Positions 1 through 64,000 of a stretch of DNA of 64,000 nucleotides are shown here, piece after piece (the first letter of the stretch is position 1; each line of letters opens with the position of its first letter). The position numbers and the translations under genes were made by a program. Source of the DNA: Armatimonas rosea (GTDB lineage Bacteria > Armatimonadota > Armatimonadia > Armatimonadales > Armatimonadaceae); assembly GCF_014202505.1 (NCBI RefSeq), contig NZ_JACHGW010000001.1, forward strand, positions 1,612,001 to 1,676,000, given 5' to 3'. The notes beneath the pieces were generated by a model. The model saw only the letters and a list, made by a program, of their open reading frames with translations. It was not told the origin of the DNA and made no database searches.

Positions 1-618
1 GGAGCCATGAAAGTCTAAATGGTCGGGTTCGCAGTTGGTGATGACGGCGATGGTGGGCGACAGGCAATCGAGGCCGCCGTAGGCTTCGCAGGCTTCGGCG
101 ACGACGAGGTCCGGGTCGCCGTTTTGGGAGTTGCCGCCAATCAGCGGAAGGTCGCCGCCGATGAGGACGGTGGGGTTGAGGCCGGCGTGGATCAGGATGC
201 TGGCGATCATCCCTGTCGTGGTGGTTTTTCCGTGCGTCCCGGCGACGCAGATAGACGTTTTTGCGGCGTTGACGATACTGGCGAGGGCTTCGGGGCGGCG
301 GTAGACGGGGATGCCGCGCGAGAGTGCCTCGGCGACCTCGGGGTTTTGCTCGTTGACCGCATCGGTGGCGATGAGGGCGGCGGTGTCGGGGGCGAGGTTC
401 TCGGTGGCGTGGGCGGTGTAGACCGTGCAGCCGGCACTCTCCAGGCGGGCCTTGGCGGTGGGGGAGATGCCCGGATCGCTGCCGCGCACCACACGCCCGC
501 GCTGGGCGAGGACATAGGCGATCGCGCTCTGGCCTGCCCCCCCGATCCCGACAAAGTGCAGCGGACCATGGGGGAGTGGGCGGACATCGGCAGGCGAGCT
601 AGGGCGCGGGACAGGCAT
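1..618 (-). CDS. murC: UDP-N-acetylmuramate--L-alanine ligase (3' end cut by window edge)
   Basis: The first 206 codons run from an ATG at 618 to the window edge with no stop. MurC is a cytoplasmic ATP-dependent ligase that adds L-Ala to UDP-MurNAc. The N-terminal Rossmann motif GIGGAGQS is visible, as is the ATP loop GTHGKTTTT with its lysine near residue 131. Further on are VAEACEAYG and NCEPDHLDFHG, which fit the Mur ligase central domain. The gene starts 2 nt after the ftsW stop, so it is part of the same operon. A murG gene, normally between ftsW and murC, is absent here. The C-terminal domain lies outside the window. Confidence 0.93.
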   Translation of the reverse strand, partial: MPVPRPSSPADVRPLPHGPLHFVGIGGAGQSAIAYVLAQRGRVVRGSDPGISPTAKARLESAGCTVYTAHATENLAPDTAALIATDAVNEQNPEVAEALSRGIPVYRRPEALASIVNAAKTSICVAGTHGKTTTTGMIASILIHAGLNPTVLIGGDLPLIGGNSQNGDPDLVVAEACEAYGGLDCLSPTIAVITNCEPDHLDFHGS

Positions 619-620
619 CG

Positions 621-1832
621 TTATTTGATTCCCGCTCGCTCGAAGAACTTCTGGCTGGGGCGCTCCTTGGAGAGAAGCGGCGTCTTGCTTCCTCCCTCAC
701 GGTAGAACGGGCGGCAGGAGATTCCCAGCAGGATGCCCAGGCCGCAGAGAGTGGGCACCAGCGACGAGCCCCCGTAGGAGATGAGGGGGAGGGGGATTCC
801 GGTGGTCGGGGCCCACGAGGTCACGACCGCGATATTGAGGAGGGCTTGGGCGGAGACCAGAGCGGTCAGGCCCGTGGCGAGGAAGCGGCCAAAGGGGTCC
901 TTGGTGCGCAGGGCGATACTGAACCCACGGCAGGCCAGGCAGAGGAAGGCGATGAGGACCGCCGACGTACCAACCAGCCCTAGCTCCTCCCCGACCACGG
1001 CGAAGATAAAGTCCGTGCGCTGGGCGGGCAGGCCGCCGGGGCGCTTCTCGTGGCCGAAGGTGAAGCCGACCCCGGTCGCGCCGCCACTGCCCAGCGCCAC
1101 GAGGCTCCGCCAGACCTGGTAGCCGTCTTTGTCCTTATCGGCCTCGGGGTGGAGGAAAGTCGTGATGCGGCGCATGCGGTAGTTGGGCTCCTCCGGGTGG
1201 GACTTGCTCGGCAGATAGAGGGTCCCCACCGCTAGGAGCGAGCAGGCCAGGGTGACCACGAGGAGGTACTTGCGCCGTACACCCGCCGCCGCGAGCAGGA
1301 TCAGGTAGGCAAAGAACATGGTCGCGGCCGTGCCTAGGTCGGGCTGGCGCTCGGTGAGGATCATCGGGACTCCCACCGCGACCGTCAGCCAGAAGACACC
1401 GCGGGCGGTCTGGACATAGGCACGCCGCTCCGCCAGGAGCCACGCCAGGAAGACAACCATCGCCAGCTTTGCGAGCTCGGAGGGCTGGAGCTGAATGGGG
1501 CCTAGGGCGATCCAGCGCCGGGCACCTAGCGAGACAAGCCCTATTCCCCAGACCAGCAGCAGCAGGATGATCGAGAGAATAAAGCCTGGCACGGCGATAC
1601 GCTTCAGCCACCAGTAGGGAATCCGCGAGCAGATAAAGAGCCCCGCAAAGCCAATTGCTGCGGAGAGAACCTGCTTACGGGCGAAGTGGAACGGATCGTT
1701 GTTGTAGTCGTCGTAGGCGCGGGCGATGCAGTACGACGAGTCGTAGACCATGACGATCCCAAACACCACCAGGACTAGGATGATGACAAAGAGCCACCAG
1801 TCCGCCGCAAACCGTCGCTGATTTCCATTCAT
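621..1832 (-). CDS. ftsW: FtsW/RodA/SpoVE-family peptidoglycan glycosyltransferase
   Basis: This is a 403-residue polytopic membrane protein with about ten hydrophobic segments. The SEDS-family signature is clear near the C-terminus (VVTSWAPTTGIPLPLISYGG, then SSL). An extracellular loop carries PAQRTDFIFAVVGEELG, typical of FtsW and SpoVE. SEDS proteins polymerise lipid II together with a class B PBP, and the ftsI gene lies upstream in the same operon. The ATG overlaps the murD stop as ATGA, so translation is probably coupled. The division-site FtsW assignment rests on its place in the dcw cluster. A RodA or SpoVE role cannot be excluded by sequence alone. Confidence 0.93.
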   Translation of the reverse strand: MNGNQRRFAADWWLFVIILVLVVFGIVMVYDSSYCIARAYDDYNNDPFHFARKQVLSAAIGFAGLFICSRIPYWWLKRIAVPGFILSIILLLLVWGIGLVSLGARRWIALGPIQLQPSELAKLAMVVFLAWLLAERRAYVQTARGVFWLTVAVGVPMILTERQPDLGTAATMFFAYLILLAAAGVRRKYLLVVTLACSLLAVGTLYLPSKSHPEEPNYRMRRITTFLHPEADKDKDGYQVWRSLVALGSGGATGVGFTFGHEKRPGGLPAQRTDFIFAVVGEELGLVGTSAVLIAFLCLACRGFSIALRTKDPFGRFLATGLTALVSAQALLNIAVVTSWAPTTGIPLPLISYGGSSLVPTLCGLGILLGISCRPFYREGGSKTPLLSKERPSQKFFERAGIK

Positions 1833-3142
1833 AATAGAGTTCCTACCGCTTCCCGAAAGACCTGTCCGCGCTGCTCAAAGCCGGTGAACATATCAAAGCT
1901 GGCAAAACCGGGCACGAGCAAGACCGTCTCGCCGCGCCGGGCATGGGCGCTCGCCTGCTCGACTGCCGCCTCCAGAGAGGGAGCGAGCTCGCTGGCGGTG
2001 TAGCCCACTTTCAGGAGCTCCTCTCCCAGAAAGGGCCCATCCTCCCCGATCAGCACGACCCGGCGTGCATGGCGTGCGAGGGCATCGACCATCGGCTGGA
2101 TGTCCCCACCCTTGTGCCGTCCGCCCGAGATCGCGATCACCTTTCCGGGGAGCGACGAGAGCGAGGCGGCGACCGCGGCGGGGTTGGTGCACATGGAGTT
2201 GTTGATGTAGAGAATCCCCTCGCGCTCCCCCACCACCTCCATCCGGTGCGCCACTCCCTTAAAGCCCCGGAGACCGTCGGCGATCTTTCCGGGGTTCAGC
2301 CCAAACGCGAGCGCCATCGACGAGGCCGCGCAGGCATTGGCGAGGTTGTGGACACCGGGGACGCGCAGCTCCCGCGGGTCGAGGTGCAGCGATGAGTGCA
2401 GGGTGGGGGCCTCGCCGTGGAAGGGAAGCCGCATCGCCTTACCAATGCCCCCGCCCAAGCACCGCACGTAGGTATCGTCGGCGTTGACCACCGCAAAGTC
2501 GCTGTGCTGCTGGGCCGCGAAGATCCGCGCCTTGGTCTGGCCGTACTCGGTCAGGGTGGCGTAGCGGTCCAGGTGGTCGCTGGAGAGGTTGAGCCAGGCC
2601 GCGACCTTGGGCCGGAAGCTGCTGACCCACTCTAGCTGGAACGATGAGATCTCCGCCACGATCACGGCGTCCTTGGGGGCGGCCATGGCGGCCTCGATCA
2701 GGGGCAGGCGCTTGCCATGGTCCTCGGCGATATTGCCGGCGACAAAGGTCTTGCGGCCCGCGGCTTGGCAGATCGCGCCCAGCATCGCGGTCGTGGTGGT
2801 CTTGCCATTGGTGCCGGTGATGGCGAGGATCGGGGCCTTGGCGAGGCGGTAGGCGATCTCGATCTCGCTGGAGACCTCGATCCCGCGCGCCAGGGCCTGC
2901 AAGAGCGGCGGCGCAGTCGGGGGGACACCGGGGGAGGGAACTACCAGCACGAGGCTCTCGGGGAGCTCGGTGCTACCTAGCTGGAGGGTGACACCGGGAA
3001 TGGCGAGTGCCTCGGCGACCCGTGCGGGGGGGAGCAGGGACTCGGGCTTGGAGTCGCAGATCACGACCTCCGCACCCTCGGCCACCAGCACACGCGCGGT
3101 GGCGATACCCGTGGCCGCCAGCCCGATCACAGCCACTCTCAT
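1829..3142 (-). CDS. murD: UDP-N-acetylmuramoyl-L-alanine--D-glutamate ligase
   Basis: This 437-residue protein has the usual MurD length. The N-terminal nucleotide-binding fold begins MRVAVIGLAATGIATARVL. The ATP loop GTNGKTTTT has its lysine at about residue 114. The central-domain motif LNLSSDHLDRYATLTEYGQT follows, then the C-terminal ligase domain with ISGGRHKGGD. The enzyme adds D-glutamate to UDP-MurNAc-L-Ala in the cytoplasm. Its start overlaps the mraY stop and its stop overlaps the ftsW start, both as ATGA, which suggests translational coupling along the dcw operon. Confidence 0.96.
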   Translation of the reverse strand: MRVAVIGLAATGIATARVLVAEGAEVVICDSKPESLLPPARVAEALAIPGVTLQLGSTELPESLVLVVPSPGVPPTAPPLLQALARGIEVSSEIEIAYRLAKAPILAITGTNGKTTTTAMLGAICQAAGRKTFVAGNIAEDHGKRLPLIEAAMAAPKDAVIVAEISSFQLEWVSSFRPKVAAWLNLSSDHLDRYATLTEYGQTKARIFAAQQHSDFAVVNADDTYVRCLGGGIGKAMRLPFHGEAPTLHSSLHLDPRELRVPGVHNLANACAASSMALAFGLNPGKIADGLRGFKGVAHRMEVVGEREGILYINNSMCTNPAAVAASLSSLPGKVIAISGGRHKGGDIQPMVDALARHARRVVLIGEDGPFLGEELLKVGYTASELAPSLEAAVEQASAHARRGETVLLVPGFASFDMFTGFEQRGQVFREAVGTLL

Positions 3143-4170
3143 CGCACACCGCCAAAGAAGAGAATGCCTACGAGCGCCATGACCAGCGCCACCATCCAGA
3201 AGCGCACGACCACCTGAACCTCGTGCCAGCCCAGCTCCTCGAAGTGGTGGTGCAGGGGGGCGCGCCGAAAGACCCGGTTTTGTTGGGCGTATTCTAGGCC
3301 GTGCTTGATCCGGCGGTACTTAAAGACATAGCGCTGGATCATCATCGAGGCGATCTCGACAATATAGACCGCTCCAATGATAAAGAGGAGTACCTCTTGC
3401 TGGGAGATAATGGCCGCCGCGCTCAGCCCCATGCCCAGCGCCAGCGAGCCCGTGTCGCCCATGAAGACCCGCGCGGGGTAGGCATTGAAGCACAGAAAGC
3501 CCGCACAGGCCCCCGCGAGTGCGCCGTAGAACACCGCCTGCTCCGGCGTGACCCCGCTGATGGCGTAGGCGCAGTAGGCCAGCGCGGATGAGGCAATTAA
3601 AGTCGTGCCGCTGGCGAGGCCGTCTAAGCCATCCGTAAAGTTGACCGCGTTGCCAAAGCCGATAACACAGAGCGCGGCGAGGACATAGTACAGGGGGCCA
3701 AGGGGGACACCCAGCACCATTGTGTCTAGCTTGATGAAGTACAGGTAGAGGGCAAAGCTAAAGGCGACACCCGCCTGGAGGCCCAGCTTTGCCCGCTCCG
3801 AGAGGCCCGCCTTGTTCTGCTTCTTGCGCGCCTTCCCCAGGTCGTCCAGCACCCCGATCATGCCGCCGCAGAGAAAGACCAGCAGGGTCGCCACCAGGTG
3901 CGAGCGCCCTGAGGTGGTCAGCAGTCCCGAGCCGCTCTCGGTCGCCTGAAAGCGCTCCCAGACCAGCCAGCCCAGGGTGGCGAGGCCGGTCGCACTCAGG
4001 ATCAGCAGGCCTCCCATGGTCGGGGTGCCGTGCTTGAGCTTGTGTTTTTCAGGGGCGTTCTCGCTGATGGGCTGGACACCTTTCTTGGCCTTGAGGAAGG
4101 CGATCAGGCGCGGCCCCAGCGCGAGAACCAGCGCAAAGGCGATCAGAAACGGGGCTCCGGGGAGCATCAT
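3139..4170 (-). CDS. mraY: Phospho-N-acetylmuramoyl-pentapeptide transferase
   Basis: MraY transfers phospho-MurNAc-pentapeptide to undecaprenyl phosphate, forming lipid I at the inner membrane face. The protein has about ten hydrophobic segments. The family Asp motifs are present: GVLDDLGKARKK, NFTDGLDGLASG and FMGDTGSLALG. The C-terminal histidine cluster APLHHHFEELGW is also visible. The reading frame extends upstream to a GTG at 4191. The ATG at 4170 is preferred because GGAGG lies 9 nt before it and because it overlaps the murF stop as ATGA. That start gives 343 residues, close to the family norm. Confidence 0.95.
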   Translation of the reverse strand: MMLPGAPFLIAFALVLALGPRLIAFLKAKKGVQPISENAPEKHKLKHGTPTMGGLLILSATGLATLGWLVWERFQATESGSGLLTTSGRSHLVATLLVFLCGGMIGVLDDLGKARKKQNKAGLSERAKLGLQAGVAFSFALYLYFIKLDTMVLGVPLGPLYYVLAALCVIGFGNAVNFTDGLDGLASGTTLIASSALAYCAYAISGVTPEQAVFYGALAGACAGFLCFNAYPARVFMGDTGSLALGMGLSAAAIISQQEVLLFIIGAVYIVEIASMMIQRYVFKYRRIKHGLEYAQQNRVFRRAPLHHHFEELGWHEVQVVVRFWMVALVMALVGILFFGGVR

Positions 4171-5561
4171 TCGTGTTTTCCTCCACTCCACTCGGGCTGG
4201 AGGGCCTTGACCACGCGCTCAAGCTCCATGGCACGAGAGCCCTTGGCCAGGATGACATCACCGTCTTGGGCGATAAAGGCGATCGCCTCGGCGGCCTTGG
4301 CGGTCTGGTCGAAGTAGAAAACATGGTTGCGGTCGAAGCCCTCGGCGATCGCGGCGGCAGAGAGAAACGTGGTCTGCTCCCCAACCAGCACGAGCATGTC
4401 GAGCTTGAGCTTGGCCGCCACCCGCCCGACCATCTTGTGGGCCTCTTCGGCAAAGCGCCCCAGCTCCTTCATCTCGCCCAGGACCGCGATCCGCTTGCCC
4501 GTGCCGTGGAGCGGGGTCTCGGCGAGGGTCTGGAGCGCCCCGACCATGGAGTCCGGGGCGGCGTTGTAGCAGTCGGCGATCACGGTAGCACCGCAGGCGG
4601 CCTTCACCTCTTCCAGGCGCATGGCGGGCGGCTCGAAGCGCAGCAGGGCCTTGGCGAGCGAGTCAAGGGGAATCTCCAGCGCGGCTCCGGCGGCGATCCC
4701 GAGCAGGGCGTTCTGGATATTGAAGCGCCCCGCCGACGGCAAGAAGGCTTTTTGGGTGCCCCAGGGCGAGTGGATCGTGAAGCGCCAGCCGTTTTCCTGG
4801 CGCACGATATCGCTTGCCTGAACATCCGCTTTTGCCTCTAGCCCGACGGTCAGCACGCGGCCACGCGCCTTTGTCGCAAGGGTCTGCGCGAAGTCGTCGG
4901 TGGCGGGATAGATCGAGATTCCGTTCTCGGGGAGTGCCTCAAAGAGCTCCGCCTTGGCGTTGGCGATCCCCTGGCGGCTTCCCAGGAGCTCGATATGCGA
5001 GAGCCCGATTCCCGTGATGATCCCGACCGTTGGCTGGGCGATCCGCGCCAGCTCCGCGATCTGCCCCGCGCCGCGCATGCCCATCTCCAGGATCCAGGCG
5101 GTCGCACTCTCTGGCGCGCCAAAGATGGTCTGCGGGACTCCTATCTCGTTGTTGAAGTTCGCGCCGGACTTGGCGACCGAGAACATGGTCTCAAGAAGAG
5201 TTCCCGTGAGCTCTTTTGTTGTTGTTTTTCCGACACTTCCCGTGATGCCAAGCACCGGCCCTGTGAACGTCTTGCGCACGGCCAGAGCGAGATCTCCTAG
5301 CGCCGTCGTGGTGTTTTTGGCGACTAGCACAGGGACGGTTGCGGCGAGGCTGTGGTCGGCGACAACCGCCGCCGCGCCCGCCCCGATCGCTTGCTGCACG
5401 TAGTTGTGTCCGTCGAATTTTTCTCCCTTGAGCGCGACAAAGAGCGCCCCCGGCTGGATCGTCCGGGTGTCGGTGGAGATGCCGGTCAGCGGCAGGTCCT
5501 CAGTGGGGACGGGGGCACTAAGCGCGGCGGCTGCCTCGGCGAGGGTTAGTGCGAAAGGCAT
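4167..5561 (-). CDS. murF: UDP-N-acetylmuramoyl-tripeptide--D-alanyl-D-alanine ligase
   Basis: MurF adds the D-Ala-D-Ala dipeptide to the UDP-MurNAc tripeptide. The 464 residues carry the ATP loop ITGSVGKTTTKE (lysine near residue 112), which is characteristic of MurF. NFNNEIGVPQT follows, then the C-terminal domain with DCYNAAPDSM and VLGEMKELG. The N-terminal uridine-binding domain has STDTRTIQPGALFVAL. The start overlaps the 3' end of murE by 16 nt, so no promoter is expected between them. Nothing unusual was seen. Confidence 0.96.
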   Translation of the reverse strand: MPFALTLAEAAAALSAPVPTEDLPLTGISTDTRTIQPGALFVALKGEKFDGHNYVQQAIGAGAAAVVADHSLAATVPVLVAKNTTTALGDLALAVRKTFTGPVLGITGSVGKTTTKELTGTLLETMFSVAKSGANFNNEIGVPQTIFGAPESATAWILEMGMRGAGQIAELARIAQPTVGIITGIGLSHIELLGSRQGIANAKAELFEALPENGISIYPATDDFAQTLATKARGRVLTVGLEAKADVQASDIVRQENGWRFTIHSPWGTQKAFLPSAGRFNIQNALLGIAAGAALEIPLDSLAKALLRFEPPAMRLEEVKAACGATVIADCYNAAPDSMVGALQTLAETPLHGTGKRIAVLGEMKELGRFAEEAHKMVGRVAAKLKLDMLVLVGEQTTFLSAAAIAEGFDRNHVFYFDQTAKAAEAIAFIAQDGDVILAKGSRAMELERVVKALQPEWSGGKHE

Positions 5562-7027
5562 TTTTCAATCTCCTCTCGGGCGACATCCTGATCGGAGAAG
5601 GGGTGCTTGGTGTGCCCGATAATCTGGTAGTCCTCGTGGCCCTTGCCGGCAATGACAATCGTGTCGCCTTGCTTGGCCATTCCCACCGCCAGCGCGATCG
5701 CCTTGCGCCGGTTCACCTCACGGTACACCTGGGCTCCCTCACTCGTGGGGGCAGGGGGGGCCATACCCGCAGTGACATCGTCGAGGATGCGCTCTGGGTC
5801 CTCGGTGCGGGGGTTGTCGCTGGTGGCGATGGCGATATCGGAGAGCTCCCGGGCGAGGCGGCCCATGATCGGGCGCTTGGTGCGGTCCCGGTCGCCGCCG
5901 CAGCCAAAGACCGTGATGAGCCGTCCGGGGGTGAGCGGACGCGCCGCCTTTAAGACATTCTCGACCCCATCGGGGGTGTGGGCGTAGTCCACGAGCACGG
6001 CGAAGTCCTGGCCTGCCTGCACGGGATGGAAGCGGCCCGGCACGGGGGGACAGGCCGCCAGCCCCGCCGCGATAGTCTCGGGCGAGAAGCCCCGCGCGAC
6101 CCCGTAGCCAATCGCTGCCAGCACGTTGCCGATCTGGAAGGTGCCCCCAAAGCCTAGCCGCACGACCACGTCCCCGAGGGGCGTCTTGGCGGTAAAGCGC
6201 AGGGAGTCCACGGCGAGCTGGACGTCCACCGGCCAGATATCCGCGCCTGCTTGTCCCGACGGTGAGTAGGTCAGGGTCTGCTGGGCGGTGTTGCTTGCGG
6301 CGTAGCGTGCGCCCGCGGCATCGTCGGTGTTGAGCACCGCGACACGGGGGGCGTAGTCCCGAAAGAGCATGCCCTTGGCCGCTTCGTAGGCCTCCATGGT
6401 CTTGTGGAAGTCGAGGTGGTCCTGGGTGAGGTTGGTGAAGGCCGCGATATCGAACGTGCAGCCCGCCGTGCGCCCCATGACCAGGGCGTGCGACGCCACC
6501 TCCATCGTGGCGGAGGTCGCGCCGGCGGCGAGCATCTCAGCAAAGAGGCGCTGGAGGTCGGGGGACTCCGGGGTGGTCCGGTCGTGGGGCAGGGCCGTCT
6601 CCCCGACTGTCGCCCCCAGGGTTCCAATGGTTCCCGTTGTCTCACCCGCCGCCCGCGCGATCGCGTCCATGAGGCGCATCGTGCTGGTCTTGCCATTGGT
6701 GCCCGTCACTCCCGCCAGGTTGAGCCTCTCGGTGGGGTTGCCCCAGAAGGCACAGGCGAGGGGGGCGAGCGCCTCGCGGCAGCTCTTGACCAGCAGGTAG
6801 GGGACGCCGGCGGGGACCGCCTCCGCACGCTCGACCACCAGCGCGGCCGCGCCCCGTGCCACGACATCGGCCAGGAAGTTGTGGCCGTCGAAGCGCTCGC
6901 CCACCACGGCGACAAAGAGCGCGCCCGCGGCGACGGCGCGGGAGTCGTACTCCAGCCCGGTGAGAGTGGCCTCCCCAAAGCACTGTGCGCCCGGGAGGGC
7001 ACCGGCAAGTTGTGTTAGTGTTGTCAT
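5546..7027 (-). CDS. murE: UDP-MurNAc-tripeptide synthetase, meso-diaminopimelate type
   Basis: This 493-residue ligase adds the third peptide residue. The uridine-binding N-terminal domain has YDSRAVAAGALFVAV. The ATP loop GTNGKTSTMRLMD follows, and the C-terminal domain has VFGCGGDRDRTKRP. The substrate-specificity motif is D-N-P-R (residues 404-407), the form found in meso-diaminopimelate-adding enzymes rather than lysine-adding ones. A short low-complexity stretch (APPAPTSEGA, around 5727-5765) is encoded by a G-run-rich palindrome-like sequence resembling one in the G8-domain gene. It may be a small in-frame repeat insertion. Confidence 0.96.
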   Translation of the reverse strand: MTTLTQLAGALPGAQCFGEATLTGLEYDSRAVAAGALFVAVVGERFDGHNFLADVVARGAAALVVERAEAVPAGVPYLLVKSCREALAPLACAFWGNPTERLNLAGVTGTNGKTSTMRLMDAIARAAGETTGTIGTLGATVGETALPHDRTTPESPDLQRLFAEMLAAGATSATMEVASHALVMGRTAGCTFDIAAFTNLTQDHLDFHKTMEAYEAAKGMLFRDYAPRVAVLNTDDAAGARYAASNTAQQTLTYSPSGQAGADIWPVDVQLAVDSLRFTAKTPLGDVVVRLGFGGTFQIGNVLAAIGYGVARGFSPETIAAGLAACPPVPGRFHPVQAGQDFAVLVDYAHTPDGVENVLKAARPLTPGRLITVFGCGGDRDRTKRPIMGRLARELSDIAIATSDNPRTEDPERILDDVTAGMAPPAPTSEGAQVYREVNRRKAIALAVGMAKQGDTIVIAGKGHEDYQIIGHTKHPFSDQDVAREEIEKCLSH

Positions 7028-7048
7028 CTACGTCTTCGGTTCTTCTTG

Positions 7049-9007
7049 CTACGCCTCGGCGGTGCTGACCTTGCGCTTCTTGTCCTTGTCTTTGGAGGCG
7101 AAGGGGCGGTCGTTGGGGGTGCGGCGCAGGAGCAGGGCACGCTCGGCGATCTCCTTGAAGATAGGCCCAGCGACGGAGCCGCCGAAGTGCTCGGGGCCCT
7201 TGGGATCGCGGATCATGGTCAGGATCACAAACTGCGGGTCCTTGAGGGGAGCGAGCCCCACAAACGATGCCACAAAGCGCTTGCTGTAGCCGCGGCTCTT
7301 GTCCTTGGCCATCTGTGCCGTGCCCGTCTTACCCCCGGCGCTATAGCCATCGAGCTGGGCGGGCTGGCCAGTCCCGATATCGATCACCCCTCCGAGCATC
7401 TCCCGCATCTGCGCGGCGGTCTCCTCGGAGAGCACCCGGCGGCCGGGAACCACGGCGCGGGGCTGGAGCAGGCCGGTCTCGGGGCTACGGACACCGGCGA
7501 CCAGGCGCGGAGCGTGGTAGCGGCCATCGACAAAGACCGTGTAGGCGGCGGCCAGCTGGAGGGGGGTCAGCGTGACACCCTGCCCGAAGCTAATGGTCGC
7601 CACATCGATGGGCTGCCAGGCCTTCTTGGCGGGATCGTGGAGGACACCTTTCTCCTCGGCGGGTAGCCCCACTTTGGTCCGCTCTCCCACTCCAAAGTCC
7701 TGGAGGTAGCGGTGGAGCTTCTGGGGGCCGAGGCGCATGCCGTACTCCGCGGTGGCGACATTGCACGAGTGGCTCAGCACGCCCTTGAGGTTCTGTGTCC
7801 CGTGGCCGTGCTGGAACTCCCCGTGGGCCGCGCAGTGGATCGTGTCCTTGCCCAGCTTGCGCTCGCCCTTGCAGAAAAAGGTCGTCTCGGGCGTGACCTC
7901 GTGCTCCTCCAGCGCCGCCGCGATCGTCATCGCCTTGAGCGTTGAGCCCGGCTCGTAGATGCGCTCCAGTGCCCAGTTGATGCGCGGCTTGAGGTCGATC
8001 TTTGTCCCTGGGACGGGCGTGCGGGCGGCGTTGGTATTGTAGAGCGGGGCGCTGGCCATCGCGAGGACATCGCCGTTGTGGGCATCGAGGACAATCACCG
8101 CGCCTGCCTCGGCTCTGTGCTGCTTGAGTGCCTTGCCTAGGGCCTGCTCAGCATCGTGCTGGAGCTCGGCATCCAGGGTCAGGTAGAGGTGCGAGCCCTG
8201 CACGAGCTTCTGGCGGACCTGCTCGGTGCCCTGGATCATACCGAGCTTGTCGAACTCGTAGGTGACTTTCCCGGGCTGGCCGGCAAGTATAGCGTTCTGG
8301 CTCAGCTCGACCCCGCGCCAGGCACGCTCCCCAGTAGACTCCGTGAAGCCGAGGACATGGGCGGCGAGGGTCCCATTGAGCGCGCGGCGGCGGGTGGCAG
8401 GTGGGTAGCTGACCCCGGGAAGCTCCGCGCGTGGCTGGGCGAGGGCGCCTTTTTTCTTCTTGATGTCGTCGGGGATGGGCGGTGCGAGGTTGACCGTGGT
8501 CTGCCGGAGCTTCTCGACCGTCTCGGGGGAGATCCACTCGGCGACCTGGCGGGTGGCAAAGGGATGGTCCGGGTTGTAGGCGCTCAGGTCTAGGCCCTGG
8601 ATCCAGGCGAGGTCCTCAGGGGAGAGCGAGCTGCCCAAGACCCGTAGCACGTGGGCGCGGCGCTCCTCGCGGCTATCGTGCGCCTTGGGGTTGGTGCTAT
8701 TGTGGACACACCAGCGGTTCGGGTTGACAACCACCGAGAAGCCTGGCTCGTTCTGGACCAGCAGCGCACCGTTGCGGTCGTAGATCATCCCACGGGTGGG
8801 GGTGAGGGTGCGGGGCGCGCGCCAGCGGGTCAGCGACTCTTTCTTAAGCTCGTCGTGGCGAATCAGCTGGACATAGGCGAGCCGTCCAAGGAGCAGCAAG
8901 TGCACCGCTCCAAGAACCAGCCCGACCTCCAAGAGGCGTGGACCCGTGCGTCCCTCGAACTCCTCGGGGGTCTCGCGGCGGAAGCGGTGGGCGCGGCGGA
9001 CAGCCAT
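7049..9007 (-). CDS. ftsI: Class B penicillin-binding protein (peptidoglycan DD-transpeptidase FtsI)
   Basis: This 652-residue transpeptidase cross-links septal peptidoglycan in the periplasm. It has a short basic cytoplasmic start and one membrane anchor (about residues 24-46). A PBP dimerisation domain follows (PTRGMIYDRNGALL). The catalytic domain has all three motifs: S355-T-L-K358, S414-C-N416 and K560-T-G562. The start at 9007 was chosen because it lies 1 nt after the ftsL stop and follows GGGAGAGG. Longer upstream readings run through ftsL in another frame. The tail is lysine-rich. No PASTA domain was seen. Confidence 0.94.
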   Translation of the reverse strand: MAVRRAHRFRRETPEEFEGRTGPRLLEVGLVLGAVHLLLLGRLAYVQLIRHDELKKESLTRWRAPRTLTPTRGMIYDRNGALLVQNEPGFSVVVNPNRWCVHNSTNPKAHDSREERRAHVLRVLGSSLSPEDLAWIQGLDLSAYNPDHPFATRQVAEWISPETVEKLRQTTVNLAPPIPDDIKKKKGALAQPRAELPGVSYPPATRRRALNGTLAAHVLGFTESTGERAWRGVELSQNAILAGQPGKVTYEFDKLGMIQGTEQVRQKLVQGSHLYLTLDAELQHDAEQALGKALKQHRAEAGAVIVLDAHNGDVLAMASAPLYNTNAARTPVPGTKIDLKPRINWALERIYEPGSTLKAMTIAAALEEHEVTPETTFFCKGERKLGKDTIHCAAHGEFQHGHGTQNLKGVLSHSCNVATAEYGMRLGPQKLHRYLQDFGVGERTKVGLPAEEKGVLHDPAKKAWQPIDVATISFGQGVTLTPLQLAAAYTVFVDGRYHAPRLVAGVRSPETGLLQPRAVVPGRRVLSEETAAQMREMLGGVIDIGTGQPAQLDGYSAGGKTGTAQMAKDKSRGYSKRFVASFVGLAPLKDPQFVILTMIRDPKGPEHFGGSVAGPIFKEIAERALLLRRTPNDRPFASKDKDKKRKVSTAEA

Positions 9008-9008
9008 C

Positions 9009-9419
9009 TTAGTGCCTCTCCCGGAAGTAGTGGATGCCCTGCGAGGTCCGCACGAGGTTTTTCTCCGCGACAATCTTGGCGATGGCGTTGCTGTCTTCCC
9101 GGCTGCGGATCTCGCGCAGCAGGCGGACATGCTCCGCGTCTTCGTCCTTGAGCTGGTGGTTGAGCTCCGCGAGCTGGTAGCCCTCTCCCGTGGCGCTGGC
9201 CTGACCGGCGACATAGAGCATGAGCAGGGTACCCGCCAGGCAGACAACGCCAAAGACAGCGCCCATGGCACGGTCACGGCGCAGGAGCTCCTGCCGGCGC
9301 TGCTGCCAGTTCTGGCTCTGGTTGCGTCGCTTTGTGGCCTTGGGTGCCACGGGGGCGGGTGCCTGCTTGCGGGCAGGGGATGGGGTCTGCCGCACACGCG
9401 GCTTATGCTCTACTACCAC
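9009..9419 (-). CDS. ftsL: FtsL-like cell division protein
   Basis: The small bitopic protein has 136 residues. A basic, Pro/Ala-rich cytoplasmic region of about 50 residues is followed by one membrane segment (AVFGVVCLAGTLLMLYVAG). A periplasmic heptad-like coiled coil follows (YQLAELNHQLKDEDAEHVRL). FtsL sequences are poorly conserved, so the call rests on topology and position between rsmH and ftsI. Family knowledge says FtsL joins FtsB and FtsQ to activate FtsWI. The GTG start follows an AGGAGG-type site in the short gap after the rsmH stop. Confidence 0.8.
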   Translation of the reverse strand: MVVEHKPRVRQTPSPARKQAPAPVAPKATKRRNQSQNWQQRRQELLRRDRAMGAVFGVVCLAGTLLMLYVAGQASATGEGYQLAELNHQLKDEDAEHVRLLREIRSREDSNAIAKIVAEKNLVRTSQGIHYFRERH

Positions 9420-9434
9420 GGTCTCTATCCTCCT

Positions 9435-10337
9435 CTAGCGCTTCTGACCCACGCGAAGCTTGGCGCTGCGTGAGCGTGGGTTCTGCCGGAGCTCGTCGTC
9501 GCCCGGCGTGATGGGTTTTTTCGTGAGGATCTCCAGAACGACCGGTGGCTCGGGCCCCGGGTGTGGCAGGTCAGAGTTCTCGCGCTTGCCTGCCAGCTCA
9601 TTAAATGTTGTCTTGACTAGTCTATCTTCGAGCGAGTGGTAGCTAATCACCGCGAGGCGTCCGCCGGGCTTGAGGCAGGCGACCGCATCGGGGAGGGCTT
9701 GCTCCAGGACCCCGAGCTCCTCGTTGACCGCGATTCGGATGCCCTGGAAGGTCTTGGTGGCGGGGTGGATCTCGCCGGGGCGCGTGCGAAAGGGCATGGC
9801 GCGACGCACACAGTCCACGAGGTCCTCGGTGGTCTTGAGCGGGCGTGCCTTGACGATCTCCGCGGCGATCCGGCGGGAGCGGCTCTCCTCACCGTACTCA
9901 AAGAGAATCCGTGCGATCTCGCTCTCGGGGAGTCGGTTGAGCAGCTCCGCGGCGGTCTCGCGGTCCGAGTCATCGTTTCCCATCCGCATGTCCAGCGGCC
10001 CGTGGAAGCGGATCGCAAAGCCACGCTCGGGGGTATCGAGCTGGTGGGAGCTAACCCCAAGATCCAGTAAGATGCCATCCAGCGGAACCGTGGTGGCGAG
10101 CTTGAGGTCGGCGAAGTTCCCGCGCCAGAGGGTGACGGGGAGCCCGACGCAGCTCCGCTCACACTCGGCGAGCGCCTCGGGGTCCTGGTCCACGGCGATC
10201 ACGTGGGCACCCCGTTCGGCGAAGGCGCGGGTGTGGCCACCGCCGCCCGCGGTGCCATCGAGGAAGGTCTTTCCGGGCTGGGGATCGAGCCACTCCAGGA
10301 TCTCTTTGAGGAGGACAGGGGTGTGGTAGGTGCTCAT
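9435..10337 (-). CDS. rsmH: 16S rRNA (cytosine(1402)-N(4))-methyltransferase
   Basis: This 300-residue SAM-dependent methyltransferase (also called MraW) modifies C1402 of 16S rRNA. It opens with MSTYHTPVLLKEILEWL. The SAM-binding motif FLDGTAGGGGHTRAF comes next, followed by GILLDLGVSSHQLD, FRTRPGEIHPATKTFQGIRI, and GGRLAVISYHSLEDRLVK near the C-terminus. All are RsmH hallmarks, and the length matches the family. Its ATG overlaps the mraZ stop as ATGA. Confidence 0.97.
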   Translation of the reverse strand: MSTYHTPVLLKEILEWLDPQPGKTFLDGTAGGGGHTRAFAERGAHVIAVDQDPEALAECERSCVGLPVTLWRGNFADLKLATTVPLDGILLDLGVSSHQLDTPERGFAIRFHGPLDMRMGNDDSDRETAAELLNRLPESEIARILFEYGEESRSRRIAAEIVKARPLKTTEDLVDCVRRAMPFRTRPGEIHPATKTFQGIRIAVNEELGVLEQALPDAVACLKPGGRLAVISYHSLEDRLVKTTFNELAGKRENSDLPHPGPEPPVVLEILTKKPITPGDDELRQNPRSRSAKLRVGQKR

Positions 10338-10810
10338 TCGGCGAACTCCTCCAGCGCCGATGTCTCACCCGAGAGTGCGCGTGCCAGACCCGTCTCCCGC
10401 GCCGAGCCGACAATAAGGTCTTCGTCTAAGCTGTCATTGAGGGCAATCCAACCGCTCCGCGACCAGATCTCGATCTTCTCGCCCATTCCCACCACGACCA
10501 CGTCGTTGTCGATCCCGGCCCACTGCCGCAGGTTTGCGGGGAGGGCGACACGGCCCTGGTTGTCGGTGTCGGTGTCGACGGCGGGGGCGCAGAGCAGGCG
10601 CTTCATGCGCAGCACATGGGGATCGAGGCTAGGCTGCTTGTTGAGGTTCTCCTCGATCTTGTCGAAGTCGGCTTCTTTGTAGACCGAGAGACAAGGCCCC
10701 ACTCCTTTGGTGATGACGAAGGAATTTCCCAAGGCGTTGCGAAACTTGAGGGGCATGATGACACGTCCCTTTTCATCCAAGCCGTGGTAGTGTTCCCCCC
10801 GGAACCCCAC
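10334..10810 (-). CDS. mraZ: MraZ transcriptional regulator, first gene of the dcw operon
   Basis: MraZ is a DNA-binding protein of the AbrB/SpoVT fold that forms rings and represses its own dcw operon. The 158 residues contain the two expected half-motifs: LDEKGRVIMPLKFRNALG near the N-terminus and TDNQGRVALPANLRQWAGI in the second half. The start is a GTG giving MGFRGEHYHGLD. A GGAGG lies about 13 nt upstream, slightly far, so the start is the least certain part. A consensus promoter and candidate MraZ sites lie just upstream. Confidence 0.94.
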   Translation of the reverse strand: MGFRGEHYHGLDEKGRVIMPLKFRNALGNSFVITKGVGPCLSVYKEADFDKIEENLNKQPSLDPHVLRMKRLLCAPAVDTDTDNQGRVALPANLRQWAGIDNDVVVVGMGEKIEIWSRSGWIALNDSLDEDLIVGSARETGLARALSGETSALEEFAE

Positions 10811-10838
10811 CGTCTTAACCTATCCTCCACATAATCAC

Positions 10839-10862
10839 CACCCAGTCACCCCCTGGCCACCC
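10839..10862 (-). promoter_or_regulatory. Candidate MraZ operator (three GGGTG direct repeats)
   Basis: Three GGGTG copies on the minus strand lie at 10858-10862, 10847-10851 and 10839-10843, between the predicted promoter and mraZ. MraZ of E. coli binds short G-rich direct repeats in its own leader. The spacings here are 11 and 8 bp, less regular than the 10-bp period known there. The assignment is therefore an inference. Confidence 0.35.
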
Positions 10863-10880
10863 TTTGAAACCACTCAAGGG

Positions 10881-10909
10881 ATTTTATGCCACGGGAGGCG
10901 GCTTGTCAA
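10881..10909 (-). promoter_or_regulatory. Sigma-70 type promoter of the dcw operon
   Basis: On the minus strand a perfect -35 TTGACA (10909-10904) is followed by a 17-bp spacer and a -10 TAAAAT (10886-10881). Transcription would begin near 10874, leaving a leader of about 65 nt before the mraZ GTG. The geometry is consensus-like. It is the clearest promoter in the window. Confidence 0.75.
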
Positions 10910-11021
10910 CGCATTTTTTCCCTATCTTGCCGCCCTCGGGAGTGCCTGGGGAGGGGCTCGGGGAAGGGGCCCGTGGGATTATTTTTTTTAAGGGAGCCTA
11001 CTGCCGGGAACTGCGGCGCGA

Positions 11022-11027
11022 TATAAT
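11022..11027 (+). promoter_or_regulatory. -10 box TATAAT upstream of the Fe-S carrier gene
   Basis: A perfect TATAAT lies 61 nt before the chosen ATG of the A-type carrier. No good -35 is seen at 16-18 bp. A small hairpin (CGCGG, 7-nt loop, CCGCG, 11050-11066) sits in the leader. Confidence 0.5.
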
Positions 11028-11088
11028 CTATACTAATTGCGTAAGACCACGCGGCTTTGAACCGCGCATGGAAAGGACACGAACGACA

Positions 11089-11532
11089 ATGGCACTCACA
11101 CTTGAAGCGGGCAAGGACCAGGAAATCCTCGCCGAGCGCGCCTGCCCCCTCTCCCTCACCGAGCGAGCCGCGCAGGAAGTGAAAGATATTCTCGAGCAGC
11201 AGGGCAACCCCGAGGGCGTCCGCTTGCGCGTCTACATCAGCGGCGGCGGCTGCTCCGGCCTCCAGTACGGCATGGCGCTCGACGAGACGGTCGACGAGGG
11301 CGATGAGGTCTTTGAGGACAGCGGCGTCGAGGTTGTTCTGGCCCCGATGGACATTCGCTACCTGGTCGGTGCGGTTGTCGACTATGTCACCACCCCGATG
11401 GGCGGCGGCTTCAAGGTCGAGAACCCCAATGCGGTCAAGACCTGTGGCTGTGGCTCCAGCTTCTCCGCCGAGGACGATGCCGAAGGCCGCACGATCACCG
11501 GTGGCTGCGGCTCCTGCGGTAGCAACAAGTAA
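11089..11532 (+). CDS. A-type iron-sulfur cluster carrier (HesB/IscA/ErpA family)
   Basis: This 147-residue protein delivers or assembles Fe-S clusters. The three ligand cysteines are C55 (GGGCSGLQYGM) and C119/C121 (CGCGSSF). The HesB fold segments VRLRVYISGGG and LVGAVVDYV are visible. It is longer than typical IscA: an N-terminal extension of about 20 residues and a C-terminal tail with two further cysteines (GGCGSCGSNK). The ATG at 11089 has AAAGGA about 11 nt upstream. An in-frame ATG at 11068 has none. A strong terminator follows, so the gene is probably monocistronic. Confidence 0.92.
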   Translation: MALTLEAGKDQEILAERACPLSLTERAAQEVKDILEQQGNPEGVRLRVYISGGGCSGLQYGMALDETVDEGDEVFEDSGVEVVLAPMDIRYLVGAVVDYVTTPMGGGFKVENPNAVKTCGCGSSFSAEDDAEGRTITGGCGSCGSNK

Positions 11533-11543
11533 TCTAAAAAAAG

Positions 11544-11580
11544 AGCCCCGGCGCATCCGCGCCGGGGCTTTTGGTGTTTT
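11544..11580 (+). terminator. Rho-independent terminator after the Fe-S carrier
   Basis: A perfect 11-bp stem (AGCCCCGGCGC, loop ATCC, GCGCCGGGGCT) spans 11544-11569 and is followed by a T-rich run. It ends directly at the ATG of the next gene. Confidence 0.92.
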
Positions 11581-14154
11581 ATGACCCGAACCGCATTTTT
11601 GCTGATGTGTCTCTCCGTGGGCATCGCCGCCCGGGCGCAGCACGTGACGGCGCGTGCGTTTGACCCAAAGGCGACCACGCTCTTTGATGGGATGCCCAAT
11701 TTCTCCCTCCGCCCCAGCGTCACGGCGGCGCAGAGTGGCCCCTGGAGCGACCCACGCACCTGGGAGGGAGGGAGCATCCCGACCCCGACCGACTCGGTGC
11801 TCGTCCCTCCTGGCGTTAAAGTGACCGTCCGTGGGAGCGCAAACCAGGCAAAGACGGTCGCGGTGCGCGGTGTCTTGAGCGTCGAGTCGGGGACACTCAC
11901 GGCCAACACGGTCCAAGTCCTTCCCGATGGCTACCTTGAGCTCGGGCGGGCGGGGCTGCCGGTGACCGCGAAGGTGGTTTTAGGGGGGGAGCGGCTCCCA
12001 AAAAGCGACGATCCCGAGCAGCATGGGGCAGGGCTGCTGGTCCTGGGGCGCTTTGTGGCGGCGGGCGAGGCTAAGACACCGTTTGTGCGGCTGGCGAAAG
12101 CCCCCGTGGCGGGCGCGACCACGCTGGCACTCGGCGAGGCCGCCAAGGGCTGGCGGGTGGGGGACACGCTCGCCCTCCCCGACACCCGCTCCCCGGAGCG
12201 CCGGGGTAAGACCGCCCGCCAGAGCGAGACCACGACCATTTCTGCGATTGCGTCCGATGGCAAGCAAGTGACACTGGCTGCGCCACTGAAGTTCGCCCAT
12301 GCCGGGCAGGAGCGCTTCCTGCCCCACGTGCTCAATCTCACCCGTAGCGTGACCGTAACCTCTAAGAACGCAAGCGTCCCCGGCCATATCTTTCTCGGGG
12401 AGGGGGCGACCACGGAGATCGAGAATGTCGCCTTTTCCGGCCTAGGACGCACGACCACCGAGCCGCTGAGCCCGGAGAAGAACCATGTGGCGCGCTACGC
12501 CTTCCACTTCCACCACGCCACCGGCCCGTTTCGTGGCGAGTGGCGCGGGAAGCTGACCGGGTGCGCCTTCGACGGGAGCCCGAAGTGGCAGCTGGTGCTC
12601 CATGGGACAACCAAAGTGCGGGTCGAGAACAACGCTTTCTGGGGCGCACGCGGGGCCGCCGTGGTGGTCGAAGATGGCCACGAGGCCTACAACGAGCTGG
12701 TCGGCAATCTCGCGGCCAACTGCCCTGGTGGCAAGGAGCCCGAGCTGGAGCCGGGGCTGCGCGACGATAAAGAGGATGTTGGCTCGGAGGGGGTGGGGTT
12801 CTGGCTCGCCAATGCCGCCAACCTCTGCAAGAACAATATCGCCGCCGACTGCGCGCTGGCCGGCATCCTGAAGTTCCCGCGCCCGGAGCGCCCACGCCGC
12901 GGCACCCTGAGCTTCTTCGCGGAGCCACAAGGGGAGCCGGTTCGCCTCCTGCGCTTCCCCGAGGCCGATAACCTGCCCTACCCCGTGCCCTTTGAGAACA
13001 ACGAGGTCTACGCGAGCCTGCACGGGCTGGAGCTCTGGCGCGAGTCGCCCTTTACGGTAAAGGATAGCGTCGCGTGGAACTGCCACCAGGGCCTCGTCCC
13101 CCGCGCTACCGAGCCCCTGATGGTCGATGGCCTGATTGTCCGCGGCGACCCCGGTGCGCTCGGCGATGACTCCGATCCGACCATCGGCGTGCCCAACCGC
13201 TACTACCCCGTGACCGGGCACCTGAAGCGGCTCGATATCGCGGGCGTGGCGATCGGGGTGAAGCAGCAGACCCCTCGCGGCACCAACGAGCCTGGTGGTC
13301 GCCAGTTCGATGTGCTGATCCAGGACAGTGTCTTTGCCTGCCCGGTGGGGGTGCGGATCGACGGTGACCTGCACTACAAGCGCGATGCGGTCGGACAGAG
13401 CCGGACCCTCCTGAAAAACTGCACCTTTAGCTCCCCCACACGTGGGGGCGGGGGGGGCGAGAGCGGGGGGGGCAAGGCGGTGGACATGATCCTGCCCTTT
13501 GGCAACGACATCAACCCGCTCGCCGCCGATGAGGTCTATGTCGAGGACTTCCAGGGCAAGCCGGGGGCAAACTTCCGCCTGTACTACGCCATCCAAGCCG
13601 CTAGTGAGATTGTCCCTATTGCTACCCCGGACTCGGGGATTCACAACCTGCCCCCTGATCAGGACGAGGCGCTCTACCACGACGGCCAGAAGCACTTCCG
13701 CATCCGGGGCCTACAAGAAAAAGGGCTGACCAACGCACAGGCCTGGGCCAAGTACCAGAAAGCCTGGGCGGGCGCGGTCGCCCCCGCCGATGCCAAGCCG
13801 CACCCGACTCTGGGCGGGCTTGTCGTGCCCATCGCATCGGCCCCCCCGCTCTTTGTCCAGCCGCTCGCGCTTACGGGAATCCAGCTCGATGGCGATGGCG
13901 CGGCGTGCTGGGGCGCGAACCACAACTGGCACCGCTACTGGGAGCGCCTGGAGCTTGAGGTGCGGGTGGATGGCAAGCGCGTCGGGACCGTCCGCGCCGA
14001 CCAGTACAACGCGGTCAGCCACCGCACCGACGGCTTCCGCTTCACCTTCCCCAGCACCGTCCGCGATGGCCGGGAGCACGAGATCGCGGTCGTGGTTGCA
14101 GGTACGGATTCTCATGTTCCGGGCTCCCCGATGCGGCGTGTGCTCGGGCAATAA
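11581..14154 (+). CDS. Secreted G8-domain, parallel beta-helix protein (CEMIP/PKHD1L1-like)
   Basis: The 857-residue protein begins with a signal peptide (MTRTAFLLMCLSVGIAARA). A G8 domain follows at about residues 45-165, with the family pattern GPWSDPRTWEGGSIPTPTDS, then a beta-strand-rich region rich in Asn and Gly (VENNAFWGARGAAV, CKNNIAADCA) that fits right-handed beta-helix repeats. G8 domains occur in eukaryotic hyaluronidase-like proteins and in bacterial secreted proteins. A carbohydrate role is inferred, not shown. A Gly-rich insert near 13434-13476 is encoded by a palindrome with G runs. The start codon abuts the previous terminator with no ribosome binding site. An internal ATG at 11605 is the alternative. 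Confidence 0.75.
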   Translation: MTRTAFLLMCLSVGIAARAQHVTARAFDPKATTLFDGMPNFSLRPSVTAAQSGPWSDPRTWEGGSIPTPTDSVLVPPGVKVTVRGSANQAKTVAVRGVLSVESGTLTANTVQVLPDGYLELGRAGLPVTAKVVLGGERLPKSDDPEQHGAGLLVLGRFVAAGEAKTPFVRLAKAPVAGATTLALGEAAKGWRVGDTLALPDTRSPERRGKTARQSETTTISAIASDGKQVTLAAPLKFAHAGQERFLPHVLNLTRSVTVTSKNASVPGHIFLGEGATTEIENVAFSGLGRTTTEPLSPEKNHVARYAFHFHHATGPFRGEWRGKLTGCAFDGSPKWQLVLHGTTKVRVENNAFWGARGAAVVVEDGHEAYNELVGNLAANCPGGKEPELEPGLRDDKEDVGSEGVGFWLANAANLCKNNIAADCALAGILKFPRPERPRRGTLSFFAEPQGEPVRLLRFPEADNLPYPVPFENNEVYASLHGLELWRESPFTVKDSVAWNCHQGLVPRATEPLMVDGLIVRGDPGALGDDSDPTIGVPNRYYPVTGHLKRLDIAGVAIGVKQQTPRGTNEPGGRQFDVLIQDSVFACPVGVRIDGDLHYKRDAVGQSRTLLKNCTFSSPTRGGGGGESGGGKAVDMILPFGNDINPLAADEVYVEDFQGKPGANFRLYYAIQAASEIVPIATPDSGIHNLPPDQDEALYHDGQKHFRIRGLQEKGLTNAQAWAKYQKAWAGAVAPADAKPHPTLGGLVVPIASAPPLFVQPLALTGIQLDGDGAACWGANHNWHRYWERLELEVRVDGKRVGTVRADQYNAVSHRTDGFRFTFPSTVRDGREHEIAVVVAGTDSHVPGSPMRRVLGQ

Positions 14155-14173
14155 ATTACCCGGCACAAGCATA

Positions 14174-14229
14174 GGAGCGTCCCGAGGACGCGCGGAGCTG
14201 TCGTGCTCTCCGCGTCCTCGGGACGCTCC
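14174..14229. repeat. Long intergenic palindrome, family B copy 1
   Basis: The arms are 19 bp and perfect: GGAGCGTCCCGAGGACGCG at 14174-14192 and its reverse complement at 14211-14229, with an 18-nt loop. The same arms with a different loop occur at 61356-61408. It sits between convergent genes and lacks a T tract, so it is not a classical terminator. Confidence 0.9.
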
Positions 14230-14237
14230 CCTTTCCG

Positions 14238-14264
14238 GAGACGGGGATTTTCAACCCCCGTCTC
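14238..14264. terminator. Hairpin between convergent genes
   Basis: A perfect 9-bp stem GAGACGGGG/CCCCGTCTC with a 9-nt loop lies 14 nt beyond the 3' end of the thioredoxin-like gene. It could end transcription from that strand, but no strong T run follows. Confidence 0.4.
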
Positions 14265-14278
14265 TCAACCACCGCTAT

Positions 14279-15343
14279 CTACTTCAGCCCCGCCTTCGCA
14301 AGCGCCGCCTTGAGTCCGGCTTCGTCGAAGCCTACCGAGCGGTAGAGGATCTTGCCATTGGCCCCGACCAGGTAGTTGGTGGGGAAGGCCTGCACGCCGT
14401 AGGCGGTGAAGGTTCCTGGGACACCCTTGACCGCCGGGAACGTCAGCCCCGCCTTCTTCATATAGTCCGTGATGGTCTTGCTGTCATCGCCTTGGTCCAC
14501 GGCAACCAGCCCGAAGCCCTTGGCCTTGAGGCTGGTGTAGAGCTTCTGGAGCTCGGGGTGCTCGGCGCGGCAGGGGCCGCAGTTGAAGAACCAGAAGTTC
14601 ACTAAGACGGCCTTCTTGCCCTTGAGCGCCTGTGCCAGCGAGAGCTTGCCGCCGGTCGGGGTGCCGAGGTTGAAGGCGGGGGCGGTCGTGCCCACTTTGA
14701 GGAGCTTGGCATTGAGCGCGTCCAGCCCCTCGGCACCAGGTGCCTTGGCCTCTTCTAGCCCGGTGGGGAGCGTGAAGTTCTCCGCAGCCAGCTCGGTGTC
14801 GAGCTGGACATGGCTTATCACGAGCTCCTGACCACCTTGTGTCCCATCCCCAACCGTCACGCGAAAGCGCTGGATGATCTTCTCGGGGCTGATGTAGACC
14901 CGTAGGGTCTGGGAGGCCTCTTTTAGCTCAAGCACGTCGAAGGTGGTTTCCTCGATTTTCTCGGTACCGACCGACGTGAACTTCTTGGGATCGGCGCCGG
15001 GAACTCCTTTGAGGAAGGGCCAGATACCGTCCATATCGACAGGTGTCTTGGTAAACTTCTTCCCGGTGATGCTGTAGGTGGACTTTCCATCCAGGATCAT
15101 AAGAATCTTCTCGCCTTTGTCCGGGGTGAACTCGACACGGCCAAAGCCAGGGGGCTGGAGCAGGAGCTTCCCCGACATCTTCTGCGATTGCGGGCCGGTC
15201 ATGGTCATGGTCACCTCGGCAGAGAAGCTCTTGAGCGAGCTCCCACGCGCCGCAACTTCGGCAAGGAGCGCCGCGGCTTTGTCATCGGCAAATGTCGGGG
15301 CCGTCGCAAGCAGAGCAGGAGCGGCAAGAAGGGGTAAGAGCAT
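14279..15343 (-). CDS. LolA-like domain fused to TlpA/ResA-type thioredoxin, secreted
   Basis: The 354-residue protein has a short signal peptide (MLLPLLAAPALLATAPTFA). The N-terminal half resembles the LolA/DUF2092 outer-membrane lipoprotein-sorting fold (SFSAEVTMTMTGPQSQKMSG, GFGRVEFTPDKGEKILMILD). The C-terminal half is a TlpA-type thioredoxin with redox site C-G-P-C in FFNCGPCRAEHP and the cis-Pro segment AFPTNYLVG. It probably acts in the periplasm, coupling a lipid or lipoprotein-binding domain to a thiol-disulfide module. The start at 15343 has GGAGA 8 nt upstream. A longer reading from 15397 would enter the adjacent repeat. Confidence 0.85.
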   Translation of the reverse strand: MLLPLLAAPALLATAPTFADDKAAALLAEVAARGSSLKSFSAEVTMTMTGPQSQKMSGKLLLQPPGFGRVEFTPDKGEKILMILDGKSTYSITGKKFTKTPVDMDGIWPFLKGVPGADPKKFTSVGTEKIEETTFDVLELKEASQTLRVYISPEKIIQRFRVTVGDGTQGGQELVISHVQLDTELAAENFTLPTGLEEAKAPGAEGLDALNAKLLKVGTTAPAFNLGTPTGGKLSLAQALKGKKAVLVNFWFFNCGPCRAEHPELQKLYTSLKAKGFGLVAVDQGDDSKTITDYMKKAGLTFPAVKGVPGTFTAYGVQAFPTNYLVGANGKILYRSVGFDEAGLKAALAKAGLK

Positions 15344-15365
15344 TCGTTGGTTCTCCAGAGAATCA

Positions 15366-15506
15366 CGCCCCGGTTGGAGCGGGGCGTCAACGAGCATCGC
15401 AAGCTCTGCTGCAAAGGCCTTCGGCCATAAAGAAGCGAGGAGGCTCTCTTATGGGCGAAGCCCTTCCCAGCCGTAGGCTCGTTGACGCCCCGCTCTCACC
15501 GGGGCG
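15366..15506. repeat. REPIN: two inverted REP elements (family A)
   Basis: A forward REP (15366-15429) has a head hairpin CGCCCC...GGGGCG, a linker containing GTCAACGAGC, and the tail palindrome AAGGCCTTCGGCCATA. An inverted copy (15450-15506) repeats tail, linker and head in reverse order. Both closely match the two REPs that flank the RAYT gene at 22541-23178. Confidence 0.9.
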
Positions 15507-15601
15507 GTCGCTGAGAAATATTCTACAGGCAATGGCTTCTGCCTGCCGAAAATGAAAACCACGGGTATGTTGAGTACTAGTATTTCTAACAGGATAAGCG
15601 A

Positions 15602-16540
15602 TTGATCAAGGCCATGATTCTGGCGGCGGGCGAGGGGACACGTCTGCGACCCCTGACCCTGACCCTGCCCAAGCCGATGGTGCCGGTCGCCAACACGCCG
15701 CTACTGGTGCGCACTGTGGAGCTCTTGCGCTCGCAAGGCGTGCAGGAGCTGGCGGTGAATCTCTACCATAAGCCCGAGGCGATCCGGGCGCACTTTGGCA
15801 CGTCGCTGACCTACTCCGACGAGGCCGAGCTACTGGGAACCGCGGGCGGAGTGAAGCGGCTCGAAGGGTTTCTAGACACGACCTTTGCGGTACTCTACGG
15901 CGACAACCTCTACGACTTTGCACTGGAGCCACTGGTGCGCTTTCACCGAGAGAGCGGCGCGCTGGCGACCATCGCCACGTTTGAGACGCCCAACCCGACG
16001 GCGTGTGGCCTGGTGGTGACCGACGCGGCGGGGCGGGTGACACGCTTTCAGGAGAAGCCACGCGCCGAGGAAGTGTTCACGAATACGGCCAATGCCGGGG
16101 TCTATCTCCTCGAGCCCGAGGTGCTGGCGAGCATTCCTCCGGGCGTGGCCTGCGACTTTGGCCGGGATATCTTCCCCGCACTGCTGGAGCGTTTCCCCGG
16201 GCGCGTGGTCGCGCTGCCCTTGGGGGGCTACCTGCGCGACACGGGGACCCCGGAGAACTACCGCCAGGCCAACTGGGACCTGCTGACGCGCGGCGAGCGC
16301 GGTGTCCATCCCGGCGCGGAGGTAGCCGCTACGGCGCGCCTTGAGGGGCGCAATGTCCTTGGCACGGGCTGTCAGATTGCGGCGGGCGCATGCTTGGAGG
16401 ACTGCATTCTCTGGGAGGGCTGCCAGATCGGGGAGGGGGCCCAGCTCCGGGGCGCGATCCTGGGACGTGGCGTCGTGGTTGGCGCGGGGGTGGTGCTCAC
16501 CGCCGGCGCGATTGTGGGAGAAGGGGAGATAATTCGATGA
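15602..16540 (+). CDS. hddC: Nucleotidyltransferase, probable D-glycero-alpha-D-manno-heptose 1-phosphate guanylyltransferase
   Basis: This 312-residue sugar-phosphate nucleotidyltransferase has the signature ILAAGEGTRLRPLTLTLPKP at its N-terminus. YGDNLYD, the metal-binding region, and a C-terminal left-handed beta-helix of hexapeptide repeats follow (from about residue 235). It resembles mannose-1-phosphate guanylyltransferases and is longer than classical HddC. The heptose assignment comes from its ATGA overlap with hddA and from gmhA and gmhB nearby. Glucose or mannose 1-phosphate remain possible substrates. The TTG start has AGGA 7 nt upstream. An in-frame ATG at 15614 lacks this. Confidence 0.75.
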   Translation: MIKAMILAAGEGTRLRPLTLTLPKPMVPVANTPLLVRTVELLRSQGVQELAVNLYHKPEAIRAHFGTSLTYSDEAELLGTAGGVKRLEGFLDTTFAVLYGDNLYDFALEPLVRFHRESGALATIATFETPNPTACGLVVTDAAGRVTRFQEKPRAEEVFTNTANAGVYLLEPEVLASIPPGVACDFGRDIFPALLERFPGRVVALPLGGYLRDTGTPENYRQANWDLLTRGERGVHPGAEVAATARLEGRNVLGTGCQIAAGACLEDCILWEGCQIGEGAQLRGAILGRGVVVGAGVVLTAGAIVGEGEIIR

Positions 16541-17514
16541 TTATTGTTCAGACACCATTGCGGATCTCGTTTGCGGGGGGCGGCACGGACTTCTCGGGCT
16601 ACTACCGCCGTGAGGGCGGCTGCGTGGTCTCCACGGCGATCGATAAGTACATCTATGTCATCATCAAGGAGCGCTTCGATAGCAATATCCGTATCGGCTA
16701 CTCCCGCACGGAGCTGGTAGACAAGGTCGAGGATATCGAGCATGAGCTGGTGCGCGAGGCGATGAAGAAGGTGGATGTCCGCTACGGGATCGAGATCGCC
16801 ACCATGGCCGATATTCCCTCGGAAGGCTCCGGCCTGGGGTCGTCGTCGTCGGTGACGGTCGCGCTGCTCCATGCGCTCTATACCTTTAAGGGCCAGCTCG
16901 TCACGCCGGGGCAGCTGGCGCGCGAGGCGTGCGAGATCGAGATCGAGATCCTGGGCAAGCCGATTGGCAAGCAGGACCAGTACATCGCCGCCTACGGGGG
17001 CCTGCGGCGGATCAACTTCCGCGCCGATGACACGGTGGCGGTGGACTGGATTCCCATGCCTGAGGAGCAAAAGCGCCGCTTTAGTGAGTCGCTGATGCTC
17101 TTCTACACGGGAATCACCCGCAAGGCCGACAAGATCCTCGCCGAGCAAAAAGACAATATCGCGGAGAAGCTGGTGACGCTAGACAAGATGCGGGAGCAGG
17201 CCGACGAGGTCTACGAGGCGCTGGTGGATGGCAACCTCAACCGGATCGGGCGGGTGATGGACGCGGGCTGGCGCCACAAGAAGCAGCTCGCCACGACCAT
17301 CTCCAATACGCACATCAATGCCTACTACGAGGCGGCGCTGGATGCGGGTGCGATTGGGGGAAAAGTGGCGGGCGCGGGCGGCGGGGGGTTCTTGCTTCTC
17401 TTCTGCCCCCCGGATCGCCAGGCCGCGGTACGCCATGCGCTCTCCAGCCTGCGGGAGCTGCCCATCAACCTGGAGCGCGATGGCACCAAAGTGATCCTCA
17501 ACGCGCGGCGCTAA
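16537..17514 (+). CDS. hddA: D-glycero-alpha-D-manno-heptose 7-phosphate kinase (GHMP kinase)
   Basis: The 325-residue GHMP kinase opens with MIIVQTPLRISFAGGGTDF. The phosphate-binding GHMP loop is EGSGLGSSSSVTVALL (about residues 95-110), followed by KQDQYIAAYGG and the C-terminal GGKVAGAGGGGFLLLF. This pattern matches HddA-type sugar kinases, which phosphorylate C1 of heptose 7-phosphate. The ATG overlaps the upstream nucleotidyltransferase stop (ATGA), supporting a shared pathway. A strong hairpin terminator follows. Confidence 0.88.
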   Translation: MIIVQTPLRISFAGGGTDFSGYYRREGGCVVSTAIDKYIYVIIKERFDSNIRIGYSRTELVDKVEDIEHELVREAMKKVDVRYGIEIATMADIPSEGSGLGSSSSVTVALLHALYTFKGQLVTPGQLAREACEIEIEILGKPIGKQDQYIAAYGGLRRINFRADDTVAVDWIPMPEEQKRRFSESLMLFYTGITRKADKILAEQKDNIAEKLVTLDKMREQADEVYEALVDGNLNRIGRVMDAGWRHKKQLATTISNTHINAYYEAALDAGAIGGKVAGAGGGGFLLLFCPPDRQAAVRHALSSLRELPINLERDGTKVILNARR

Positions 17515-17538
17515 AGTACAGAAGCCCGGACAGCAAAG

Positions 17539-17565
17539 AAGCCCGGACAACGAGTGTCCGGGCTT
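17539..17565. terminator. Bidirectional hairpin terminator between hddA and the pilin genes
   Basis: A perfect 11-bp stem (AAGCCCGGACA, 5-nt loop, TGTCCGGGCTT) lies between convergent genes. A second copy of the left arm (GAAGCCCGGACA, 17521-17532) precedes it, so an alternative longer-loop hairpin is possible. Confidence 0.8.
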
Positions 17566-17601
17566 GTGGGTGGTTTGCCCCTCGGGCTATTCGGGCGCTT
17601 C

Positions 17602-19476
17602 CTACTCCAGCGAGGTGACGGCGCGCTGGTAGGAGAGAATCTGGTACTGCTTCTCCACGGCGGGGAAGGCAGGCGGTGGGGTATCGGTGACTCGCTGGTC
17701 GAAGTTGCGGTTCATCAGGAAGCCGTTCTCCACCGTACCATCGGGGAGGGCGCTTCCAAAGGTGCCGTTGTTCTTGACAATGTAGCCGCCGATCAGGTTG
17801 AAGACACCTGCCGCACGGGTCGAGGGGTTGGTGGCGTTGAAGGTGTTGTAGGCCATACAGATCGCATGCACCGACACATTGGTCAGAGCCGTCCCTCCGT
17901 CGTCGGTATCGGTGATGCGCATATTGCCCGCCACAAGCCCCATCATCCCACTCTGGGCGGTCGCTGCCGCTGCCGTGGAGAGGATATTGTTAGCGTTGGT
18001 GCTGTTGCTAATGAGATTGCGGTAGACAATCCCTCCGTTGATATTGATGCCCTTGGTCTGCTCGGTGGCGATCAGCATTCCCCACTGGCGGCTAACAACC
18101 CCATTGACCATAATGCTATTGGCAATCGTCCCTGCAAGTCCGCCCCGCATCGAGCCGGTCTGCTCCCCGATATCGCCATTGACATAGATAACCCCATTGG
18201 GGACACCTGAGTAGGTCGTCCCGGAGCTATAGGTCCAGGTGCCGCCGTTGTCCCATGCCGCGTTGGTATTGTTGCGCTGGTAGACATAGACATTGGTGGT
18301 GTTGCTTCCGGGGATCATATCAATGACAGTCTTGATGTCTTTTTGAGTGCTGGCATTGTACTGGATGACCTGAATCTGTTGGCTCGTATCCCCGAGGCCT
18401 GGTGCATAGGTACCACCGAGCTGGTCGAAGGTCTTGAGGAACATCTCCTTGACATCACCATTGATATAGATTCCCGCTGTCGGGGTTCCGACACCGGGAA
18501 TCTGGACACCGACTGAGGTAATCGCGGTTGCATTTCCTAGAGCCGCCACTCTCTGGTTGGTGTTGGCAACAGGCATCGGCACCAGGGGCACCCCGGTCTG
18601 GGGCGCGACTGCTGCTGCGGTGACATTGGTCCAGCGGCTGCTACTGGGCGTGCTCAGGCTCGTGCCGGTCGATGTCTTTCGGTACCACTTGAGCTGGCTA
18701 GCGGTCATGGCGGTGGTGAAGTAGTCGGTGTCGGCGTAGGTGAAGATACGCGAGCTTGTCGCCGCGACCATGCTGGTCCAGATGATGCTCAGGGTCGCGG
18801 CGGGGTCCACTGCGGTTCCCGCCGTGTTCACGCCATTGACATGGACAGGGCCTTGGAAGCGTGTGAGGCCCGTCACCCACCAGGAGGTCGGGCAGGTGTC
18901 GCTGAAGTAGGCGTAGCGCGAGAACGAGTTCTGGCGCACAAAGATGCGGCTGAGGAAGGTAAAGCCCATGTACTCGCCGCGGCTCTCGATCGCGTACATC
19001 TTCCGTGCGCCCGTGCTGTTGCTCGAAAAGGGGTAGAAGCGAACGTAGATATCACCGGGCTGCTGGGGGATCGAGGCGAGCTGGTTGACCGTGGGCCCTT
19101 GGCTGAAGGTCAGCTTGGTCCAGCCGGTTGCTTCCGTCCCGTTGTAGAAGCTTGCGACACTTCCCGGTGAGAAGGCAGCCGTGTTGGTGGGTGCGGTGGT
19201 CTGCTGGACAAGCCACTGGATCGCGAGGCGGATTCCTGTTTCGGAGAGAACCTCGGCCTGGAAGCGGTTGCCGCGCTGGTTGGCCTGGGAGAGCTGGTTA
19301 TGAGAGTCCTCGCTCAGGCTTCCATTGAATACCTGGGCATTGTTGAGCCCTTGGATCGCCCCGACGATCACCATGGAGGTAACCCCGAGGAGAACCAGCA
19401 TTGTACCCACCATCGCCATGCCCTCTTCAGGCTTGCGTGTGGAGCGACGAGATCGTTTTTTGGTTAAGTGCGTCAT
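17602..19476 (-). CDS. Large secreted pilus-associated protein with PilX-like N-terminus
   Basis: The 624-residue protein has a basic leader and then one hydrophobic segment (EEGMAMVGTMLVLLGVTSMV) resembling PilX-type minor pilins. The fifth residue after the candidate cleavage site is Gly rather than Glu. The remainder is Ser/Thr/Asn-rich and beta-strand-like, with several Gly-Ile-Tyr-Ile-Asn-Gly-Asp type repeats (IYINGDVKEM, VIYVNGDIGEQ), so it is probably surface exposed. It is the last of three co-oriented pseudopilin-like genes. The ATG at 19476 was chosen. An upstream TTG at 19488 is possible. Confidence 0.65.
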   Translation of the reverse strand: MTHLTKKRSRRSTRKPEEGMAMVGTMLVLLGVTSMVIVGAIQGLNNAQVFNGSLSEDSHNQLSQANQRGNRFQAEVLSETGIRLAIQWLVQQTTAPTNTAAFSPGSVASFYNGTEATGWTKLTFSQGPTVNQLASIPQQPGDIYVRFYPFSSNSTGARKMYAIESRGEYMGFTFLSRIFVRQNSFSRYAYFSDTCPTSWWVTGLTRFQGPVHVNGVNTAGTAVDPAATLSIIWTSMVAATSSRIFTYADTDYFTTAMTASQLKWYRKTSTGTSLSTPSSSRWTNVTAAAVAPQTGVPLVPMPVANTNQRVAALGNATAITSVGVQIPGVGTPTAGIYINGDVKEMFLKTFDQLGGTYAPGLGDTSQQIQVIQYNASTQKDIKTVIDMIPGSNTTNVYVYQRNNTNAAWDNGGTWTYSSGTTYSGVPNGVIYVNGDIGEQTGSMRGGLAGTIANSIMVNGVVSRQWGMLIATEQTKGININGGIVYRNLISNSTNANNILSTAAAATAQSGMMGLVAGNMRITDTDDGGTALTNVSVHAICMAYNTFNATNPSTRAAGVFNLIGGYIVKNNGTFGSALPDGTVENGFLMNRNFDQRVTDTPPPAFPAVEKQYQILSYQRAVTSLE

Positions 19477-19506
19477 TTTACTATTCAAATCTTCTTTTGA
19501 TAAATA

Positions 19507-20622
19507 CTAGCCAATCGGAACCGGTGTTGGCTTGGGCGTCGGTGTGGGCGTCGGGGTTGGCACCGGCGACGGAGTAGGTGTGGGTGTGGCCGGCTTGGGT
19601 GTTGGGGTCGGTGTGGGCACCGGCGTGGGCGTGGCTGGCTTGGGCGTGGGGGTCGGCGGTCCGGGCGTGGGTGTGGGCGTCGGCACCGGGGTCGGAGTCG
19701 GTGTGGGCGTCGGCACTGGGGTCGGCGTCGGCACCGGCGAGGGCGTCGGAGTCGGCGTGGGCGTGGGCGTGGGCACCGGGGTCGCGTTGTTGGGCTGCGG
19801 AACCAGGTTCGCATCGGTGGGGTAGGGGACGGTCACCGACGAGTACAGGGCGGAGTTTGCCATGTAGACCGTGCGGCCCGAGACCCGGTTGACCAGGTTG
19901 ACCCCATCGGAGCTATCGTTGGTCTGCTCTCGGCCCGGATAGGCATAGTCGCCACAGACCACCTTGATGATCACGCTACGCTTGGAGCCGGTTGTACGGG
20001 TAAACGAGACCGCGTTCCATGCCGTGGAGACATTGCTGGTCAGCAGGCGCTGCTCGGTGCGGACGCCATTGACATAGCGCCAGAGCCACAGACATGTCCC
20101 GTAGCCGGAGTTCGAGGTCCCGTTGGGGTTGCCCCGAAAGACCAGGGTCGTATTGGTAATGCTCGTGACCGAGCGGTCCATGGGCTGGAGCGCACCGCTC
20201 AGCGAGACCGTCACCCCCGTGCCGCTCTGGACACTCGCGCTTCCTGATGCAGGGGCTAGGACATACATCGCCGTGTTGAGCTGGCTGGACCAGCCAGCCT
20301 CGCTGTTGGTGTTGTTGGAGATGTAGTTGCTCGCCGCGCCCATCGCGCTGTTCCAGGCTACCCCCGCTACCGCAACGGTATCGAGAGGTAAAACAACCCC
20401 ATAGGACTCCTCAATCTCCAGGCTCAGGTACTGCTGGATGCGGCTTGCTTCACGAGATGCCGTCAGCCCCGAGCTGAGCTTTGAGACCGTGCGGCTGGAG
20501 TTGACAAAGAGCTGCATGGCGGCCATGAAGATCAGTGCCATAAGCGCCGAAGAAAAGCCCACCTCGGTTAAGGTGAAGCTTTTTCGGGCCTTCTTGAGAG
20601 AAAAGGGTTGACGTTTTTTCAT
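19507..20622 (-). CDS. Pseudopilin with long Pro-Thr-rich C-terminal tail
   Basis: The 371-residue protein has a class III prepilin leader: basic KKARKS, then [17 protein letters not shown] with Glu at mature position 5. The residue before the cleavage site is Ser instead of the usual Gly. After a globular domain of about 250 residues, the last 95 residues are almost entirely Pro-Thr/Pro-Val repeats. Such tails are usually extended, wall-spanning or O-glycosylated. The ATG shares a base with the upstream stop (TAATG), so translation is coupled. An in-frame extension further upstream would run through the neighbouring gene. Confidence 0.8.
19510..19790. repeat. Short-period tandem repeat coding for Pro-Thr/Pro-Val
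   Basis: About 280 bp on the plus strand read as GTNGGN hexamers, the complement of Pro-Thr and Pro-Val codon pairs. They encode the C-terminal tail of the pseudopilin. Such repeats expand and contract by slippage, so length may vary between strains. Confidence 0.9.
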
Positions 20623-21209
20623 TATTGCACGAGGGTTTTTGAGATAAGCGTACTGGCGGAGTAGTGGTGCATCTGGCTCACACCACCCCAGCCCCACCAC
20701 TGCACCGTGACTGTCACACGGATTAGGTTGTAGGAGGTGGTACTTCCTGTGGTGACAACACTCGGGGTGAAGGGCTCGATAAAAATATAGCCACGCGGGC
20801 GGGTCGCGCTGGTCGTGTCTTGAGTCCCCGACGAGGTCATCCCCCCCGGGAAGTAGCGCCAGAGGTTGTCTGTCGTGGTGAACTCGACCGTGGTAGAGAC
20901 ATCCCCGTTGGCGTTATTAAGAGGCGCAGTGCCCGTCCCATCGATGATCATGAGCCCATTTTGGTTGAGCTGGCTCCCTTCGATGTTGGAGTAGCCCGCC
21001 TCTTGAAGCTGGGCGATCTTGTGCATCACCAGCATCTGGGCCTGGTTGAACTCGGAGGCGTAGCGCACCGAGCGCGCCATGATCGGCAAGGTCATCCCCG
21101 CCAAGACAATCATGGAGCTGAGGATCATCATGGCGAGCATCACCTCGAAAAAGGTAAAGCCGCGTGGGTGACGTCTTGTGTGATGGCTGCGTTGAGTTCG
21201 GATAGACAT
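20622..21209 (-). CDS. Type IV pilin-like pseudopilin
   Basis: The 195-residue protein has a canonical class III leader: basic [10 protein letters not shown], cleavage after Gly, then [20 protein letters not shown] with Glu at mature position 5. The hydrophobic alpha-helix is followed by a Thr-rich globular domain. It would be processed by a prepilin peptidase and assembled by a type IV pilus or type II secretion machine. No peptidase, ATPase or platform protein is in the window. It is the first of three genes in this group, preceded by a low-GC intergenic region. Confidence 0.85.
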
Positions 21210-21313
21210 GATCGTATTGTTAATTTTGGGAGGGAAGAGGTATTTCGGTTAGGGCTATTTCACCTTGGCAAAATACCTGTTTTTGGTAAGATTACGGGCT
21301 GTTTTTATGTTCT

Positions 21314-21343
21314 TTGTCACTATCTGTTGATATTAGATACTAT
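21314..21343 (+). promoter_or_regulatory. Candidate promoter for gmhA-gmhB
   Basis: TTGTCA (21314-21319) and TACTAT (21338-21343) are separated by 18 bp in the low-GC gap 21210-21416, about 70 nt before the gmhA start. The same gap must also hold the divergent pseudopilin promoter, which was not pinned down. Confidence 0.45.
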
Positions 21344-21416
21344 TTAATGAGGCTTTAATGGTAAGGCCTGAGGGCTCCAAAAACAAGATGTAGGTCCGGG
21401 GAGGTATCATAAAGAC

Positions 21417-22025
21417 ATGAGTGATATCCTTCCCGACACGAGCCAGGGCACCCCGGCCTACGTGTCCGACTACCTGAGCAAGCTGACTGCACTGCTGGCC
21501 GCGATCGACACGACCCAGGTTGCAGCGACTGTCGAGCTGCTCTTGGACTGCTGGCAGAACAACCGACGGCTGGTCTTCTGTGGCAATGGGGGCTCCGGCT
21601 CGACCAGCACACACATGGTCTGCGACTTTCAGAAAAATATCTGGCTCGACGGTGGCAAGCCCTTTGAGGTGGTCTCCCTGACCGACTCGCCTGCGCTCCT
21701 GCTGGCCTGGGGCAACGACACGGACTTCACCAATGTCTTTGCAGGGCAGGCACGGACCTGGCTGCGCAAAGACGATGTCCTGATCGCGATCTCGGGCTCG
21801 GGGAACTCGCAGAATGTCCTGGAGGCGGTGAAAGTGGCCAAAGAGGTGGGCGCGACTACCGTGGGGCTCTGTGGCTACGGCGGAGGGAAGCTGGCCGGGG
21901 TGAGCGATATCGCCCTCGTGGCGGACCTACGCAACATGCAGCTGGTCGAGGATGTGCACATGGTGCTCTGCCACGTGCTCTTCTCCGCCCTGCGCGACCG
22001 GATCAAGGGGCTACTCGCCGCGTGA
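21417..22025 (+). CDS. gmhA: D-sedoheptulose 7-phosphate isomerase (SIS domain)
   Basis: GmhA converts sedoheptulose 7-phosphate to D-glycero-D-manno-heptose 7-phosphate. The 202-residue SIS protein has FCGNGGSGSTSTHMVCDFQK, LTDSPALLLAWGND and ISGSGNSQNVLEAV, the conserved GmhA phosphosugar-binding segments. VEDVHMVLCHVL near the end supplies the usual Glu and His. GGGGAGGT lies 11 nt before the ATG. The stop overlaps the GTG start of gmhB, so the two are coupled. Confidence 0.92.
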   Translation: MSDILPDTSQGTPAYVSDYLSKLTALLAAIDTTQVAATVELLLDCWQNNRRLVFCGNGGSGSTSTHMVCDFQKNIWLDGGKPFEVVSLTDSPALLLAWGNDTDFTNVFAGQARTWLRKDDVLIAISGSGNSQNVLEAVKVAKEVGATTVGLCGYGGGKLAGVSDIALVADLRNMQLVEDVHMVLCHVLFSALRDRIKGLLAA

Positions 22026-22540
22026 GGCGCGCTGTCTTCCTGGACCGCGATGGGGTCCTCAATGTCTACCTCCCCGGCGACTACGCCAAGACTCCCGACG
22101 AGCTAACGCTGCTGCCGGGAGTCGGGGCGGCGGTGGCACGGCTCCAGGGTGCGGGCTTTCTGACGATCCTAATCTCCAATCAGCAGGGAGTCGCCAAGGG
22201 GCTGATGACCCAGAGCGATCTGGAGGCGGTCACGGCCAAGCTCCGCGCCGAGGTGCCGCTCGATGCGGTCTACTACTGCCCGCACCTCAAGGACGAGCAC
22301 TGCGCCTGCCGCAAGCCCAAGCCGGGGATGCTCCTGCAAGCGGCGCAGGAGCACGGGATCGACCTCGCTCAGTCCGTCTTTATCGGCGACACCCCCACCG
22401 ATGCCCAGGCCGCACAGGCCGCCGGTGTCCCCTTTATCCTCGTGCTGACCGGACAGACCAAGACCGCCGAGGGCTTTGTGATCGAGCCCGCCGCCACGGT
22501 CGCCAGCCTAGACGCCGCGGTGGACTGGGTGCTCGGCTAG
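22022..22540 (+). CDS. gmhB: D-glycero-D-manno-heptose 1,7-bisphosphate phosphatase
   Basis: This 172-residue HAD phosphatase removes the C7 phosphate. Motif I is FLDRDGVLN, motif II is ISNQQGVAKG, and motif IV is FIGDTPTDAQAA. The zinc-binding insert of GmhB/HisB-type enzymes is present (YYCPHLKDEHCACRKPKPGM). The GTG start overlaps the gmhA stop by three bases. A REP element begins at the base after the stop codon. Confidence 0.92.
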   Translation: MRRAVFLDRDGVLNVYLPGDYAKTPDELTLLPGVGAAVARLQGAGFLTILISNQQGVAKGLMTQSDLEAVTAKLRAEVPLDAVYYCPHLKDEHCACRKPKPGMLLQAAQEHGIDLAQSVFIGDTPTDAQAAQAAGVPFILVLTGQTKTAEGFVIEPAATVASLDAAVDWVLG

Positions 22541-22601
22541 CGTCCCCCCGATCAGAACGGGGGGGCTAGAGAGCCTGCGGCTGGGAAGGCCTTCGGCCAT
22601 A
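22541..22601 (+). repeat. REP element (family A) left of the RAYT gene
   Basis: A head hairpin (CCCCCCG, 7-nt loop, CGGGGGG) is followed by a GCCTGCGGCT linker and the tail GGGAAGGCCTTCGGCCATA (22583-22601). The 19-nt tail is repeated exactly, in inverse orientation, at 23115-23133 on the other side of the transposase gene. Confidence 0.9.
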
Positions 22602-22611
22602 AAATTTTTGC

Positions 22612-23157
22612 ATGGTTTTATCAGATTTTGGGGTGCTGAGCCGTTATAGGGACGTGGAATCTACTCGTCGAAATCATACGGAAATTGCCCTGCACATTGT
22701 CTGGACAACTTGGAAACGAATGCCTCTGCTGGCAGATGAGTCTTTGGAGCGCTGTGTCTGGCGAACGGTTCAAGCTGAAGCGGAGAAGTGCAAGTGTACG
22801 GTTCTCGCCATTGGAGGAATGCCGGATCATGTCCACCTTGTCCTGATTCAGCCTCCGACCATTACTCTGGCAAAACTACTCAACCAGGTCAAAGGTGTCT
22901 CTTCCTCGGTGGCACGCGAACATTTGGGGAGTGAGCAGTTCTTCCGTTGGGCCAATGGCTATGCCGCATTCTCTCTGAGCCGCCCGCACTGTAAAGAGGT
23001 GGTCGCCTATGTGCTTCGCCAAAAAGAACACCATGCAGATCAGAACCTCTGGCAAGACTGGGAGTGGACCCCACCCATGTACACCCCAAATACCCCCTCC
23101 CCCATGGCCGATTCTATGGCCGAAGGCCTTCCCAGCGGAGCCTGCGACGCTCGTTGA
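22612..23157 (+). CDS. REP-associated tyrosine transposase (RAYT, Y1/IS200-like)
   Basis: This 181-residue HUH-superfamily single-strand transposase has H73-V-H75 in MPDHVHLVL and a catalytic tyrosine Y133 in AYVLRQKEHH, the RAYT pattern Y-x3-Q-x2-HH. RAYTs cut and mobilise REP hairpins and usually exist as single, non-mobile copies flanked by REPs. That is exactly the arrangement here. The C-terminal 13 or so residues and the stop codon are encoded inside the right-hand REP. A TAAAAT lies 6 nt before the ATG, partly formed by the end of the left REP. Confidence 0.9.
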   Translation: MVLSDFGVLSRYRDVESTRRNHTEIALHIVWTTWKRMPLLADESLERCVWRTVQAEAEKCKCTVLAIGGMPDHVHLVLIQPPTITLAKLLNQVKGVSSSVAREHLGSEQFFRWANGYAAFSLSRPHCKEVVAYVLRQKEHHADQNLWQDWEWTPPMYTPNTPSPMADSMAEGLPSGACDAR

Positions 23158-23178
23158 CGCCCCGCTCTAACCGGGGCG
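23115..23178 (-). repeat. REP element (family A, inverted) right of the RAYT gene
   Basis: Tail TATGGCCGAAGGCCTTCCC, a linker with GCTCGTTGAC, and head CGCCCC...GGGGCG in inverse order. It matches the REP at 15366-15429 almost base for base and overlaps the 3' end of the transposase gene. Confidence 0.9.
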
Positions 23179-23205
23179 ATACCTCCAACCGGCGGGACAA
23201 GCAGG

Positions 23206-23211
23206 TACAAT
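23206..23211 (+). promoter_or_regulatory. -10 box TACAAT 5 nt before the start codon
   Basis: AGG-TACAAT-AGCCC-ATG places the expected transcription start at or next to the ATG at 23217, implying a leaderless mRNA. No Shine-Dalgarno sequence or -35 was seen. Confidence 0.5.
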
Positions 23212-23216
23212 AGCCC

Positions 23217-23786
23217 ATGTCTGCGCCGATTCGTTTCTGGGGAAGGGTGGTCTCGCTACGCCCACGGCTGGTCTTGACCAAGTTCGAGGGAAGTACCGAG
23301 GCGAGCTGTCCGGGGTACATCCTAACCCTGGAAGGGACCCTGACCGAGGGAAGCGCACCGCCGGTAGGGAGCACGTTTACCGTGGCGATTGGCCCGGCGA
23401 CCATGCAGAACCGCGAGCTCGCGCTTGGGGACCTGCTCCGCGGCGATGCCCACCCGGTCCCCGATGGCCTCCCCGATGTCCCCGCGCAGCTGTATAAAGT
23501 GGGGGTTCTGCGGCTGATCGCCCGCACGGAGACCGAGATTCCGCTCGATCCCCCGCGCACCGACTCCCCCCTGAGCCCCGATGACGTCGAGAGAGCCCCC
23601 CGGCGGGCGCTGGCGATCAAGTGCTTGCTCTCGGAGAGAGGCGGCTGCCGCGACTGCTCCCATGCCGTCTTAGCGTGTGTCGTGCGCCTCACCGACCCGC
23701 GCAACTACCGAACCGGGCGCTGGAGCCAGGTGCCTGCCTGCCTTGGCCCCGAGAGCTGCCCGCACTTTATTCCGCGCGAGGATTAG
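23217..23786 (+). CDS. Conserved-looking unknown protein with Cys-rich C-terminus
   Basis: No family was recognised for this 189-residue protein. The N-terminal half looks beta-rich (FWGRVVSLRPRLVLTKFEGS, GYILTLEGTL). The C-terminal 60 residues carry clustered cysteines (CLLSERGGCRDCSHAVLACV, then CLGPESCPHF), which suggests a metal or Fe-S site. No signal peptide or membrane segment is visible. The following NIL-domain gene starts 17 nt downstream. The start is supported by a TACAAT box 5 nt upstream. Confidence 0.6.
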   Translation: MSAPIRFWGRVVSLRPRLVLTKFEGSTEASCPGYILTLEGTLTEGSAPPVGSTFTVAIGPATMQNRELALGDLLRGDAHPVPDGLPDVPAQLYKVGVLRLIARTETEIPLDPPRTDSPLSPDDVERAPRRALAIKCLLSERGGCRDCSHAVLACVVRLTDPRNYRTGRWSQVPACLGPESCPHFIPRED

Positions 23787-23788
23787 GG

Positions 23789-23794
23789 TACAAT
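23789..23794 (+). promoter_or_regulatory. -10 box TACAAT 9 nt before the NIL-domain gene
   Basis: GGG-TACAAT lies just after the preceding stop codon and 9 nt before the ATG at 23804. It gives a leader of zero to a few bases. Confidence 0.4.
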
Positions 23795-23803
23795 GGAGCC
23801 ACG

Positions 23804-24085
23804 ATGACAGGCAGTGCCGTTTATAACCTCACTTTTACCCGCGAGATGATGGAGACTCCGATCCTCGGAACTATCGCGCGGCGTTTTCGTATCTCCCTTA
23901 CCATCCGCCGGGCGATGCTCTCCGAAGAGGGGGGCGCCGCGGAGGTGGCTTTCTCCGGCCCATCGGAAGAGATCGAGCGGGCAATCGCGGACCTTCAGAC
24001 CTTTGGAGTCACCACCCAGGGCCCGCTCGAGACCCTGGTCGGAGCTAGCACCGGAGCCATCCAGAACCCGGGGCGTGGTACCTAG
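23804..24085 (+). CDS. NIL-domain protein
   Basis: The 93-residue protein is almost all NIL domain (VYNLTFTREMMETPILGTIA, then AEVAFSGPSEEIERAIADLQ). NIL is a ferredoxin-like fold found at the C-terminus of methionine ABC transporter ATPases and in some ferredoxins. Stand-alone copies may bind amino acids or sulfur compounds. No transporter is nearby, so the role is unknown. Longer upstream readings overlap the previous gene and were discarded. Confidence 0.8.
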   Translation: MTGSAVYNLTFTREMMETPILGTIARRFRISLTIRRAMLSEEGGAAEVAFSGPSEEIERAIADLQTFGVTTQGPLETLVGASTGAIQNPGRGT

Positions 24086-24105
24086 CCCCCCAAGAGCACA
24101 AGGAG

Positions 24106-24138
24106 AAGCCGGGGCTCTCCCCGGCTTTCCTTATTTTT
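24106..24138 (+). terminator. Rho-independent terminator after the NIL gene
   Basis: A perfect 9-bp stem AAGCCGGGG/CCCCGGCTT with loop CTCT, followed by TCCTTATTTTT. Confidence 0.92.
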
Positions 24139-24198
24139 ACTGATTTTTCTTGAGTGTGGAACGCTCAGGTAAATTCTGATGTATAAAGAACTGAAGCT

Positions 24199-24603
24199 AT
24201 GACTAGATTTACCGAAGAGGCCCTGCGGGCATTTCTTGATAACCAGGGAGGCATCTCTCGGTTCTGGCAGCCCGCCGCCGATGTTCACGAAACCGACGGC
24301 GAGCTCGTTATTAAGCTTGAGCTTGCCGGAGCGACCATCGAGACCCTCTCGGTGACCCTCTCCGGTGACGGGCGGCACCTGACGGTCTCAGGGGCACGCG
24401 GGGAGAGCCCGGCGGAGCGCCGGCTGGTCTGCCACCAGCTGGAGATCTACTTCGGGCCCTTCGAGAGAACCTTTGAGATCCCCGATGATTTTCGTGTGGA
24501 GCGAGAGGGGATCACGGCGACGCTGAAAAATGGCTTCTTGACCATTCGCTTGCCCGAGCGAGCACGTGTCCCCACACGGAGCATTCCGATCTCGCAAGAG
24601 TAA
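24199..24603 (+). CDS. Small heat-shock protein (Hsp20/alpha-crystallin)
   Basis: The 134-residue chaperone has an alpha-crystallin domain at about residues 30-125: PAADVHETDGELVIKLELAG at its start and the conserved LKNGFLTIRLPE near its end. A C-terminal I-x-I-like tail (SIPISQ) may mediate oligomerisation. It lies 35 nt upstream of lon on the same strand, so the two may be co-transcribed as stress genes. A TATAAA (24182-24187) and a short inverted repeat TGAGTG-N5-CGCTCA precede it. No CIRCE element was found. Confidence 0.92.
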   Translation: MTRFTEEALRAFLDNQGGISRFWQPAADVHETDGELVIKLELAGATIETLSVTLSGDGRHLTVSGARGESPAERRLVCHQLEIYFGPFERTFEIPDDFRVEREGITATLKNGFLTIRLPERARVPTRSIPISQE

Positions 24604-24638
24604 GCTGAGTTGGTGAGAGTAGAGGGAGTAAAGACAAA

Positions 24639-27179
24639 ATGGACGAGAACACAGAAGAGATGAACGATGGGCTGGAGAATGTCTTTGATCAGCTCAATAC
24701 CGAGACCCAGGGGACACCGACGATCCCTGAGGTGCTCAACCTCCTGCCCCTGCGCGATGCCGTGATCTTCCCGGTCCTGGTCGCGCCGATCGTGGTGGGA
24801 CGAGAGCCCTACATGCGCCTGATCTCGGACTCGGTGCGCGATGGGAGCCGCCTGATTGGGATTGTCACCCAGCGCGACCCCGGCACCGAGCGCCCGACGC
24901 CTGCCGATGTCTACCCGACCGGTGTCGTGGTGACCATCCGCATGATGAACCGGGGACGAGACACCACCCAGCTCCTAGTTCAGGGCATCCAGCGCTTCCA
25001 TATCCAGGAGATCCTCCAGGAAGAGCCCTACCTGCGCGCCCGGATCAAGGTCTGTGACGAGCCCGCTGAGCTGACCGACGAGGAGAACCTGGAGGTCGAG
25101 GCACTGCGGCGCGAGCTCGCAGGGACCTTTACGCGGATTGTCGAGCTCAGCAACGACATGCCCGACCACTTCAAGGAGATCGAGCAGGTCACCCCGGTTG
25201 GCACCATGACCGACATGATCGCCGCACACGCCCACCTCAACACGGCGGAGAAGGCCCAGATCCTAGAGACCCTGCCCCTGGTCGAGCGGATGCGGGCCCT
25301 GCACGCCATGCTCCTGCGGGAGGCGCAGATCATGGAGCTGGGAGCGAGCATCCACAACCAAGCCGCTGGGGAGATGAGCAAGGCCCAGCGCGAGTACTAC
25401 CTGCGCGAGCAGCTCAAGGTGATCCACAAGGAGCTCGGGGAGGGCGATGAGCGTGGCCGGGATGTCGAGGAGCTCCGTGAGCGCCTCGATGCCGCACAGC
25501 TTCCCGCCGAGGCCCGCAAGGAGGCCGACCGTGAGCTGGAGCGCATGAGCCGCATGGCCTTTGGTGCCCCGGAGTACACGGTCGCCCGGACCTATCTGGA
25601 CCTGATGGCGAGCCTACCCTGGGCAAAGTCCACCGACGACAACCTCGATATTCCTCACGTGAAGGAGGTCCTCGACGACGACCACTACGGTCTTGAGAAG
25701 ATCAAGGATCGCCTGCTGGAGTTTCTGGCGGTGCGCAAGATCAAGCAGGAGCGCGGCGAGCCTGTGCGCCAGCCGATCCTTTGCTTTGTCGGGCCTCCTG
25801 GGGTGGGAAAGACGAGCCTGGGACGCAGTATCGCCCGCGCCATGGGACGAGAGTTCTACCGGCTCTCTCTGGGCGGGGTGCGCGACGAGGCGGAGATCCG
25901 GGGCCACCGGCGCACCTATATCGGGGCGATGGCGGGGCAGATTGTCACGGGGCTCAAGCGCGCCGGGACCAACAACCCGGTCTTCCTGCTCGATGAGATC
26001 GACAAGCTCGCCCACGACCACCGCGGCGACCCGAGCTCGGCGCTTCTGGAGGCACTCGACCCCGAGCAGAACACGACTTTTCGGGACAACTACCTGGACA
26101 CGCCGTTTGATCTCTCCAACGTCCTCTTTATCACCACAGCCAATGGGCTGGACACGATCCAGGGGCCGCTCCGCGACCGCATGGAGATTATCGAGCTGAC
26201 GGGCTACACGGAGCAGGAGAAAGTCGCGATCGCGCGCCAGCACCTGGTTCCCAAGCAGCTACGGGAGCACGGGCTGACCACGGATCAGGTGACGGTCACC
26301 GACGAGGCGCTCTATGCGCTGGTTCAGGGCCACACCCGGGAGGCCGGTGTCCGAAGCCTGGAGCGCCAGGTGGCAGCGGTCTGCCGCAAGGTAACCCGCA
26401 GCTTCGCCGAGGGGCGCACCGAGCCCTTGACAGTCACCCGCGCCACGGTTGAGGAGTATCTGGGGGCTCCGCGCTTTGAGTTTGAGGAGCTGGACGACCG
26501 CACGAGCATTCCGGGGGTCGCGACCGGCCTGGTCTGGACTCCCGTGGGCGGCGATGTGATCTTTATCGAGGCCCAGAAGATGGAGGGCTCCAAGACCCTT
26601 CAGCTCACCGGCCAGCTGGGCGATGTGATGCAGGAGTCTGCCAAGGCGGCCCTGAGCTACATCCGCGCCAATGCCACCGAGCTGGGGCTGCCGGCCAACT
26701 TCTGGAACGAGACCGAGCTTCATATCCATGTCCCTGCAGGGGCCACACCGAAAGATGGGCCATCGGCGGGGGTGACCATGACCACGGTCATGACCAGCCT
26801 GCTCACCGGGCGGCGTGTCAAGCCACGGCTCGCCATGACCGGGGAAGTAACGCTCACCGGGCGTGTCTTGCCGGTGGGCGGGATCAAGGAGAAGGTTCTG
26901 GCGGCCAAGCGCTCGGGGGTCACCACCGTGATCCTGCCCGCGCGCAACCGTAAGGACCTGGAGGAGGATATCCCCGCCGAGCTACGGCAGGGCATGACCT
27001 TCCACTTCGCCGAGAGTGTCCGCGATGTCTTGGAGCTGGCCCTTGAGCCCACGAACAAGGCACGGCGGATTCGGGTGAAGGCAAGCCCGGAGAAGCCCGC
27101 GGCCAAGCCCGTGCCCGTACCGACCGCGCCGCTCCCCGAGCCGCTCCAGCAACCCAGCGTCCCCCCCGCTCGCGCCTAG
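24639..27179 (+). CDS. lon: ATP-dependent protease La (Lon)
   Basis: This 846-residue Lon degrades damaged and regulatory proteins in the cytoplasm. It has the N-terminal substrate domain (NLLPLRDAVIFPVLVAPIVV), a coiled-coil linker, an AAA+ module with Walker A GPPGVGKTSLGRSIARAMG (about residues 384-400) and Walker B PVFLLDEIDKL, and the protease domain. The catalytic dyad is S709 (KDGPSAGV) and K752 (GGIKEKVLAA), 43 residues apart as in E. coli Lon. The Pro-rich C-terminal tail is unusual but harmless. AGAGGGAG lies about 11 nt before the ATG. Confidence 0.97.
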   Translation: MDENTEEMNDGLENVFDQLNTETQGTPTIPEVLNLLPLRDAVIFPVLVAPIVVGREPYMRLISDSVRDGSRLIGIVTQRDPGTERPTPADVYPTGVVVTIRMMNRGRDTTQLLVQGIQRFHIQEILQEEPYLRARIKVCDEPAELTDEENLEVEALRRELAGTFTRIVELSNDMPDHFKEIEQVTPVGTMTDMIAAHAHLNTAEKAQILETLPLVERMRALHAMLLREAQIMELGASIHNQAAGEMSKAQREYYLREQLKVIHKELGEGDERGRDVEELRERLDAAQLPAEARKEADRELERMSRMAFGAPEYTVARTYLDLMASLPWAKSTDDNLDIPHVKEVLDDDHYGLEKIKDRLLEFLAVRKIKQERGEPVRQPILCFVGPPGVGKTSLGRSIARAMGREFYRLSLGGVRDEAEIRGHRRTYIGAMAGQIVTGLKRAGTNNPVFLLDEIDKLAHDHRGDPSSALLEALDPEQNTTFRDNYLDTPFDLSNVLFITTANGLDTIQGPLRDRMEIIELTGYTEQEKVAIARQHLVPKQLREHGLTTDQVTVTDEALYALVQGHTREAGVRSLERQVAAVCRKVTRSFAEGRTEPLTVTRATVEEYLGAPRFEFEELDDRTSIPGVATGLVWTPVGGDVIFIEAQKMEGSKTLQLTGQLGDVMQESAKAALSYIRANATELGLPANFWNETELHIHVPAGATPKDGPSAGVTMTTVMTSLLTGRRVKPRLAMTGEVTLTGRVLPVGGIKEKVLAAKRSGVTTVILPARNRKDLEEDIPAELRQGMTFHFAESVRDVLELALEPTNKARRIRVKASPEKPAAKPVPVPTAPLPEPLQQPSVPPARA

Positions 27180-27193
27180 CCGCCTCCGTTCCC

Positions 27194-29842
27194 TTAGGGG
27201 GCTTGCTTGATATTCCTGAGACGCTCCGGCCAGACAAAGGTCGGGGCGTCTTTTGGGTTGTAGCCTTCCATGTGCCCGGTGAGCCTTGTCGCGGGCTTGG
27301 TGTACTTGAGCACCGTGTCCCCAAAGACCTCACGGCAGAGCGCCGCAAGCCCTGGGTCGTACTCGATCAGCTCCGCGCGGGTATTGACATGGTTGTGGTC
27401 GTGGTCGTTCTCCCGGTTGTTGTCGAACCAGGACTGCACGCCCTCCGCAAAGTACTCATGGTGGTTGGTGGAGGCGTACTTGCCCTTCCAGAGCCCCGCC
27501 TTCATGGCGCTCTCGTAGCAGGCCTTCACACGGGAGTCGAAGGTCTTGTCCACGCGCACCATGCCCCGCAGGTGGATATTGTGGGCGAACTCATGGATCA
27601 GGATATTCTCTGCGGCGTAGGGGTCGCCCGGATAGCCCAAGAGATTCTCCTCTGCACAGGAGCAGAGCGGGTCGGTCTCGCTCCCACCGAGCCCGCGCGC
27701 ACGCCGGTCCCAGAAATCTTTTGGCATGAGCCAAGCAAAGTCGGGCTGGTCTGTGGTGAACTCATTGTAGGCAAGGATGCACATTCGTGAGCCGCTGGCG
27801 ATCATGGCATCACGGACATCGGGGCGCTTGGCGAGCAAGAGATTGACGAGGTAGGCCGCCTCCTTGAGCGCGTAGTCATTGACTTTCTCCGATGCCACAA
27901 TCGGGTAGCCATTGGCACTGATGTATTTTTTGTAGAACGCCGGTGCCTTGAGCGCTGCGGGTGGCGCGGTAATCGCACTAATCGCTGGGGGAGCTTTTTG
28001 GAGCCGAGCCGCAAGGCGCTTGAGGTACTCGTCGGCCTTGGGGTTTGCGAGGGTCTTCTCGATCCATGCCGGGGAGATCGCCTCCAAGGCACTCTGGTGG
28101 GTGAGTGTATTGGCGATTAGCTGGGCCGCGTACTCGTTGTTGGTCTTCTCCAGCTCGCTTGCCAGTGCAGCTACCCCACGCTCGCGCTGTCCCAAGACAA
28201 CCAGGGCGTGTGCCGCCGTGATACGGTTGGTCACGGAGCTATCGGTGAGAAGCGGCTCCAGGCTCGCCTTGGCGGGCAGTGCGGCCTTCCCGAGGACCAC
28301 GCAGCCGAGCGCCCCCCAGTAGCGCACGAGCGCATCTGGCGAGGCGAGTGCTTTTTGTAGCGTGGGAAGGTTCTTCACGTTGCGCTCGGTCGCTAGAAAC
28401 GCGGTGTCCAGCACTTTGGTTCGGTTCAGAGGGTAGTCGGCGATGGCTTTCTGGGGAGCGAGCTCCGCAAACATCGGCTCAGGGATAATTCCCGTATCGC
28501 GGGTATCGAGCATGGTCTGCTTGAGCCGTCCCCGGAGCACCGCTAGGCGCGCTGCTTGACTGGGCGCCCCCGCGAGGTTTTTGAGCTCCCAGGGATCGGT
28601 CTGGAGATCGAAGAGCTCCTCCGTGGCCTGCGGCCCCTCCCAGAGCGCCTTGTGGTAGCCCGTGAGTGTCCCCGCTTGCCAGGCCTTCTGCCACGCGGCC
28701 CAGCCGGGCATGGTTAGCTGGTAGTAGCTGTATGGGGCGGCGGCCAGGTGCGGCAGGAAGCGCCGGATGTACTTGTAGCGGCCATCGGTGATCCCGCGGC
28801 GCATCCCGTAGAGCTCATCAAACCGGTCGGCATAGAGAAAGACATGAGCATCAGGCTGAACAGCGACCCGTTTGCTTCCCAAGAACGCCCTTCCTTGCAT
28901 CTGTGCGGGCTTGGGCTGGCCCAGGAGCGAGAGCAAGGTGGGGGCAAAGTCCACAAAGGCGACCGGCTCGTGCACCCGCTGGCCAGGCATAAACGGGGAG
29001 AGTGACCGCCATTTTTTCGGCACACGCACCATCAAGGGAATCCGGACACCGGTCTGCTCTAAGTAGCGCTTACCGCGTGGAGTCGGGCCGCCGTGGTCGG
29101 CGTAGTAGAAGACAATGGTGTTCTCGGCCTGCCCACTGCGCTCCAGCTCATCGAGCTTCTCTCCCACTTGCTTGTCCATTGCGCTGATCGTGTCGTGGTA
29201 GATCGCCCAGTCCGAGCGCATCTCCGGCAGGTCCGGGACATAGGGCGGCAGGAAGAGAGTCTTGGGATCGAGGCGCGGTATCTGTGGGATCAGGCCCTTG
29301 TCCCGGTTGCTCTGGACTTTTTCGGGAAAGAGATTGCTCTCGTGGCTGATCTCGATATTGAAGACCGCGAAAAACGGCTTGCCGCTAGGGCGGTTTTTAT
29401 AGTGCGCTCTATTCGACGATACATCCCAGAGTGCGGTGTCGTTCCCCTTGATGTTGTAGTCGGTCTTGGCGTTGTTGGTACAGTAGTAGCCTTGCTCGCG
29501 CAGGTAGGAGACATAGGGCTTGTAGGCCGCTGGGATGACATGTCGGCTGCGCATGTGCTGGGTGCCCATGGTGGGGGAGTAGGCCCCCATGAGCAGGGTT
29601 GCCCGCGCCACCGCACAGACCGGGGCGTTGGAGTAGGCGCTCTCAAAGACAGCGCTCTCCTTCGCCAGCGCGTCGAGCCGTGGCGTCTTTGCCTCTTTGT
29701 TGCCGTAGCACCCGAGCCACTGCGCGGAGTTGTCCTCGCTGACAATCCATAAAATATTGGGCCGCTCGGGCTGCTGCGCCTGTGCGTGCGCAACACTGCT
29801 GAGGCTTGCCAAGGCAGCGAAAACATAACCGAGTACGCGCAT
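27194..29842 (-). CDS. Sulfatase-HEAT-metallopeptidase fusion protein, secreted
   Basis: The 882 residues from the ATG at 29842 have a signal peptide (MRVLGYVFAALASLSSVAHA). A sulfatase domain (about residues 25-480) follows, with NILWIVSEDNSAQWLGCYG and C76-A-V-A-R80, where the usual Pro/Ala is Val. A HEAT-like region (about 510-610) is next. The C-terminal zinc-peptidase-like domain has H750-E-F-A-H754 and a second motif HHEYFAEG (E796/E800), reminiscent of anthrax lethal factor-type gluzincins. An upstream in-frame ATG at 29998 has a good GGAGG site and overlaps the preceding stop, but it would add 52 residues read through a palindromic repeat. Last gene of the sulfatase chain. Confidence 0.82.
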   Translation of the reverse strand: MRVLGYVFAALASLSSVAHAQAQQPERPNILWIVSEDNSAQWLGCYGNKEAKTPRLDALAKESAVFESAYSNAPVCAVARATLLMGAYSPTMGTQHMRSRHVIPAAYKPYVSYLREQGYYCTNNAKTDYNIKGNDTALWDVSSNRAHYKNRPSGKPFFAVFNIEISHESNLFPEKVQSNRDKGLIPQIPRLDPKTLFLPPYVPDLPEMRSDWAIYHDTISAMDKQVGEKLDELERSGQAENTIVFYYADHGGPTPRGKRYLEQTGVRIPLMVRVPKKWRSLSPFMPGQRVHEPVAFVDFAPTLLSLLGQPKPAQMQGRAFLGSKRVAVQPDAHVFLYADRFDELYGMRRGITDGRYKYIRRFLPHLAAAPYSYYQLTMPGWAAWQKAWQAGTLTGYHKALWEGPQATEELFDLQTDPWELKNLAGAPSQAARLAVLRGRLKQTMLDTRDTGIIPEPMFAELAPQKAIADYPLNRTKVLDTAFLATERNVKNLPTLQKALASPDALVRYWGALGCVVLGKAALPAKASLEPLLTDSSVTNRITAAHALVVLGQRERGVAALASELEKTNNEYAAQLIANTLTHQSALEAISPAWIEKTLANPKADEYLKRLAARLQKAPPAISAITAPPAALKAPAFYKKYISANGYPIVASEKVNDYALKEAAYLVNLLLAKRPDVRDAMIASGSRMCILAYNEFTTDQPDFAWLMPKDFWDRRARGLGGSETDPLCSCAEENLLGYPGDPYAAENILIHEFAHNIHLRGMVRVDKTFDSRVKACYESAMKAGLWKGKYASTNHHEYFAEGVQSWFDNNRENDHDHNHVNTRAELIEYDPGLAALCREVFGDTVLKYTKPATRLTGHMEGYNPKDAPTFVWPERLRNIKQAP

Positions 29843-29877
29843 GGTGGATGTGGTGCAAGCCCGGATGGAAATCATCC

Positions 29878-29979
29878 GGCTATGGGGCGCGTTCGCGCCG
29901 CCTCCTCGTTCCTCGTCGGTAAAATTTTGAGCGAAGCGAACGGCCGAAGGCCCCATAGCCCCACGTTCACCGTGCGGGA
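29878..29979. repeat. Palindromic element at the 5' end of the fusion sulfatase gene
   Basis: A 10-bp inverted repeat (GGCTATGGGG at 29878, CCCCATAGCC at 29951) encloses GGCGCGTTCGCGCC and GGCCGAAGGCC. The adjoining 23 nt (29957-29979) recur with two mismatches at 33778-33800, also at a sulfatase 5' end. Confidence 0.75.
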
Positions 29980-29994
29980 AATCGTAATGTGTTT

Positions 29995-31350
29995 TCATTT
30001 GGCAGGAGCCTCCGTAATGGGCCACTCGGGCAGGTCGGTGCGCTCGGTGCGGAAGAGGTCTTTGGCACGCTGCACGAGCGCAGGGTTACTCTGGGCGAGG
30101 TTGCGGGTCTCACCGGGATCGCTTGCGAGGTCGTAGAGCTCGACTGGGGCATCGAGGCGCTTGGTGCGAAGCGCCTTCCAGCGCGCGTCCATGACCACCG
30201 CCTGCGAGAAGCCACCCTCGTGAAACTCCCAGTAGAGTGTCTTGTGCGCCCGCTGCCCTGGCTTGCCCAGCAAGGTCGGCAAGAAGCTAATCCCATCGGT
30301 CTTGGGGGGCAGGGGGGCTTCTATGAGCGTGGTCAGGGTGGGGAAGAGATCGGCGAAGGAGCTGACATGGCTGCTCTGCGTTCCCGGAGCGACCTTGCCC
30401 GGCCAGCGCGCGATGGTCGGGACCCGAATGCCACCGTCGTAGAGGTCGCGCTTGAGGCCACGGAACGGGCCACTGGCCGCAAAGAGCGCGGGGTTGTTGG
30501 CGCCCTCACGGTGGTGGCCGTTGTCGCTGGTAAAGAGCACGAGCGTGTTGTTGTCTATCTTGAGCCGCTTGAGCAGAGCAAAGAGCCGCCCCATGTCGGC
30601 ATCGAGCCGAGCAACTGTCGCAGCGTGCGCTTTATCGGGGGCGGGCCAGGGCTTGTCGGCGAAGGTACCCAGCTCGGGAACCTCTTGGCCGTTGCCCGTG
30701 CCACGGGTCGCCTCGTTGTTGGCGTGGGGCGTGATGAGCGACCAGTAGAGAAAGAACGGCTGCTTGTGGTGCGCCTCTACCCACTTGAGGGCTTCGTCGG
30801 CCAGGAGATCGGGGGCGAAGTCGCACTTTTCGCCCGCCCAGCCCGCGCCGGTCTTCCACTGCGCCTCGGGGCAGGCGGGGTGCTTCACATTGCGCAGCGC
30901 GACCCGCTTCTCCCCACGTAGCAGAAAGGGCGGGTAGGGGTTGTGGGCGTGGGTCTGATTGAGGTAGCCGAAGAAGTGGTCGAAGCCCTTGTTGGTTGGG
31001 ATACCCTCTTCGCCCTCGTTGGCGAGGCCCCACTTGCCGACCAGCGCCGTGGCATAGCCTGCGGATTTTAGCGCCTCTGCCACCGTCAGATCGCTTTTTC
31101 GGAGCAGCTGCGCCGCTGGGTTGGTCGGCCCAGCGTTGCCCCGAACCCGCGTGTGGCCGGTGTGGAGCCCCGTCATCAGGACCGAGCGCGACGGCGCACA
31201 GACCGGCGCTCCGGCGTAGAAGTGGGTCAGCTTCATCCCCTCCGCCGCCATCGTATCGAGATGCGGTGTCGGGATGAGCTTCTGGCCAAAGCAGCCTAGC
31301 TCGCCGTAGCCTAGGTCGTCGGCGAGGACAACGATAATATTGGGTTTCAT
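29995..31350 (-). CDS. Arylsulfatase-type sulfatase
   Basis: This 451-residue member of the S1 sulfatase family has metal-site DD in MKPNIIVVLADDLGYGELG. The formylglycine motif C-A-P-S-R is in GAPVCAPSRSVLMTGLHTGH, and a second metal motif is in LFTSDNGHHREG. The protein starts directly at the catalytic fold with no signal peptide, so its location is uncertain. The ATG overlaps the preceding deaminase stop (ATGA), and its own stop overlaps the alternative ATG of the fusion sulfatase. Activity requires formylglycine maturation. No such enzyme is in the window. Confidence 0.92.
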   Translation of the reverse strand: MKPNIIVVLADDLGYGELGCFGQKLIPTPHLDTMAAEGMKLTHFYAGAPVCAPSRSVLMTGLHTGHTRVRGNAGPTNPAAQLLRKSDLTVAEALKSAGYATALVGKWGLANEGEEGIPTNKGFDHFFGYLNQTHAHNPYPPFLLRGEKRVALRNVKHPACPEAQWKTGAGWAGEKCDFAPDLLADEALKWVEAHHKQPFFLYWSLITPHANNEATRGTGNGQEVPELGTFADKPWPAPDKAHAATVARLDADMGRLFALLKRLKIDNNTLVLFTSDNGHHREGANNPALFAASGPFRGLKRDLYDGGIRVPTIARWPGKVAPGTQSSHVSSFADLFPTLTTLIEAPLPPKTDGISFLPTLLGKPGQRAHKTLYWEFHEGGFSQAVVMDARWKALRTKRLDAPVELYDLASDPGETRNLAQSNPALVQRAKDLFRTERTDLPEWPITEAPAK

Positions 31351-31784
31351 GGTTTTGGAAAAAGAGTATAGCACTCCGCTTGGAGGAGCGGCCCCTCGAC
31401 AATTGTCTGAAAGTCGCTGCGCTGGGCTACTTCCTGGGCGGGGATGTAGATCTGGGCGTAGTGCCTTGCCGCATCCGCAATAGTCGCGCCAAAGACAACT
31501 CGGTCCAGCTCCGCCCAGAGAAGGCTCCCCATGCACATCGGGCAGGGCTCACAGGTCGAGTAGAGCGTAAAGCCCGCGAGGGAAGGGCTCTGCCGCTGCT
31601 GACAGGCGAGCCGCACGGCGAGCAGCTCCGCATGAGCGGTGGGATCGTTGTTCTCGGCGACCTGGTTGACCACCTGAAGCAGAACCGTGCCCGTCGCCGA
31701 GTCAACGATCCGCGCCCCAAAGGGCGTTTCGTAGGGCTTTGTGAAGGCGATCAGCTCCAGGAGGTGCTCGGCATCCGTTTGCAT
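31347..31784 (-). CDS. Nucleoside/guanine deaminase-family protein
   Basis: The 145-residue zinc deaminase has the signature pair HAE (PTAHAELLAVRLAC) and PCxxC (STCEPCPMCMGSLLWAE). The C-terminal RHYAQIYIPAQEV region resembles guanine deaminases and TadA-like proteins. It sits between two sulfatase genes with overlapping starts and stops, an odd place for a purine enzyme. The ATG at 31784 has GGGAGAG about 11 nt upstream and follows the preceding stop by one base. A TTG at 31808 is the alternative start. The exact substrate cannot be told from sequence. Confidence 0.85.
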   Translation of the reverse strand: MQTDAEHLLELIAFTKPYETPFGARIVDSATGTVLLQVVNQVAENNDPTAHAELLAVRLACQQRQSPSLAGFTLYSTCEPCPMCMGSLLWAELDRVVFGATIADAARHYAQIYIPAQEVAQRSDFQTIVEGPLLQAECYTLFPKP

Positions 31785-31785
31785 T

Positions 31786-33819
31786 TTAGGTGGCGCTCTC
31801 CCGCTCAATCACGACCGATGTAATCGTCCCCGTGAACACATCGCTCTGTTTGTAGGCAACGACTTTCCCCCCGGTATCGCTTCCCACATCCAGGCCATCG
31901 GTGGGGAGTGTCGCCAGCGGCCCGTTTCCCACCGCCTCCCCGATACGCGTGCCATCCAGGCTCAGCTGGAGCGCACCGTTTTTCGTCACCTCCACCCGCG
32001 CTGTATGGGCTCCCATCACGGTCTCTGGTGTCGCCACGCGGGTTACCCCAGCCTTGGTGCGAAAGGCAAAGACCAGCTTGCCGTCCTCCAGGAAGAGGGA
32101 GTAGCCCAGCGCCGAGCCTCCTTGTGCGACAATCACCCCGTCGCGTGCCGTCTTGGTGTCGAAGCTCGCGGTGATGGTGAAGGCTCGGTTGGCGATTGCG
32201 GGTGCCTCGGCCCGGTCGAGATGCTCGCCTGCCTTGAGCGTGAAGCGTGTCTTGGTTGAGGTTTTCTCCGCCGCGCCTTTCTTGCCGCGCCAGCCACCCA
32301 GCGGGAGGACATTGGCACGCGCGGCCCAGGCATCCCACTTTGCCGCCAGGGCCGTGACTCGCCCCGTCTCGCGGGAGGCGAGGTTTGTCCGTTCGCTGCG
32401 GTCCCTCTCGATATCGTAGAGCTCCCAGGGCTGGTTTTCTTTTGCGACTGCCTTCCAGCGCCCCTCACGGATGGCGCGGTTGCCCTCGTGCTCCCAGAAA
32501 AGAGGCTGTGTCCGAGCGAGCGGCTTGCCCAAGAACGCGGGGCGCAGGCTGACCCCCTCCATGGGCTTGACCTTACCCGTGGGGTAGCGAGCGCCACTGA
32601 CATCGACCACGGTGGCCATGATGTCGATCAGGTGCCCCGGCTGCGACTCCCACGCTCCGTTGCGGCGACGCGGAATCCCGGTGGGCCAGTGGGCGATCAG
32701 GGGGGTCGAGATGCCTCCCTCATGGGTGTAGTGCTTGTACTCGCGAAACGGCGTGTTCTGGAGCCAGGCCCACGACTGTCCACAGTACCAGTCCGATGTC
32801 GGGGCACTCGGGTCGCCCTGTGTCCTTCCGTTTGGCCCGGACTCTGCATTGCCTCCGTTGTCGCTCATAAACAAGATCAGCGTGTTGTCCAGCTCGCCCC
32901 GCTCTTTGAGGGCGGCCACGAGTGTCCCTACTGCTTTATCCATGTGCCAGACACACGCCGCGTAGGTCGCCATAAGGTGGTCGAAGCGGTCTTTCTCCGT
33001 CTCGCTCAGGCTCTCCCAGGCCGCAACCGTCTCGGGGCGGGGCGCGAGTGTCCAGTCAGGCTCCGCCAGCCCGAGCTGTTTTTGTCTTGCAAGGCGGTCC
33101 TCGCGCAGCCTGTCCCAGCCCGCTCGGTACTTGCCGCGGAATCGTGCGATATCCTCCGCGGGGGCTTGGAGCGGAAAGTGCGGCGCGTTGTGGGCGAGAT
33201 AGAGAAAAAACGGCTTCTTGGCGGCGCGTGCCTCGTCGATAAACGTAATCCCGTACTCGGTCCAAAGATCGGTCGAGTACCAGCTCTTGGGGAGCGGCGG
33301 GTTGGGCTGGCCATTGAGAAAGAGCTTCGCCTTCTCATCACCCGGCTGGTAGAAACCCCCTGCGGCGGCACTCAGCGAGCGCTCAAAGCCGCGCTTCCAG
33401 GGCACCACCCCCAGGTTCTGCCCGACATGCCACTTGCCACACATAATCGTGAAGTAGCCCGCTGGTCCTAGCACCTCTGCCAGGGTCGCGCACTGGTCAT
33501 TGAGGTGCCCGGAGTAGCCTGGAAGCCCCTTGTCCTCCACCATGTGCCCGACGCCCGCTTGGTGGGCATAGAGCCCCGTGAGCAGTGTTGCCCGCGTCGG
33601 GCAGCAGCGTGCGGTGTTATAGAACTGTCGAAAACGCACTCCATCTCTGGCCAGCGCATCTAGGTTGGGGGTTGGAATCTCCGAGCCGTAGCAGCCAATA
33701 TCGGCAAAGCCCATGTCGTCCACAAGAATCACGATGATATTTGGCTTGTTTTGTTGCCAGGACGGAGAACGCCCTAGAGCCCCACGTTTATCGTGCGGGA
33801 GGATGGTTTCATTTTTCAT
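31786..33819 (-). CDS. Arylsulfatase with C-terminal LamG-like domain
   Basis: The 677-residue sulfatase has [20 protein letters not shown] at the metal site and catalytic C-C-P-T-R in [20 protein letters not shown], the arylsulfatase A/B-like form. About 170 C-terminal residues look like a concanavalin/LamG jelly roll ([20 protein letters not shown]), probably a glycan-binding module. The first 15 or so residues ([20 protein letters not shown]) are encoded by a repeat shared with the fusion sulfatase gene. No signal peptide is visible. The start overlaps the upstream sulfatase stop (ATGA). Confidence 0.9.
33778..33800. repeat. 23-bp repeat at a sulfatase 5' end, shared with 29957-29979
   Basis: AGCCCCACGTT and CGTGCGGGA flank two variable positions. 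21 of 23 bases match the copy at 29957-29979. It codes for PHDKRGAL here and PHGERGAM in the other gene. Confidence 0.7.
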
Positions 33820-35651
33820 TTTTCAAAATTCCAGCGTTGGGATTTTCCTTGGGTTGGTTTGACCTCAATCCAATCCACGGTGAGCGGGGCTTTTTGTGCG
33901 GGGAGATATAGCCGTAGGATGCCCAAGGTGCCTTCGGCGGGCAGCGTGATAGTGAGCTCCTGCCACTCTCCCGTTGCCTGAAGCGTAAAGCCGACCGACT
34001 TTGCCTTGTCGGTGGCTTGCGGTGTCGGGAGCCACTCGACCTTGCCCGGGCCTCCGCCTGAACTCTTTACACGCAGAGAGACCGTCGTCGGGCCGCCGAT
34101 TTTTCCTGCGGCGAACCCCAGAAACGGCGTGGGGCCAGCCCCTGTGACGGTAAGCGCGCCGTCTGTGACGACTGCCTCACAGCCACGTGCTTTCCAGCCT
34201 CCTAGGGGATCAACTGCAGGTGGGGCGGCGGCTTCGGGCTTTGCCTTTGTGTTGTAGGTGGGATTGGGGAGGGGCACGACTGCCTTGGTATCTTTGAGAA
34301 ATCCCTCGATCAACGTATCCAGCTGCTTGACCCGCTCCGGTTGGCTGGCCGCGAGGTTATTGGTCTCGCTCAGATCGTCCTTGAGGTTGTAGAGCTGGTA
34401 GGCATGTGCGCCGTTTTCTCCTTGGTGGAAGAGCCGGATTAATTTCCAGTCGCCGGAGTGCACGGTGACGGCGGGCGGGAGCGTGTCGGGGACGTTGGGG
34501 CTGTGGGGAAAGAACGTGAAGATGGGCTTGGGCGCGAGCGCTTTTCCATTCAGAGCGCGGGCGATACTGCGCCCATCGAAGACTGGACTTGCTTCGGGCT
34601 TGAGCTTGAGTAGCTCCAGAAGTGTTGGGTAGAAGTCCGTGCTCTGGATAATGGCCTCGTCGTTGCGTGCTCCTGGTTTGGTGACTCCGGGCCAGCTCAC
34701 GACACATGGGACACGAATCCCTCCCTCATAGACCGTCGCCTTTCCGCCTCGGAGCGGGGCATTGCTGGTGGGCGTGGTGCCGTCGACCGTGTTGTACATA
34801 TTGCCGCCGTTGTCCGCGAGAAAGACAATCGCCGTCTTGTCTGCGATCCCCAGGCGATCCAGTGCGTCTAGGAGCTTGCCGATGCTGTCGTCCATGGACT
34901 CCACCATCGCGGCGTAGGTGGGGCTGCGCTGCGGGCTTTTCGGGTCTACCACCCCTTTGTACTTCTCGATCAGCGACTTCTTGGCATCGAATGGGGCGTG
35001 CACCGAGAACTGCCAGTAGTTGAGAAAGAACGGCTTGTCTTTGTGCTGCGTCATCCAGGCCACGGCCTCGTCGCCCATCCGATCCTCGATATGCTCGTTT
35101 GGTGTACGGGGCGAGAACTTGGGGAATTTCCACGGCGCGACAAAGCTTCCTGCGGGACCTGGGCCGGAGGTGTGCGGCAGATCCACCTCAAAGCCCTGCT
35201 GAAGCGGCGAGTACGGCTCCGCGCCTAGGTGCCACTTACCAAAGTGCGCTGTCGCGTACCCGGCAGACTTCAGCGTCTCTGCCAGCGTGACGTAGCTTGT
35301 ATTCAGCCGCGTCGCACTCTCGCACTGCAAGGCCTTTGACGTCGCCGGAGCGCTTTTCTGCACCGATGCGGCCAGCTTTACCTCGGGCAGGTGACTGTTG
35401 GGGGCCGTAATCCCAATTCGGGCCGGGCTCTGTCCCGTCAGAATGCTCGCCCGCGTCGGGGAGCACAGCGGGCTCGCCGAGTACGCGCGTGAGAACACCA
35501 TCCCGCGCTTGGCGAGGCGCAGTAAGTTCGGGGTCTTGTAGAGCTTTGTCTTGCCGTACAGCTCCGTATCTGCCCACCCCAGATCATCGGAGAGAATGAA
35601 GACGATATTGGGGCGATCCATTCCTAGGGTAGGAGGAACCATGGGGGGCAT
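33816..35651 (-). CDS. Sulfatase with C-terminal carbohydrate-binding-like domain
   Basis: The 611-residue sulfatase has [20 protein letters not shown], and the formylglycine motif C-S-P-T-R in [32 protein letters not shown] provides further metal ligands. The last 130 residues (from [19 protein letters not shown]) resemble a beta-sandwich binding module, ending in a WNFEK tail. Three in-frame ATGs (35651, 35642, 35621) compete. None has a good ribosome site, and the first lies 2 nt after the hexosaminidase stop. No signal peptide follows from any of them. Confidence 0.9.
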
Positions 35652-35653
35652 AT

Positions 35654-37804
35654 CTAGTTTACTTTCTTGATTAGCACAACCCCATTGGAGTCACTGCCTT
35701 CGTCGCCGTAGATATGGGCGCGGAGGGTGTACGAGGCGCTGGGGTCGAAGCCTTCGAGCTTGAGGGTGTAGACATTGTCCTTGGTCGCGCCGCCCGTGAA
35801 GCCATGGTGTCGGTCGGTGGCGAGGGCGAGTGTCTCGGTGTTGCGAAAGACCTCCACTTTGTCGATATCCAGTCGCTCCCGGCCGCTGGTGTAGACAAAT
35901 GTAATCTGGTAAGTCCCATTGCCGGAGATCAGCTTGGAGACGTCAAAGTCCACAGGGATCGCCTTGCGGTCGCCAACCTTGCCGGACTTCCACTCCCCGA
36001 GCTTGGTGCCGTATTGCTTGAATGGATTCGTCGGTGTTAGCGTCTCGAAGATCAGGCTGGTGCGCTTGCCGTCGGGTGCGAGCGTGATGGCCTTGAGGTC
36101 CTCGAAGCGCGCGACCGTGACCGTGCCCTTGAGCTCCGGGGAGCTGGCTGTGGGATCGGTGCCGTCGGTGGTGTAGCGCACCGTGCCGCCCTCGATCGGG
36201 CAGGTTGCGGTGACGGTGTCGCCGCTGTGCGTGAGCTCGGGCAGGGGCAGGCGGAAGTTCCAGCCGGAGTCGGTGTAGCGGACATACTGGCGCTTCATGC
36301 GCTCGGTGAAGTCCGGGAAGCGGCGCTGGGCCTGCGGGGTCCAAGCCACCTCGGCGAGGGCGGCGGCGCGGGGGAGGAGGTAGTAGTCGCAGTAGGCAGC
36401 GGGGCTGGGCTTCTTGATCTCGGGCTTGTGGAGGAACATGTCGGTCCAGAGGCAGCCCTGCACGCCAAGGATGTTCTTCTGCTGCGCCGCGTCCAGATTG
36501 GTGGGCATGGGGTCCCAGTCGTAGGCATTTTGCAGCGTGACGGGGTTGCTCCAGCCCGCGCCGGGGAGCTCCCCGCGGAGCTTGCTCTGCTGCATGTCGA
36601 AGTAGCAGCGCGTGGTCAGCGCCACCACGACCGGGTTGCCGCCCCGCGCCGCATCGCCCGCCGCCTTGGCATCGTTCCAGGCCATGATCCCCGCGGTCGT
36701 GCTGACCCCACAGCGCAGGATCTCGTTCCAGCCCAGAATGCGCTTGCCTTTCTTGGCGAGCATCCCCTCGACCTCGCGGGTCATCCAGCCCTGGAGCGCT
36801 TTCTCATCGGCGAGCCCGAGCTCGGCTTTCTTTTTCTGGCAGTCCGGGCAGGCCCTCCACTTGCTGTACTGCGCCTCATCGCCGCCGATATGGATATACT
36901 GCGACGGAAAAAGCGCGCAGAGCTCGTCGAAGACATCTTTGAGAAACGCCCAGGTAGTGGACTTCCCCGCGCAGTAGAGATCGTCGGAGATGAAGTGGAC
37001 AGTGGGCATCGTGTGCTGCTTGCCGGTGCAGGCGAGCCACGGATAAGCACAGACCGCCGAGAGCGTGTGGGCGGGGAGCTCGATCTCGGGGACAATCGTG
37101 ATATTGCGTGCCGTGGCGTAGGCGACCATCTCCTTGATATCGGCCTGGGTGTAGAAGCCGCCCTCGCGCGCCGCGCCCTCGCCGCGAAAGCCCCCGATCT
37201 GGGTGAGCTTGGGGTATTTTTTGATCTCCACCCGCCAGCCCGCATCGTCGATCAGGTGCAGGTGGAGAACATTGAGCTTGTGGGCAGCCATGATGTCTAA
37301 GAAGTGCAGGACATAGGCCTTGTCCATAAAGTAGCGCGAGACATCCAGCATCATCCCGCGCCAGGCAAAGGTCGGCTGGTCCTCGATCCTGACAGCGGGA
37401 AGCGTGAATTGCGGTGCTTTTCCCGTCGGCCAGAGCTGGCGAAAGGTCTGGAGGCCATTGACAATCCCGGCGTACTTGGGGGCGCTCAAGCCCACGCCCT
37501 TAGAGCTGACCTCGAGCTGGTAGCCCTCGCTGCCGAGGTTGGTGAGCGCTGGGTTCACCTTCAGCGAGATACTACCGCGCCCACCGACCTTGGTCTCACG
37601 CCCCGTGGTCGCCTTCAGCCAGCCGGAGAGGAGCTGCGCCGCCGGACGGCTCGCGACATCGGTGCCGATGGTCACCTTCTCATCCAGCACAAACGCGCCG
37701 CTCACTTGGGTGACCGAGACCGGCTTGGGGATCAGCGACAGTGCGGGGCGGAGGGGCTGCGTTGTCAGGGCTAGGGCGCTTGCTAGCAGGGTCGTTAAAA
37801 GCAC
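35654..37804 (-). CDS. Beta-N-acetylhexosaminidase (GH20), secreted
   Basis: The 716-residue protein starts with a signal peptide ([20 protein letters not shown]). The GH20b N-terminal domain ([20 protein letters not shown]) and the catalytic barrel follow. The barrel has [30 protein letters not shown] and the acid/nucleophile-assisting pair in [13 protein letters not shown]. It removes terminal GlcNAc or GalNAc residues. A C-terminal chitobiase-type domain and a binding module (about 600-716) complete it. The GTG at 37804 has GAGG 9 nt upstream and lies 1 nt after the preceding sulfatase stop. Its place among sulfatases points to sulfated amino-sugar glycans. Confidence 0.93.
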
Positions 37805-37805
37805 G

Positions 37806-39143
37806 TTACTTTGCCTCACTCTTGGGGTTGGGGTTTTTGATAGGGAACTTGGCGTCCACGGATTTCTGCCAGGCGTGGAGCTTTGCCTGGAGCGCCTTCA
37901 CGCGTCCCGGCTCCTGCGCCGCGAGGTTTTTCTGCTCACCAGGGTCCGATTTCAGGTTGTAGAGCTCGATACGCTCGATGACGAACCACTCGATCAGCTT
38001 CCAGTCACCGTCGCGGACGGCGGCGGCCATCCCACCGCCTTGGTTGCCGTAGTGCGGATAGTGCCAGAAAAGTGGGCGCGGTGCAAGGGGCTTGCCCTTG
38101 AGGGCCGGCACGAGGCTCGCCCCATCGAGTGCCTCTGGGCGCAGGCCGGCGGCCTCCAGAAAGGTTGGGAAGAAGTCGCAGGTGATCGTGAGGGAGTCGT
38201 TGGTGGTGCCTGGCTTGACGACACCCGGCCACTTCACGAGAAGCGGCTCACGGATACCGCCCTCGTAGAGCCAGCCCTTGCCCGCCCGGTACGGCGCGTT
38301 GCTGGTTGGGGAGCCCTCCGAGGTCGAGAGGCCGCCGTTGTCCGACGTAAAGAGGACGAGTGTGTTCTCAGGAAGTGTCGCAAAGAGCCGCCCGAGGTTG
38401 CGGTCCAGATCCTCCAGCATCGCGGCGTAGACCGCGTGTGTCTGTGTCCGGCGGTCTTTGCGTGGGGGCTCGTCGCGAAACTCTGCCGTGAGTGTGGCGG
38501 CCTTTGCCTCGTACTTTTTCACCAGCTCGGGCTTGCCGATCAGCGGCGTGTGGGGGTCGTAGGGGGTGAACCAGAGCAGAAACGGCTTGTCTTTGCTCTG
38601 CGCGACAAACTCAATGGCCGTATCGGTGAGGCGGTCCATCAGCCACTCGCCTGTCTTGAGCTCTAGGTTGTGGAGCTTGCTGGGCCCGACATGGGCATTG
38701 CCGCCTCGGTCATCGCCGCCCACACTGAAGTCGAAGCCATGGTTCTCCGGGAGCGTCTCTTTGCCGCCGAGGTGCCACTTGCCCACCAGGCCCGTCGCGT
38801 AGCCCGCGCTTTTGAGCTTTTTGGCAATCGTGATCTCGGAGAGGCTTAGCTTGTCTGCCGCGGGGGGACAGAGCAAGGGGAAGCCCGGCTTTGTCCCGCC
38901 GAGCTTGCCCACTTGCTCGTTGATGTAGTCGGTGACCCCGGTGCGCTGCGGCCACTTGCCCGTGAGCGCCGATGCCCGTGTGGGGGAGCAGACCGGGCAC
39001 GCGGCGTAGGCATTGGTGAAGCGCATCCCTTCCCTTGCCAAGCGGTCCAAGTTCGGTGTCTCGTAGAACCTGCTGCCCTGGCACCCGAGGTCGAGCACGC
39101 CGAGGTCATCGGCGAGGATGAAGACAATATTAGGGCGTATCAA
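37806..39143 (-). CDS. Arylsulfatase-type sulfatase
   Basis: The 445-residue sulfatase has [20 protein letters not shown] and catalytic C-S-P-T-R in CPVCSPTRASALTGKWPQRT. LVGKWHLGG and LFTSDNGGLS are further family motifs. No signal peptide is seen. The start is a TTG with an excellent AGGAG site 6 nt upstream. It overlaps the serine dehydratase stop (TTGA), so the two genes are coupled. It ends one base before the GH20 start. Confidence 0.92.
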   Translation of the reverse strand: MIRPNIVFILADDLGVLDLGCQGSRFYETPNLDRLAREGMRFTNAYAACPVCSPTRASALTGKWPQRTGVTDYINEQVGKLGGTKPGFPLLCPPAADKLSLSEITIAKKLKSAGYATGLVGKWHLGGKETLPENHGFDFSVGGDDRGGNAHVGPSKLHNLELKTGEWLMDRLTDTAIEFVAQSKDKPFLLWFTPYDPHTPLIGKPELVKKYEAKAATLTAEFRDEPPRKDRRTQTHAVYAAMLEDLDRNLGRLFATLPENTLVLFTSDNGGLSTSEGSPTSNAPYRAGKGWLYEGGIREPLLVKWPGVVKPGTTNDSLTITCDFFPTFLEAAGLRPEALDGASLVPALKGKPLAPRPLFWHYPHYGNQGGGMAAAVRDGDWKLIEWFVIERIELYNLKSDPGEQKNLAAQEPGRVKALQAKLHAWQKSVDAKFPIKNPNPKSEAK

Positions 39144-40696
39144 TTCTGTCTCCTGAGCTGAAGCTGGAGAAGTTTTTCTTCGATGGCTTGCGACGTGGGG
39201 CTGATGGAGAGGCCACCGAGGTTGGTGCAGCGCAGCTCGCGGGGCATTTGGGCGGAGACACGCTTGGCGGTCTCGATCACTTCATCTAGCGGGATCAGCG
39301 GGTCGTAGCCGGCGAGGGCCATGTTGGCGCAGGAGAGAGCGTTGCTGGCGGCCATGACATTCTTACCCAGGCACGGTGCCTCGACCCGGTTGGCGATCGG
39401 GTCGCAGATCAGGCCGAGCATGTTCTGCAAGGCCATCGACGAAGCCGCGAGCGATTGCGTGAGCGTCCCCCCGCCAAGCTGGACAAGGGCGGCCGCCGCC
39501 ATGCACGCCGCCGAGCCGCCCTCCGCCTGACAGCCCCCGACCTCTGCCGCAAAGCTCCAGCGGGTCGTGATAAACACCCCGATCAGGCCGCTGGCCAGAA
39601 ACGCCTTCGCCATCTCCCTTTCATCAAGCCCCAGCTCCTCTGCCATCGCGATCACAGCACCGGGGAGCGCGGCGCAGGCACCAGCAGTGGGCGCGGCGAC
39701 AATCACGCCCATGGAGCTCTTCACCTCCATCAGTGCCGTCACATAGAGCACGATCCGGTTGAGGGCGCCGCCGTTGAGGAGCTGCCCCGCCGCGAGCTTT
39801 GCGGCAAAGCCGGGGCTCTGTGCCCCCAGAATTCGGTCGTCGTAGTGCGTCCCGGCGAGTCCCTGCGCAATCGAGCGGCGCAGGATCTGGATGAGGTTGA
39901 GGGCTTTAGCAAGCACCTCGTCCTCGGTTAGCCCGCCACGCTGCATCTCGTACTGCGCCGCGAGCTTCCAGAGAGGCGTCTCCTCGGAGAACCTCTCCCC
40001 CCTGCCCCCCGGGTACCCTCTGGGTGCGGGCAGTCGTTCCTCCTTGGGGAAGGGGGAGTACGAGGGGCTTTGCTCCCCTTTCCCAGCGAGGGACGAGCGC
40101 CCGGGAGAGGGGCTGGGGGAGAGGTCACTCGGGGAGAGGTTACTCTCGATATAGCGCAGCATCCCAAGGGCGCTCTTGAAGGGGACGGTGGAGCTGGGGA
40201 GGGTGAGCACGGGGAGGACGGGATGCAGCGTGCGCCCCGCCACACACACTTCCTGATCGCCAAAGAGCGAGACCGGCTGGCCGTCGATCTGAATCACTTC
40301 GATCATCCCGCCGCCGGTGGAGATGGCGTGGAGCGTGTGTGTCTCCGTGGCATTGGAGAGGGTCAGGCGGTAGGTATTGGGGTGCGGGTCTCCGACATCG
40401 ACCGTCTCAATGGAGAGTTCTATTCCGGCGTCGCGCAGTGCTATTGCAGAGTCTGGCAGGCGCTCATCGGCAGCGTCCCAGCCGAGCAGACCGCCAAAGA
40501 GCCCCATGTCCGAGCCCTGGCTGGCGTGCGTGGTCGGGAGCGAGCCGCTTCTATCGAACTCCACCAGCACTCTCTCGATCTTGCCGCCCATCAAGTCCCG
40601 CGCCAGCCGCCCGATCCGAAGCGCCGCCGCGCAGTGGGAGCTCGACGGCCCGCGCATCACGGGGCCTAAAACATCGTTGAAGATACTAACTAGCAT
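39140..40696 (-). CDS. L-serine ammonia-lyase, single-chain Fe-S type, with in-frame insertion
   Basis: L-serine dehydratase converts serine to pyruvate and ammonia using a [4Fe-4S] cluster. The beta part is N-terminal (FNDVLGPVMRGPSSSHCAAA), the alpha part C-terminal (KSSMGVIVAAPTAGACAALP). Conserved cysteines lie in EVGGCQAEGGSAACMA and ICDPIANRVEAPCLGKN. Between the parts is a Ser/Pro/Gly-rich stretch of 50 residues (39991-40140) read through a palindrome-bounded repeat. The gene starts 3 nt after the cyclase-regulator stop and overlaps a sulfatase start. Serine metabolism is a surprising companion of glycan desulfation. Confidence 0.9.
   Translation of the reverse strand: MLVSIFNDVLGPVMRGPSSSHCAAALRIGRLARDLMGGKIERVLVEFDRSGSLPTTHASQGSDMGLFGGLLGWDAADERLPDSAIALRDAGIELSIETVDVGDPHPNTYRLTLSNATETHTLHAISTGGGMIEVIQIDGQPVSLFGDQEVCVAGRTLHPVLPVLTLPSSTVPFKSALGMLRYIESNLSPSDLSPSPSPGRSSLAGKGEQSPSYSPFPKEERLPAPRGYPGGRGERFSEETPLWKLAAQYEMQRGGLTEDEVLAKALNLIQILRRSIAQGLAGTHYDDRILGAQSPGFAAKLAAGQLLNGGALNRIVLYVTALMEVKSSMGVIVAAPTAGACAALPGAVIAMAEELGLDEREMAKAFLASGLIGVFITTRWSFAAEVGGCQAEGGSAACMAAAALVQLGGGTLTQSLAASSMALQNMLGLICDPIANRVEAPCLGKNVMAASNALSCANMALAGYDPLIPLDEVIETAKRVSAQMPRELRCTNLGGLSISPTSQAIEEKLLQLQLRRQN
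39991..40140. repeat. 150-bp palindrome-bounded insertion inside the serine dehydratase gene
   Basis: Ends ACCTCTCCCC (39991-40000) and GGGGAGAGGT (40131-40140) are perfect inverted repeats. A further GGGGAGAGGT lies at 40117-40126. The segment is exactly 50 codons, so the frame is kept. Similar G-rich sequence occurs near 10948-10972. Confidence 0.75.
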
Positions 40697-40699
40697 GAT

Positions 40700-43699
40700 T
40701 TAAGAGCTCGTTTCTCGAGCAAGGGCAATGGCTTGCTCTAAGGTCAGCGCACGGCCTTCCTGCCACGCGGCATCGAAGGCGGTATCGTCGTTTAGCACGG
40801 CACGGGCGGCGGCATACTTCATCTCTAGCTGGTTCTGTGGGGCCAGAGTCATGGGGCTGTCTATCCCTTCGCGTAATTTGGCCCCTGCTCCCCAGAGACA
40901 CGCCGCGCAGAGAATATCGTGTGCGCTCAAGGCCAGCAGTCCAAAGCCGGTCAGGACGTAGGAAAGACACAAGCGCCGCTCCTGAAGATACTCCTGGCAG
41001 ATCGCCAGGCTCTCGTGGAAACATGCGTGGGCGGTGGAATCGTCTCCCTGGAAGCACGCGACGTGTCCCAAAGCACAGGCAGAGAAAGCGGTGCTTGCTC
41101 GGCCGGTGACATTGTCCATTTCTCGGGCAAGGGCAAGGCTCTCTTCATAGATCGAGCGCGCTCCGGCATAATCCCCCTGACAAAAGGCGACCATCCCCAG
41201 GAAGCTTTTCCCACGCATTCCCTTCGTCCTGCCCCCCAGTTCTGTCTGAAGGCGGAGGTTCTCTTCAAAATAAACCATGGCATTAGGATAGTCTTGCTGT
41301 TCGAGAGCGATCATCCCCAGGTGCTCCAGAGAGATCGCCATGAGGTGCTTCTCACTACCCTCTCGCCTGAGGCGCAGGCTCTCTTCGTGGTAGGTGCGCG
41401 CTTGCTGTAGATTGCCTTCACGCTTCGCCACATTGCCCATCTGCGTAAAGGCAGAGGCAATGAGCGCCGGACTGCCCAGTACATGAGATAGGGCGAGACA
41501 CTCGTTTGCGATTTCTTTTACGCGGAGAAGATTTCCGTCGGCTAGCTCCAACCCACCCAAATAGAGTAAAGCCATGAATGTCTCGTAGGTATCGCCCACC
41601 TCTCTGAAAAGTGCGAGACTGTCTTCGTAATGGGTACGCTTTGTTGCATAGCTGGTCGTGTTCGCAACCGTTCCACGGAGCGCGTAGGCAATAATTCTCT
41701 TGTCGCCAAGCTCACGGGCAAGCTCTAGACACTCTTCAAAATGTGCCTGTGCAATACGGTTATCGGCTTGATACCAGGCGAAGTCGCCGACATTCATCAG
41801 GAGCCGTGCGCGACATTGGGTTCGTGGCTGTGCATGAGGCTTTGCTAGAGCTTGCTCCAACCACTCACGCCCTTCTGCATGGTAGCCCCGAAGAACCCAG
41901 AAATCTGCCAGGCTCAGGCTCAGGGCGCTGGCTTTCTCGCCGCCCTCATCCTGGAGCGCCCACTCTAGGCTCAGGCGCAGGTTTTCATGCTCCTCCTCCA
42001 GAGTGTTTAGCCACTTGTTCTGCTCCGCGCCCCTCACCTTTGGCTCGGCTTCTTTTGCGAGCGCCAGGAAGTAGTCCAGGTGCTTCTCACGCACCGCGCT
42101 GCCGGTTCCCCTGTCGAGGAGTCTATCGCGGGAGTACTGCCGAATGGTCTCCAGCATGCGGTAGCGCGTGTGTCCGTGCTTCTGTTCCGCTAAGACAAGG
42201 CTCTTGTCCACCAGCGACGTGAGCAAGTCGAGTACTTCCCAGTCTTCCACCGTGTCGCTCACACAGACAGCTTCCGCTGCCTCCAAAGTCCAGCCCCCCG
42301 CAAAGACCGAGAGGCTCTCCAGCACTTGCTTCTCTTGCGCGGTGAGGAGCGCGTAGCTCCAGTCGATGAGCGAGCGCAGGGTTTGCTGGCGTGGCAAGGC
42401 CGTGCGTGAGCCGCCGGTGAGCAGGCGGAAGCGCTGGTCGAGCTTGGTATTGATCTCCTCCACCGAGAGCGAGCGGGCGCGGGCGGCGGCAAGCTCAATG
42501 GCGAGGGGAATACCATCGAGGCGAAAGCAGATCGAGGCAAGCGCGGGAGCGTTTTCGTTGGTGACGGCAAAGGTTGGTTGGGTCTGAAGCGCTCTGTCGA
42601 TGAAGAGCCGGACGGCCTCGAAGTGCGAGAGCGTCTCTGCCGTCTGGGTTTGTTTGGGGTCGGGGAGCGAGAGCGATGGCACCCGGTAGGTGGACTCCCC
42701 CGCGATTCCCAGGCCCTCGCGGCTGGTGGCGAGAATCTTCAGGTCGGGGCAGCTGCGGATCAGCGCATCGGCGAGCTTGGCACTGGCATCTAAAACATGC
42801 TCACAGTTATCGAGAAGCAGCAAGAGCTGCTTGTTTTTAAGAGACTCGACCAGCGTGTTTAGGATTGGTAGGCCGGTCTCTTCCTTGAGGCCCAACGCAC
42901 CCGCCACGGTCTGCACCACCAAGTCCGGGTCGGCGAGGGGGGCCAGCTCGACCAGAAAGGCACCGTCGGGGAAGCGCTCCAGCAGATCGGCAGCAGCCTG
43001 GAGCGAGAGCCGAGACTTGCCGCTGCCCCCCGCCCCGGTGAGGGTTAGCAGGCGCGTTTGGGCGAGCCGCTCCTGCACCTCCGCCAGCTCTTTCTCTCGT
43101 CCGATAAAGCTCGTGACTTGTTGTGGTAGGTTGTTGGGGTGGGTCGAGAGCGACTTGAGCGCGGGGAAGCTCTCGGCGAGGCTGGGGTGCTGGAGCTGGT
43201 AGATCTGCTCGGGGCGGGCGAGGTCTTTGAGCTGGTGTGTTCCCAGATCACGGAGCGTGGCGGTGGGTGGCAGGCTATCGCGCACGAGCTCTTGCGTTGC
43301 CTGTGTCAGAAGCGTCTGCCCCCCGTGACCGGTCGAGAGCAGGCGTGCGACTCGGTTAAGCGGCGGGCCAAAGTAGTCACGATCGCGGCTCTCGACCGCG
43401 CCCGTGTGCAGGGCCATACGCACTTTAAGCGTGAGAGGCTCCGGCCATACCTCCAGGGCGAGGGCAAGCTGCGCGTCGAGAGCGGCTTGGGCTGCCTCGG
43501 GCGCGGTGGCAAAGGCGGCGCAGAACGCATCGCCGATGGTCTTGAAGACGAAGCCTGTGTGTGCCTCAATCGCCTCTCGGAGCAGGGCATCATGGCGAGC
43601 GAGGACCGTCTGCATCGCCTCGGGATGGCCCTCCCAGAGCTTGGTGCTACCTTCGATATCGGTGAAGAGGAGCGTGATCGTGCCGCGGGGAATCGCCAT
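40700..43699 (-). CDS. Class III nucleotidyl cyclase - ATPase - TPR regulator
   Basis: The 999-residue cytoplasmic protein begins with a class III cyclase domain (about 1-175): TLLFTDIEGSTKLWEGHPEA and TIGDAFCAAF carry the two metal Asp residues, and NRVARLLSTGHGGQ lies in the catalytic core. An NB-ARC/STAND-like ATPase follows, with GREKELAEVQ, Walker A LTGAGGSGKSRLS and Walker B LLLLLDNCEH. The C-terminal third is TPR repeats (from about 560). Such proteins are signalling switches. Product (cAMP or cGMP) and target are unknown. No DNA-binding domain was seen. It heads the nine-gene sulfatase chain and has TATAAT 5 nt before its ATG. Confidence 0.9.
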   Translation of the reverse strand: MAIPRGTITLLFTDIEGSTKLWEGHPEAMQTVLARHDALLREAIEAHTGFVFKTIGDAFCAAFATAPEAAQAALDAQLALALEVWPEPLTLKVRMALHTGAVESRDRDYFGPPLNRVARLLSTGHGGQTLLTQATQELVRDSLPPTATLRDLGTHQLKDLARPEQIYQLQHPSLAESFPALKSLSTHPNNLPQQVTSFIGREKELAEVQERLAQTRLLTLTGAGGSGKSRLSLQAAADLLERFPDGAFLVELAPLADPDLVVQTVAGALGLKEETGLPILNTLVESLKNKQLLLLLDNCEHVLDASAKLADALIRSCPDLKILATSREGLGIAGESTYRVPSLSLPDPKQTQTAETLSHFEAVRLFIDRALQTQPTFAVTNENAPALASICFRLDGIPLAIELAAARARSLSVEEINTKLDQRFRLLTGGSRTALPRQQTLRSLIDWSYALLTAQEKQVLESLSVFAGGWTLEAAEAVCVSDTVEDWEVLDLLTSLVDKSLVLAEQKHGHTRYRMLETIRQYSRDRLLDRGTGSAVREKHLDYFLALAKEAEPKVRGAEQNKWLNTLEEEHENLRLSLEWALQDEGGEKASALSLSLADFWVLRGYHAEGREWLEQALAKPHAQPRTQCRARLLMNVGDFAWYQADNRIAQAHFEECLELARELGDKRIIAYALRGTVANTTSYATKRTHYEDSLALFREVGDTYETFMALLYLGGLELADGNLLRVKEIANECLALSHVLGSPALIASAFTQMGNVAKREGNLQQARTYHEESLRLRREGSEKHLMAISLEHLGMIALEQQDYPNAMVYFEENLRLQTELGGRTKGMRGKSFLGMVAFCQGDYAGARSIYEESLALAREMDNVTGRASTAFSACALGHVACFQGDDSTAHACFHESLAICQEYLQERRLCLSYVLTGFGLLALSAHDILCAACLWGAGAKLREGIDSPMTLAPQNQLEMKYAAARAVLNDDTAFDAAWQEGRALTLEQAIALARETSS

Positions 43700-43704
43700 G
43701 GTTT

Positions 43705-43710
43705 ATTATA
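43705..43710 (-). promoter_or_regulatory. -10 box TATAAT 5 nt before the cyclase-regulator start
   Basis: On the minus strand TATAAT-AAACC-ATG, with no ribosome site and no clear -35. It would give a leaderless transcript for the first gene of the long sulfatase chain. Confidence 0.55.
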
Positions 43711-43737
43711 CTTCGCCCACTAGCTTGACGAGCAAGC

Positions 43738-43870
43738 CCGGGGGAGCCCTAAGAACGAGTCTTTGGGCTTGAGGGGGCTACGGGCACCTTCGTGCCCAGG
43801 GAACTCGCTGGCGACGAAGGTCGCCGTCGCCCTCTTAAGCCGAAGGATTTATCCTGCGGCTCTTGCGGCT
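43738..43870. repeat. Cluster of small palindromes in the gap 43700-43875
   Basis: The hairpins GGGCACCTTCGTGCCC and GGCGACGAAGGTCGCC and the pair AAGCCGAAGGAT...ATCCTGCGGCT fill the space between a sulfatase and the cyclase gene. The central CTTCG/CGAAG resembles the REP tail palindrome, so this may be a decayed REP cluster. Confidence 0.5.
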
Positions 43871-43875
43871 CTTGT

Positions 43876-45408
43876 CTAGGGCAACTTATTTTCCAGTGCC
43901 TGCTTAGCGTAGGCATCCCACTGCACCTGCCAGAGTGCGGCCAGCTCTTTGACGCGCTCGGGGTGCTTTGCCGCCAGGTTCTCGGTCTCCGCGCGGCTCT
44001 CCTTGAGGTTGTAGAGCTCCCACGGGCTCTCTTTTCCCGCCGCGACAATCTTCCAGTCCCCGACCCGCAGTGCCCGGTTCCCCTCGTGCGCCCACCAGAG
44101 CGAGTCGTGGGTGAGGCCACTGTCGGCGGTGAAGAGTGGCGTGAGGCTCTTTCCCGGCGCGGCGTGGCCCAGGGTAGTGCTTCCTCCGGCCTGCTCTAGG
44201 ATCGTCGGCACGACATCTACCAGGTGCGCTGGGGTGGTGCGGAGCGTGTTTTTCTCTTTGATCCCCTTGGGCCAGCTCACGATCAGCGGGGTGGAGATGC
44301 CGCCCTCATGCACCCAGGTCTTGTGCCGCCGGAGCGGGGTGTTGCAGAGGCTGGACCAGCCGGGGCCGATACTTAAGAACGTCCCATCGGCGCCCATCGG
44401 GAGCGAGAGATCGTGGCCGTCGCCGCGCACCATCATCTCCGCGCTCGCGCCGTTGTCGGAGAGGAAGAGGACGATGGTATTCTCCTCTGCGCCCATCGCC
44501 TTTACTTGGGCAAGCACGCGCCCGATCTCCCGGTCCATGCGGTCCACCATCGCGGCGTGGATCGCCATCTTGGTGGCCTGGAAGTGCTTCTGCTCGGTGC
44601 TCAGTGTCTCCCACGCCACGGGCCGATTGACCTCGTTGGGACCGAGCTTCTTGATGGCATCCGGGAAGGGATAGGGCGGCCCGACCTCACGCTCGATCTC
44701 GGAGAGCTTGCTGGCGGCGATCCCCAGCGCCGCTTGCTTCTTGTAGCGCACCTCGCGGAGGGCGTCCCAGCCCTTGAGGTAGGCGTCCTTGTAGCGCGCG
44801 ATATCGTCCGGCGGGGCTTGGACCGGGAAGTGCGGCGCGGTGAAGGCCAGATAGGTAAAGAACGGCTGGGATTTGTGCTGCGCGTCGTGCTCTTTGAGGC
44901 AGCGAATGGCGTGCTCGGCGATATAGGTGGTCGCGTAGTAGCCGTCCTTGGGCCCAATCGGCGCCAGCGGCTTGTCGTCGAGCGTGTGCTGGCGCGGCGC
45001 AAAGTATCTATCGTGGTCGTCGAGGCTGTAGCTGTGCTCAAAGCCATTCTGCAGCGGCTTGCCGTCGATATGCCACTTCCCCGAGTGGTAGGAGCGGTAC
45101 CCCAGCGCCTTGAGCCGTGTCGAGAGCAGCGGCGCCCACTCCGGGCGCGTCCCTTGCACGCCGCTCTTAACTCCCGGCACCGTGTCGCGGCGCACCTGCT
45201 GGGCGTAGTAGCCCGTCAGCAGCCCCGCCCGGCTCGGCCAGCAGCGCGCGGTGTTGTAGAACTGGGTGAAGCGCAGGCCGTTCTTTGCCAAGCTATCCAA
45301 GTTCGGTGTCTTGATCTCCGAGCCGTAGCAGCCTAGATCGGACCAGCCCATGTCATCGGCGAGAATCAGCACCACATTGGGCCGTGGGGCCTCGCGAGTT
45401 TCGTTCAT
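43876..45408 (-). CDS. Arylsulfatase-type sulfatase
   Basis: The 510-residue sulfatase has RPNVVLILADDMGWSDLGCY and catalytic C-W-P-S-R in NTARCWPSRAGLLTGYYAQQ. HSGKWHIDGKP and LFLSDNGASAEM follow. It is most like the C-C-P-T-R sulfatase at 31786-33819 in overall pattern but lacks its jelly-roll tail. No signal peptide is seen. It is separated from the cyclase gene by a palindrome cluster, so it probably belongs to the upstream transcription unit. Confidence 0.92.
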   Translation of the reverse strand: MNETREAPRPNVVLILADDMGWSDLGCYGSEIKTPNLDSLAKNGLRFTQFYNTARCWPSRAGLLTGYYAQQVRRDTVPGVKSGVQGTRPEWAPLLSTRLKALGYRSYHSGKWHIDGKPLQNGFEHSYSLDDHDRYFAPRQHTLDDKPLAPIGPKDGYYATTYIAEHAIRCLKEHDAQHKSQPFFTYLAFTAPHFPVQAPPDDIARYKDAYLKGWDALREVRYKKQAALGIAASKLSEIEREVGPPYPFPDAIKKLGPNEVNRPVAWETLSTEQKHFQATKMAIHAAMVDRMDREIGRVLAQVKAMGAEENTIVLFLSDNGASAEMMVRGDGHDLSLPMGADGTFLSIGPGWSSLCNTPLRRHKTWVHEGGISTPLIVSWPKGIKEKNTLRTTPAHLVDVVPTILEQAGGSTTLGHAAPGKSLTPLFTADSGLTHDSLWWAHEGNRALRVGDWKIVAAGKESPWELYNLKESRAETENLAAKHPERVKELAALWQVQWDAYAKQALENKLP

Positions 45409-45444
45409 GGGAACAGGTTCGGCTCCAAGCCGGGGAAGTCCTTC

Positions 45445-46050
45445 CTAAGAGGGAGCCGTCCAGCTTACCGTGTTGGAAAGTAGCTCGCTCCAGTAAAAGC
45501 GGAACTGGTACGTCGTGCCGGGGGTGACTCGGTACTCTACCGCGAATGCATCGCCGAAACGAAGCTCCAGCCGTGTCCCCTGAAGCGTGCCCGGAATACG
45601 GAACGTCCGCTGCGTTTTGGGGGCGATCAGGCCGCCGTGTAAGCTCTGCCGGTCGGGAGAGAAGGAAGGGAAAGTCTTTATCCAGGGAACATGGCTCGCC
45701 CCGAAGCTTACGATGCTCTGGTTGTCTTCGAGAACCCGGAAAACATGGAGGTGTCGGAAAGCGGCTTGCTGGTGGTAGCTATCCTCCAGAAGAAACGAGC
45801 AAGGCACCGTCGTATCGGAGTGGTTGTAAAACCCGAGCTCCAGAGTCAGCTCTTCTGGTGTCGGGGTGACGAGCTGCAGATGGAGGGTGCAGCTATCCAG
45901 CGTGCGAAACTCCGCCTCGGTGAGAATGCCCCGCTCGTACTGGGAAAGCCAGCGCCCGCGAATCTCTTGCCAGCGTGGATCGTCGGGATGCATGGAGAGA
46001 CGTTCTGCTCTTTCACGGTAATGTCCTGCTTCGGTGTGGCCTTTCTCCAA
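45445..46050 (-). CDS. Unknown protein, beta-rich
   Basis: No family was recognised. The 201 residues comprise a short helical start (WQEIRGRWLSQYERGILTEA, which resembles a SHOCT-like or regulatory helix) and then alternating strands (LHLQLVTPTPEELTLELGFY, PCSFLLEDSY). No signal peptide is visible. A TTG at 46050 gives the length stated. An ATG at 45993 is an alternative. It lies between a putative oxygenase-like gene and a sulfatase, all co-oriented. Confidence 0.5.
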   Translation of the reverse strand: MEKGHTEAGHYRERAERLSMHPDDPRWQEIRGRWLSQYERGILTEAEFRTLDSCTLHLQLVTPTPEELTLELGFYNHSDTTVPCSFLLEDSYHQQAAFRHLHVFRVLEDNQSIVSFGASHVPWIKTFPSFSPDRQSLHGGLIAPKTQRTFRIPGTLQGTRLELRFGDAFAVEYRVTPGTTYQFRFYWSELLSNTVSWTAPS

Positions 46051-46065
46051 ACGGGGCGGAGAGCT

Positions 46066-46596
46066 TTACGGGGTGAGCATCCAGGAGAGTATCTTGCGCG
46101 AGAGTGCTGGGTCGGGGCTTGGAATCGTGGCTTGGTGGAGAACCCCGGTGGCCACGCTATTGTTGAGGAGCAAGAGCTGGGGGCGAGTGTGGTCGAAGTC
46201 TGTGAGGGCGGTCACAAACGGGGCCAGAACCTCGGAGAAGCGCGGCGAGAGAGGCGGAAATGTGCTGAGAAACGCCTCTGGAGTGAGGTGGTGCGCGGCG
46301 GCGGCCCGCACATGATCCGCGATTCGTACGACACTGTGAACCCCCGTGGGGGCGTAGCCCAGAAAGAGAAACGACTCGTCGGGGCCGCCGTCGCGGTGGA
46401 AGCGTGTGGTCACCTGCTGGTCGAACTCCGTCTGGTGTACGACGCCGAAGGGCTTACCCTGAACTGCCTCCAGCCCCTCCCGAACCCACGCCAGAGCATT
46501 GGACAGAGAGCGATCTTCCGGCACGGGAACTAGGGCGTAGCCGGGGGCGGTCGTATCGGTTCGAAAGATCGTCTGGTAGAGCGCAGCGAAGTCCAT
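46066..46596 (-). CDS. Unknown protein with an HxD motif (possible Fe(II)/2OG oxygenase-like)
   Basis: The 176-residue protein contains TTRFHRDGGPDESFLFLGYA followed by VHSVVRIADH. The H-x-D and the beta-rich surroundings recall the facial triad of 2-oxoglutarate dioxygenases, but the distal His/Arg pair was not located with confidence, so the function remains open. The ATG at 46596 was chosen over a TTG two codons upstream. It ends 15 nt before the next gene. Confidence 0.5.
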   Translation of the reverse strand: MDFAALYQTIFRTDTTAPGYALVPVPEDRSLSNALAWVREGLEAVQGKPFGVVHQTEFDQQVTTRFHRDGGPDESFLFLGYAPTGVHSVVRIADHVRAAAAHHLTPEAFLSTFPPLSPRFSEVLAPFVTALTDFDHTRPQLLLLNNSVATGVLHQATIPSPDPALSRKILSWMLTP

Positions 46597-46644
46597 ACCC
46601 AAAAGGACACTTATTATTCCGCCAGCGTTCCCTCGGAGGGGGAA

Positions 46645-47286
46645 TCATGGCGCGGAACGACGGGCGGTGTTGAGCATGGCTTGGAGCCAGTCTAGGTACC
46701 AGTCCTTGAAGGTGTAACGATGGGGCCGGATTGGGGGCCAGAGGAGTTTGCCGATGAGACTTGTCAAACGGTACCCTTCTTCATAAGGACCTACTCCGTA
46801 CTCGTCTGTCTGCCAGACATGACCATACTCTTCGCCGGAGACGACTAAGATGCTATACATACCGCACCCCCGGTCGCCGAGCTCAAGGAAGCCGGTAAGG
46901 ACTTCCCAGTCATCGGGTGGCGTGTCGGTAAAGAAGTGCCTGGCTTTGGTGTGGGGAAAGGGACTCCCAATGACCTCTTCGTGTTCGGGAATCGAGGGCC
47001 AATGACTCCCATGTTCAAGGGACGGATCGTTGGGGCCAAGCGGGAAAACAGAGAGCCCGAGATCGGGACCAAAGCCGCCATTGCCGATGTGGAGCAAGAA
47101 ATCTCTGTAGTCTTCGGGGAGGCGGATTCCTAGTCCTTGCTCGCGTACGGCGAGTTCTTTCTCAGTGGGACAAGAGCCCAAGACAATCTTCTCGCGTCTC
47201 CAGTATCCACCGTAGTGTTGGGTAAGCTCGGCGATACCTTCACGGACGGTTTTTAACCAGGCGTGGGAGTCGTCAGTAGTAGTCAT
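46645..47286 (-). CDS. SMI1/KNR4 (SUKH) domain protein
   Basis: The 213 residues contain the SUKH-1 core: AVREQGLGIRLPEDYRDFLL followed by HIGNGGFGPDLGL. SUKH proteins are commonly immunity proteins against polymorphic toxins but also occur in unrelated contexts. No toxin gene is adjacent. It follows a small unknown gene by 6 nt in the sulfatase region. Confidence 0.82.
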   Translation of the reverse strand: MTTTDDSHAWLKTVREGIAELTQHYGGYWRREKIVLGSCPTEKELAVREQGLGIRLPEDYRDFLLHIGNGGFGPDLGLSVFPLGPNDPSLEHGSHWPSIPEHEEVIGSPFPHTKARHFFTDTPPDDWEVLTGFLELGDRGCGMYSILVVSGEEYGHVWQTDEYGVGPYEEGYRLTSLIGKLLWPPIRPHRYTFKDWYLDWLQAMLNTARRSAP

Positions 47287-47292
47287 TTTCTC

Positions 47293-47610
47293 TCACCCTT
47301 GCTCATGTGCCTCTTTCTCGGCCTTGCTCCAGCGCGGCTTTCCGATTTTCTTGACTCCGATTTTTGGCGGCTGAGGCGGGATGTTTTTCTCTAGAAGCTC
47401 ACTCACGAGCTCCGCAAAGAGACGAAACTCCGCGAAGTCTGGTTTCTCATCTTCGGGGCGGTAGTAAACATGCTTCACGATCCCCGAGGGAAGGTGCTCG
47501 ATGGAGTAGGCCCAGCCCGGCCCATTCAGGAGGGGCTGGCGATGCACAAACTCCTGTGGTTTGTAGCTGTGCTCTGGCATGAGCTGGAAGGGGGGGCGTC
47601 TCCCACTCAT
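47293..47610 (-). CDS. Small unknown protein
   Basis: The 105-residue soluble protein has no recognised family. The middle part (HLPSGIVKHVYYRPEDEKPD) looks strand-rich and the C-terminus is basic (KIGVKKIGKPRWSKAEKEAH). Its ATG overlaps the stop of the upstream sulfatase (ATGA) and has GGGAG 5 nt before it, so it is very likely a real gene co-translated with that sulfatase. Confidence 0.7.
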   Translation of the reverse strand: MSGRRPPFQLMPEHSYKPQEFVHRQPLLNGPGWAYSIEHLPSGIVKHVYYRPEDEKPDFAEFRLFAELVSELLEKNIPPQPPKIGVKKIGKPRWSKAEKEAHEQG

Positions 47611-49109
47611 GGCTTCTCCCTTGCTGACAATGGGGTAGGCTTCGGCGCGACCGGCAGCATTTTCAGGAGCGCATCGCGGAGAGTGGGGTTGGTGTCGGCG
47701 AGGTTTTCGGTGCTGTCGAGGTCTTTGGTGAGATCGTAGAGGGCGATGTCGGTGAAGCCCTTACCGTCCTTGGTGCGCCGGGCGATCAGGCGGTGGGTGG
47801 CGGTGCGGACGGTGATGGTGTCTTGCCAGTAGCTGAGCGCGGAGTCGCGGACGGTGCGCTGCTGCCCGGCGAGGACGGGGGCGAAGCTCTTGCCATCGAG
47901 CGGGTAGTGGGTCTTGGTGAAGCGTGGCTGGCAGAGCTCGACCAGGGTGGGGTAGAGGTCGTCGTTCTCGATCAGAGCATCGCTGGCCTTTCCCGTGGGG
48001 CCGACTCCGGGGGCGCGGACGATCAGCGTGCTCCGAACGGCGCGCTCGAAGGGGCTGTGCTTGCCCCAGATCTGCTGCTCGCCCAGGTGCCAGCCATGAT
48101 CGCCCCAGACCACGACAATTGTATTTTTATCGAGCCCTTCGGACTTTAGCGCATCGAGAACTTTTCCCACCTGCCGGTCGGTGTAGCGGACGCAGGCCAG
48201 ATACGCCCGCCGCGCCGTCCGGGCCGCGTCGTCGTCGAGCGGCTGCTTTTTGGGGAAGGGTAGAGCATACTTATAGAACTCGGCGCTCGCGTGCCAGTAG
48301 GGCGCGGCGGGCTTGAGCGGGGAGGGGGGCAGAGGGATCGGCTTGCCCTCGAACGCGTCCCAGTCCTGCTTGGGCGCGACAAAGGGCAGGTGCGGCTTGA
48401 AAAAGCCTAGCCCAAGGAAGAATGGCTTGCCGGACTGCTTAAAGCCTTTCAGTTGCGCAATCGCCTCGTGGGCCATTTGGCCGTCGGGGAGGTCGTCGTC
48501 GCTCTTGGCCGTGAACTCCATCAGGGCGTTGTGCCCCTGGCCGTCCTCGCGGTGCTTGCCGCCCTCGTAGGCGAAGAAGACTCCCCAGCCGCGCTGCCAC
48601 GTGCCAAACGGGGTCGGGAGCACGTCCCAGGCATGGGGCAGCTCCGGGCGACCGTCGCCCGCGCCATTGTAGCCATAGACCCGGCCATCGGCGGTGTGGG
48701 AGATCTTTCCGATATCGACCGTCTGGTAGCCGCTGCGCCGAAAGAGCTCCGGGAGGCTCTGAGCACCGGGGAGGAGCTGCGTGTCGAGGGCAGTCTTGCC
48801 GGGATAGAACGCCTCGTTGTTGGCCGTGACTCCTGTACTGCGCGGCGAGCGCCCGGTCAGGAGGGCATACCGCGATGCCCCACAGGTCGGGACAACCGCG
48901 TACTGGCGGCTAAAGACCATCCCCGACTGGGCGAGTCTATCCAGGTTCGGCGACTGCGCCTCTTTAACGCCGTAGCACCCCAGCTCGGGCCGGAGATCGT
49001 CGATGGCGATAAACAACACGTTGTAGCGGTTGGTCTCCCCCCTAACCCCCGCCGGGCGGGGGGACAATGCGGTTCCCAGAAGTGCCAAGCTAATCAGGGC
49101 GAGCTTCAC
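47607..49109 (-). CDS. Iduronate-2-sulfatase-like sulfatase, secreted
   Basis: The 500-residue sulfatase has a short signal peptide (MKLALISLALLGTALS). NVLFIAIDDLRPELGCYGVK is typical of iduronate-2-sulfatase-like enzymes, and the catalytic motif is C-G-A-S-R (Ala variant). VVWGDHGWHLGEQQIWGKHS is a strong match to this subfamily. The residues after the signal peptide (PRPAGVRGETN) are encoded by a G-rich palindrome (49036-49064) also found at 54655-54679. The GTG start overlaps the preceding stop (GTGA) with GGGAG 10 nt upstream. Confidence 0.92.
   Translation of the reverse strand: MKLALISLALLGTALSPRPAGVRGETNRYNVLFIAIDDLRPELGCYGVKEAQSPNLDRLAQSGMVFSRQYAVVPTCGASRYALLTGRSPRSTGVTANNEAFYPGKTALDTQLLPGAQSLPELFRRSGYQTVDIGKISHTADGRVYGYNGAGDGRPELPHAWDVLPTPFGTWQRGWGVFFAYEGGKHREDGQGHNALMEFTAKSDDDLPDGQMAHEAIAQLKGFKQSGKPFFLGLGFFKPHLPFVAPKQDWDAFEGKPIPLPPSPLKPAAPYWHASAEFYKYALPFPKKQPLDDDAARTARRAYLACVRYTDRQVGKVLDALKSEGLDKNTIVVVWGDHGWHLGEQQIWGKHSPFERAVRSTLIVRAPGVGPTGKASDALIENDDLYPTLVELCQPRFTKTHYPLDGKSFAPVLAGQQRTVRDSALSYWQDTITVRTATHRLIARRTKDGKGFTDIALYDLTKDLDSTENLADTNPTLRDALLKMLPVAPKPTPLSAREKP
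49036..49064. repeat. G-rich palindrome, family C copy 1
   Basis: CCCCCTAACCCCC followed by GCCGGGCGGGGGG. It lies inside the sulfatase gene directly after the signal-peptide codons. A near-identical inverse copy is at 54655-54679. Confidence 0.7.
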
Positions 49110-50536
49110 GGTCGGGACGCTCCCACGCCGCGGATTTTCTCCAGCGCGGCGGCCATGGCAGCGGTGCGCTCGGGGAGTTTTGCGGCGAGATTGGTGGTCT
49201 CGCCGGGGTCGGTGGCGAGGTCGTAGAGCTGGCGGCCTTGCTTGATGAACTTCCAGCTCCCCTCGCGCAGGGTGAGGGTGTTGGCGTGCTCGACCAGGCT
49301 CGTGCGGCCGGTCTTGGACTCGCCCAGAAACGCCGCGAGCGTGTTCTCGCTATCGGGGGCGGTGCGCTTGTCGAAGCCTTGGCCGGTGAGGGCGGCAAAC
49401 GACGCCAGAAAATCAACCTGGCAGACCAGCGCGTCGGAGACACCGGGCTTGACACGTGCGGGCCAGCGCACGAGAAACGGGACACGCGTCCCGCCCTCGA
49501 AGAGGCTGTACTTCCCACCGCGCCACGGCCCCGCGGGCTTGTGGTCGCCTAGCTTTTCCACCGCACTGTCTTTGTAGCCATCGTCGAGCACCGGCCCATT
49601 GTCGCTGGAGAAGATCAGGAGGGTGTTTTGGGTCAGTTTGAGTTTATCTAATGTTTTCAGAATCTCCCCGACGCACCAGTCCAGCTCCGCGATGGCATCG
49701 CCGCGTGGGCCCATCGGAGTCTTGCCGACAAAACGGGGGTGGGGGACACGCGGGACATGGATATCGTGGGTGTTGAACGAGAGGAAGAAGGGCCTGGTTT
49801 TGTTGTTCTCGATAAAGGCGACCGCTTTCTTCGTAAACACCTCCGCCATGTCTTCGTCGATCCAGCGCGCGGACTTGCCGCCCTTCATGTAGCCGATCCG
49901 CCCGATTCCATTGACCACGGCGTTGTTGTGGCCATTACTCCAGTCCATCTTCAGGCCCGCACGATCCCGGACACCGTCGAGCTCGCCGTCGTAGTTCTCT
50001 TTGGTGTAGCGCACCTGGATCGGGTCGGTCTTGGTCAGGCCGGCCACCTGCTCGTTCTCGATATAGACACAGGGGACTCGGTCGCCGGTCGCGGCCATGA
50101 GGAAGTGGTAGCCAAAGCCGACTTGACCCGGGCCGGGGGCGATCCGCTCGTTCCAGTCCGGCCCGCCGGTCGCGCCCAGCCCGAGGTGCCACTTCCCCAC
50201 GATCCCCGTGGCGTAGCCCGCTTTTTGGAGCACCGACGCGACTGTCGTACGGCCGGGCTCGACAATCAGCGCCGCGTTGCCAGGAAGCACCCCCGTGCCC
50301 GGCTTGCGCCAGGCGTACTCGCCCGTGAGCAGAGCGTAGCGCGACGGCGTGCAGGTCGCCGACGGCGCATGGGCATCGGTGAAGCGCAGCCCCTCACGGG
50401 CAATCCGGTCGATATGGGGCGTCTTAACGGATCTTGCGCCGTAGCAGCCTACATCGCCAAAGCCCAGGTCGTCGGTGTAGATCAGGACGATATTGGGCCG
50501 ACTGTCTTGCCTACTTCCCTTGCTTGATAAACTCAT
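49106..50536 (-). CDS. Arylsulfatase-type sulfatase
   Basis: The 476-residue sulfatase has RPNIVLIYTDDLGFGDVGCY and catalytic C-T-P-S-R in SATCTPSRYALLTGEYAWRK. GIVGKWHLGLG and IFSSDNGPVLDDGY follow. There is no signal peptide in front of the fold. The start at 50536 overlaps the end of the upstream sulfatase by 26 nt and has GGGAAG about 11 nt upstream. It is followed by the iduronate-2-sulfatase-like gene with a four-base overlap. Confidence 0.92.
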   Translation of the reverse strand: MSLSSKGSRQDSRPNIVLIYTDDLGFGDVGCYGARSVKTPHIDRIAREGLRFTDAHAPSATCTPSRYALLTGEYAWRKPGTGVLPGNAALIVEPGRTTVASVLQKAGYATGIVGKWHLGLGATGGPDWNERIAPGPGQVGFGYHFLMAATGDRVPCVYIENEQVAGLTKTDPIQVRYTKENYDGELDGVRDRAGLKMDWSNGHNNAVVNGIGRIGYMKGGKSARWIDEDMAEVFTKKAVAFIENNKTRPFFLSFNTHDIHVPRVPHPRFVGKTPMGPRGDAIAELDWCVGEILKTLDKLKLTQNTLLIFSSDNGPVLDDGYKDSAVEKLGDHKPAGPWRGGKYSLFEGGTRVPFLVRWPARVKPGVSDALVCQVDFLASFAALTGQGFDKRTAPDSENTLAAFLGESKTGRTSLVEHANTLTLREGSWKFIKQGRQLYDLATDPGETTNLAAKLPERTAAMAAALEKIRGVGASRP

Positions 50537-52118
50537 CGCGGCTTAGCTTCCCATCTTTGTTGGTATCGAACTTCTTGAAGCGCTCCTTGGCCTGCTCCGG
50601 GTCGGGCTGGCCGGCCATGAACTCGTCGTAGGTGAGCTGGTCGTCCTTGTTGGTATCTTTCCGGTTGAAGAGCGCGACTCGGTCCGTGGCGGCTTTTTGC
50701 GGTGTCTTGGCGTTCTTGGTGGTGGGGACAGGGGCACCTAGGTTTGCATAGGCCGTGTCGAGCTCCCGTGTCAGCTCCGCGATCACGGCGGCGTTCTCCG
50801 GCTTGGCGGCGACATTGACGCTCTCCTTCGGGTCGTTTTTCTCGTCGTAGAGCTCCGTGGCGACCGTCGCGCCGCTTGTGCGGTCCCGCCAGAGGGTTAG
50901 GCGCCAGCGGGTGTCGCGGGCGCTGTAGCCCATCACCGGCTTGCCGTCGGCGCTACGCGGGTACTGGCTGAGCGCCACCTTACGGACACTCGCGCTCGGG
51001 TTGTCGAGGATCGGCTTGAGGCTCTTGCCATCGAGGCCTGTCGGCTGGGGAAGCCCTGCCAGCTCGGCGAGGGTGGGGTAGATATCCACGAACTCCGCCA
51101 GAGCCGGGGTGGTCTTGCCCGCGTTGGGCATGCCCGGCGCACTGACAATCAGCGGGGCGTGGGTGGCGCGCTCGAAGTTGGTGTGCTTGTGCCAGAGCCC
51201 ATGGTCGCCTAGCTGCCAGCCGTGGTCGCCCCAGAGGACAATAATCGTGTTTTTATCGAGTCCCTCCGCCTTGAGCGTGTCGAGGAGCTTGCCAACTTGG
51301 GCGTCCATGTAGCTAATCGCGGCGTAGTAGCCGTGGCGCAGCTCGCGGGAGACGGCAGGGGAGATCGGGTTGCCGGCGGGGATATTGCCGTAGCCGTGGA
51401 GCTCGCCGTTGTCGTGGCCGACAAATGCGGGGGCACCCTCCGGGAGCGTGTCGCTATCGCCGCCGGGAATCTTGGCGGGGTCGTAGAGGTCCCAGTACTT
51501 CTTGGGGGAGACAAAGGGCAGGTGCGGCTTGACAAACCCAACCGCGAGAAAGAACGGCTGCCCAGATTTTTTATAGTCCTTGAGCCGGGAGATCGCCTCG
51601 GCGGCCACGGCACCATCGGGGAGCTGCTCCTCGGCCTTGTCGGTGGCGAGGTAGGCATGGCTCTTGGTGGTGTCCAGCTCCTTGGTCTTGGGGGTCCAGT
51701 GGGGGACGCTCCACGACGGTGCATCGTCGTAGCCACCATGGTAGATCTTGCCCAGCCCGGCGGCGTGGTAGCCCTGTTGCTTGAAGTACTGCGGGAGGGT
51801 GACCGTATCGGGGAGCGCCGTGCGGAAGTGGGTGACCAGGTCCCAGACCTTGGTCGCATCGGGTCGCCGCCCGGTGAGGAGCGAGCTGCGCGACGGCGAG
51901 CAGACCGCTTGCTGGCAGTAGGCTTGCTGAAAGACCATGCCTGATTTAGCTAGACGATCTATGTTGGGGGACTTGATGACTGTGTTGCCATAGCAGCCTA
52001 GCTCGGGGCGCAGGTCATCGACCGCGATAAACAAGACATTGGGCTTGCTCTGCGCCAGCGCTGGGGCGGTCAGTGTGGCAAGAGCAACCAGAGAGACAAG
52101 AGAGAGAAGAAGCTTCAT
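50511..52118 (-). CDS. Iduronate-2-sulfatase-like sulfatase with two C-terminal EF-hands, secreted
   Basis: The 535-residue protein has a signal peptide (MKLLLSLVSLVALATLTAPA). The sulfatase fold has NVLFIAVDDLRPELGCYG and catalytic C-S-P-S-R in QQAVCSPSRSSLLTGRRPDA. VLWGDHGWQLGDHGLWHKHT follows. After about residue 460 there are two EF-hand loops, DTNKDDQLTYDEF and DTNKDGKLSRDEF, with canonical acidic positions. They imply calcium binding, perhaps for stability or dockerin-like contacts. The ATG overlaps the pullulanase stop (ATGA) with AGGA 6 nt upstream. Confidence 0.93.
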   Translation of the reverse strand: MKLLLSLVSLVALATLTAPALAQSKPNVLFIAVDDLRPELGCYGNTVIKSPNIDRLAKSGMVFQQAYCQQAVCSPSRSSLLTGRRPDATKVWDLVTHFRTALPDTVTLPQYFKQQGYHAAGLGKIYHGGYDDAPSWSVPHWTPKTKELDTTKSHAYLATDKAEEQLPDGAVAAEAISRLKDYKKSGQPFFLAVGFVKPHLPFVSPKKYWDLYDPAKIPGGDSDTLPEGAPAFVGHDNGELHGYGNIPAGNPISPAVSRELRHGYYAAISYMDAQVGKLLDTLKAEGLDKNTIIVLWGDHGWQLGDHGLWHKHTNFERATHAPLIVSAPGMPNAGKTTPALAEFVDIYPTLAELAGLPQPTGLDGKSLKPILDNPSASVRKVALSQYPRSADGKPVMGYSARDTRWRLTLWRDRTSGATVATELYDEKNDPKESVNVAAKPENAAVIAELTRELDTAYANLGAPVPTTKNAKTPQKAATDRVALFNRKDTNKDDQLTYDEFMAGQPDPEQAKERFKKFDTNKDGKLSRDEFIKQGK

Positions 52119-54595
52119 GGGGTTTCCTTACGAAAGAGTACGGTAGCCGAAAGCGGGGCAAGTGTCAAGCGGTTTTCCACCGTGCCGAGGCTACGTGTTC
52201 CCGCCGTCTGCGCATCCACCGCGACCTGCCAGGGGCCAGGGGGGAGCGTGAACGTGCTTGGGGTTTTGAACCGGTGCAGGGCCACAATGATCTCGGACCA
52301 GGGGTCTTTGACACGCCTGCCCTCCAGGCGAAACGCGATCCCCCGAAACGCGACCCCGTTCTCTAGGGGCAGGAAGGTGAGGGTACTCTTTACCTGCTCC
52401 GCGGTGTGCAGACGAAGCGCTGGGTGGGCGCGGCGCAGGGCGATCAGGCCCGCGAGATAGGCATGGATATCGGCGAAGCGCTCCCCGCGTGCCCAGTCGA
52501 ACTGATTGGCCGTGTCGCCGGCGTCGTAGGAGTTGTGGCTCATTCCCTTGGTGCGCCCCAGCTCGATCCCCCCCTCCAGAAACGGAATCCCCTGGGAGAG
52601 CAGCACGGCGGCATGGGCGAGCTTGACAGCGGCGCGCTGGAGTGCGGGGTCATTGGGGAGGCTCAGGGCGGTCTTGTCCCAGAAGGTCATGTTGTCGTGG
52701 GCGGAGACATAGTTCACGGTCTCCGTGGGGGCGGCGGCAAAGTCTGCCAGCGAGCCACTGACCGCCTGCTCCAGCGCGGGTCTTTCCACCCGTCCCCCGT
52801 GCGAAAAGCCCGCGCCGGGGCCATCGAGCTCGCCGCGCAGGGCGTTGCGGAAGTGGTCGTTGAAGACCGCCACCCCGAGCCCGCGCTGGTCACCCTTGCC
52901 AAAGCGTAGCGGTCCGCCCCCGGTCCAGGGCTCGCCGTAGATCAGCGCGGCGGGGTTGTGGCGGCGAATCTCCTTGGCCAGCTCGGCGACCGTCTCCTTG
53001 GTAAACATCCCCAGCAGGTCGAAGCGGAAGCCGTCGATTCTATACTCCCGTGCCCAGAGAGCCAGGCTCTCGCGGATAAACTTTCGCACCATCGGGCGCT
53101 CGTCGTGGAGGGCGTTGCCCACCCCGGACTCATTGAGGAGCTCGCCCTTGTCGTTGCTGCGGAAGTAGTAGTAGGGGACGCACTCCCAGAACGCGGAGAG
53201 GGCGCCCTCACTGGGGACCGTATGGTTGTAGACCACGTCCAAGACCACCCCCAAGCCACGCCTTTGCAGCGCCGCGATCAGGGTCTTGACCTCCCGAATC
53301 CGAGCGAGTGGGTCGCCGTCGGGCTGGGTGGCGTACTGCTCCTCAGGGACATTGAAGAGTGTGGTCTCGTAGCCCCAGTTGTAGGTCTTGGAGTGGGCGG
53401 CGTTGAAGTTCTGGATCGGTAGCAGGTGGACGTGGGTGACCCCGAGTCGCGCCAGGTACTCGCTCTTTTGGGCGAGCCCCAGGTACTTGCCACGCCACTC
53501 GGGCTTGACACCGCTCGACGGATGGATCGTGAAGTCCCGGACATGGAGCTCGTAGACAAGGGCATCGGTGGCTCTCTTGCCGACGAACGGGCGCGGGGCG
53601 GGCCAGCCCGGCGGGTTGGTGCGGCTCAGATCGGCAACGACGGAGCGTGCTGAGTCGGCCGTAGCGGCGACCCCGTAGATATCCGCGGCGCGGCGGCTCT
53701 GGCCGTAGGAGCGGAGCTCGTAGTGGTAGGGAGTCCCGTGCCAGTCGCCGGGAACCGTCACACGCCAGACTCCCGCCGTGCCCCGCTTCAGCGCATGCCG
53801 CTTCTCTCCCAGTACCAGGGTCACCTGCTCCGCCACCGGGCTCCAGAGCGTGAAGGTCGTCTGGGTGCGGCTCCAGTGTGCCCCCAGATCGCCGCCTGCG
53901 TAGTGAAACAGCGGGTCCGAGAGGGCCTCGCGGACGTAGACCACGCGCTCGGGCTCCCGCTCGAACTGGACACGCAGGGGCTGCGCGACCTCTGCCGCGG
54001 TCAGCTTACGCGCTAGCCGGAGCCGCACGGACTGAAAGCGTGCCGGGGGTGCCGCGGCCCTAGAGCGCTCGGGAAGCGCGGTGGGCAGGGGGACAGTAGC
54101 GGGCTGGTTGATCGAGTCTTGAATTGTCTTCTTGCCGAAGTCCACCACAAAGCGCACGAGCTGGGCCTTGGGCACGGTCAGCGCGATATTGGCCCCGCCC
54201 GGCACGAACCCCGCGCCGTAGTTCTCGTCCCAGGAGCCCCCGCGCGTGAGCTTGTAGGCGTAGCTACCCGCCGGGAGCGAGACAACCAGCTCGTACACGC
54301 CCTCGGCGAGGCGTGTCAGCTGGGTCTCCGTGCCTGCGGGGTTCCACTCGCGCCCGCCCAAAGCTACCTGGATCGTCCCCGCCAGAACCACGTTGTTGGG
54401 ATCGCGGACGGGCGCGGCTGGCTCGCCACCGGAGACCGCCACCACAGGGATACTCTGCGCCCCGACCCGCACGCGAAAGCGTGGCGCGAGCCGCTCAGGG
54501 GTGAGCGACTGGGGGAGCCAGTAGCGGATCTCATCGAGCGCATCGAGGAACGCGGGCTGGGCAGGGACGGGCAGGGCAGGGTTGCGGCGTAGCAT
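52115..54595 (-). CDS. Type I pullulanase / debranching enzyme (GH13), cytoplasmic
   Basis: The 826-residue GH13 enzyme hydrolyses alpha-1,6 branches. It has an N-terminal pullulanase-type domain, a CBM48-like region (HWSRTQTTFTLWSPVAEQVT), and the catalytic barrel with VLDVVYNHT, DGFRFDLLGMF (nucleophile Asp), YGEPWTGGG (acid Glu) and NYVSAHDNMTFWD. No signal peptide is seen, so glycogen or imported dextrin is the likely substrate. The ATG at 54595 has TACAAT 6 nt upstream and no ribosome site. A GTG at 54619 is less likely. It heads the second sulfatase chain. Confidence 0.92.
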   Translation of the reverse strand: MLRRNPALPVPAQPAFLDALDEIRYWLPQSLTPERLAPRFRVRVGAQSIPVVAVSGGEPAAPVRDPNNVVLAGTIQVALGGREWNPAGTETQLTRLAEGVYELVVSLPAGSYAYKLTRGGSWDENYGAGFVPGGANIALTVPKAQLVRFVVDFGKKTIQDSINQPATVPLPTALPERSRAAAPPARFQSVRLRLARKLTAAEVAQPLRVQFEREPERVVYVREALSDPLFHYAGGDLGAHWSRTQTTFTLWSPVAEQVTLVLGEKRHALKRGTAGVWRVTVPGDWHGTPYHYELRSYGQSRRAADIYGVAATADSARSVVADLSRTNPPGWPAPRPFVGKRATDALVYELHVRDFTIHPSSGVKPEWRGKYLGLAQKSEYLARLGVTHVHLLPIQNFNAAHSKTYNWGYETTLFNVPEEQYATQPDGDPLARIREVKTLIAALQRRGLGVVLDVVYNHTVPSEGALSAFWECVPYYYFRSNDKGELLNESGVGNALHDERPMVRKFIRESLALWAREYRIDGFRFDLLGMFTKETVAELAKEIRRHNPAALIYGEPWTGGGPLRFGKGDQRGLGVAVFNDHFRNALRGELDGPGAGFSHGGRVERPALEQAVSGSLADFAAAPTETVNYVSAHDNMTFWDKTALSLPNDPALQRAAVKLAHAAVLLSQGIPFLEGGIELGRTKGMSHNSYDAGDTANQFDWARGERFADIHAYLAGLIALRRAHPALRLHTAEQVKSTLTFLPLENGVAFRGIAFRLEGRRVKDPWSEIIVALHRFKTPSTFTLPPGPWQVAVDAQTAGTRSLGTVENRLTLAPLSATVLFRKETP

Positions 54596-54601
54596 GCGGG
54601 T

Positions 54602-54607
54602 ATTGTA
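54602..54607 (-). promoter_or_regulatory. -10 box TACAAT 6 nt before the pullulanase start
   Basis: On the minus strand GGG-TACAAT-ACCCGC-ATG, immediately downstream of the palindromes at 54617-54679. It suggests leaderless transcription of the pullulanase-sulfatase chain. Confidence 0.5.
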
Positions 54608-54616
54608 CCCAGCGGC

Positions 54617-54679
54617 CACCCCCCCCCCGCCCCCGTCCGACGGGGGAGCTTATTCCCCCGCCGGGCGGGGGTTAGGGGG
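54617..54679. repeat. Pair of G-rich palindromes, family C copy 2
   Basis: CCCCCGTCCGACGGGGG and CCCCCGCCGGGCGGGGG lie side by side, the second followed by TTAGGGGG. The latter matches 49036-49064 in inverse orientation. It supplies the stop codon of the small membrane-protein gene ending at 54672. Confidence 0.8.
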
Positions 54680-54932
54680 TAAGGTGTAAGTGCCCGGTGT
54701 GGCGGGCCAGCTCGACGGCAAACACCAGGCACCAGAAGAGTGTCACCCAGGGCGGCTTGGCCCAGCAGCGCCACTCGCGCACGCCCTTTGCCGCGGCGAT
54801 GATGTAGCAGATCGCGGAGAGTCCGGAGAGCGCGAGCAGGGCGTACTTCCCCGTGAAGATCAGCACGAGAAACGCGGCCTTGCAGAACGTAAAGGCCCAG
54901 CCCTCCCAGTCTTTTCCCGTTCGGTCTTTCAT
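54672..54932 (-). CDS. Small membrane protein
   Basis: The 86-residue protein has two hydrophobic segments (AAFLVLIFTGKYALLALSGL and VTLFWCLVFAVELA) and no recognised family. Its TAA stop is formed by the palindromic repeat, so the original C-terminus may have been replaced. It starts 13 nt after the CocE-type hydrolase stop. No strong ribosome site was seen. Confidence 0.6.
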   Translation of the reverse strand: MKDRTGKDWEGWAFTFCKAAFLVLIFTGKYALLALSGLSAICYIIAAAKGVREWRCWAKPPWVTLFWCLVFAVELARHTGHLHLTP

Positions 54933-54945
54933 GGGGCAGGCTCTT

Positions 54946-56778
54946 TCATGGCTTTACCGTGAAGCGAATCCGCGAGGGGTACTTTTTCGAGTGAAAAACG
55001 GTCTGCGTTGCCTTCACAAAATCGCTGTCGTCGGCCTTTCCGATGCTCATGAACTTCTGCGGGTTGCGGTCCACGAGCGGGAACCAGCTGCTCTGAATCT
55101 GCACTTGAAGGCGGTGGCCCTTCTTGAACGTGTGGCAGATATCCCCAAGGGCGAAGTGCACCGGGGTGGGCTTGCCAGGGACAAAGGGCTCGGGCTTGGT
55201 GAAGCTGTTGCGGAACTTGCCCCGGAACGCATCGCCGCGGACAAGGCGCTGGACACCCGTGTCGGGGGAGACATCGATCACCTTCACGATCCAGTCGGAG
55301 TCGGTGCCGGTGGTGGCGACCGTGAGCTCGACCTCGATCCCGCCGACCGTGGTCATGTCCTTTGTCAGCGGGGCACTGGTGTAGGTGAGCACATCGGGGC
55401 GCTTGCTGGCGAAGCGCTGGTCCTCGGCCATGTAGCGCGAGTCGCGGCGCACGCCGGGGAAGCTGGTATAGGGAACGGGGCTTGCCGGATCAGAGACGTA
55501 GCTATCTGCTGCGGCTTTCTCATTGCTCACGGGAGCTGTCGCGAGGCCTTTTCCGGGCTGGAGGTAGAAGCTACGTGTGGGCAGGCCCTTCGGAGGCCAG
55601 GCGGAGAAGGCAAGCCACTGGTTCGAGCCCGTGGCAAAGACCCGTGCCTTGACCTTGGGATCGGGCGGTGTTCCCTTGCCCTTGAGGTAGTAGTTGAAGA
55701 ACGGCAGCTCCAGCTTGTCGCGGAACGTGGCGGCGGTGTCCTGTCCAAACCTCAGGTCGTGGAAGCGGCTCCCATCACCGCCCCAGCCCCCGTGCGACCA
55801 GGGGCCGATCACGATCGACGCCGGGGTCTTGGGGCTCTGGGCTTGCAGGGCGCGGATCATGTGCTGCGGTCCCCAGAGGTCCTCGGCATCGAAGAACCCC
55901 CCGACCACCAGGAAGGCGGGCGTCATGTTCTTAAAGTGCGGCAGGGGCGTGCGCGCCTGCCAGAAGGCATCGTAGGTATCGTGCTCGATCAGGTCGTTCC
56001 AGAAGGGAATCTTGCCGTGGAAGAAGCGCTCGTTGGCGTTCTTCAAGGCCCCGAGTTTCAAATAAAAGTCGTAGGCGTTGTTGGAGTCGTAGGAGAGCTT
56101 CGGGTCGAACTCCTGCTTGCTGGGGCCTTGTCGCGGCCAGTCGAAGCCGCCGAAGCACCAGGCGAAGTTGTCCAGGAGCATGAAGGCCCCATTGTGGTGG
56201 TCGTCGTCGCCTAAGAACCAATCCGTGACGGGAGCCTGGGGCGAGACCGCCTTGAGCGCGGGGTGTGCTCGCACCGCCCCGACCGCGGCGTAGAAGCCCG
56301 GATACGAAACACCCACCATCCCCACTTTCCCATTATTGCCCTCGACATTCTTCACCAGCCAGTCGATGGTGTCGTAGGTGTCGGAGCTCTCATCGACTCC
56401 CTTGCCATCGGGGCTGAGGGGGCGGACATTCTCGTAGTCGCCCTCGGACAGGTACTTTCCCCGGACATCCTGGAAGACCAGGATGTAGTTCTCTTGCGCG
56501 TAGCTTCCCTCGACCGGGCCGAAGTCGTCCGCGCCGTAGGGCACCGAGTAGGGGGTGCGCTCCATCAGGATCGGGTGTTTCTCGCTCGTGTCTTTGGGGG
56601 TGTAGATCACGGTGTAGAGCTTGGTGCCATCGCGCATGGGAATCTGCACATCGCGCTTGGTGTAGCGCTGCTCGACCCGCCGGAGCGCCGCCGCGTGGGG
56701 CGCGGCAGCGTGCTGGGAGACAGCGGCGAGGCCAAGGGCAAGAACGGCGAGAGGGAGAGTGCGGCGCATGAAACTCAT
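54946..56778 (-). CDS. CocE/NonD-family hydrolase (X-Pro dipeptidyl-peptidase S15 type), secreted
   Basis: The 610-residue alpha/beta hydrolase starts with a signal peptide (MRRTLPLAVLALGLAAVSQH). The S15 domain has IPMRDGTKLYTVIYTP, FQDVRGKYLSEGDY and nucleophile Ser in MVGVSYPGFYA. DWFLGDDDHHNGAF and VIGPWSHGGWGGDGSR carry the acid and His regions. The C-terminal PepX_C beta-sandwich has DFVKATQTVFHSKKYPSRIR. Members hydrolyse esters or amides such as cocaine or glutaryl-cephalosporins. The true substrate is unknown. The ATG at 56769 is an equally good start. Confidence 0.9.
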   Translation of the reverse strand: MSFMRRTLPLAVLALGLAAVSQHAAAPHAAALRRVEQRYTKRDVQIPMRDGTKLYTVIYTPKDTSEKHPILMERTPYSVPYGADDFGPVEGSYAQENYILVFQDVRGKYLSEGDYENVRPLSPDGKGVDESSDTYDTIDWLVKNVEGNNGKVGMVGVSYPGFYAAVGAVRAHPALKAVSPQAPVTDWFLGDDDHHNGAFMLLDNFAWCFGGFDWPRQGPSKQEFDPKLSYDSNNAYDFYLKLGALKNANERFFHGKIPFWNDLIEHDTYDAFWQARTPLPHFKNMTPAFLVVGGFFDAEDLWGPQHMIRALQAQSPKTPASIVIGPWSHGGWGGDGSRFHDLRFGQDTAATFRDKLELPFFNYYLKGKGTPPDPKVKARVFATGSNQWLAFSAWPPKGLPTRSFYLQPGKGLATAPVSNEKAAADSYVSDPASPVPYTSFPGVRRDSRYMAEDQRFASKRPDVLTYTSAPLTKDMTTVGGIEVELTVATTGTDSDWIVKVIDVSPDTGVQRLVRGDAFRGKFRNSFTKPEPFVPGKPTPVHFALGDICHTFKKGHRLQVQIQSSWFPLVDRNPQKFMSIGKADDSDFVKATQTVFHSKKYPSRIRFTVKP

Positions 56779-56825
56779 TTCCGTATCGAGGGGCGGGATT
56801 CCTGCACGGCATCGCCCCCGTTGAC

Positions 56826-56891
56826 CGCCCCCGTTGGAGGGGGGCGTCTTGCAGTCCTAGTGCCTCGGACACAAAGGGCGCAAGCGCCCAT
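56826..56891 (+). repeat. REP element, family A variant
   Basis: The head CGCCCCCGTTGGAGGGGGG is followed by GCGTC, a linker, and the tail AAAGGGCGCAAGCGCCCAT. It fills the gap between the CocE-type gene and a small membrane-protein gene. A partial second head lies at 56813-56825. Confidence 0.75.
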
Positions 56892-56898
56892 CCCGAGT

Positions 56899-57288
56899 TC
56901 ACTGGTCCGGTTCGCTGGCACGGGGCTTTTCCCCGAGTCGAATCGGAAGCCTATCGTCTTTGTAGAGCTTGGCAATGTGGTTGAGCTCGGGGCGTGCCCA
57001 AGCAAAGAGCGCGGGGCGGAAGAGAAAACCTACCCCTGCGATAGCCTGCGAACCAAGGATAAGAATCAGCACGAGCCCTACCAACCAGGTAAGTAGCGAA
57101 GACTTCGGGTTGTTGCGTTTTTGCCAGAAGTGCGAGATGGCTCCGAGGAGAAACGTGGCGACATTCAGGGGAAACTGCAGTATATCAATGCCGGGCTGAG
57201 GGAGGAGCCCTTCGATAAAGGCACAGCCAAGACTCGTCAGCAGTGGTAAGCCAACGAGTAGGGCAACAATTGGGGCTATCGGTTTCAT
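56899..57288 (-). CDS. Small membrane protein
   Basis: The 129-residue protein has an N-terminal hydrophobic segment or signal anchor (PIAPIVALLVGLPLLTSLGC) and at least two further membrane segments (FPLNVATFLLGAISHF, LLTWLVGLVLILILG). No family was recognised. The start at 57288 is well supported by GGAGG 9 nt upstream. The ATG at 57306 is too early. The gene is bracketed by a REP on its 3' side and a REPIN on its 5' side. Confidence 0.65.
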   Translation of the reverse strand: MKPIAPIVALLVGLPLLTSLGCAFIEGLLPQPGIDILQFPLNVATFLLGAISHFWQKRNNPKSSLLTWLVGLVLILILGSQAIAGVGFLFRPALFAWARPELNHIAKLYKDDRLPIRLGEKPRASEPDQ

Positions 57289-57311
57289 GGGCGCTTTCCT
57301 CCCCATTTTAT

Positions 57312-57443
57312 CCCGCCCGTTGGAGGGACGGGACTGAAGAGCCTGCGGCTACAAAGGGCGAGCCGCCCATACCAAATTTATGGCCGTAGGCCTTCGTGTC
57401 GGAGCCTGCGACGACAGCAAGACGCCCCCCTCCAACGGGGGCG
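57312..57443. repeat. REPIN: two inverted REP elements (family A)
   Basis: A forward REP (57312-57371) has head CCCGCCCGTTGGAGGGACGG and a tail ending CCGCCCATA. An inverted REP (57379-57443) has tail TATGGCCGTAGGCC and head CGCCCCCCTCCAACGGGGGCG. Linkers contain AGCCTGCG as in the RAYT-flanking copies. Confidence 0.85.
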
Positions 57444-57462
57444 ATCTAATCGGGGGCGATCC

Positions 57463-58833
57463 TCACCTCGCCATCACGAGCTGTAGGCCGCTCACCTCGG
57501 GCTTTCGGCCTCGGTGGAAGACATTGTACTCGCAGAAGCTGACGGCCTCGCCGTTTTCGTTGAGGAGCTTGGTGCAGCACTGATCCACCCGCTTCTGGTC
57601 CCAAGTGTGGGCGTCCATGAAGGGCTTGACCACGATCCGAAACGTCCGGCGGCCCACGGCTTGGGGATCGTTGCGCAGGGGGAGGAGGTCTTTGACGCCG
57701 CTGTGGGCGTAGAGGGTCATCAGATCGCGGAGGGTGCGGCCCGCGCGCAGGTTCACGGTATCGCTCCAGACCCGCTTGAGCGCGCCCTCGATCAGACCGG
57801 AGAAGCTGATCTTATCGGAGAACAGGTCCAGGTAGCGCGCGACATCCAGGTGCCGCGGGAGGGGCGTGAGAGTCGTGCGTTTTTCGTCGAGAATCCCGTA
57901 GGTCAGGACGCAGCAGTCGGGGTGGGAGCAGGGGAGCCCCACAAAGTCCGCGAGCTGGAGCGCACCGTCGGTCTGGGCCACGAGGCGCTCTAACACCCCG
58001 GTCAGGGTCAGGCGTGCACCGGGATCGTAGCCGTGCTCGTAGCGCCCGTTGTTCATCACGGGCTGGTAGGTGATCCCGCAGATCGTCTCATGGGCCAGCG
58101 CAAACCGATAGAGCTCCCCGATCTCATCGTCGTTGACCCCCGCCTCGACCGTCGGCACGAGGTTGATAAACAGCCCGGCATCGGTGGCGATCCGCAGTGC
58201 CTCCTGCTTGCGTGCGACTAGGTCTTTGCCGTAGAGCCGCTCGTGGACCTCGGGGCGGAAGCTGCCGTAGGAAAAGTACAGCTCGATCCGGTCCTTGCGT
58301 GCTGTCAGCGCCTCGACCAGCTCCTTGCTCTGGGTGAGGCGCAGACCATTGGTGTTGATCACGACCCGGTCGATGGGGTACTCCAGGGCCATGTCCAGCA
58401 GCTCGATAAAGCGCGGATGAATCGTCGGCTCGCCGCCGGAGAGCATGAGCACGTCTAAGCGGCTCTGCGTGCGAAAGAAGCTATCGAGCCGCCGCCGCGC
58501 CTCGGCGTCGGGCATCATCTCGTGGCCGCGGGCATCGGCGTAGCAGGTCGGGCAGCGCAGGTTGCAGGCCTGGGTGATCTCTAGGAGCAAGACGCAGGTG
58601 GGCGGGCCATCGGCGCACTCGGTTCCCGGCCCGCAGCACCCACCCCCCGCGCTCCGGTCTACCGCGTAGGTCCGAAAGCGCTGGTACTCGGTCGCATTGC
58701 TCGCCAGCAGCGCCGTGCTCTCCCCGTGGCGCGGGCAATTCTGCCGCATCCAGATCCGCCCCGCCTCCTCGTAGATCGTCGCAGAGACCGAACGCAGGCA
58801 CGTTGGGCAAAGGCCCGTTGTTTCCTCAATCAT
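57463..58833 (-). CDS. Radical SAM enzyme of the MJ0619/Tes-like type
   Basis: The 456-residue protein has an N-terminal zinc-ribbon-like part (GLCPTCLRSVSATIYEEAGR, QNCPRHG) and then a radical SAM core with C90-N-L-R-C94-P-T-C97 and the GGEPT motif (LMLSGGEPTIHPRF). A C-terminal region holds further cysteines (GLPCSHPDCCVLTYG). This layout is shared by MJ0619-type pterin methylases and tetraether/membrane-spanning lipid synthases, so a lipid or pterin substrate is possible. The ATG overlaps the upstream membrane-protein stop (ATGA). The first residues duplicate those of the upstream frame, a sign of rearrangement. Confidence 0.82.
   Translation of the reverse strand: MIEETTGLCPTCLRSVSATIYEEAGRIWMRQNCPRHGESTALLASNATEYQRFRTYAVDRSAGGGCCGPGTECADGPPTCVLLLEITQACNLRCPTCYADARGHEMMPDAEARRRLDSFFRTQSRLDVLMLSGGEPTIHPRFIELLDMALEYPIDRVVINTNGLRLTQSKELVEALTARKDRIELYFSYGSFRPEVHERLYGKDLVARKQEALRIATDAGLFINLVPTVEAGVNDDEIGELYRFALAHETICGITYQPVMNNGRYEHGYDPGARLTLTGVLERLVAQTDGALQLADFVGLPCSHPDCCVLTYGILDEKRTTLTPLPRHLDVARYLDLFSDKISFSGLIEGALKRVWSDTVNLRAGRTLRDLMTLYAHSGVKDLLPLRNDPQAVGRRTFRIVVKPFMDAHTWDQKRVDQCCTKLLNENGEAVSFCEYNVFHRGRKPEVSGLQLVMAR
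58793..58827. repeat. 35-bp direct repeat, copy 1
   Basis: CGCAGGCACGTTGGGCAAAG and the following 15 bases recur at 59326-59360 with one mismatch, 533 bp away. The repeat encodes the radical SAM N-terminus (EETTGLCPTCLR). Confidence 0.95.
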
Positions 58834-59258
58834 TGTGTCCCTCGCGACTTGAAGGCTATAGGCAGAAGTACTCCAAAGAGGAGAAGTGGGGAGAAACTGC
58901 GCAGGCAGTACCCGACAAAGGAGAGGGATTGGTAGAGCTCCCACTTGATTGGTAGCCCTGAGGGGGCTATTGTTAGGAGTTCGCGTGTGCTTGGTATCAG
59001 GGAGAGCATAAATAGCAGGGCGAGAATCCTCTTCGATGCCGGATTGCATGGCACGAAAACGAGGGCGAAAAAAAGACCAACACTGCCGGTTGTGGCTGGT
59101 GTGAGGAGGATTTTAGGGAAGTGGCAGAGGGCGTCGTTGCAACGGTCAAGGGTTCTTAAGTAGCTGGCTCCCAGAAATAGCCAGAGCGGGTAGGCGACGA
59201 TGTAGGCGAGAGCTGCATAGAGGAGAGCATGAATAACCTCGTCGCGTCGTTTTTGCAT
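58830..59258 (-). CDS. Small polytopic membrane protein inside a duplicated segment
   Basis: The 142-residue protein from the ATG at 59258 has about four hydrophobic segments (ALLYAALAYIVAYPLWLFLG, GSVGLFFALVFVPC, ILALLFMLSLIPS, SPLLLFGVLLPIAF). No family was recognised. GGAAGGGG lies upstream. The open frame continues to 59381, where it encodes MSTTPFTEETTGLCPT, a duplicate of the radical SAM N-terminus. The gene therefore lies in DNA inserted between two copies of a 35-bp repeat. Confidence 0.6.
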   Translation of the reverse strand: MQKRRDEVIHALLYAALAYIVAYPLWLFLGASYLRTLDRCNDALCHFPKILLTPATTGSVGLFFALVFVPCNPASKRILALLFMLSLIPSTRELLTIAPSGLPIKWELYQSLSFVGYCLRSFSPLLLFGVLLPIAFKSRGTQ

Positions 59259-59325
59259 GAGCTTTTTCCCCTTCCCGTAAGTGAGTGTATCGTGGTTTTT
59301 GGTGCCCTGAAAAAATGGGGCTAGG

Positions 59326-59360
59326 CGCAGGTACGTTGGGCAAAGGCCCGTTGTTTCCTC
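59326..59360. repeat. 35-bp direct repeat, copy 2
   Basis: 34 of 35 bases match 58793-58827. It lies near the presumed original start of the radical SAM gene (ATG at 59381). Confidence 0.95.
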
Positions 59361-59385
59361 GGTGAAGGGAGTGGTTGACATCGTG

Positions 59386-59637
59386 TTACGAGTGCTTACC
59401 CTTTCGGTTGTGTCGTCGTTTGCGTTTTCTTGGCAAGTGGTTTGTCTTATGTTTTTTCGATGGAAAAGGTTCAGCGTTGATCTCTAGAAAGTAACCTGGA
59501 TACCAGACTCCAAAGGCGATCAAGCCCGATAGACAAAGATACCGCCAGACTCCGGGAAGGAAAACCCAAGCTCCTACCCCAAGTAAAGCAAGCCCTAGAA
59601 AGAAGCAAAGGGTGAGGCGAAGCGGTGGAGCTTTCAC
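59386..59637 (-). CDS. Small membrane protein with basic C-terminus
   Basis: The 83 residues start at a GTG (59637). There are two hydrophobic segments (LTLCFFLGLALLGVGAWVFL, YLCLSGLIAFGVWYPGYF) and a strongly basic tail (KHKTNHLPRKRKRRHNRKGK). It begins 4 nt after the Uma2 stop and ends 4 nt before the former radical SAM start, which suggests an operon. The much longer upstream frame is antisense-like sequence over Uma2 and was not used. Confidence 0.5.
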   Translation of the reverse strand: MKAPPLRLTLCFFLGLALLGVGAWVFLPGVWRYLCLSGLIAFGVWYPGYFLEINAEPFPSKKHKTNHLPRKRKRRHNRKGKHS

Positions 59638-59641
59638 GTCA

Positions 59642-60292
59642 CTACTCTGGCTCGATGCCGAGCTCGCGGAGCTTGGCGGCGAGGCGCTCAGCGCGCTCGT
59701 GTTCCGCGGTGGCGCGGGCTTCCGCCGAGTTTCGGGCGGCAAGGATGGTCTCGTAGTCCTCAAAAGCACGGCCATCGGGGCCGAAGACGGTAAAGCTGCC
59801 CTCGACGAAGGCGAAGCGCACCCCAAGGCGTGGGCTTGTCCAGCCGTCCATGCTCTCGATCCGCCGCAGGCCTCCCGCTTCTCGGAGCCAGCCCTCGGCT
59901 TCGTTGAGAGTGGGATCATAGAGGTAGTACTCGTCCACCCCGTAGCGCTCGTAGAAACCTTGCTTGCGGCTCATCTCAATCACGGTATTGCCGGGCGAGA
60001 GAATCTCCACAACAACCTGTGGGGCGATATTGTCCTCTTCCCACTGTTTGTAGCTACCCCGGTGGCCCTTAGGGCGCCCAAAAACAACCAGAACATCGGG
60101 AGCAAGCCGTGTTTGTGGCTGTCCTTGCACGGGATACCAGAGCAGGTCACCCGCGACAAAGGCTAGGGGATCGTGGGCAGTGACGAACTCAAAGCCGCCT
60201 TTGAGCCGAGCGATCCACTGGAACTGCTGTGTATTGTCCGCCATCGGCTGGCCGTCGCTTTCAGGATAGAGTGTGGGGATGGTTTGTATCAT
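59642..60292 (-). CDS. Uma2-family putative restriction endonuclease-like protein (DUF820)
   Basis: The 216-residue PD-(D/E)XK-fold protein has LAPDVLVVFGRPKGHRGSYK and VVVEILSPGNTVIEMSRKQG, with the core YERYGVDEYYLYDPTLNEAE. A C-terminal coiled coil (ARATAEHERAERLAAKLREL) is typical of the family. These proteins are abundant in cyanobacteria and other large genomes, and their role is unsettled. TATAAT (minus strand, 60317-60312) and AGGAAG precede the ATG. Confidence 0.88.
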   Translation of the reverse strand: MIQTIPTLYPESDGQPMADNTQQFQWIARLKGGFEFVTAHDPLAFVAGDLLWYPVQGQPQTRLAPDVLVVFGRPKGHRGSYKQWEEDNIAPQVVVEILSPGNTVIEMSRKQGFYERYGVDEYYLYDPTLNEAEGWLREAGGLRRIESMDGWTSPRLGVRFAFVEGSFTVFGPDGRAFEDYETILAARNSAEARATAEHERAERLAAKLRELGIEPE

Positions 60293-60319
60293 CGCAGGCC
60301 TCGCTTCCTAAATTATACG

Positions 60320-60646
60320 TCATCGTGGGATTCCACTCAGGCAGACGAGGAAGATGCCCAGGATGAGCAGAAGTATCAGAACCGCGCTGGTGAGCAGGCC
60401 GACACAGAAGTAGGGGTAGCGTGAGCGGAGCCGGAAGTAGGCGACCACGGCGCCGATAAAGCCGATTCCTGTGCTGATCAGAATGAGCCCCGCCAGGGTT
60501 CCCAGGATGCCGTCGATTACGGGGACCTTTGTGAACGCCTCGGAGGCGCGGTCTTGGAGCTGCATCCCACACTGCGGGCAGCGAAAGAGCGGCTCCCCGA
60601 GCTCGGTCTGGCAGTTAGGGCAGCGGTAGTGTTGATACTGTTGCAA
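60320..60646 (-). CDS. Zinc-ribbon membrane protein
   Basis: The 108-residue protein has an N-terminal zinc ribbon (YRCPNCQTELGEPLFRCPQC), a short linker and two hydrophobic segments (GTLAGLILISTGIGFIGAVV, LLTSAVLILLLILGIFLV). The TTG start at 60646 has an excellent AGGAG site 6 nt upstream and overlaps the 3' end of the Lgt-family gene by 32 nt. No specific function can be given. Confidence 0.72.
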   Translation of the reverse strand: MQQYQHYRCPNCQTELGEPLFRCPQCGMQLQDRASEAFTKVPVIDGILGTLAGLILISTGIGFIGAVVAYFRLRSRYPYFCVGLLTSAVLILLLILGIFLVCLSGIPR

Positions 60647-61304
60647 AGGGTTTCTCCTTGGCGAGCTTGTAGACAAAGAAGACAAAACCGACGAGACAGG
60701 CCCACTGTGCGGTTGAGAGCCCCCCGTGGCGGGTCGCACCGTCGCGGAAGAACTCGATCACAAAGCGGGCGGGGCAGTAGAGCACTCCTTGGAGGTACCA
60801 GAGGCCGTTCTCGGCGGGGCGGCGGTAGGTCTCTGCGACGAGTAGGAGCACAAAGATCAGAGCGCAGGCGGCGGAGAGGTAGAGCTGGGTTGGGTGGTGC
60901 CCGGCGATTGCCCAAGGGAGTGTGCACTCCCGCCCACCGCAGCAGCCCCCGAGAAAGCACCCCCAGCGCCCCACGGCCTCGCCTGCCATGAGCGCGACCG
61001 CAAAGAGATCGCCCGTCGGGCGCACCAGCCCGAGGCGCTTCTTGGCGAGCATCACGGCCAGGTAGCCCCCGAGAATCCCCCCGAGGACGCTCTTGCCGGT
61101 GCCGCCGCTGGTCGCGAGAAACTGCCCGACATTGGCCCCCAGGAGCCCTCCGATCAGCCCGGTCATCGCGACATAGCCGATTCCCTCGGTGAGGAGGCGG
61201 CGCTTTTGGGCAAAGAGGCAGAAGACTAAGATCCCAACACTATAGGCCAAGGCATAGACCTGCGATGCGGGGGTGAAGTGCATCAGGGCCGCGAGGGGAA
61301 TCAT
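60615..61304 (-). CDS. Prolipoprotein diacylglyceryl transferase family protein
   Basis: The 229-residue polytopic protein of the Lgt family has AVGRWGCFLGGCCGGRECTL in place of the classical GRxxNFxNxE motif, followed by HHPTQLYLSAACALI and GLWYLQGVLYCPARFVIEFF. The Cys-rich signature is typical of a divergent Lgt branch, so true lipoprotein modification is not certain. The ATG at 61304 has TACAAT 5 nt upstream within a GCGCTACAATGCGCT palindrome and no ribosome site. Upstream in-frame sequence up to 61559 is intergenic repeat. Confidence 0.82.
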   Translation of the reverse strand: MIPLAALMHFTPASQVYALAYSVGILVFCLFAQKRRLLTEGIGYVAMTGLIGGLLGANVGQFLATSGGTGKSVLGGILGGYLAVMLAKKRLGLVRPTGDLFAVALMAGEAVGRWGCFLGGCCGGRECTLPWAIAGHHPTQLYLSAACALIFVLLLVAETYRRPAENGLWYLQGVLYCPARFVIEFFRDGATRHGGLSTAQWACLVGFVFFVYKLAKEKPFATVSTLPLP

Positions 61305-61309
61305 AGCGC

Positions 61310-61315
61310 ATTGTA
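61310..61315 (-). promoter_or_regulatory. -10 box TACAAT 5 nt before the Lgt-family start
   Basis: On the minus strand TACAAT-GCGCT-ATG, with no -35 or ribosome site. Candidate leaderless promoter. Confidence 0.45.
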
Positions 61316-61355
61316 GCGCATGCCGGGGGCTAAAAGTCCCCGACTGAAAGAAAGA

Positions 61356-61408
61356 GAGCGTCCCGAGGACGCGCAAACGGCGTATGCCTCTGCGTCCTCG
61401 GGACGCTC
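61356..61408. repeat. Long intergenic palindrome, family B copy 2
   Basis: The arms GAGCGTCCCGAGGACGC (61356-61372) and their reverse complement (61392-61408) are identical to those at 14174-14229, with a different 19-nt loop. It lies between divergent genes, so it is not simply a terminator. Confidence 0.9.
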
Positions 61409-61452
61409 CCAGATTCGTAGGCAGGTATTTCCAATGCCCGCACGACGGCAGG

Positions 61453-61458
61453 TATAAT
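61453..61458 (+). promoter_or_regulatory. -10 box TATAAT 7 nt before the lactonase start
   Basis: AGG-TATAAT-GCCCACC-ATG. An ATG at 61457 overlaps this box, which favours the ATG at 61466 as the true start of a leaderless message. Confidence 0.55.
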
Positions 61459-61465
61459 GCCCACC

Positions 61466-62515
61466 ATGAGTATTGTATTTGTTGGGACCTACACCAAAGA
61501 TAACCAGAGCGACGGGGTCTATGCCTTTCGCATGGACGACACCACGGGGGCGTGGACACGGATCGCGCAGAACATCCCCAAGATCAATAACCCCTCATTT
61601 CTGGTGGCAGATCGCAAGAACCACCGCCTCTTTGCCACAGGGGAGGTGGGCGAGGGGATCGTGGCGGCGTTTCGCTACGACCCGGTGAGCGGGGCACTGA
61701 CCTTTGTTAACCAGCAGCCGTCACAGGGGGCCGATCCCTGTCACCTCTCGGTGCTGAAGACGGGGAGTCATGTGCTCGTCGCCAACTACTCCAGCGGGAC
61801 CTTTGCGATGCTCCCGGTCAGTGCCGATGGCTCGCTCCGCCCCGCCACGGACACGATCCAAGATAGCGGGACGGGGCCCAACAAAGGCCGCCAGGAAGGG
61901 CCGCACGCCCACTCGATCAACCTCGATACGAGCAACAAGCTGGCCTACGGCTGCGACCTGGGCACCGACAAGGTCATGATCTTCCGGCCCAACCCCAAGA
62001 CCGGAAAGCTGGTCCCCAACGACCCCGCCTTTGCCGCGGTACACCCCGGCGGCGGCCCGCGCCACTTTGCATTTCATCCCAAGAAGCCGGTTGTCTACTC
62101 CATCAACGAGCTGGACTGCACGGTGACAGTCTTTGCGTGGGACAAGGTGTCGGGGGCGCTGCGCGAGCTCCAGACCATCACGACCCTCCCGCGGCCCTAC
62201 CAGCCCACCGACTCCTGCGCCGATGTGCACGTGAGCGCGGACGGCAAGTTCCTCTACGGCTCCAACCGCGGCCACGATAGTATCGCGATCTTTGCAATCG
62301 GGGCGGATGGCAAGCTGACGACGGTGGGCAATGAGTCCACGCAAGGCAAGACCCCACGCAACTTCGCGATCGATCCCAGTGGGAATTTCTTGTTTGCCGC
62401 CAACCAGAATAGCAACACGATTGTCGCCTACAAGATCGACAAGAAGACCGGCAAGCTCACGGCGACCGGAGCGAAGATCGAGGTTCCTGCTCCCGTCTGC
62501 ATTGTCTTTGGGTAG
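61466..62515 (+). CDS. Lactonase-family beta-propeller protein (6-phosphogluconolactonase YbhE type)
   Basis: The 349-residue seven-bladed propeller has the family opening MSIVFVGTYTKDNQSDGVYA. Repeats carry NPSFLVADRKNHRLFATGEV, GADPCHLSVLKTGSHVLVAN, PRHFAFHPKKPVVYSINELD and PRNFAIDPSGNFLFAANQNS. The conserved HAHS (GPHAHSINLD) is present. Members hydrolyse 6-phosphogluconolactone or related lactones. The start at 61466 is chosen for the TATAAT box 7 nt upstream. 61457 would add three residues. Confidence 0.9.
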   Translation: MSIVFVGTYTKDNQSDGVYAFRMDDTTGAWTRIAQNIPKINNPSFLVADRKNHRLFATGEVGEGIVAAFRYDPVSGALTFVNQQPSQGADPCHLSVLKTGSHVLVANYSSGTFAMLPVSADGSLRPATDTIQDSGTGPNKGRQEGPHAHSINLDTSNKLAYGCDLGTDKVMIFRPNPKTGKLVPNDPAFAAVHPGGGPRHFAFHPKKPVVYSINELDCTVTVFAWDKVSGALRELQTITTLPRPYQPTDSCADVHVSADGKFLYGSNRGHDSIAIFAIGADGKLTTVGNESTQGKTPRNFAIDPSGNFLFAANQNSNTIVAYKIDKKTGKLTATGAKIEVPAPVCIVFG

Positions 62516-62518
62516 TTC

Positions 62519-62655
62519 GCTGGGGCCTGAAAGGCCCCAGCTCGAACCGCGCAAGCGCGAAGCGGGCCGAGCCCGCGGAGAAATCTAGGCGCTCAACGCG
62601 CCCACAGGGCGCTTCGCCGAAGGCGGCTTAGACGGGGCCTTTCAGGCCCCGGCGT
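62519..62655. repeat. Paired palindromes between converging genes
   Basis: GGGGCCTGAAAGGCCCC and its inverse GGGGCCTTTCAGGCCCC bound a region with CGCGCAAGCGCG, GGGCCGAGCCC and GGCGCTCAACGCGCC. The TGA inside the right palindrome is the stop codon of the oxidoreductase gene. Confidence 0.8.
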
Positions 62656-63634
62656 AGACCGCGAGGCACGCGGCGAGGTTGGCGCGTGCATCGGCGGCGG
62701 ACCAGGGTATGTCTGCGTTGCTCTGGAGCGCCTCGGCGAGGGAGTCGAGGTGGAAGAAGGGGGACGGGTCTGGGGTGTGCCGGGTCTCTTCGCCATTGGC
62801 CGTCACGATCCAGTCGTTGCCCTCGGGGCGGATCTGGCCGTGGGTACCGATAAAGAGCACACGGTGTGCGCCGCCGCCTGGTGCCGCCGCCCAGGTATCT
62901 TCCAGCATCACCGAGACCGCGGAGCCGCCCGCGCGTGGCTGGAGCTTGAGGAGCGCGATCCCGTAGTCCTCCAGGGGGAGAGTCGTGTGCACCCGGTTCT
63001 CGATCAGCCCCGCACTCCAGACAATCTCCCCGTCGAAGACAAAGCGTGCCAGGTCGATGGCGTAGATCGCGTGGTCGGCCCACGCGCCGGTGGGAGCCTG
63101 GCTGGAGTCGATCCACCAGCTGGGGGCACCGCTGGGCTGACCGGGCCAGGGCGACGGTAGCCCGCCGTGGCCGATCTGGTGGTAGGAGAGGGGCGTGCCG
63201 ATCGCGCCGGACTGGAGCAGCTCGCGGAGCTTGAGGACCCGCGGGGTGAGGCGCTGCATGCCCTCAAACGAGCCATAGAACTTGCCCGCTACCTCCGCGG
63301 CGACAATCACCGAGTCCAGCTCCGCGACCGTCCGTGCGGGGGGCTTGACCGCGACGACATGCTTGCCCGCCGCGAGGGCTTGCTTGGCCAGCTCCGGTGC
63401 GGCGGCCGTGGGGGCGCAGATCGCCACCAGGTGCACATCGTCGCGAGCCAGCAGGGGGGCGGCGGTCTCGGTGACCTGGATCTCGGGGTACTTCTCGCTC
63501 GCCCAGGCACGGTGGGTGGCATCTGGAGAGCTCACCCCGATCAGGGCGACTCTCTCCGACTTGCTTGCAATCTCACAGACACCATGGGCGGTGTACCAGT
63601 GGTCTAGACCCAGAAGGGCAACTCCAAAACGCAT
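62642..63634 (-). CDS. Gfo/Idh/MocA-family oxidoreductase
   Basis: The 330-residue NAD(P)-dependent enzyme opens with FGVALLGLDHWYTAHGVCEI (a Rossmann-like start). AICAPTAAAPELAKQALAAG and HVVAVKPPARTVAELD follow, where the catalytic Lys of the usual EKP is kept but Glu is replaced by Val. The C-terminal domain has GAWADHAIYAIDLARFVFDG, with the Asp/His region. The substrate is probably a sugar derivative but cannot be named. The stop codon lies in a palindrome. It starts 3 nt after the FmdB-type gene stop. Confidence 0.88.
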   Translation of the reverse strand: MRFGVALLGLDHWYTAHGVCEIASKSERVALIGVSSPDATHRAWASEKYPEIQVTETAAPLLARDDVHLVAICAPTAAAPELAKQALAAGKHVVAVKPPARTVAELDSVIVAAEVAGKFYGSFEGMQRLTPRVLKLRELLQSGAIGTPLSYHQIGHGGLPSPWPGQPSGAPSWWIDSSQAPTGAWADHAIYAIDLARFVFDGEIVWSAGLIENRVHTTLPLEDYGIALLKLQPRAGGSAVSVMLEDTWAAAPGGGAHRVLFIGTHGQIRPEGNDWIVTANGEETRHTPDPSPFFHLDSLAEALQSNADIPWSAADARANLAACLAVYAGA

Positions 63635-63637
63635 CTC

Positions 63638-63958
63638 TTACTCCTCACTCTCGGCAGCGGTCTCGAAGAGCTCCTCGACATCGTCGCCACTTAGGTCCGC
63701 ATCCATCCCATGGGCGACCTCTTTCATCAGGTGGCGCATGGCCTGGGGGCTACTCTCGTCCACAGTATCCGCCAGCTCCGCCAAGGAGTCCAGCGCTTCG
63801 TCGGCGGAGCGTAGGCGGGCAAAGCGGGAGACCAGCTTGCGGACATTCTTGCTCCCACAGCGCGGGCACTGGATTGGAGCGGGGTTTGCCAGCATCCCCA
63901 CCAGCTCGGAGAAGCGTTTTTGGGGACAGTCGTTGCAGGCGAACTCAAAGATCGGCAT
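63638..63958 (-). CDS. FmdB-family zinc-ribbon protein
   Basis: The 106-residue protein has the FmdB/CxxC regulatory zinc ribbon: MPIFEFACNDCPQKRFSELV and IQCPRCGSKNVRKLVSRFA, four cysteines in two pairs. An acidic helical C-terminus follows (ADLSGDDVEELFETAAESEE). Members are thought to act as small regulators or Fe-S/zinc proteins. It is the first gene of a pair with the oxidoreductase. The remaining bases to the right edge (63959-64000) hold no recognisable feature. Confidence 0.88.
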   Translation of the reverse strand: MPIFEFACNDCPQKRFSELVGMLANPAPIQCPRCGSKNVRKLVSRFARLRSADEALDSLAELADTVDESSPQAMRHLMKEVAHGMDADLSGDDVEELFETAAESEE

Positions 63959-64000
63959 GAGAGGAGACGCTACTGCGTCGTAAAGCTGGCCTGGAAGTAG

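Follow-up and report, generated by a model that had tools for sequence, protein, structure and literature searches.

A transposase gene of TnpA-Y1 subclass 1.2 type between inverted REP-like units, and dispersed inverted pairs of such units in the genome of Armatimonas rosea

The window analysed here, a 64,000-nt stretch of the Armatimonas rosea genome, carries a compact cassette in which a transposase gene lies between two REP-like units of inverse orientation. Loci that the genome has in common with named records point to kinship with the Armatimonadaceae. Its parts are as follows, with scores in bits from R1, the covariance model of the unit.

22541-23178, no strand assigned: unit-gene-unit cassette, 638 bp, missing at the orthologous intergenic site in the same-genus genome G001
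22544-22601, plus strand: left REP-like unit, 60.2 bits, three hairpins in the single-strand fold
22612-23157, plus strand: Y1/HUH transposase gene, 181 amino acids, Pfam Y1_Tnp E = 2e-19, start codon uncertain
23115-23178, minus strand: right REP-like unit, 89.2 bits, exact 19-nt tail, inverted relative to the left unit

A sequence-only reading of the window had described a single HUH/Y1 transposase, and both the Pfam match and an alignment bear this out. The HUH motif is H73-V-H75 (22828-22836) and the catalytic tyrosine is Y133 (23008-23010); both histidines and the tyrosine are invariant across 34 relatives, and the tyrosine motif reads YVLRQKEHH. The inverted unit reported on either side, with an exact 19-nt tail, is also there: GGGAAGGCCTTCGGCCATA has exact copies at 22583-22601 (plus) and 23115-23133 (minus), and with up to three mismatches it matches the window five times, against 0.04 expected from shuffles. 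As had been claimed, gene and element are physically merged, the right unit encoding the last residues of the transposase and its TGA stop (23155-23157). The left unit is composed of a head (CCCCCC..GGGGGG), a linker (GCTAGAG), a middle hairpin (AGCC-TGC-GGCT) and a tail (GGGAA-GGCC-TTC-GGCC-ATA). Since its head (CCCCCCGATCAGAACGGGGGGG) is unlike that of the right unit, the two heads being of different types, the cassette is not a clean pair. No terminator-type T run is found at the cassette. The Rfam search of the window matched no known RNA family, the plasmid search gave no match, and the phage search gave one weak match only.

The enzyme had been taken for a RAYT, and in the strict sense this part of the reading has to be given up. 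The window protein scores 68.7 bits with the NCBIfam IS200/IS605 model, above its cut-off of 55, and 35.8 bits with the RAYT model, below its cut-off of 80. The NP(L/V)(R/K)xG motif (Y---NP) is absent after the tyrosine, and the protein instead carries the signature of subclass 1.2, i.e. Y---Q--HH with DH[IV]H and W. In a tree of 67 Y1 proteins it belongs to a group of 56 (support 99/90), of which 53 have Y---Q--HH, and this group is separate from both the Y---Q IS200 proteins and the Y---NP RAYTs (100/98). A canonical class 2 RAYT-REP system would share the layout seen here, with a low-copy gene between inverted REPs and dispersed pairs; motif, profile and tree contradict it, the units lack a GTAG foot, and we regard it as scarcely credible. 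Motif and tree identify the enzyme as class 1 and IS200-like, of the TnpA-Y1 subclass 1.2 type. By sequence, the closest solved structures are IS200/IS605 transposases. They are also the best matches by E-value to an AlphaFold model, to which E. coli TnpA-REP (4er8) fits with lower rmsd; the model is of a monomer and is therefore blind to cis and trans active sites.

A survey that classified these proteins scored REPs as absent from subclass 1.2 (Quentin 2018, PMC6006769). The subclass was found mainly in Cyanobacteria and Bacteroidetes, and the automatic REP search of that survey required GTAG or GTGG and began from TnpA-REP genomes. The window protein agrees with the subclass in its DHVH, W and Y---Q--HH residues and its short length. 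What departs from that description is the presence of inverted, dispersed repeats next to such genes, both in Armatimonadota and in several other phyla.

The repeat is real, as had been proposed, and its plan can be refined from head, linker and tail to a unit of some 57-65 nt that comprises three hairpins, at head, middle and tail, the left head of the cassette differing from the right. In the alignment of 39 genomic copies, hairpin pairing is kept in 97.6% of the cells over 15 pairs, and falls to 39-47% when the partners are shifted by 1-3 columns. Cells in which both partners have changed in a compensated manner number 69, compared with 24.9 +/- 3.7 in shuffles. The hairpins thus covary. 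Three types of unit can be told apart: A (linker AACG), C (TTGC and variants) and D (CTGGAGAGC). Two unit classes are apparent, in which AACG goes with GGG/GCA and TTGC with ACA/ACG. As to a possible guide/cleavage code, changes in the linker go together with changes in the bases that precede the tail, though as two lineages and not as demonstrable base pairing.

No GTAG or GTGG foot is present in the unit, the middle hairpin being preceded by AACG or TTGC-type linkers. At about 60 nt, with three hairpins, the unit differs in this respect from the 20-40-nt single GTAG hairpin of RAYT systems. The head hairpin does carry CGTC at its 3' edge, and together with the paired organisation this recalls the CGTC-tagged REPs (Di Nocera 2013, PMC3733652). 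Those repeats, however, have an unpaired CGTC on an 8-9-bp stem that starts with AT pairs, and are without a linked transposase. Here the CG is paired inside the head stem and the stem fits no CGTC family, so this family was rejected.

Further units reported from sequence at 15366, 56826 and 57312 proved to be a pair, a single unit and a pair, respectively, by R1 score.

15366-15429, plus strand: left arm of a REPIN-like element, A type, 87.3 bits
15450-15506, minus strand: right arm of the same element, 76.1 bits
56826-56892, plus strand: single unit, C type, 59.3 bits
57312-57371, plus strand: left arm of the REPIN-like element at 57312-57443, D type, 38.6 bits
57379-57443, minus strand: right arm of the element at 57312-57443, C type, 79.5 bits

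The element at 15366-15506 is a complete inverted pair of 141 nt that folds as one long hairpin (z = -10.3), and single paired elements in general fold in this way, with z of about -8 to -10. The unit at 56826-56892 ends just past the central spacer and has no partner arm; it is likely to be a decayed pair.

The repeats are not confined to the window. A count over the whole genome, which the sequence-only reading had proposed, gave at least 150 R1 units in the 6.3-Mb genome, dispersed over it as REPIN-like inverted pairs, this figure being a floor set by the 150 candidates scored, and 71 in the same-genus genome. A further 39 genomes from the phylum gave none, although related genes are present in the majority of them. 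The number of units is far beyond chance. The best 150 units give 50 pairs, and in all 50 the heads point outward and the tails inward, with spacers of 5-10 or 15-21 nt except in two overlapping pairs. A permissive search at 99 loci of the same genome returned 200 matches, almost all paired, and the 88 complete pairs are 118-159 bp long (median 133 bp). Inverted pairs of about 133 bp are therefore the dominant, REPIN-like form, with roughly a hundred on this chromosome. Among the 49 typed pairs, 22 are A-A, 22 are C-C and five are mixed. In 40 of the 49, against 24 expected, one arm has A and the other G immediately before AAGG, implying that the arms regularly differ in flavour.

Several smaller features of these elements were observed. 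The spacers form two size classes about 11 nt apart, and an additional small hairpin, CCGAGTTTACTCGG, is present in many of the long class. Just beyond 32-39% of element ends, against a background of 8%, stand half-head sequences (GATCGCCCCCGTT and its complement), for instance at L190, L258 and L264, as if elements had entered the loops of older head hairpins. At one site, a C-type element stands beside half of a D-type head.

The genome holds seven Y1 genes, and different ones are accompanied by different repeats. The window gene, present in a single copy, is bordered by an A-type unit on the right and by a D-like unit on the left; the gene at L032 has C-type units on both flanks and that at L035 a D-type unit on its right. 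The AACG and TTGC unit classes correspond to the units beside two different transposase genes, the window gene and that of L032. A further paralogue, L034, has an unrelated unit on its flanks, for which the genome contains 35 matches, several of them as inverted pairs. There are, accordingly, several gene-repeat sets in this genome, and because some elements mix unit types (the five mixed pairs above), the matching of gene and repeat is not strict. With the best paralogue of the window gene only 66% identical to it, these genes conform to the low copy number and low identity between copies described for subclass 1.2.

Other Y1 genes and repeats of the same genome were also noted. The window contains, at 29860-29978, a second and unrelated inverted-repeat element with GGCTATGGGGCCTTCGGCC. 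A sequence of this kind also flanks the Y1 gene at L037 (C1:923756), which has lost its middle portion and resembles a pseudogene. The Y1 gene at L031 (C1:1548188) is bordered on both sides by inverted hairpins of a further kind, with GGGGATTGAAAGCCCC.

Much of this organisation is shared with the RAYT/TnpA-REP systems and their REPINs or REPtrons (Nunvar 2010, PMC2817692; Bertels and Rainey 2011, PMC3116915). In both, inverted REPs flank the gene, the repeats occur mainly as inverted doublets that fold as a hairpin, each gene has its own repeat type, and the gene is of low copy number and diverging. The difference in the enzyme lies in its class, which is class 1 (Y---Q--HH) here and class 2 (Y---NP) there. 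An undescribed RAYT-REPIN system had been suggested for this lineage. We found no paper describing such a system there, which supports the suggestion in this respect; the name RAYT does not fit the enzyme in the strict sense.

Presence and absence could be compared between the two genomes available for the genus. Both genes flanking the cassette have matches on G001:C73, at 78-81% identity and only 27 nt apart, and the gap contains a lone head hairpin. The cassette is thus polymorphic between the two genomes; since the G001 site retains one head hairpin, gain here cannot be told from loss in G001. Only three of 20 element loci in G001 clearly share their position with an element here, of a different type, and most of the sampled positions are without a counterpart among the element loci here. 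One G001 element, for example, lies beside the enolase gene and is absent here. The comparison revealed no excision or insertion event directly. D-type units make up the majority of the copies seen in G001.

An orthologous site without the cassette would also be expected of an ordinary IS200/IS605 insertion sequence accompanied by MITEs, with the cassette as the autonomous element and the pairs as its internally deleted copies. The pairs do have the ends of the cassette, and the protein is of class 1 and above the cut-off of the IS200/IS605 model. The likeness to IS608 and ISDra2 extends to the Y---Q active site and to hairpins at the ends. Nevertheless, we consider this account unlikely. IS200 copies are about 99% identical within genomes (Quentin 2018, PMC6006769), whereas here the gene is single, its nearest paralogue is as distant as stated above, and the several near-identical full copies per genome typical of IS200/IS605 are absent. 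No TnpB was noted adjoining the gene. The ends are true inverted repeats of three hairpins, in contrast to elements such as IS608, whose left end differs from the right. Paired non-autonomous elements, moreover, form a large population here. The protein, in addition, stands apart from the IS200 proteins in the tree. A REPtron-like locus remains, in our view, the better description.

To evaluate how widely such genes are enclosed by repeats, we compared the upstream and downstream flanks of 100 non-redundant related loci from many phyla, the threshold being the 99th percentile of mismatched flank pairs. Flanking inverted repeats exceeded it in 73 of the 100, a proportion that is not a subclass-wide rate because the loci were selected for resemblance to the window protein, three of them encoding proteins of other classes. 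For 77 other ORFs from the same loci the figure was 3.9% (Fisher p = 7e-23).

These data bear directly on the possibility that the repeats serve the host as regulatory hairpins, ending transcription or stabilising mRNA, and that the transposase simply came to lie between two of them. Some four fifths of the elements are indeed located between predicted ORFs, many of these convergent or in the same direction, and the hairpin folds are very stable. A chance landing, however, sits poorly with the excess of flanking repeats over the control ORFs and with different paralogues having different matching repeats. The same holds for the element positions in G001 that have no counterpart here and for the missing T run at the cassette. 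We judge this explanation highly improbable.

The repeats of the related loci are not of one kind. The three-hairpin plan recurs in several other Armatimonadota units with different sequences. A close genome with many copies of the transposase but no such repeats had been named as evidence that would speak against the system. The related genome G014 does have a repeat: the unit that surrounds its Y1 gene differs in sequence from the R1 unit and has 63 matches there, many of them paired. In relatives from Planctomycetota, Verrucomicrobiota and Acidobacteriota, GTAG precedes the hairpin of the unit. A first GTAG pattern of 25 nt was too rigid (three matches). A 24-nt GTAG hairpin pattern gave 12 to 72 matches in seven genomes and 0-4 in controls; in an eighth genome, G048, it gave six matches against eight in the control. 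These GTAG genomes may also hold class 2 RAYTs, and in them it is the copies beside the gene that link the repeat to subclass 1.2. Most of the other genomes tested contain dispersed repeats of the corresponding kind.

Taken together, we consider it probable that the cassette is a REPtron-like locus run by an IS200-like HUH/Y1 enzyme of TnpA-Y1 subclass 1.2, and not by a canonical RAYT. By analogy with IS608 and TnpA-REP, the enzyme would most likely recognise the three-hairpin unit in its single-stranded state, as may arise on the lagging strand, which would couple its action to replication. Cleavage adjacent to the unit would then be carried out by Tyr133, with the metal held by H73, H75 and Gln137. 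The paired form, two inverted units of about 133 bp in all with a short spacer, would be copied or moved to new intergenic sites, and the transposase gene itself would remain at low copy number. In this manner the window enzyme may have dispersed the repeats that match its own flanks.

Somewhat less firmly, we lean towards a broader proposal for the whole Y---Q--HH lineage (subclass 1.2), which spans many phyla and for which no partner has so far been known. It may be a second, separate branch of repeat-spreading enzymes, every gene being accompanied by a dispersed inverted hairpin repeat of its own. In Armatimonadota these repeats would consist of multi-hairpin units lacking GTAG, and in Planctomycetota, Verrucomicrobiota and Acidobacteriota of units that carry it. 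If this is true, the REPtron way of life would not be a property of class 2 alone.

The finding provides a likely substrate and role for an orphan branch of HUH enzymes, and ties the abundant intergenic hairpins of a little-studied phylum to such enzymes. Several gene-repeat pairs of different specificity in one genome offer a natural comparison, by which the coevolution of enzyme and repeat, as well as the need for a GTAG guide, become directly testable.
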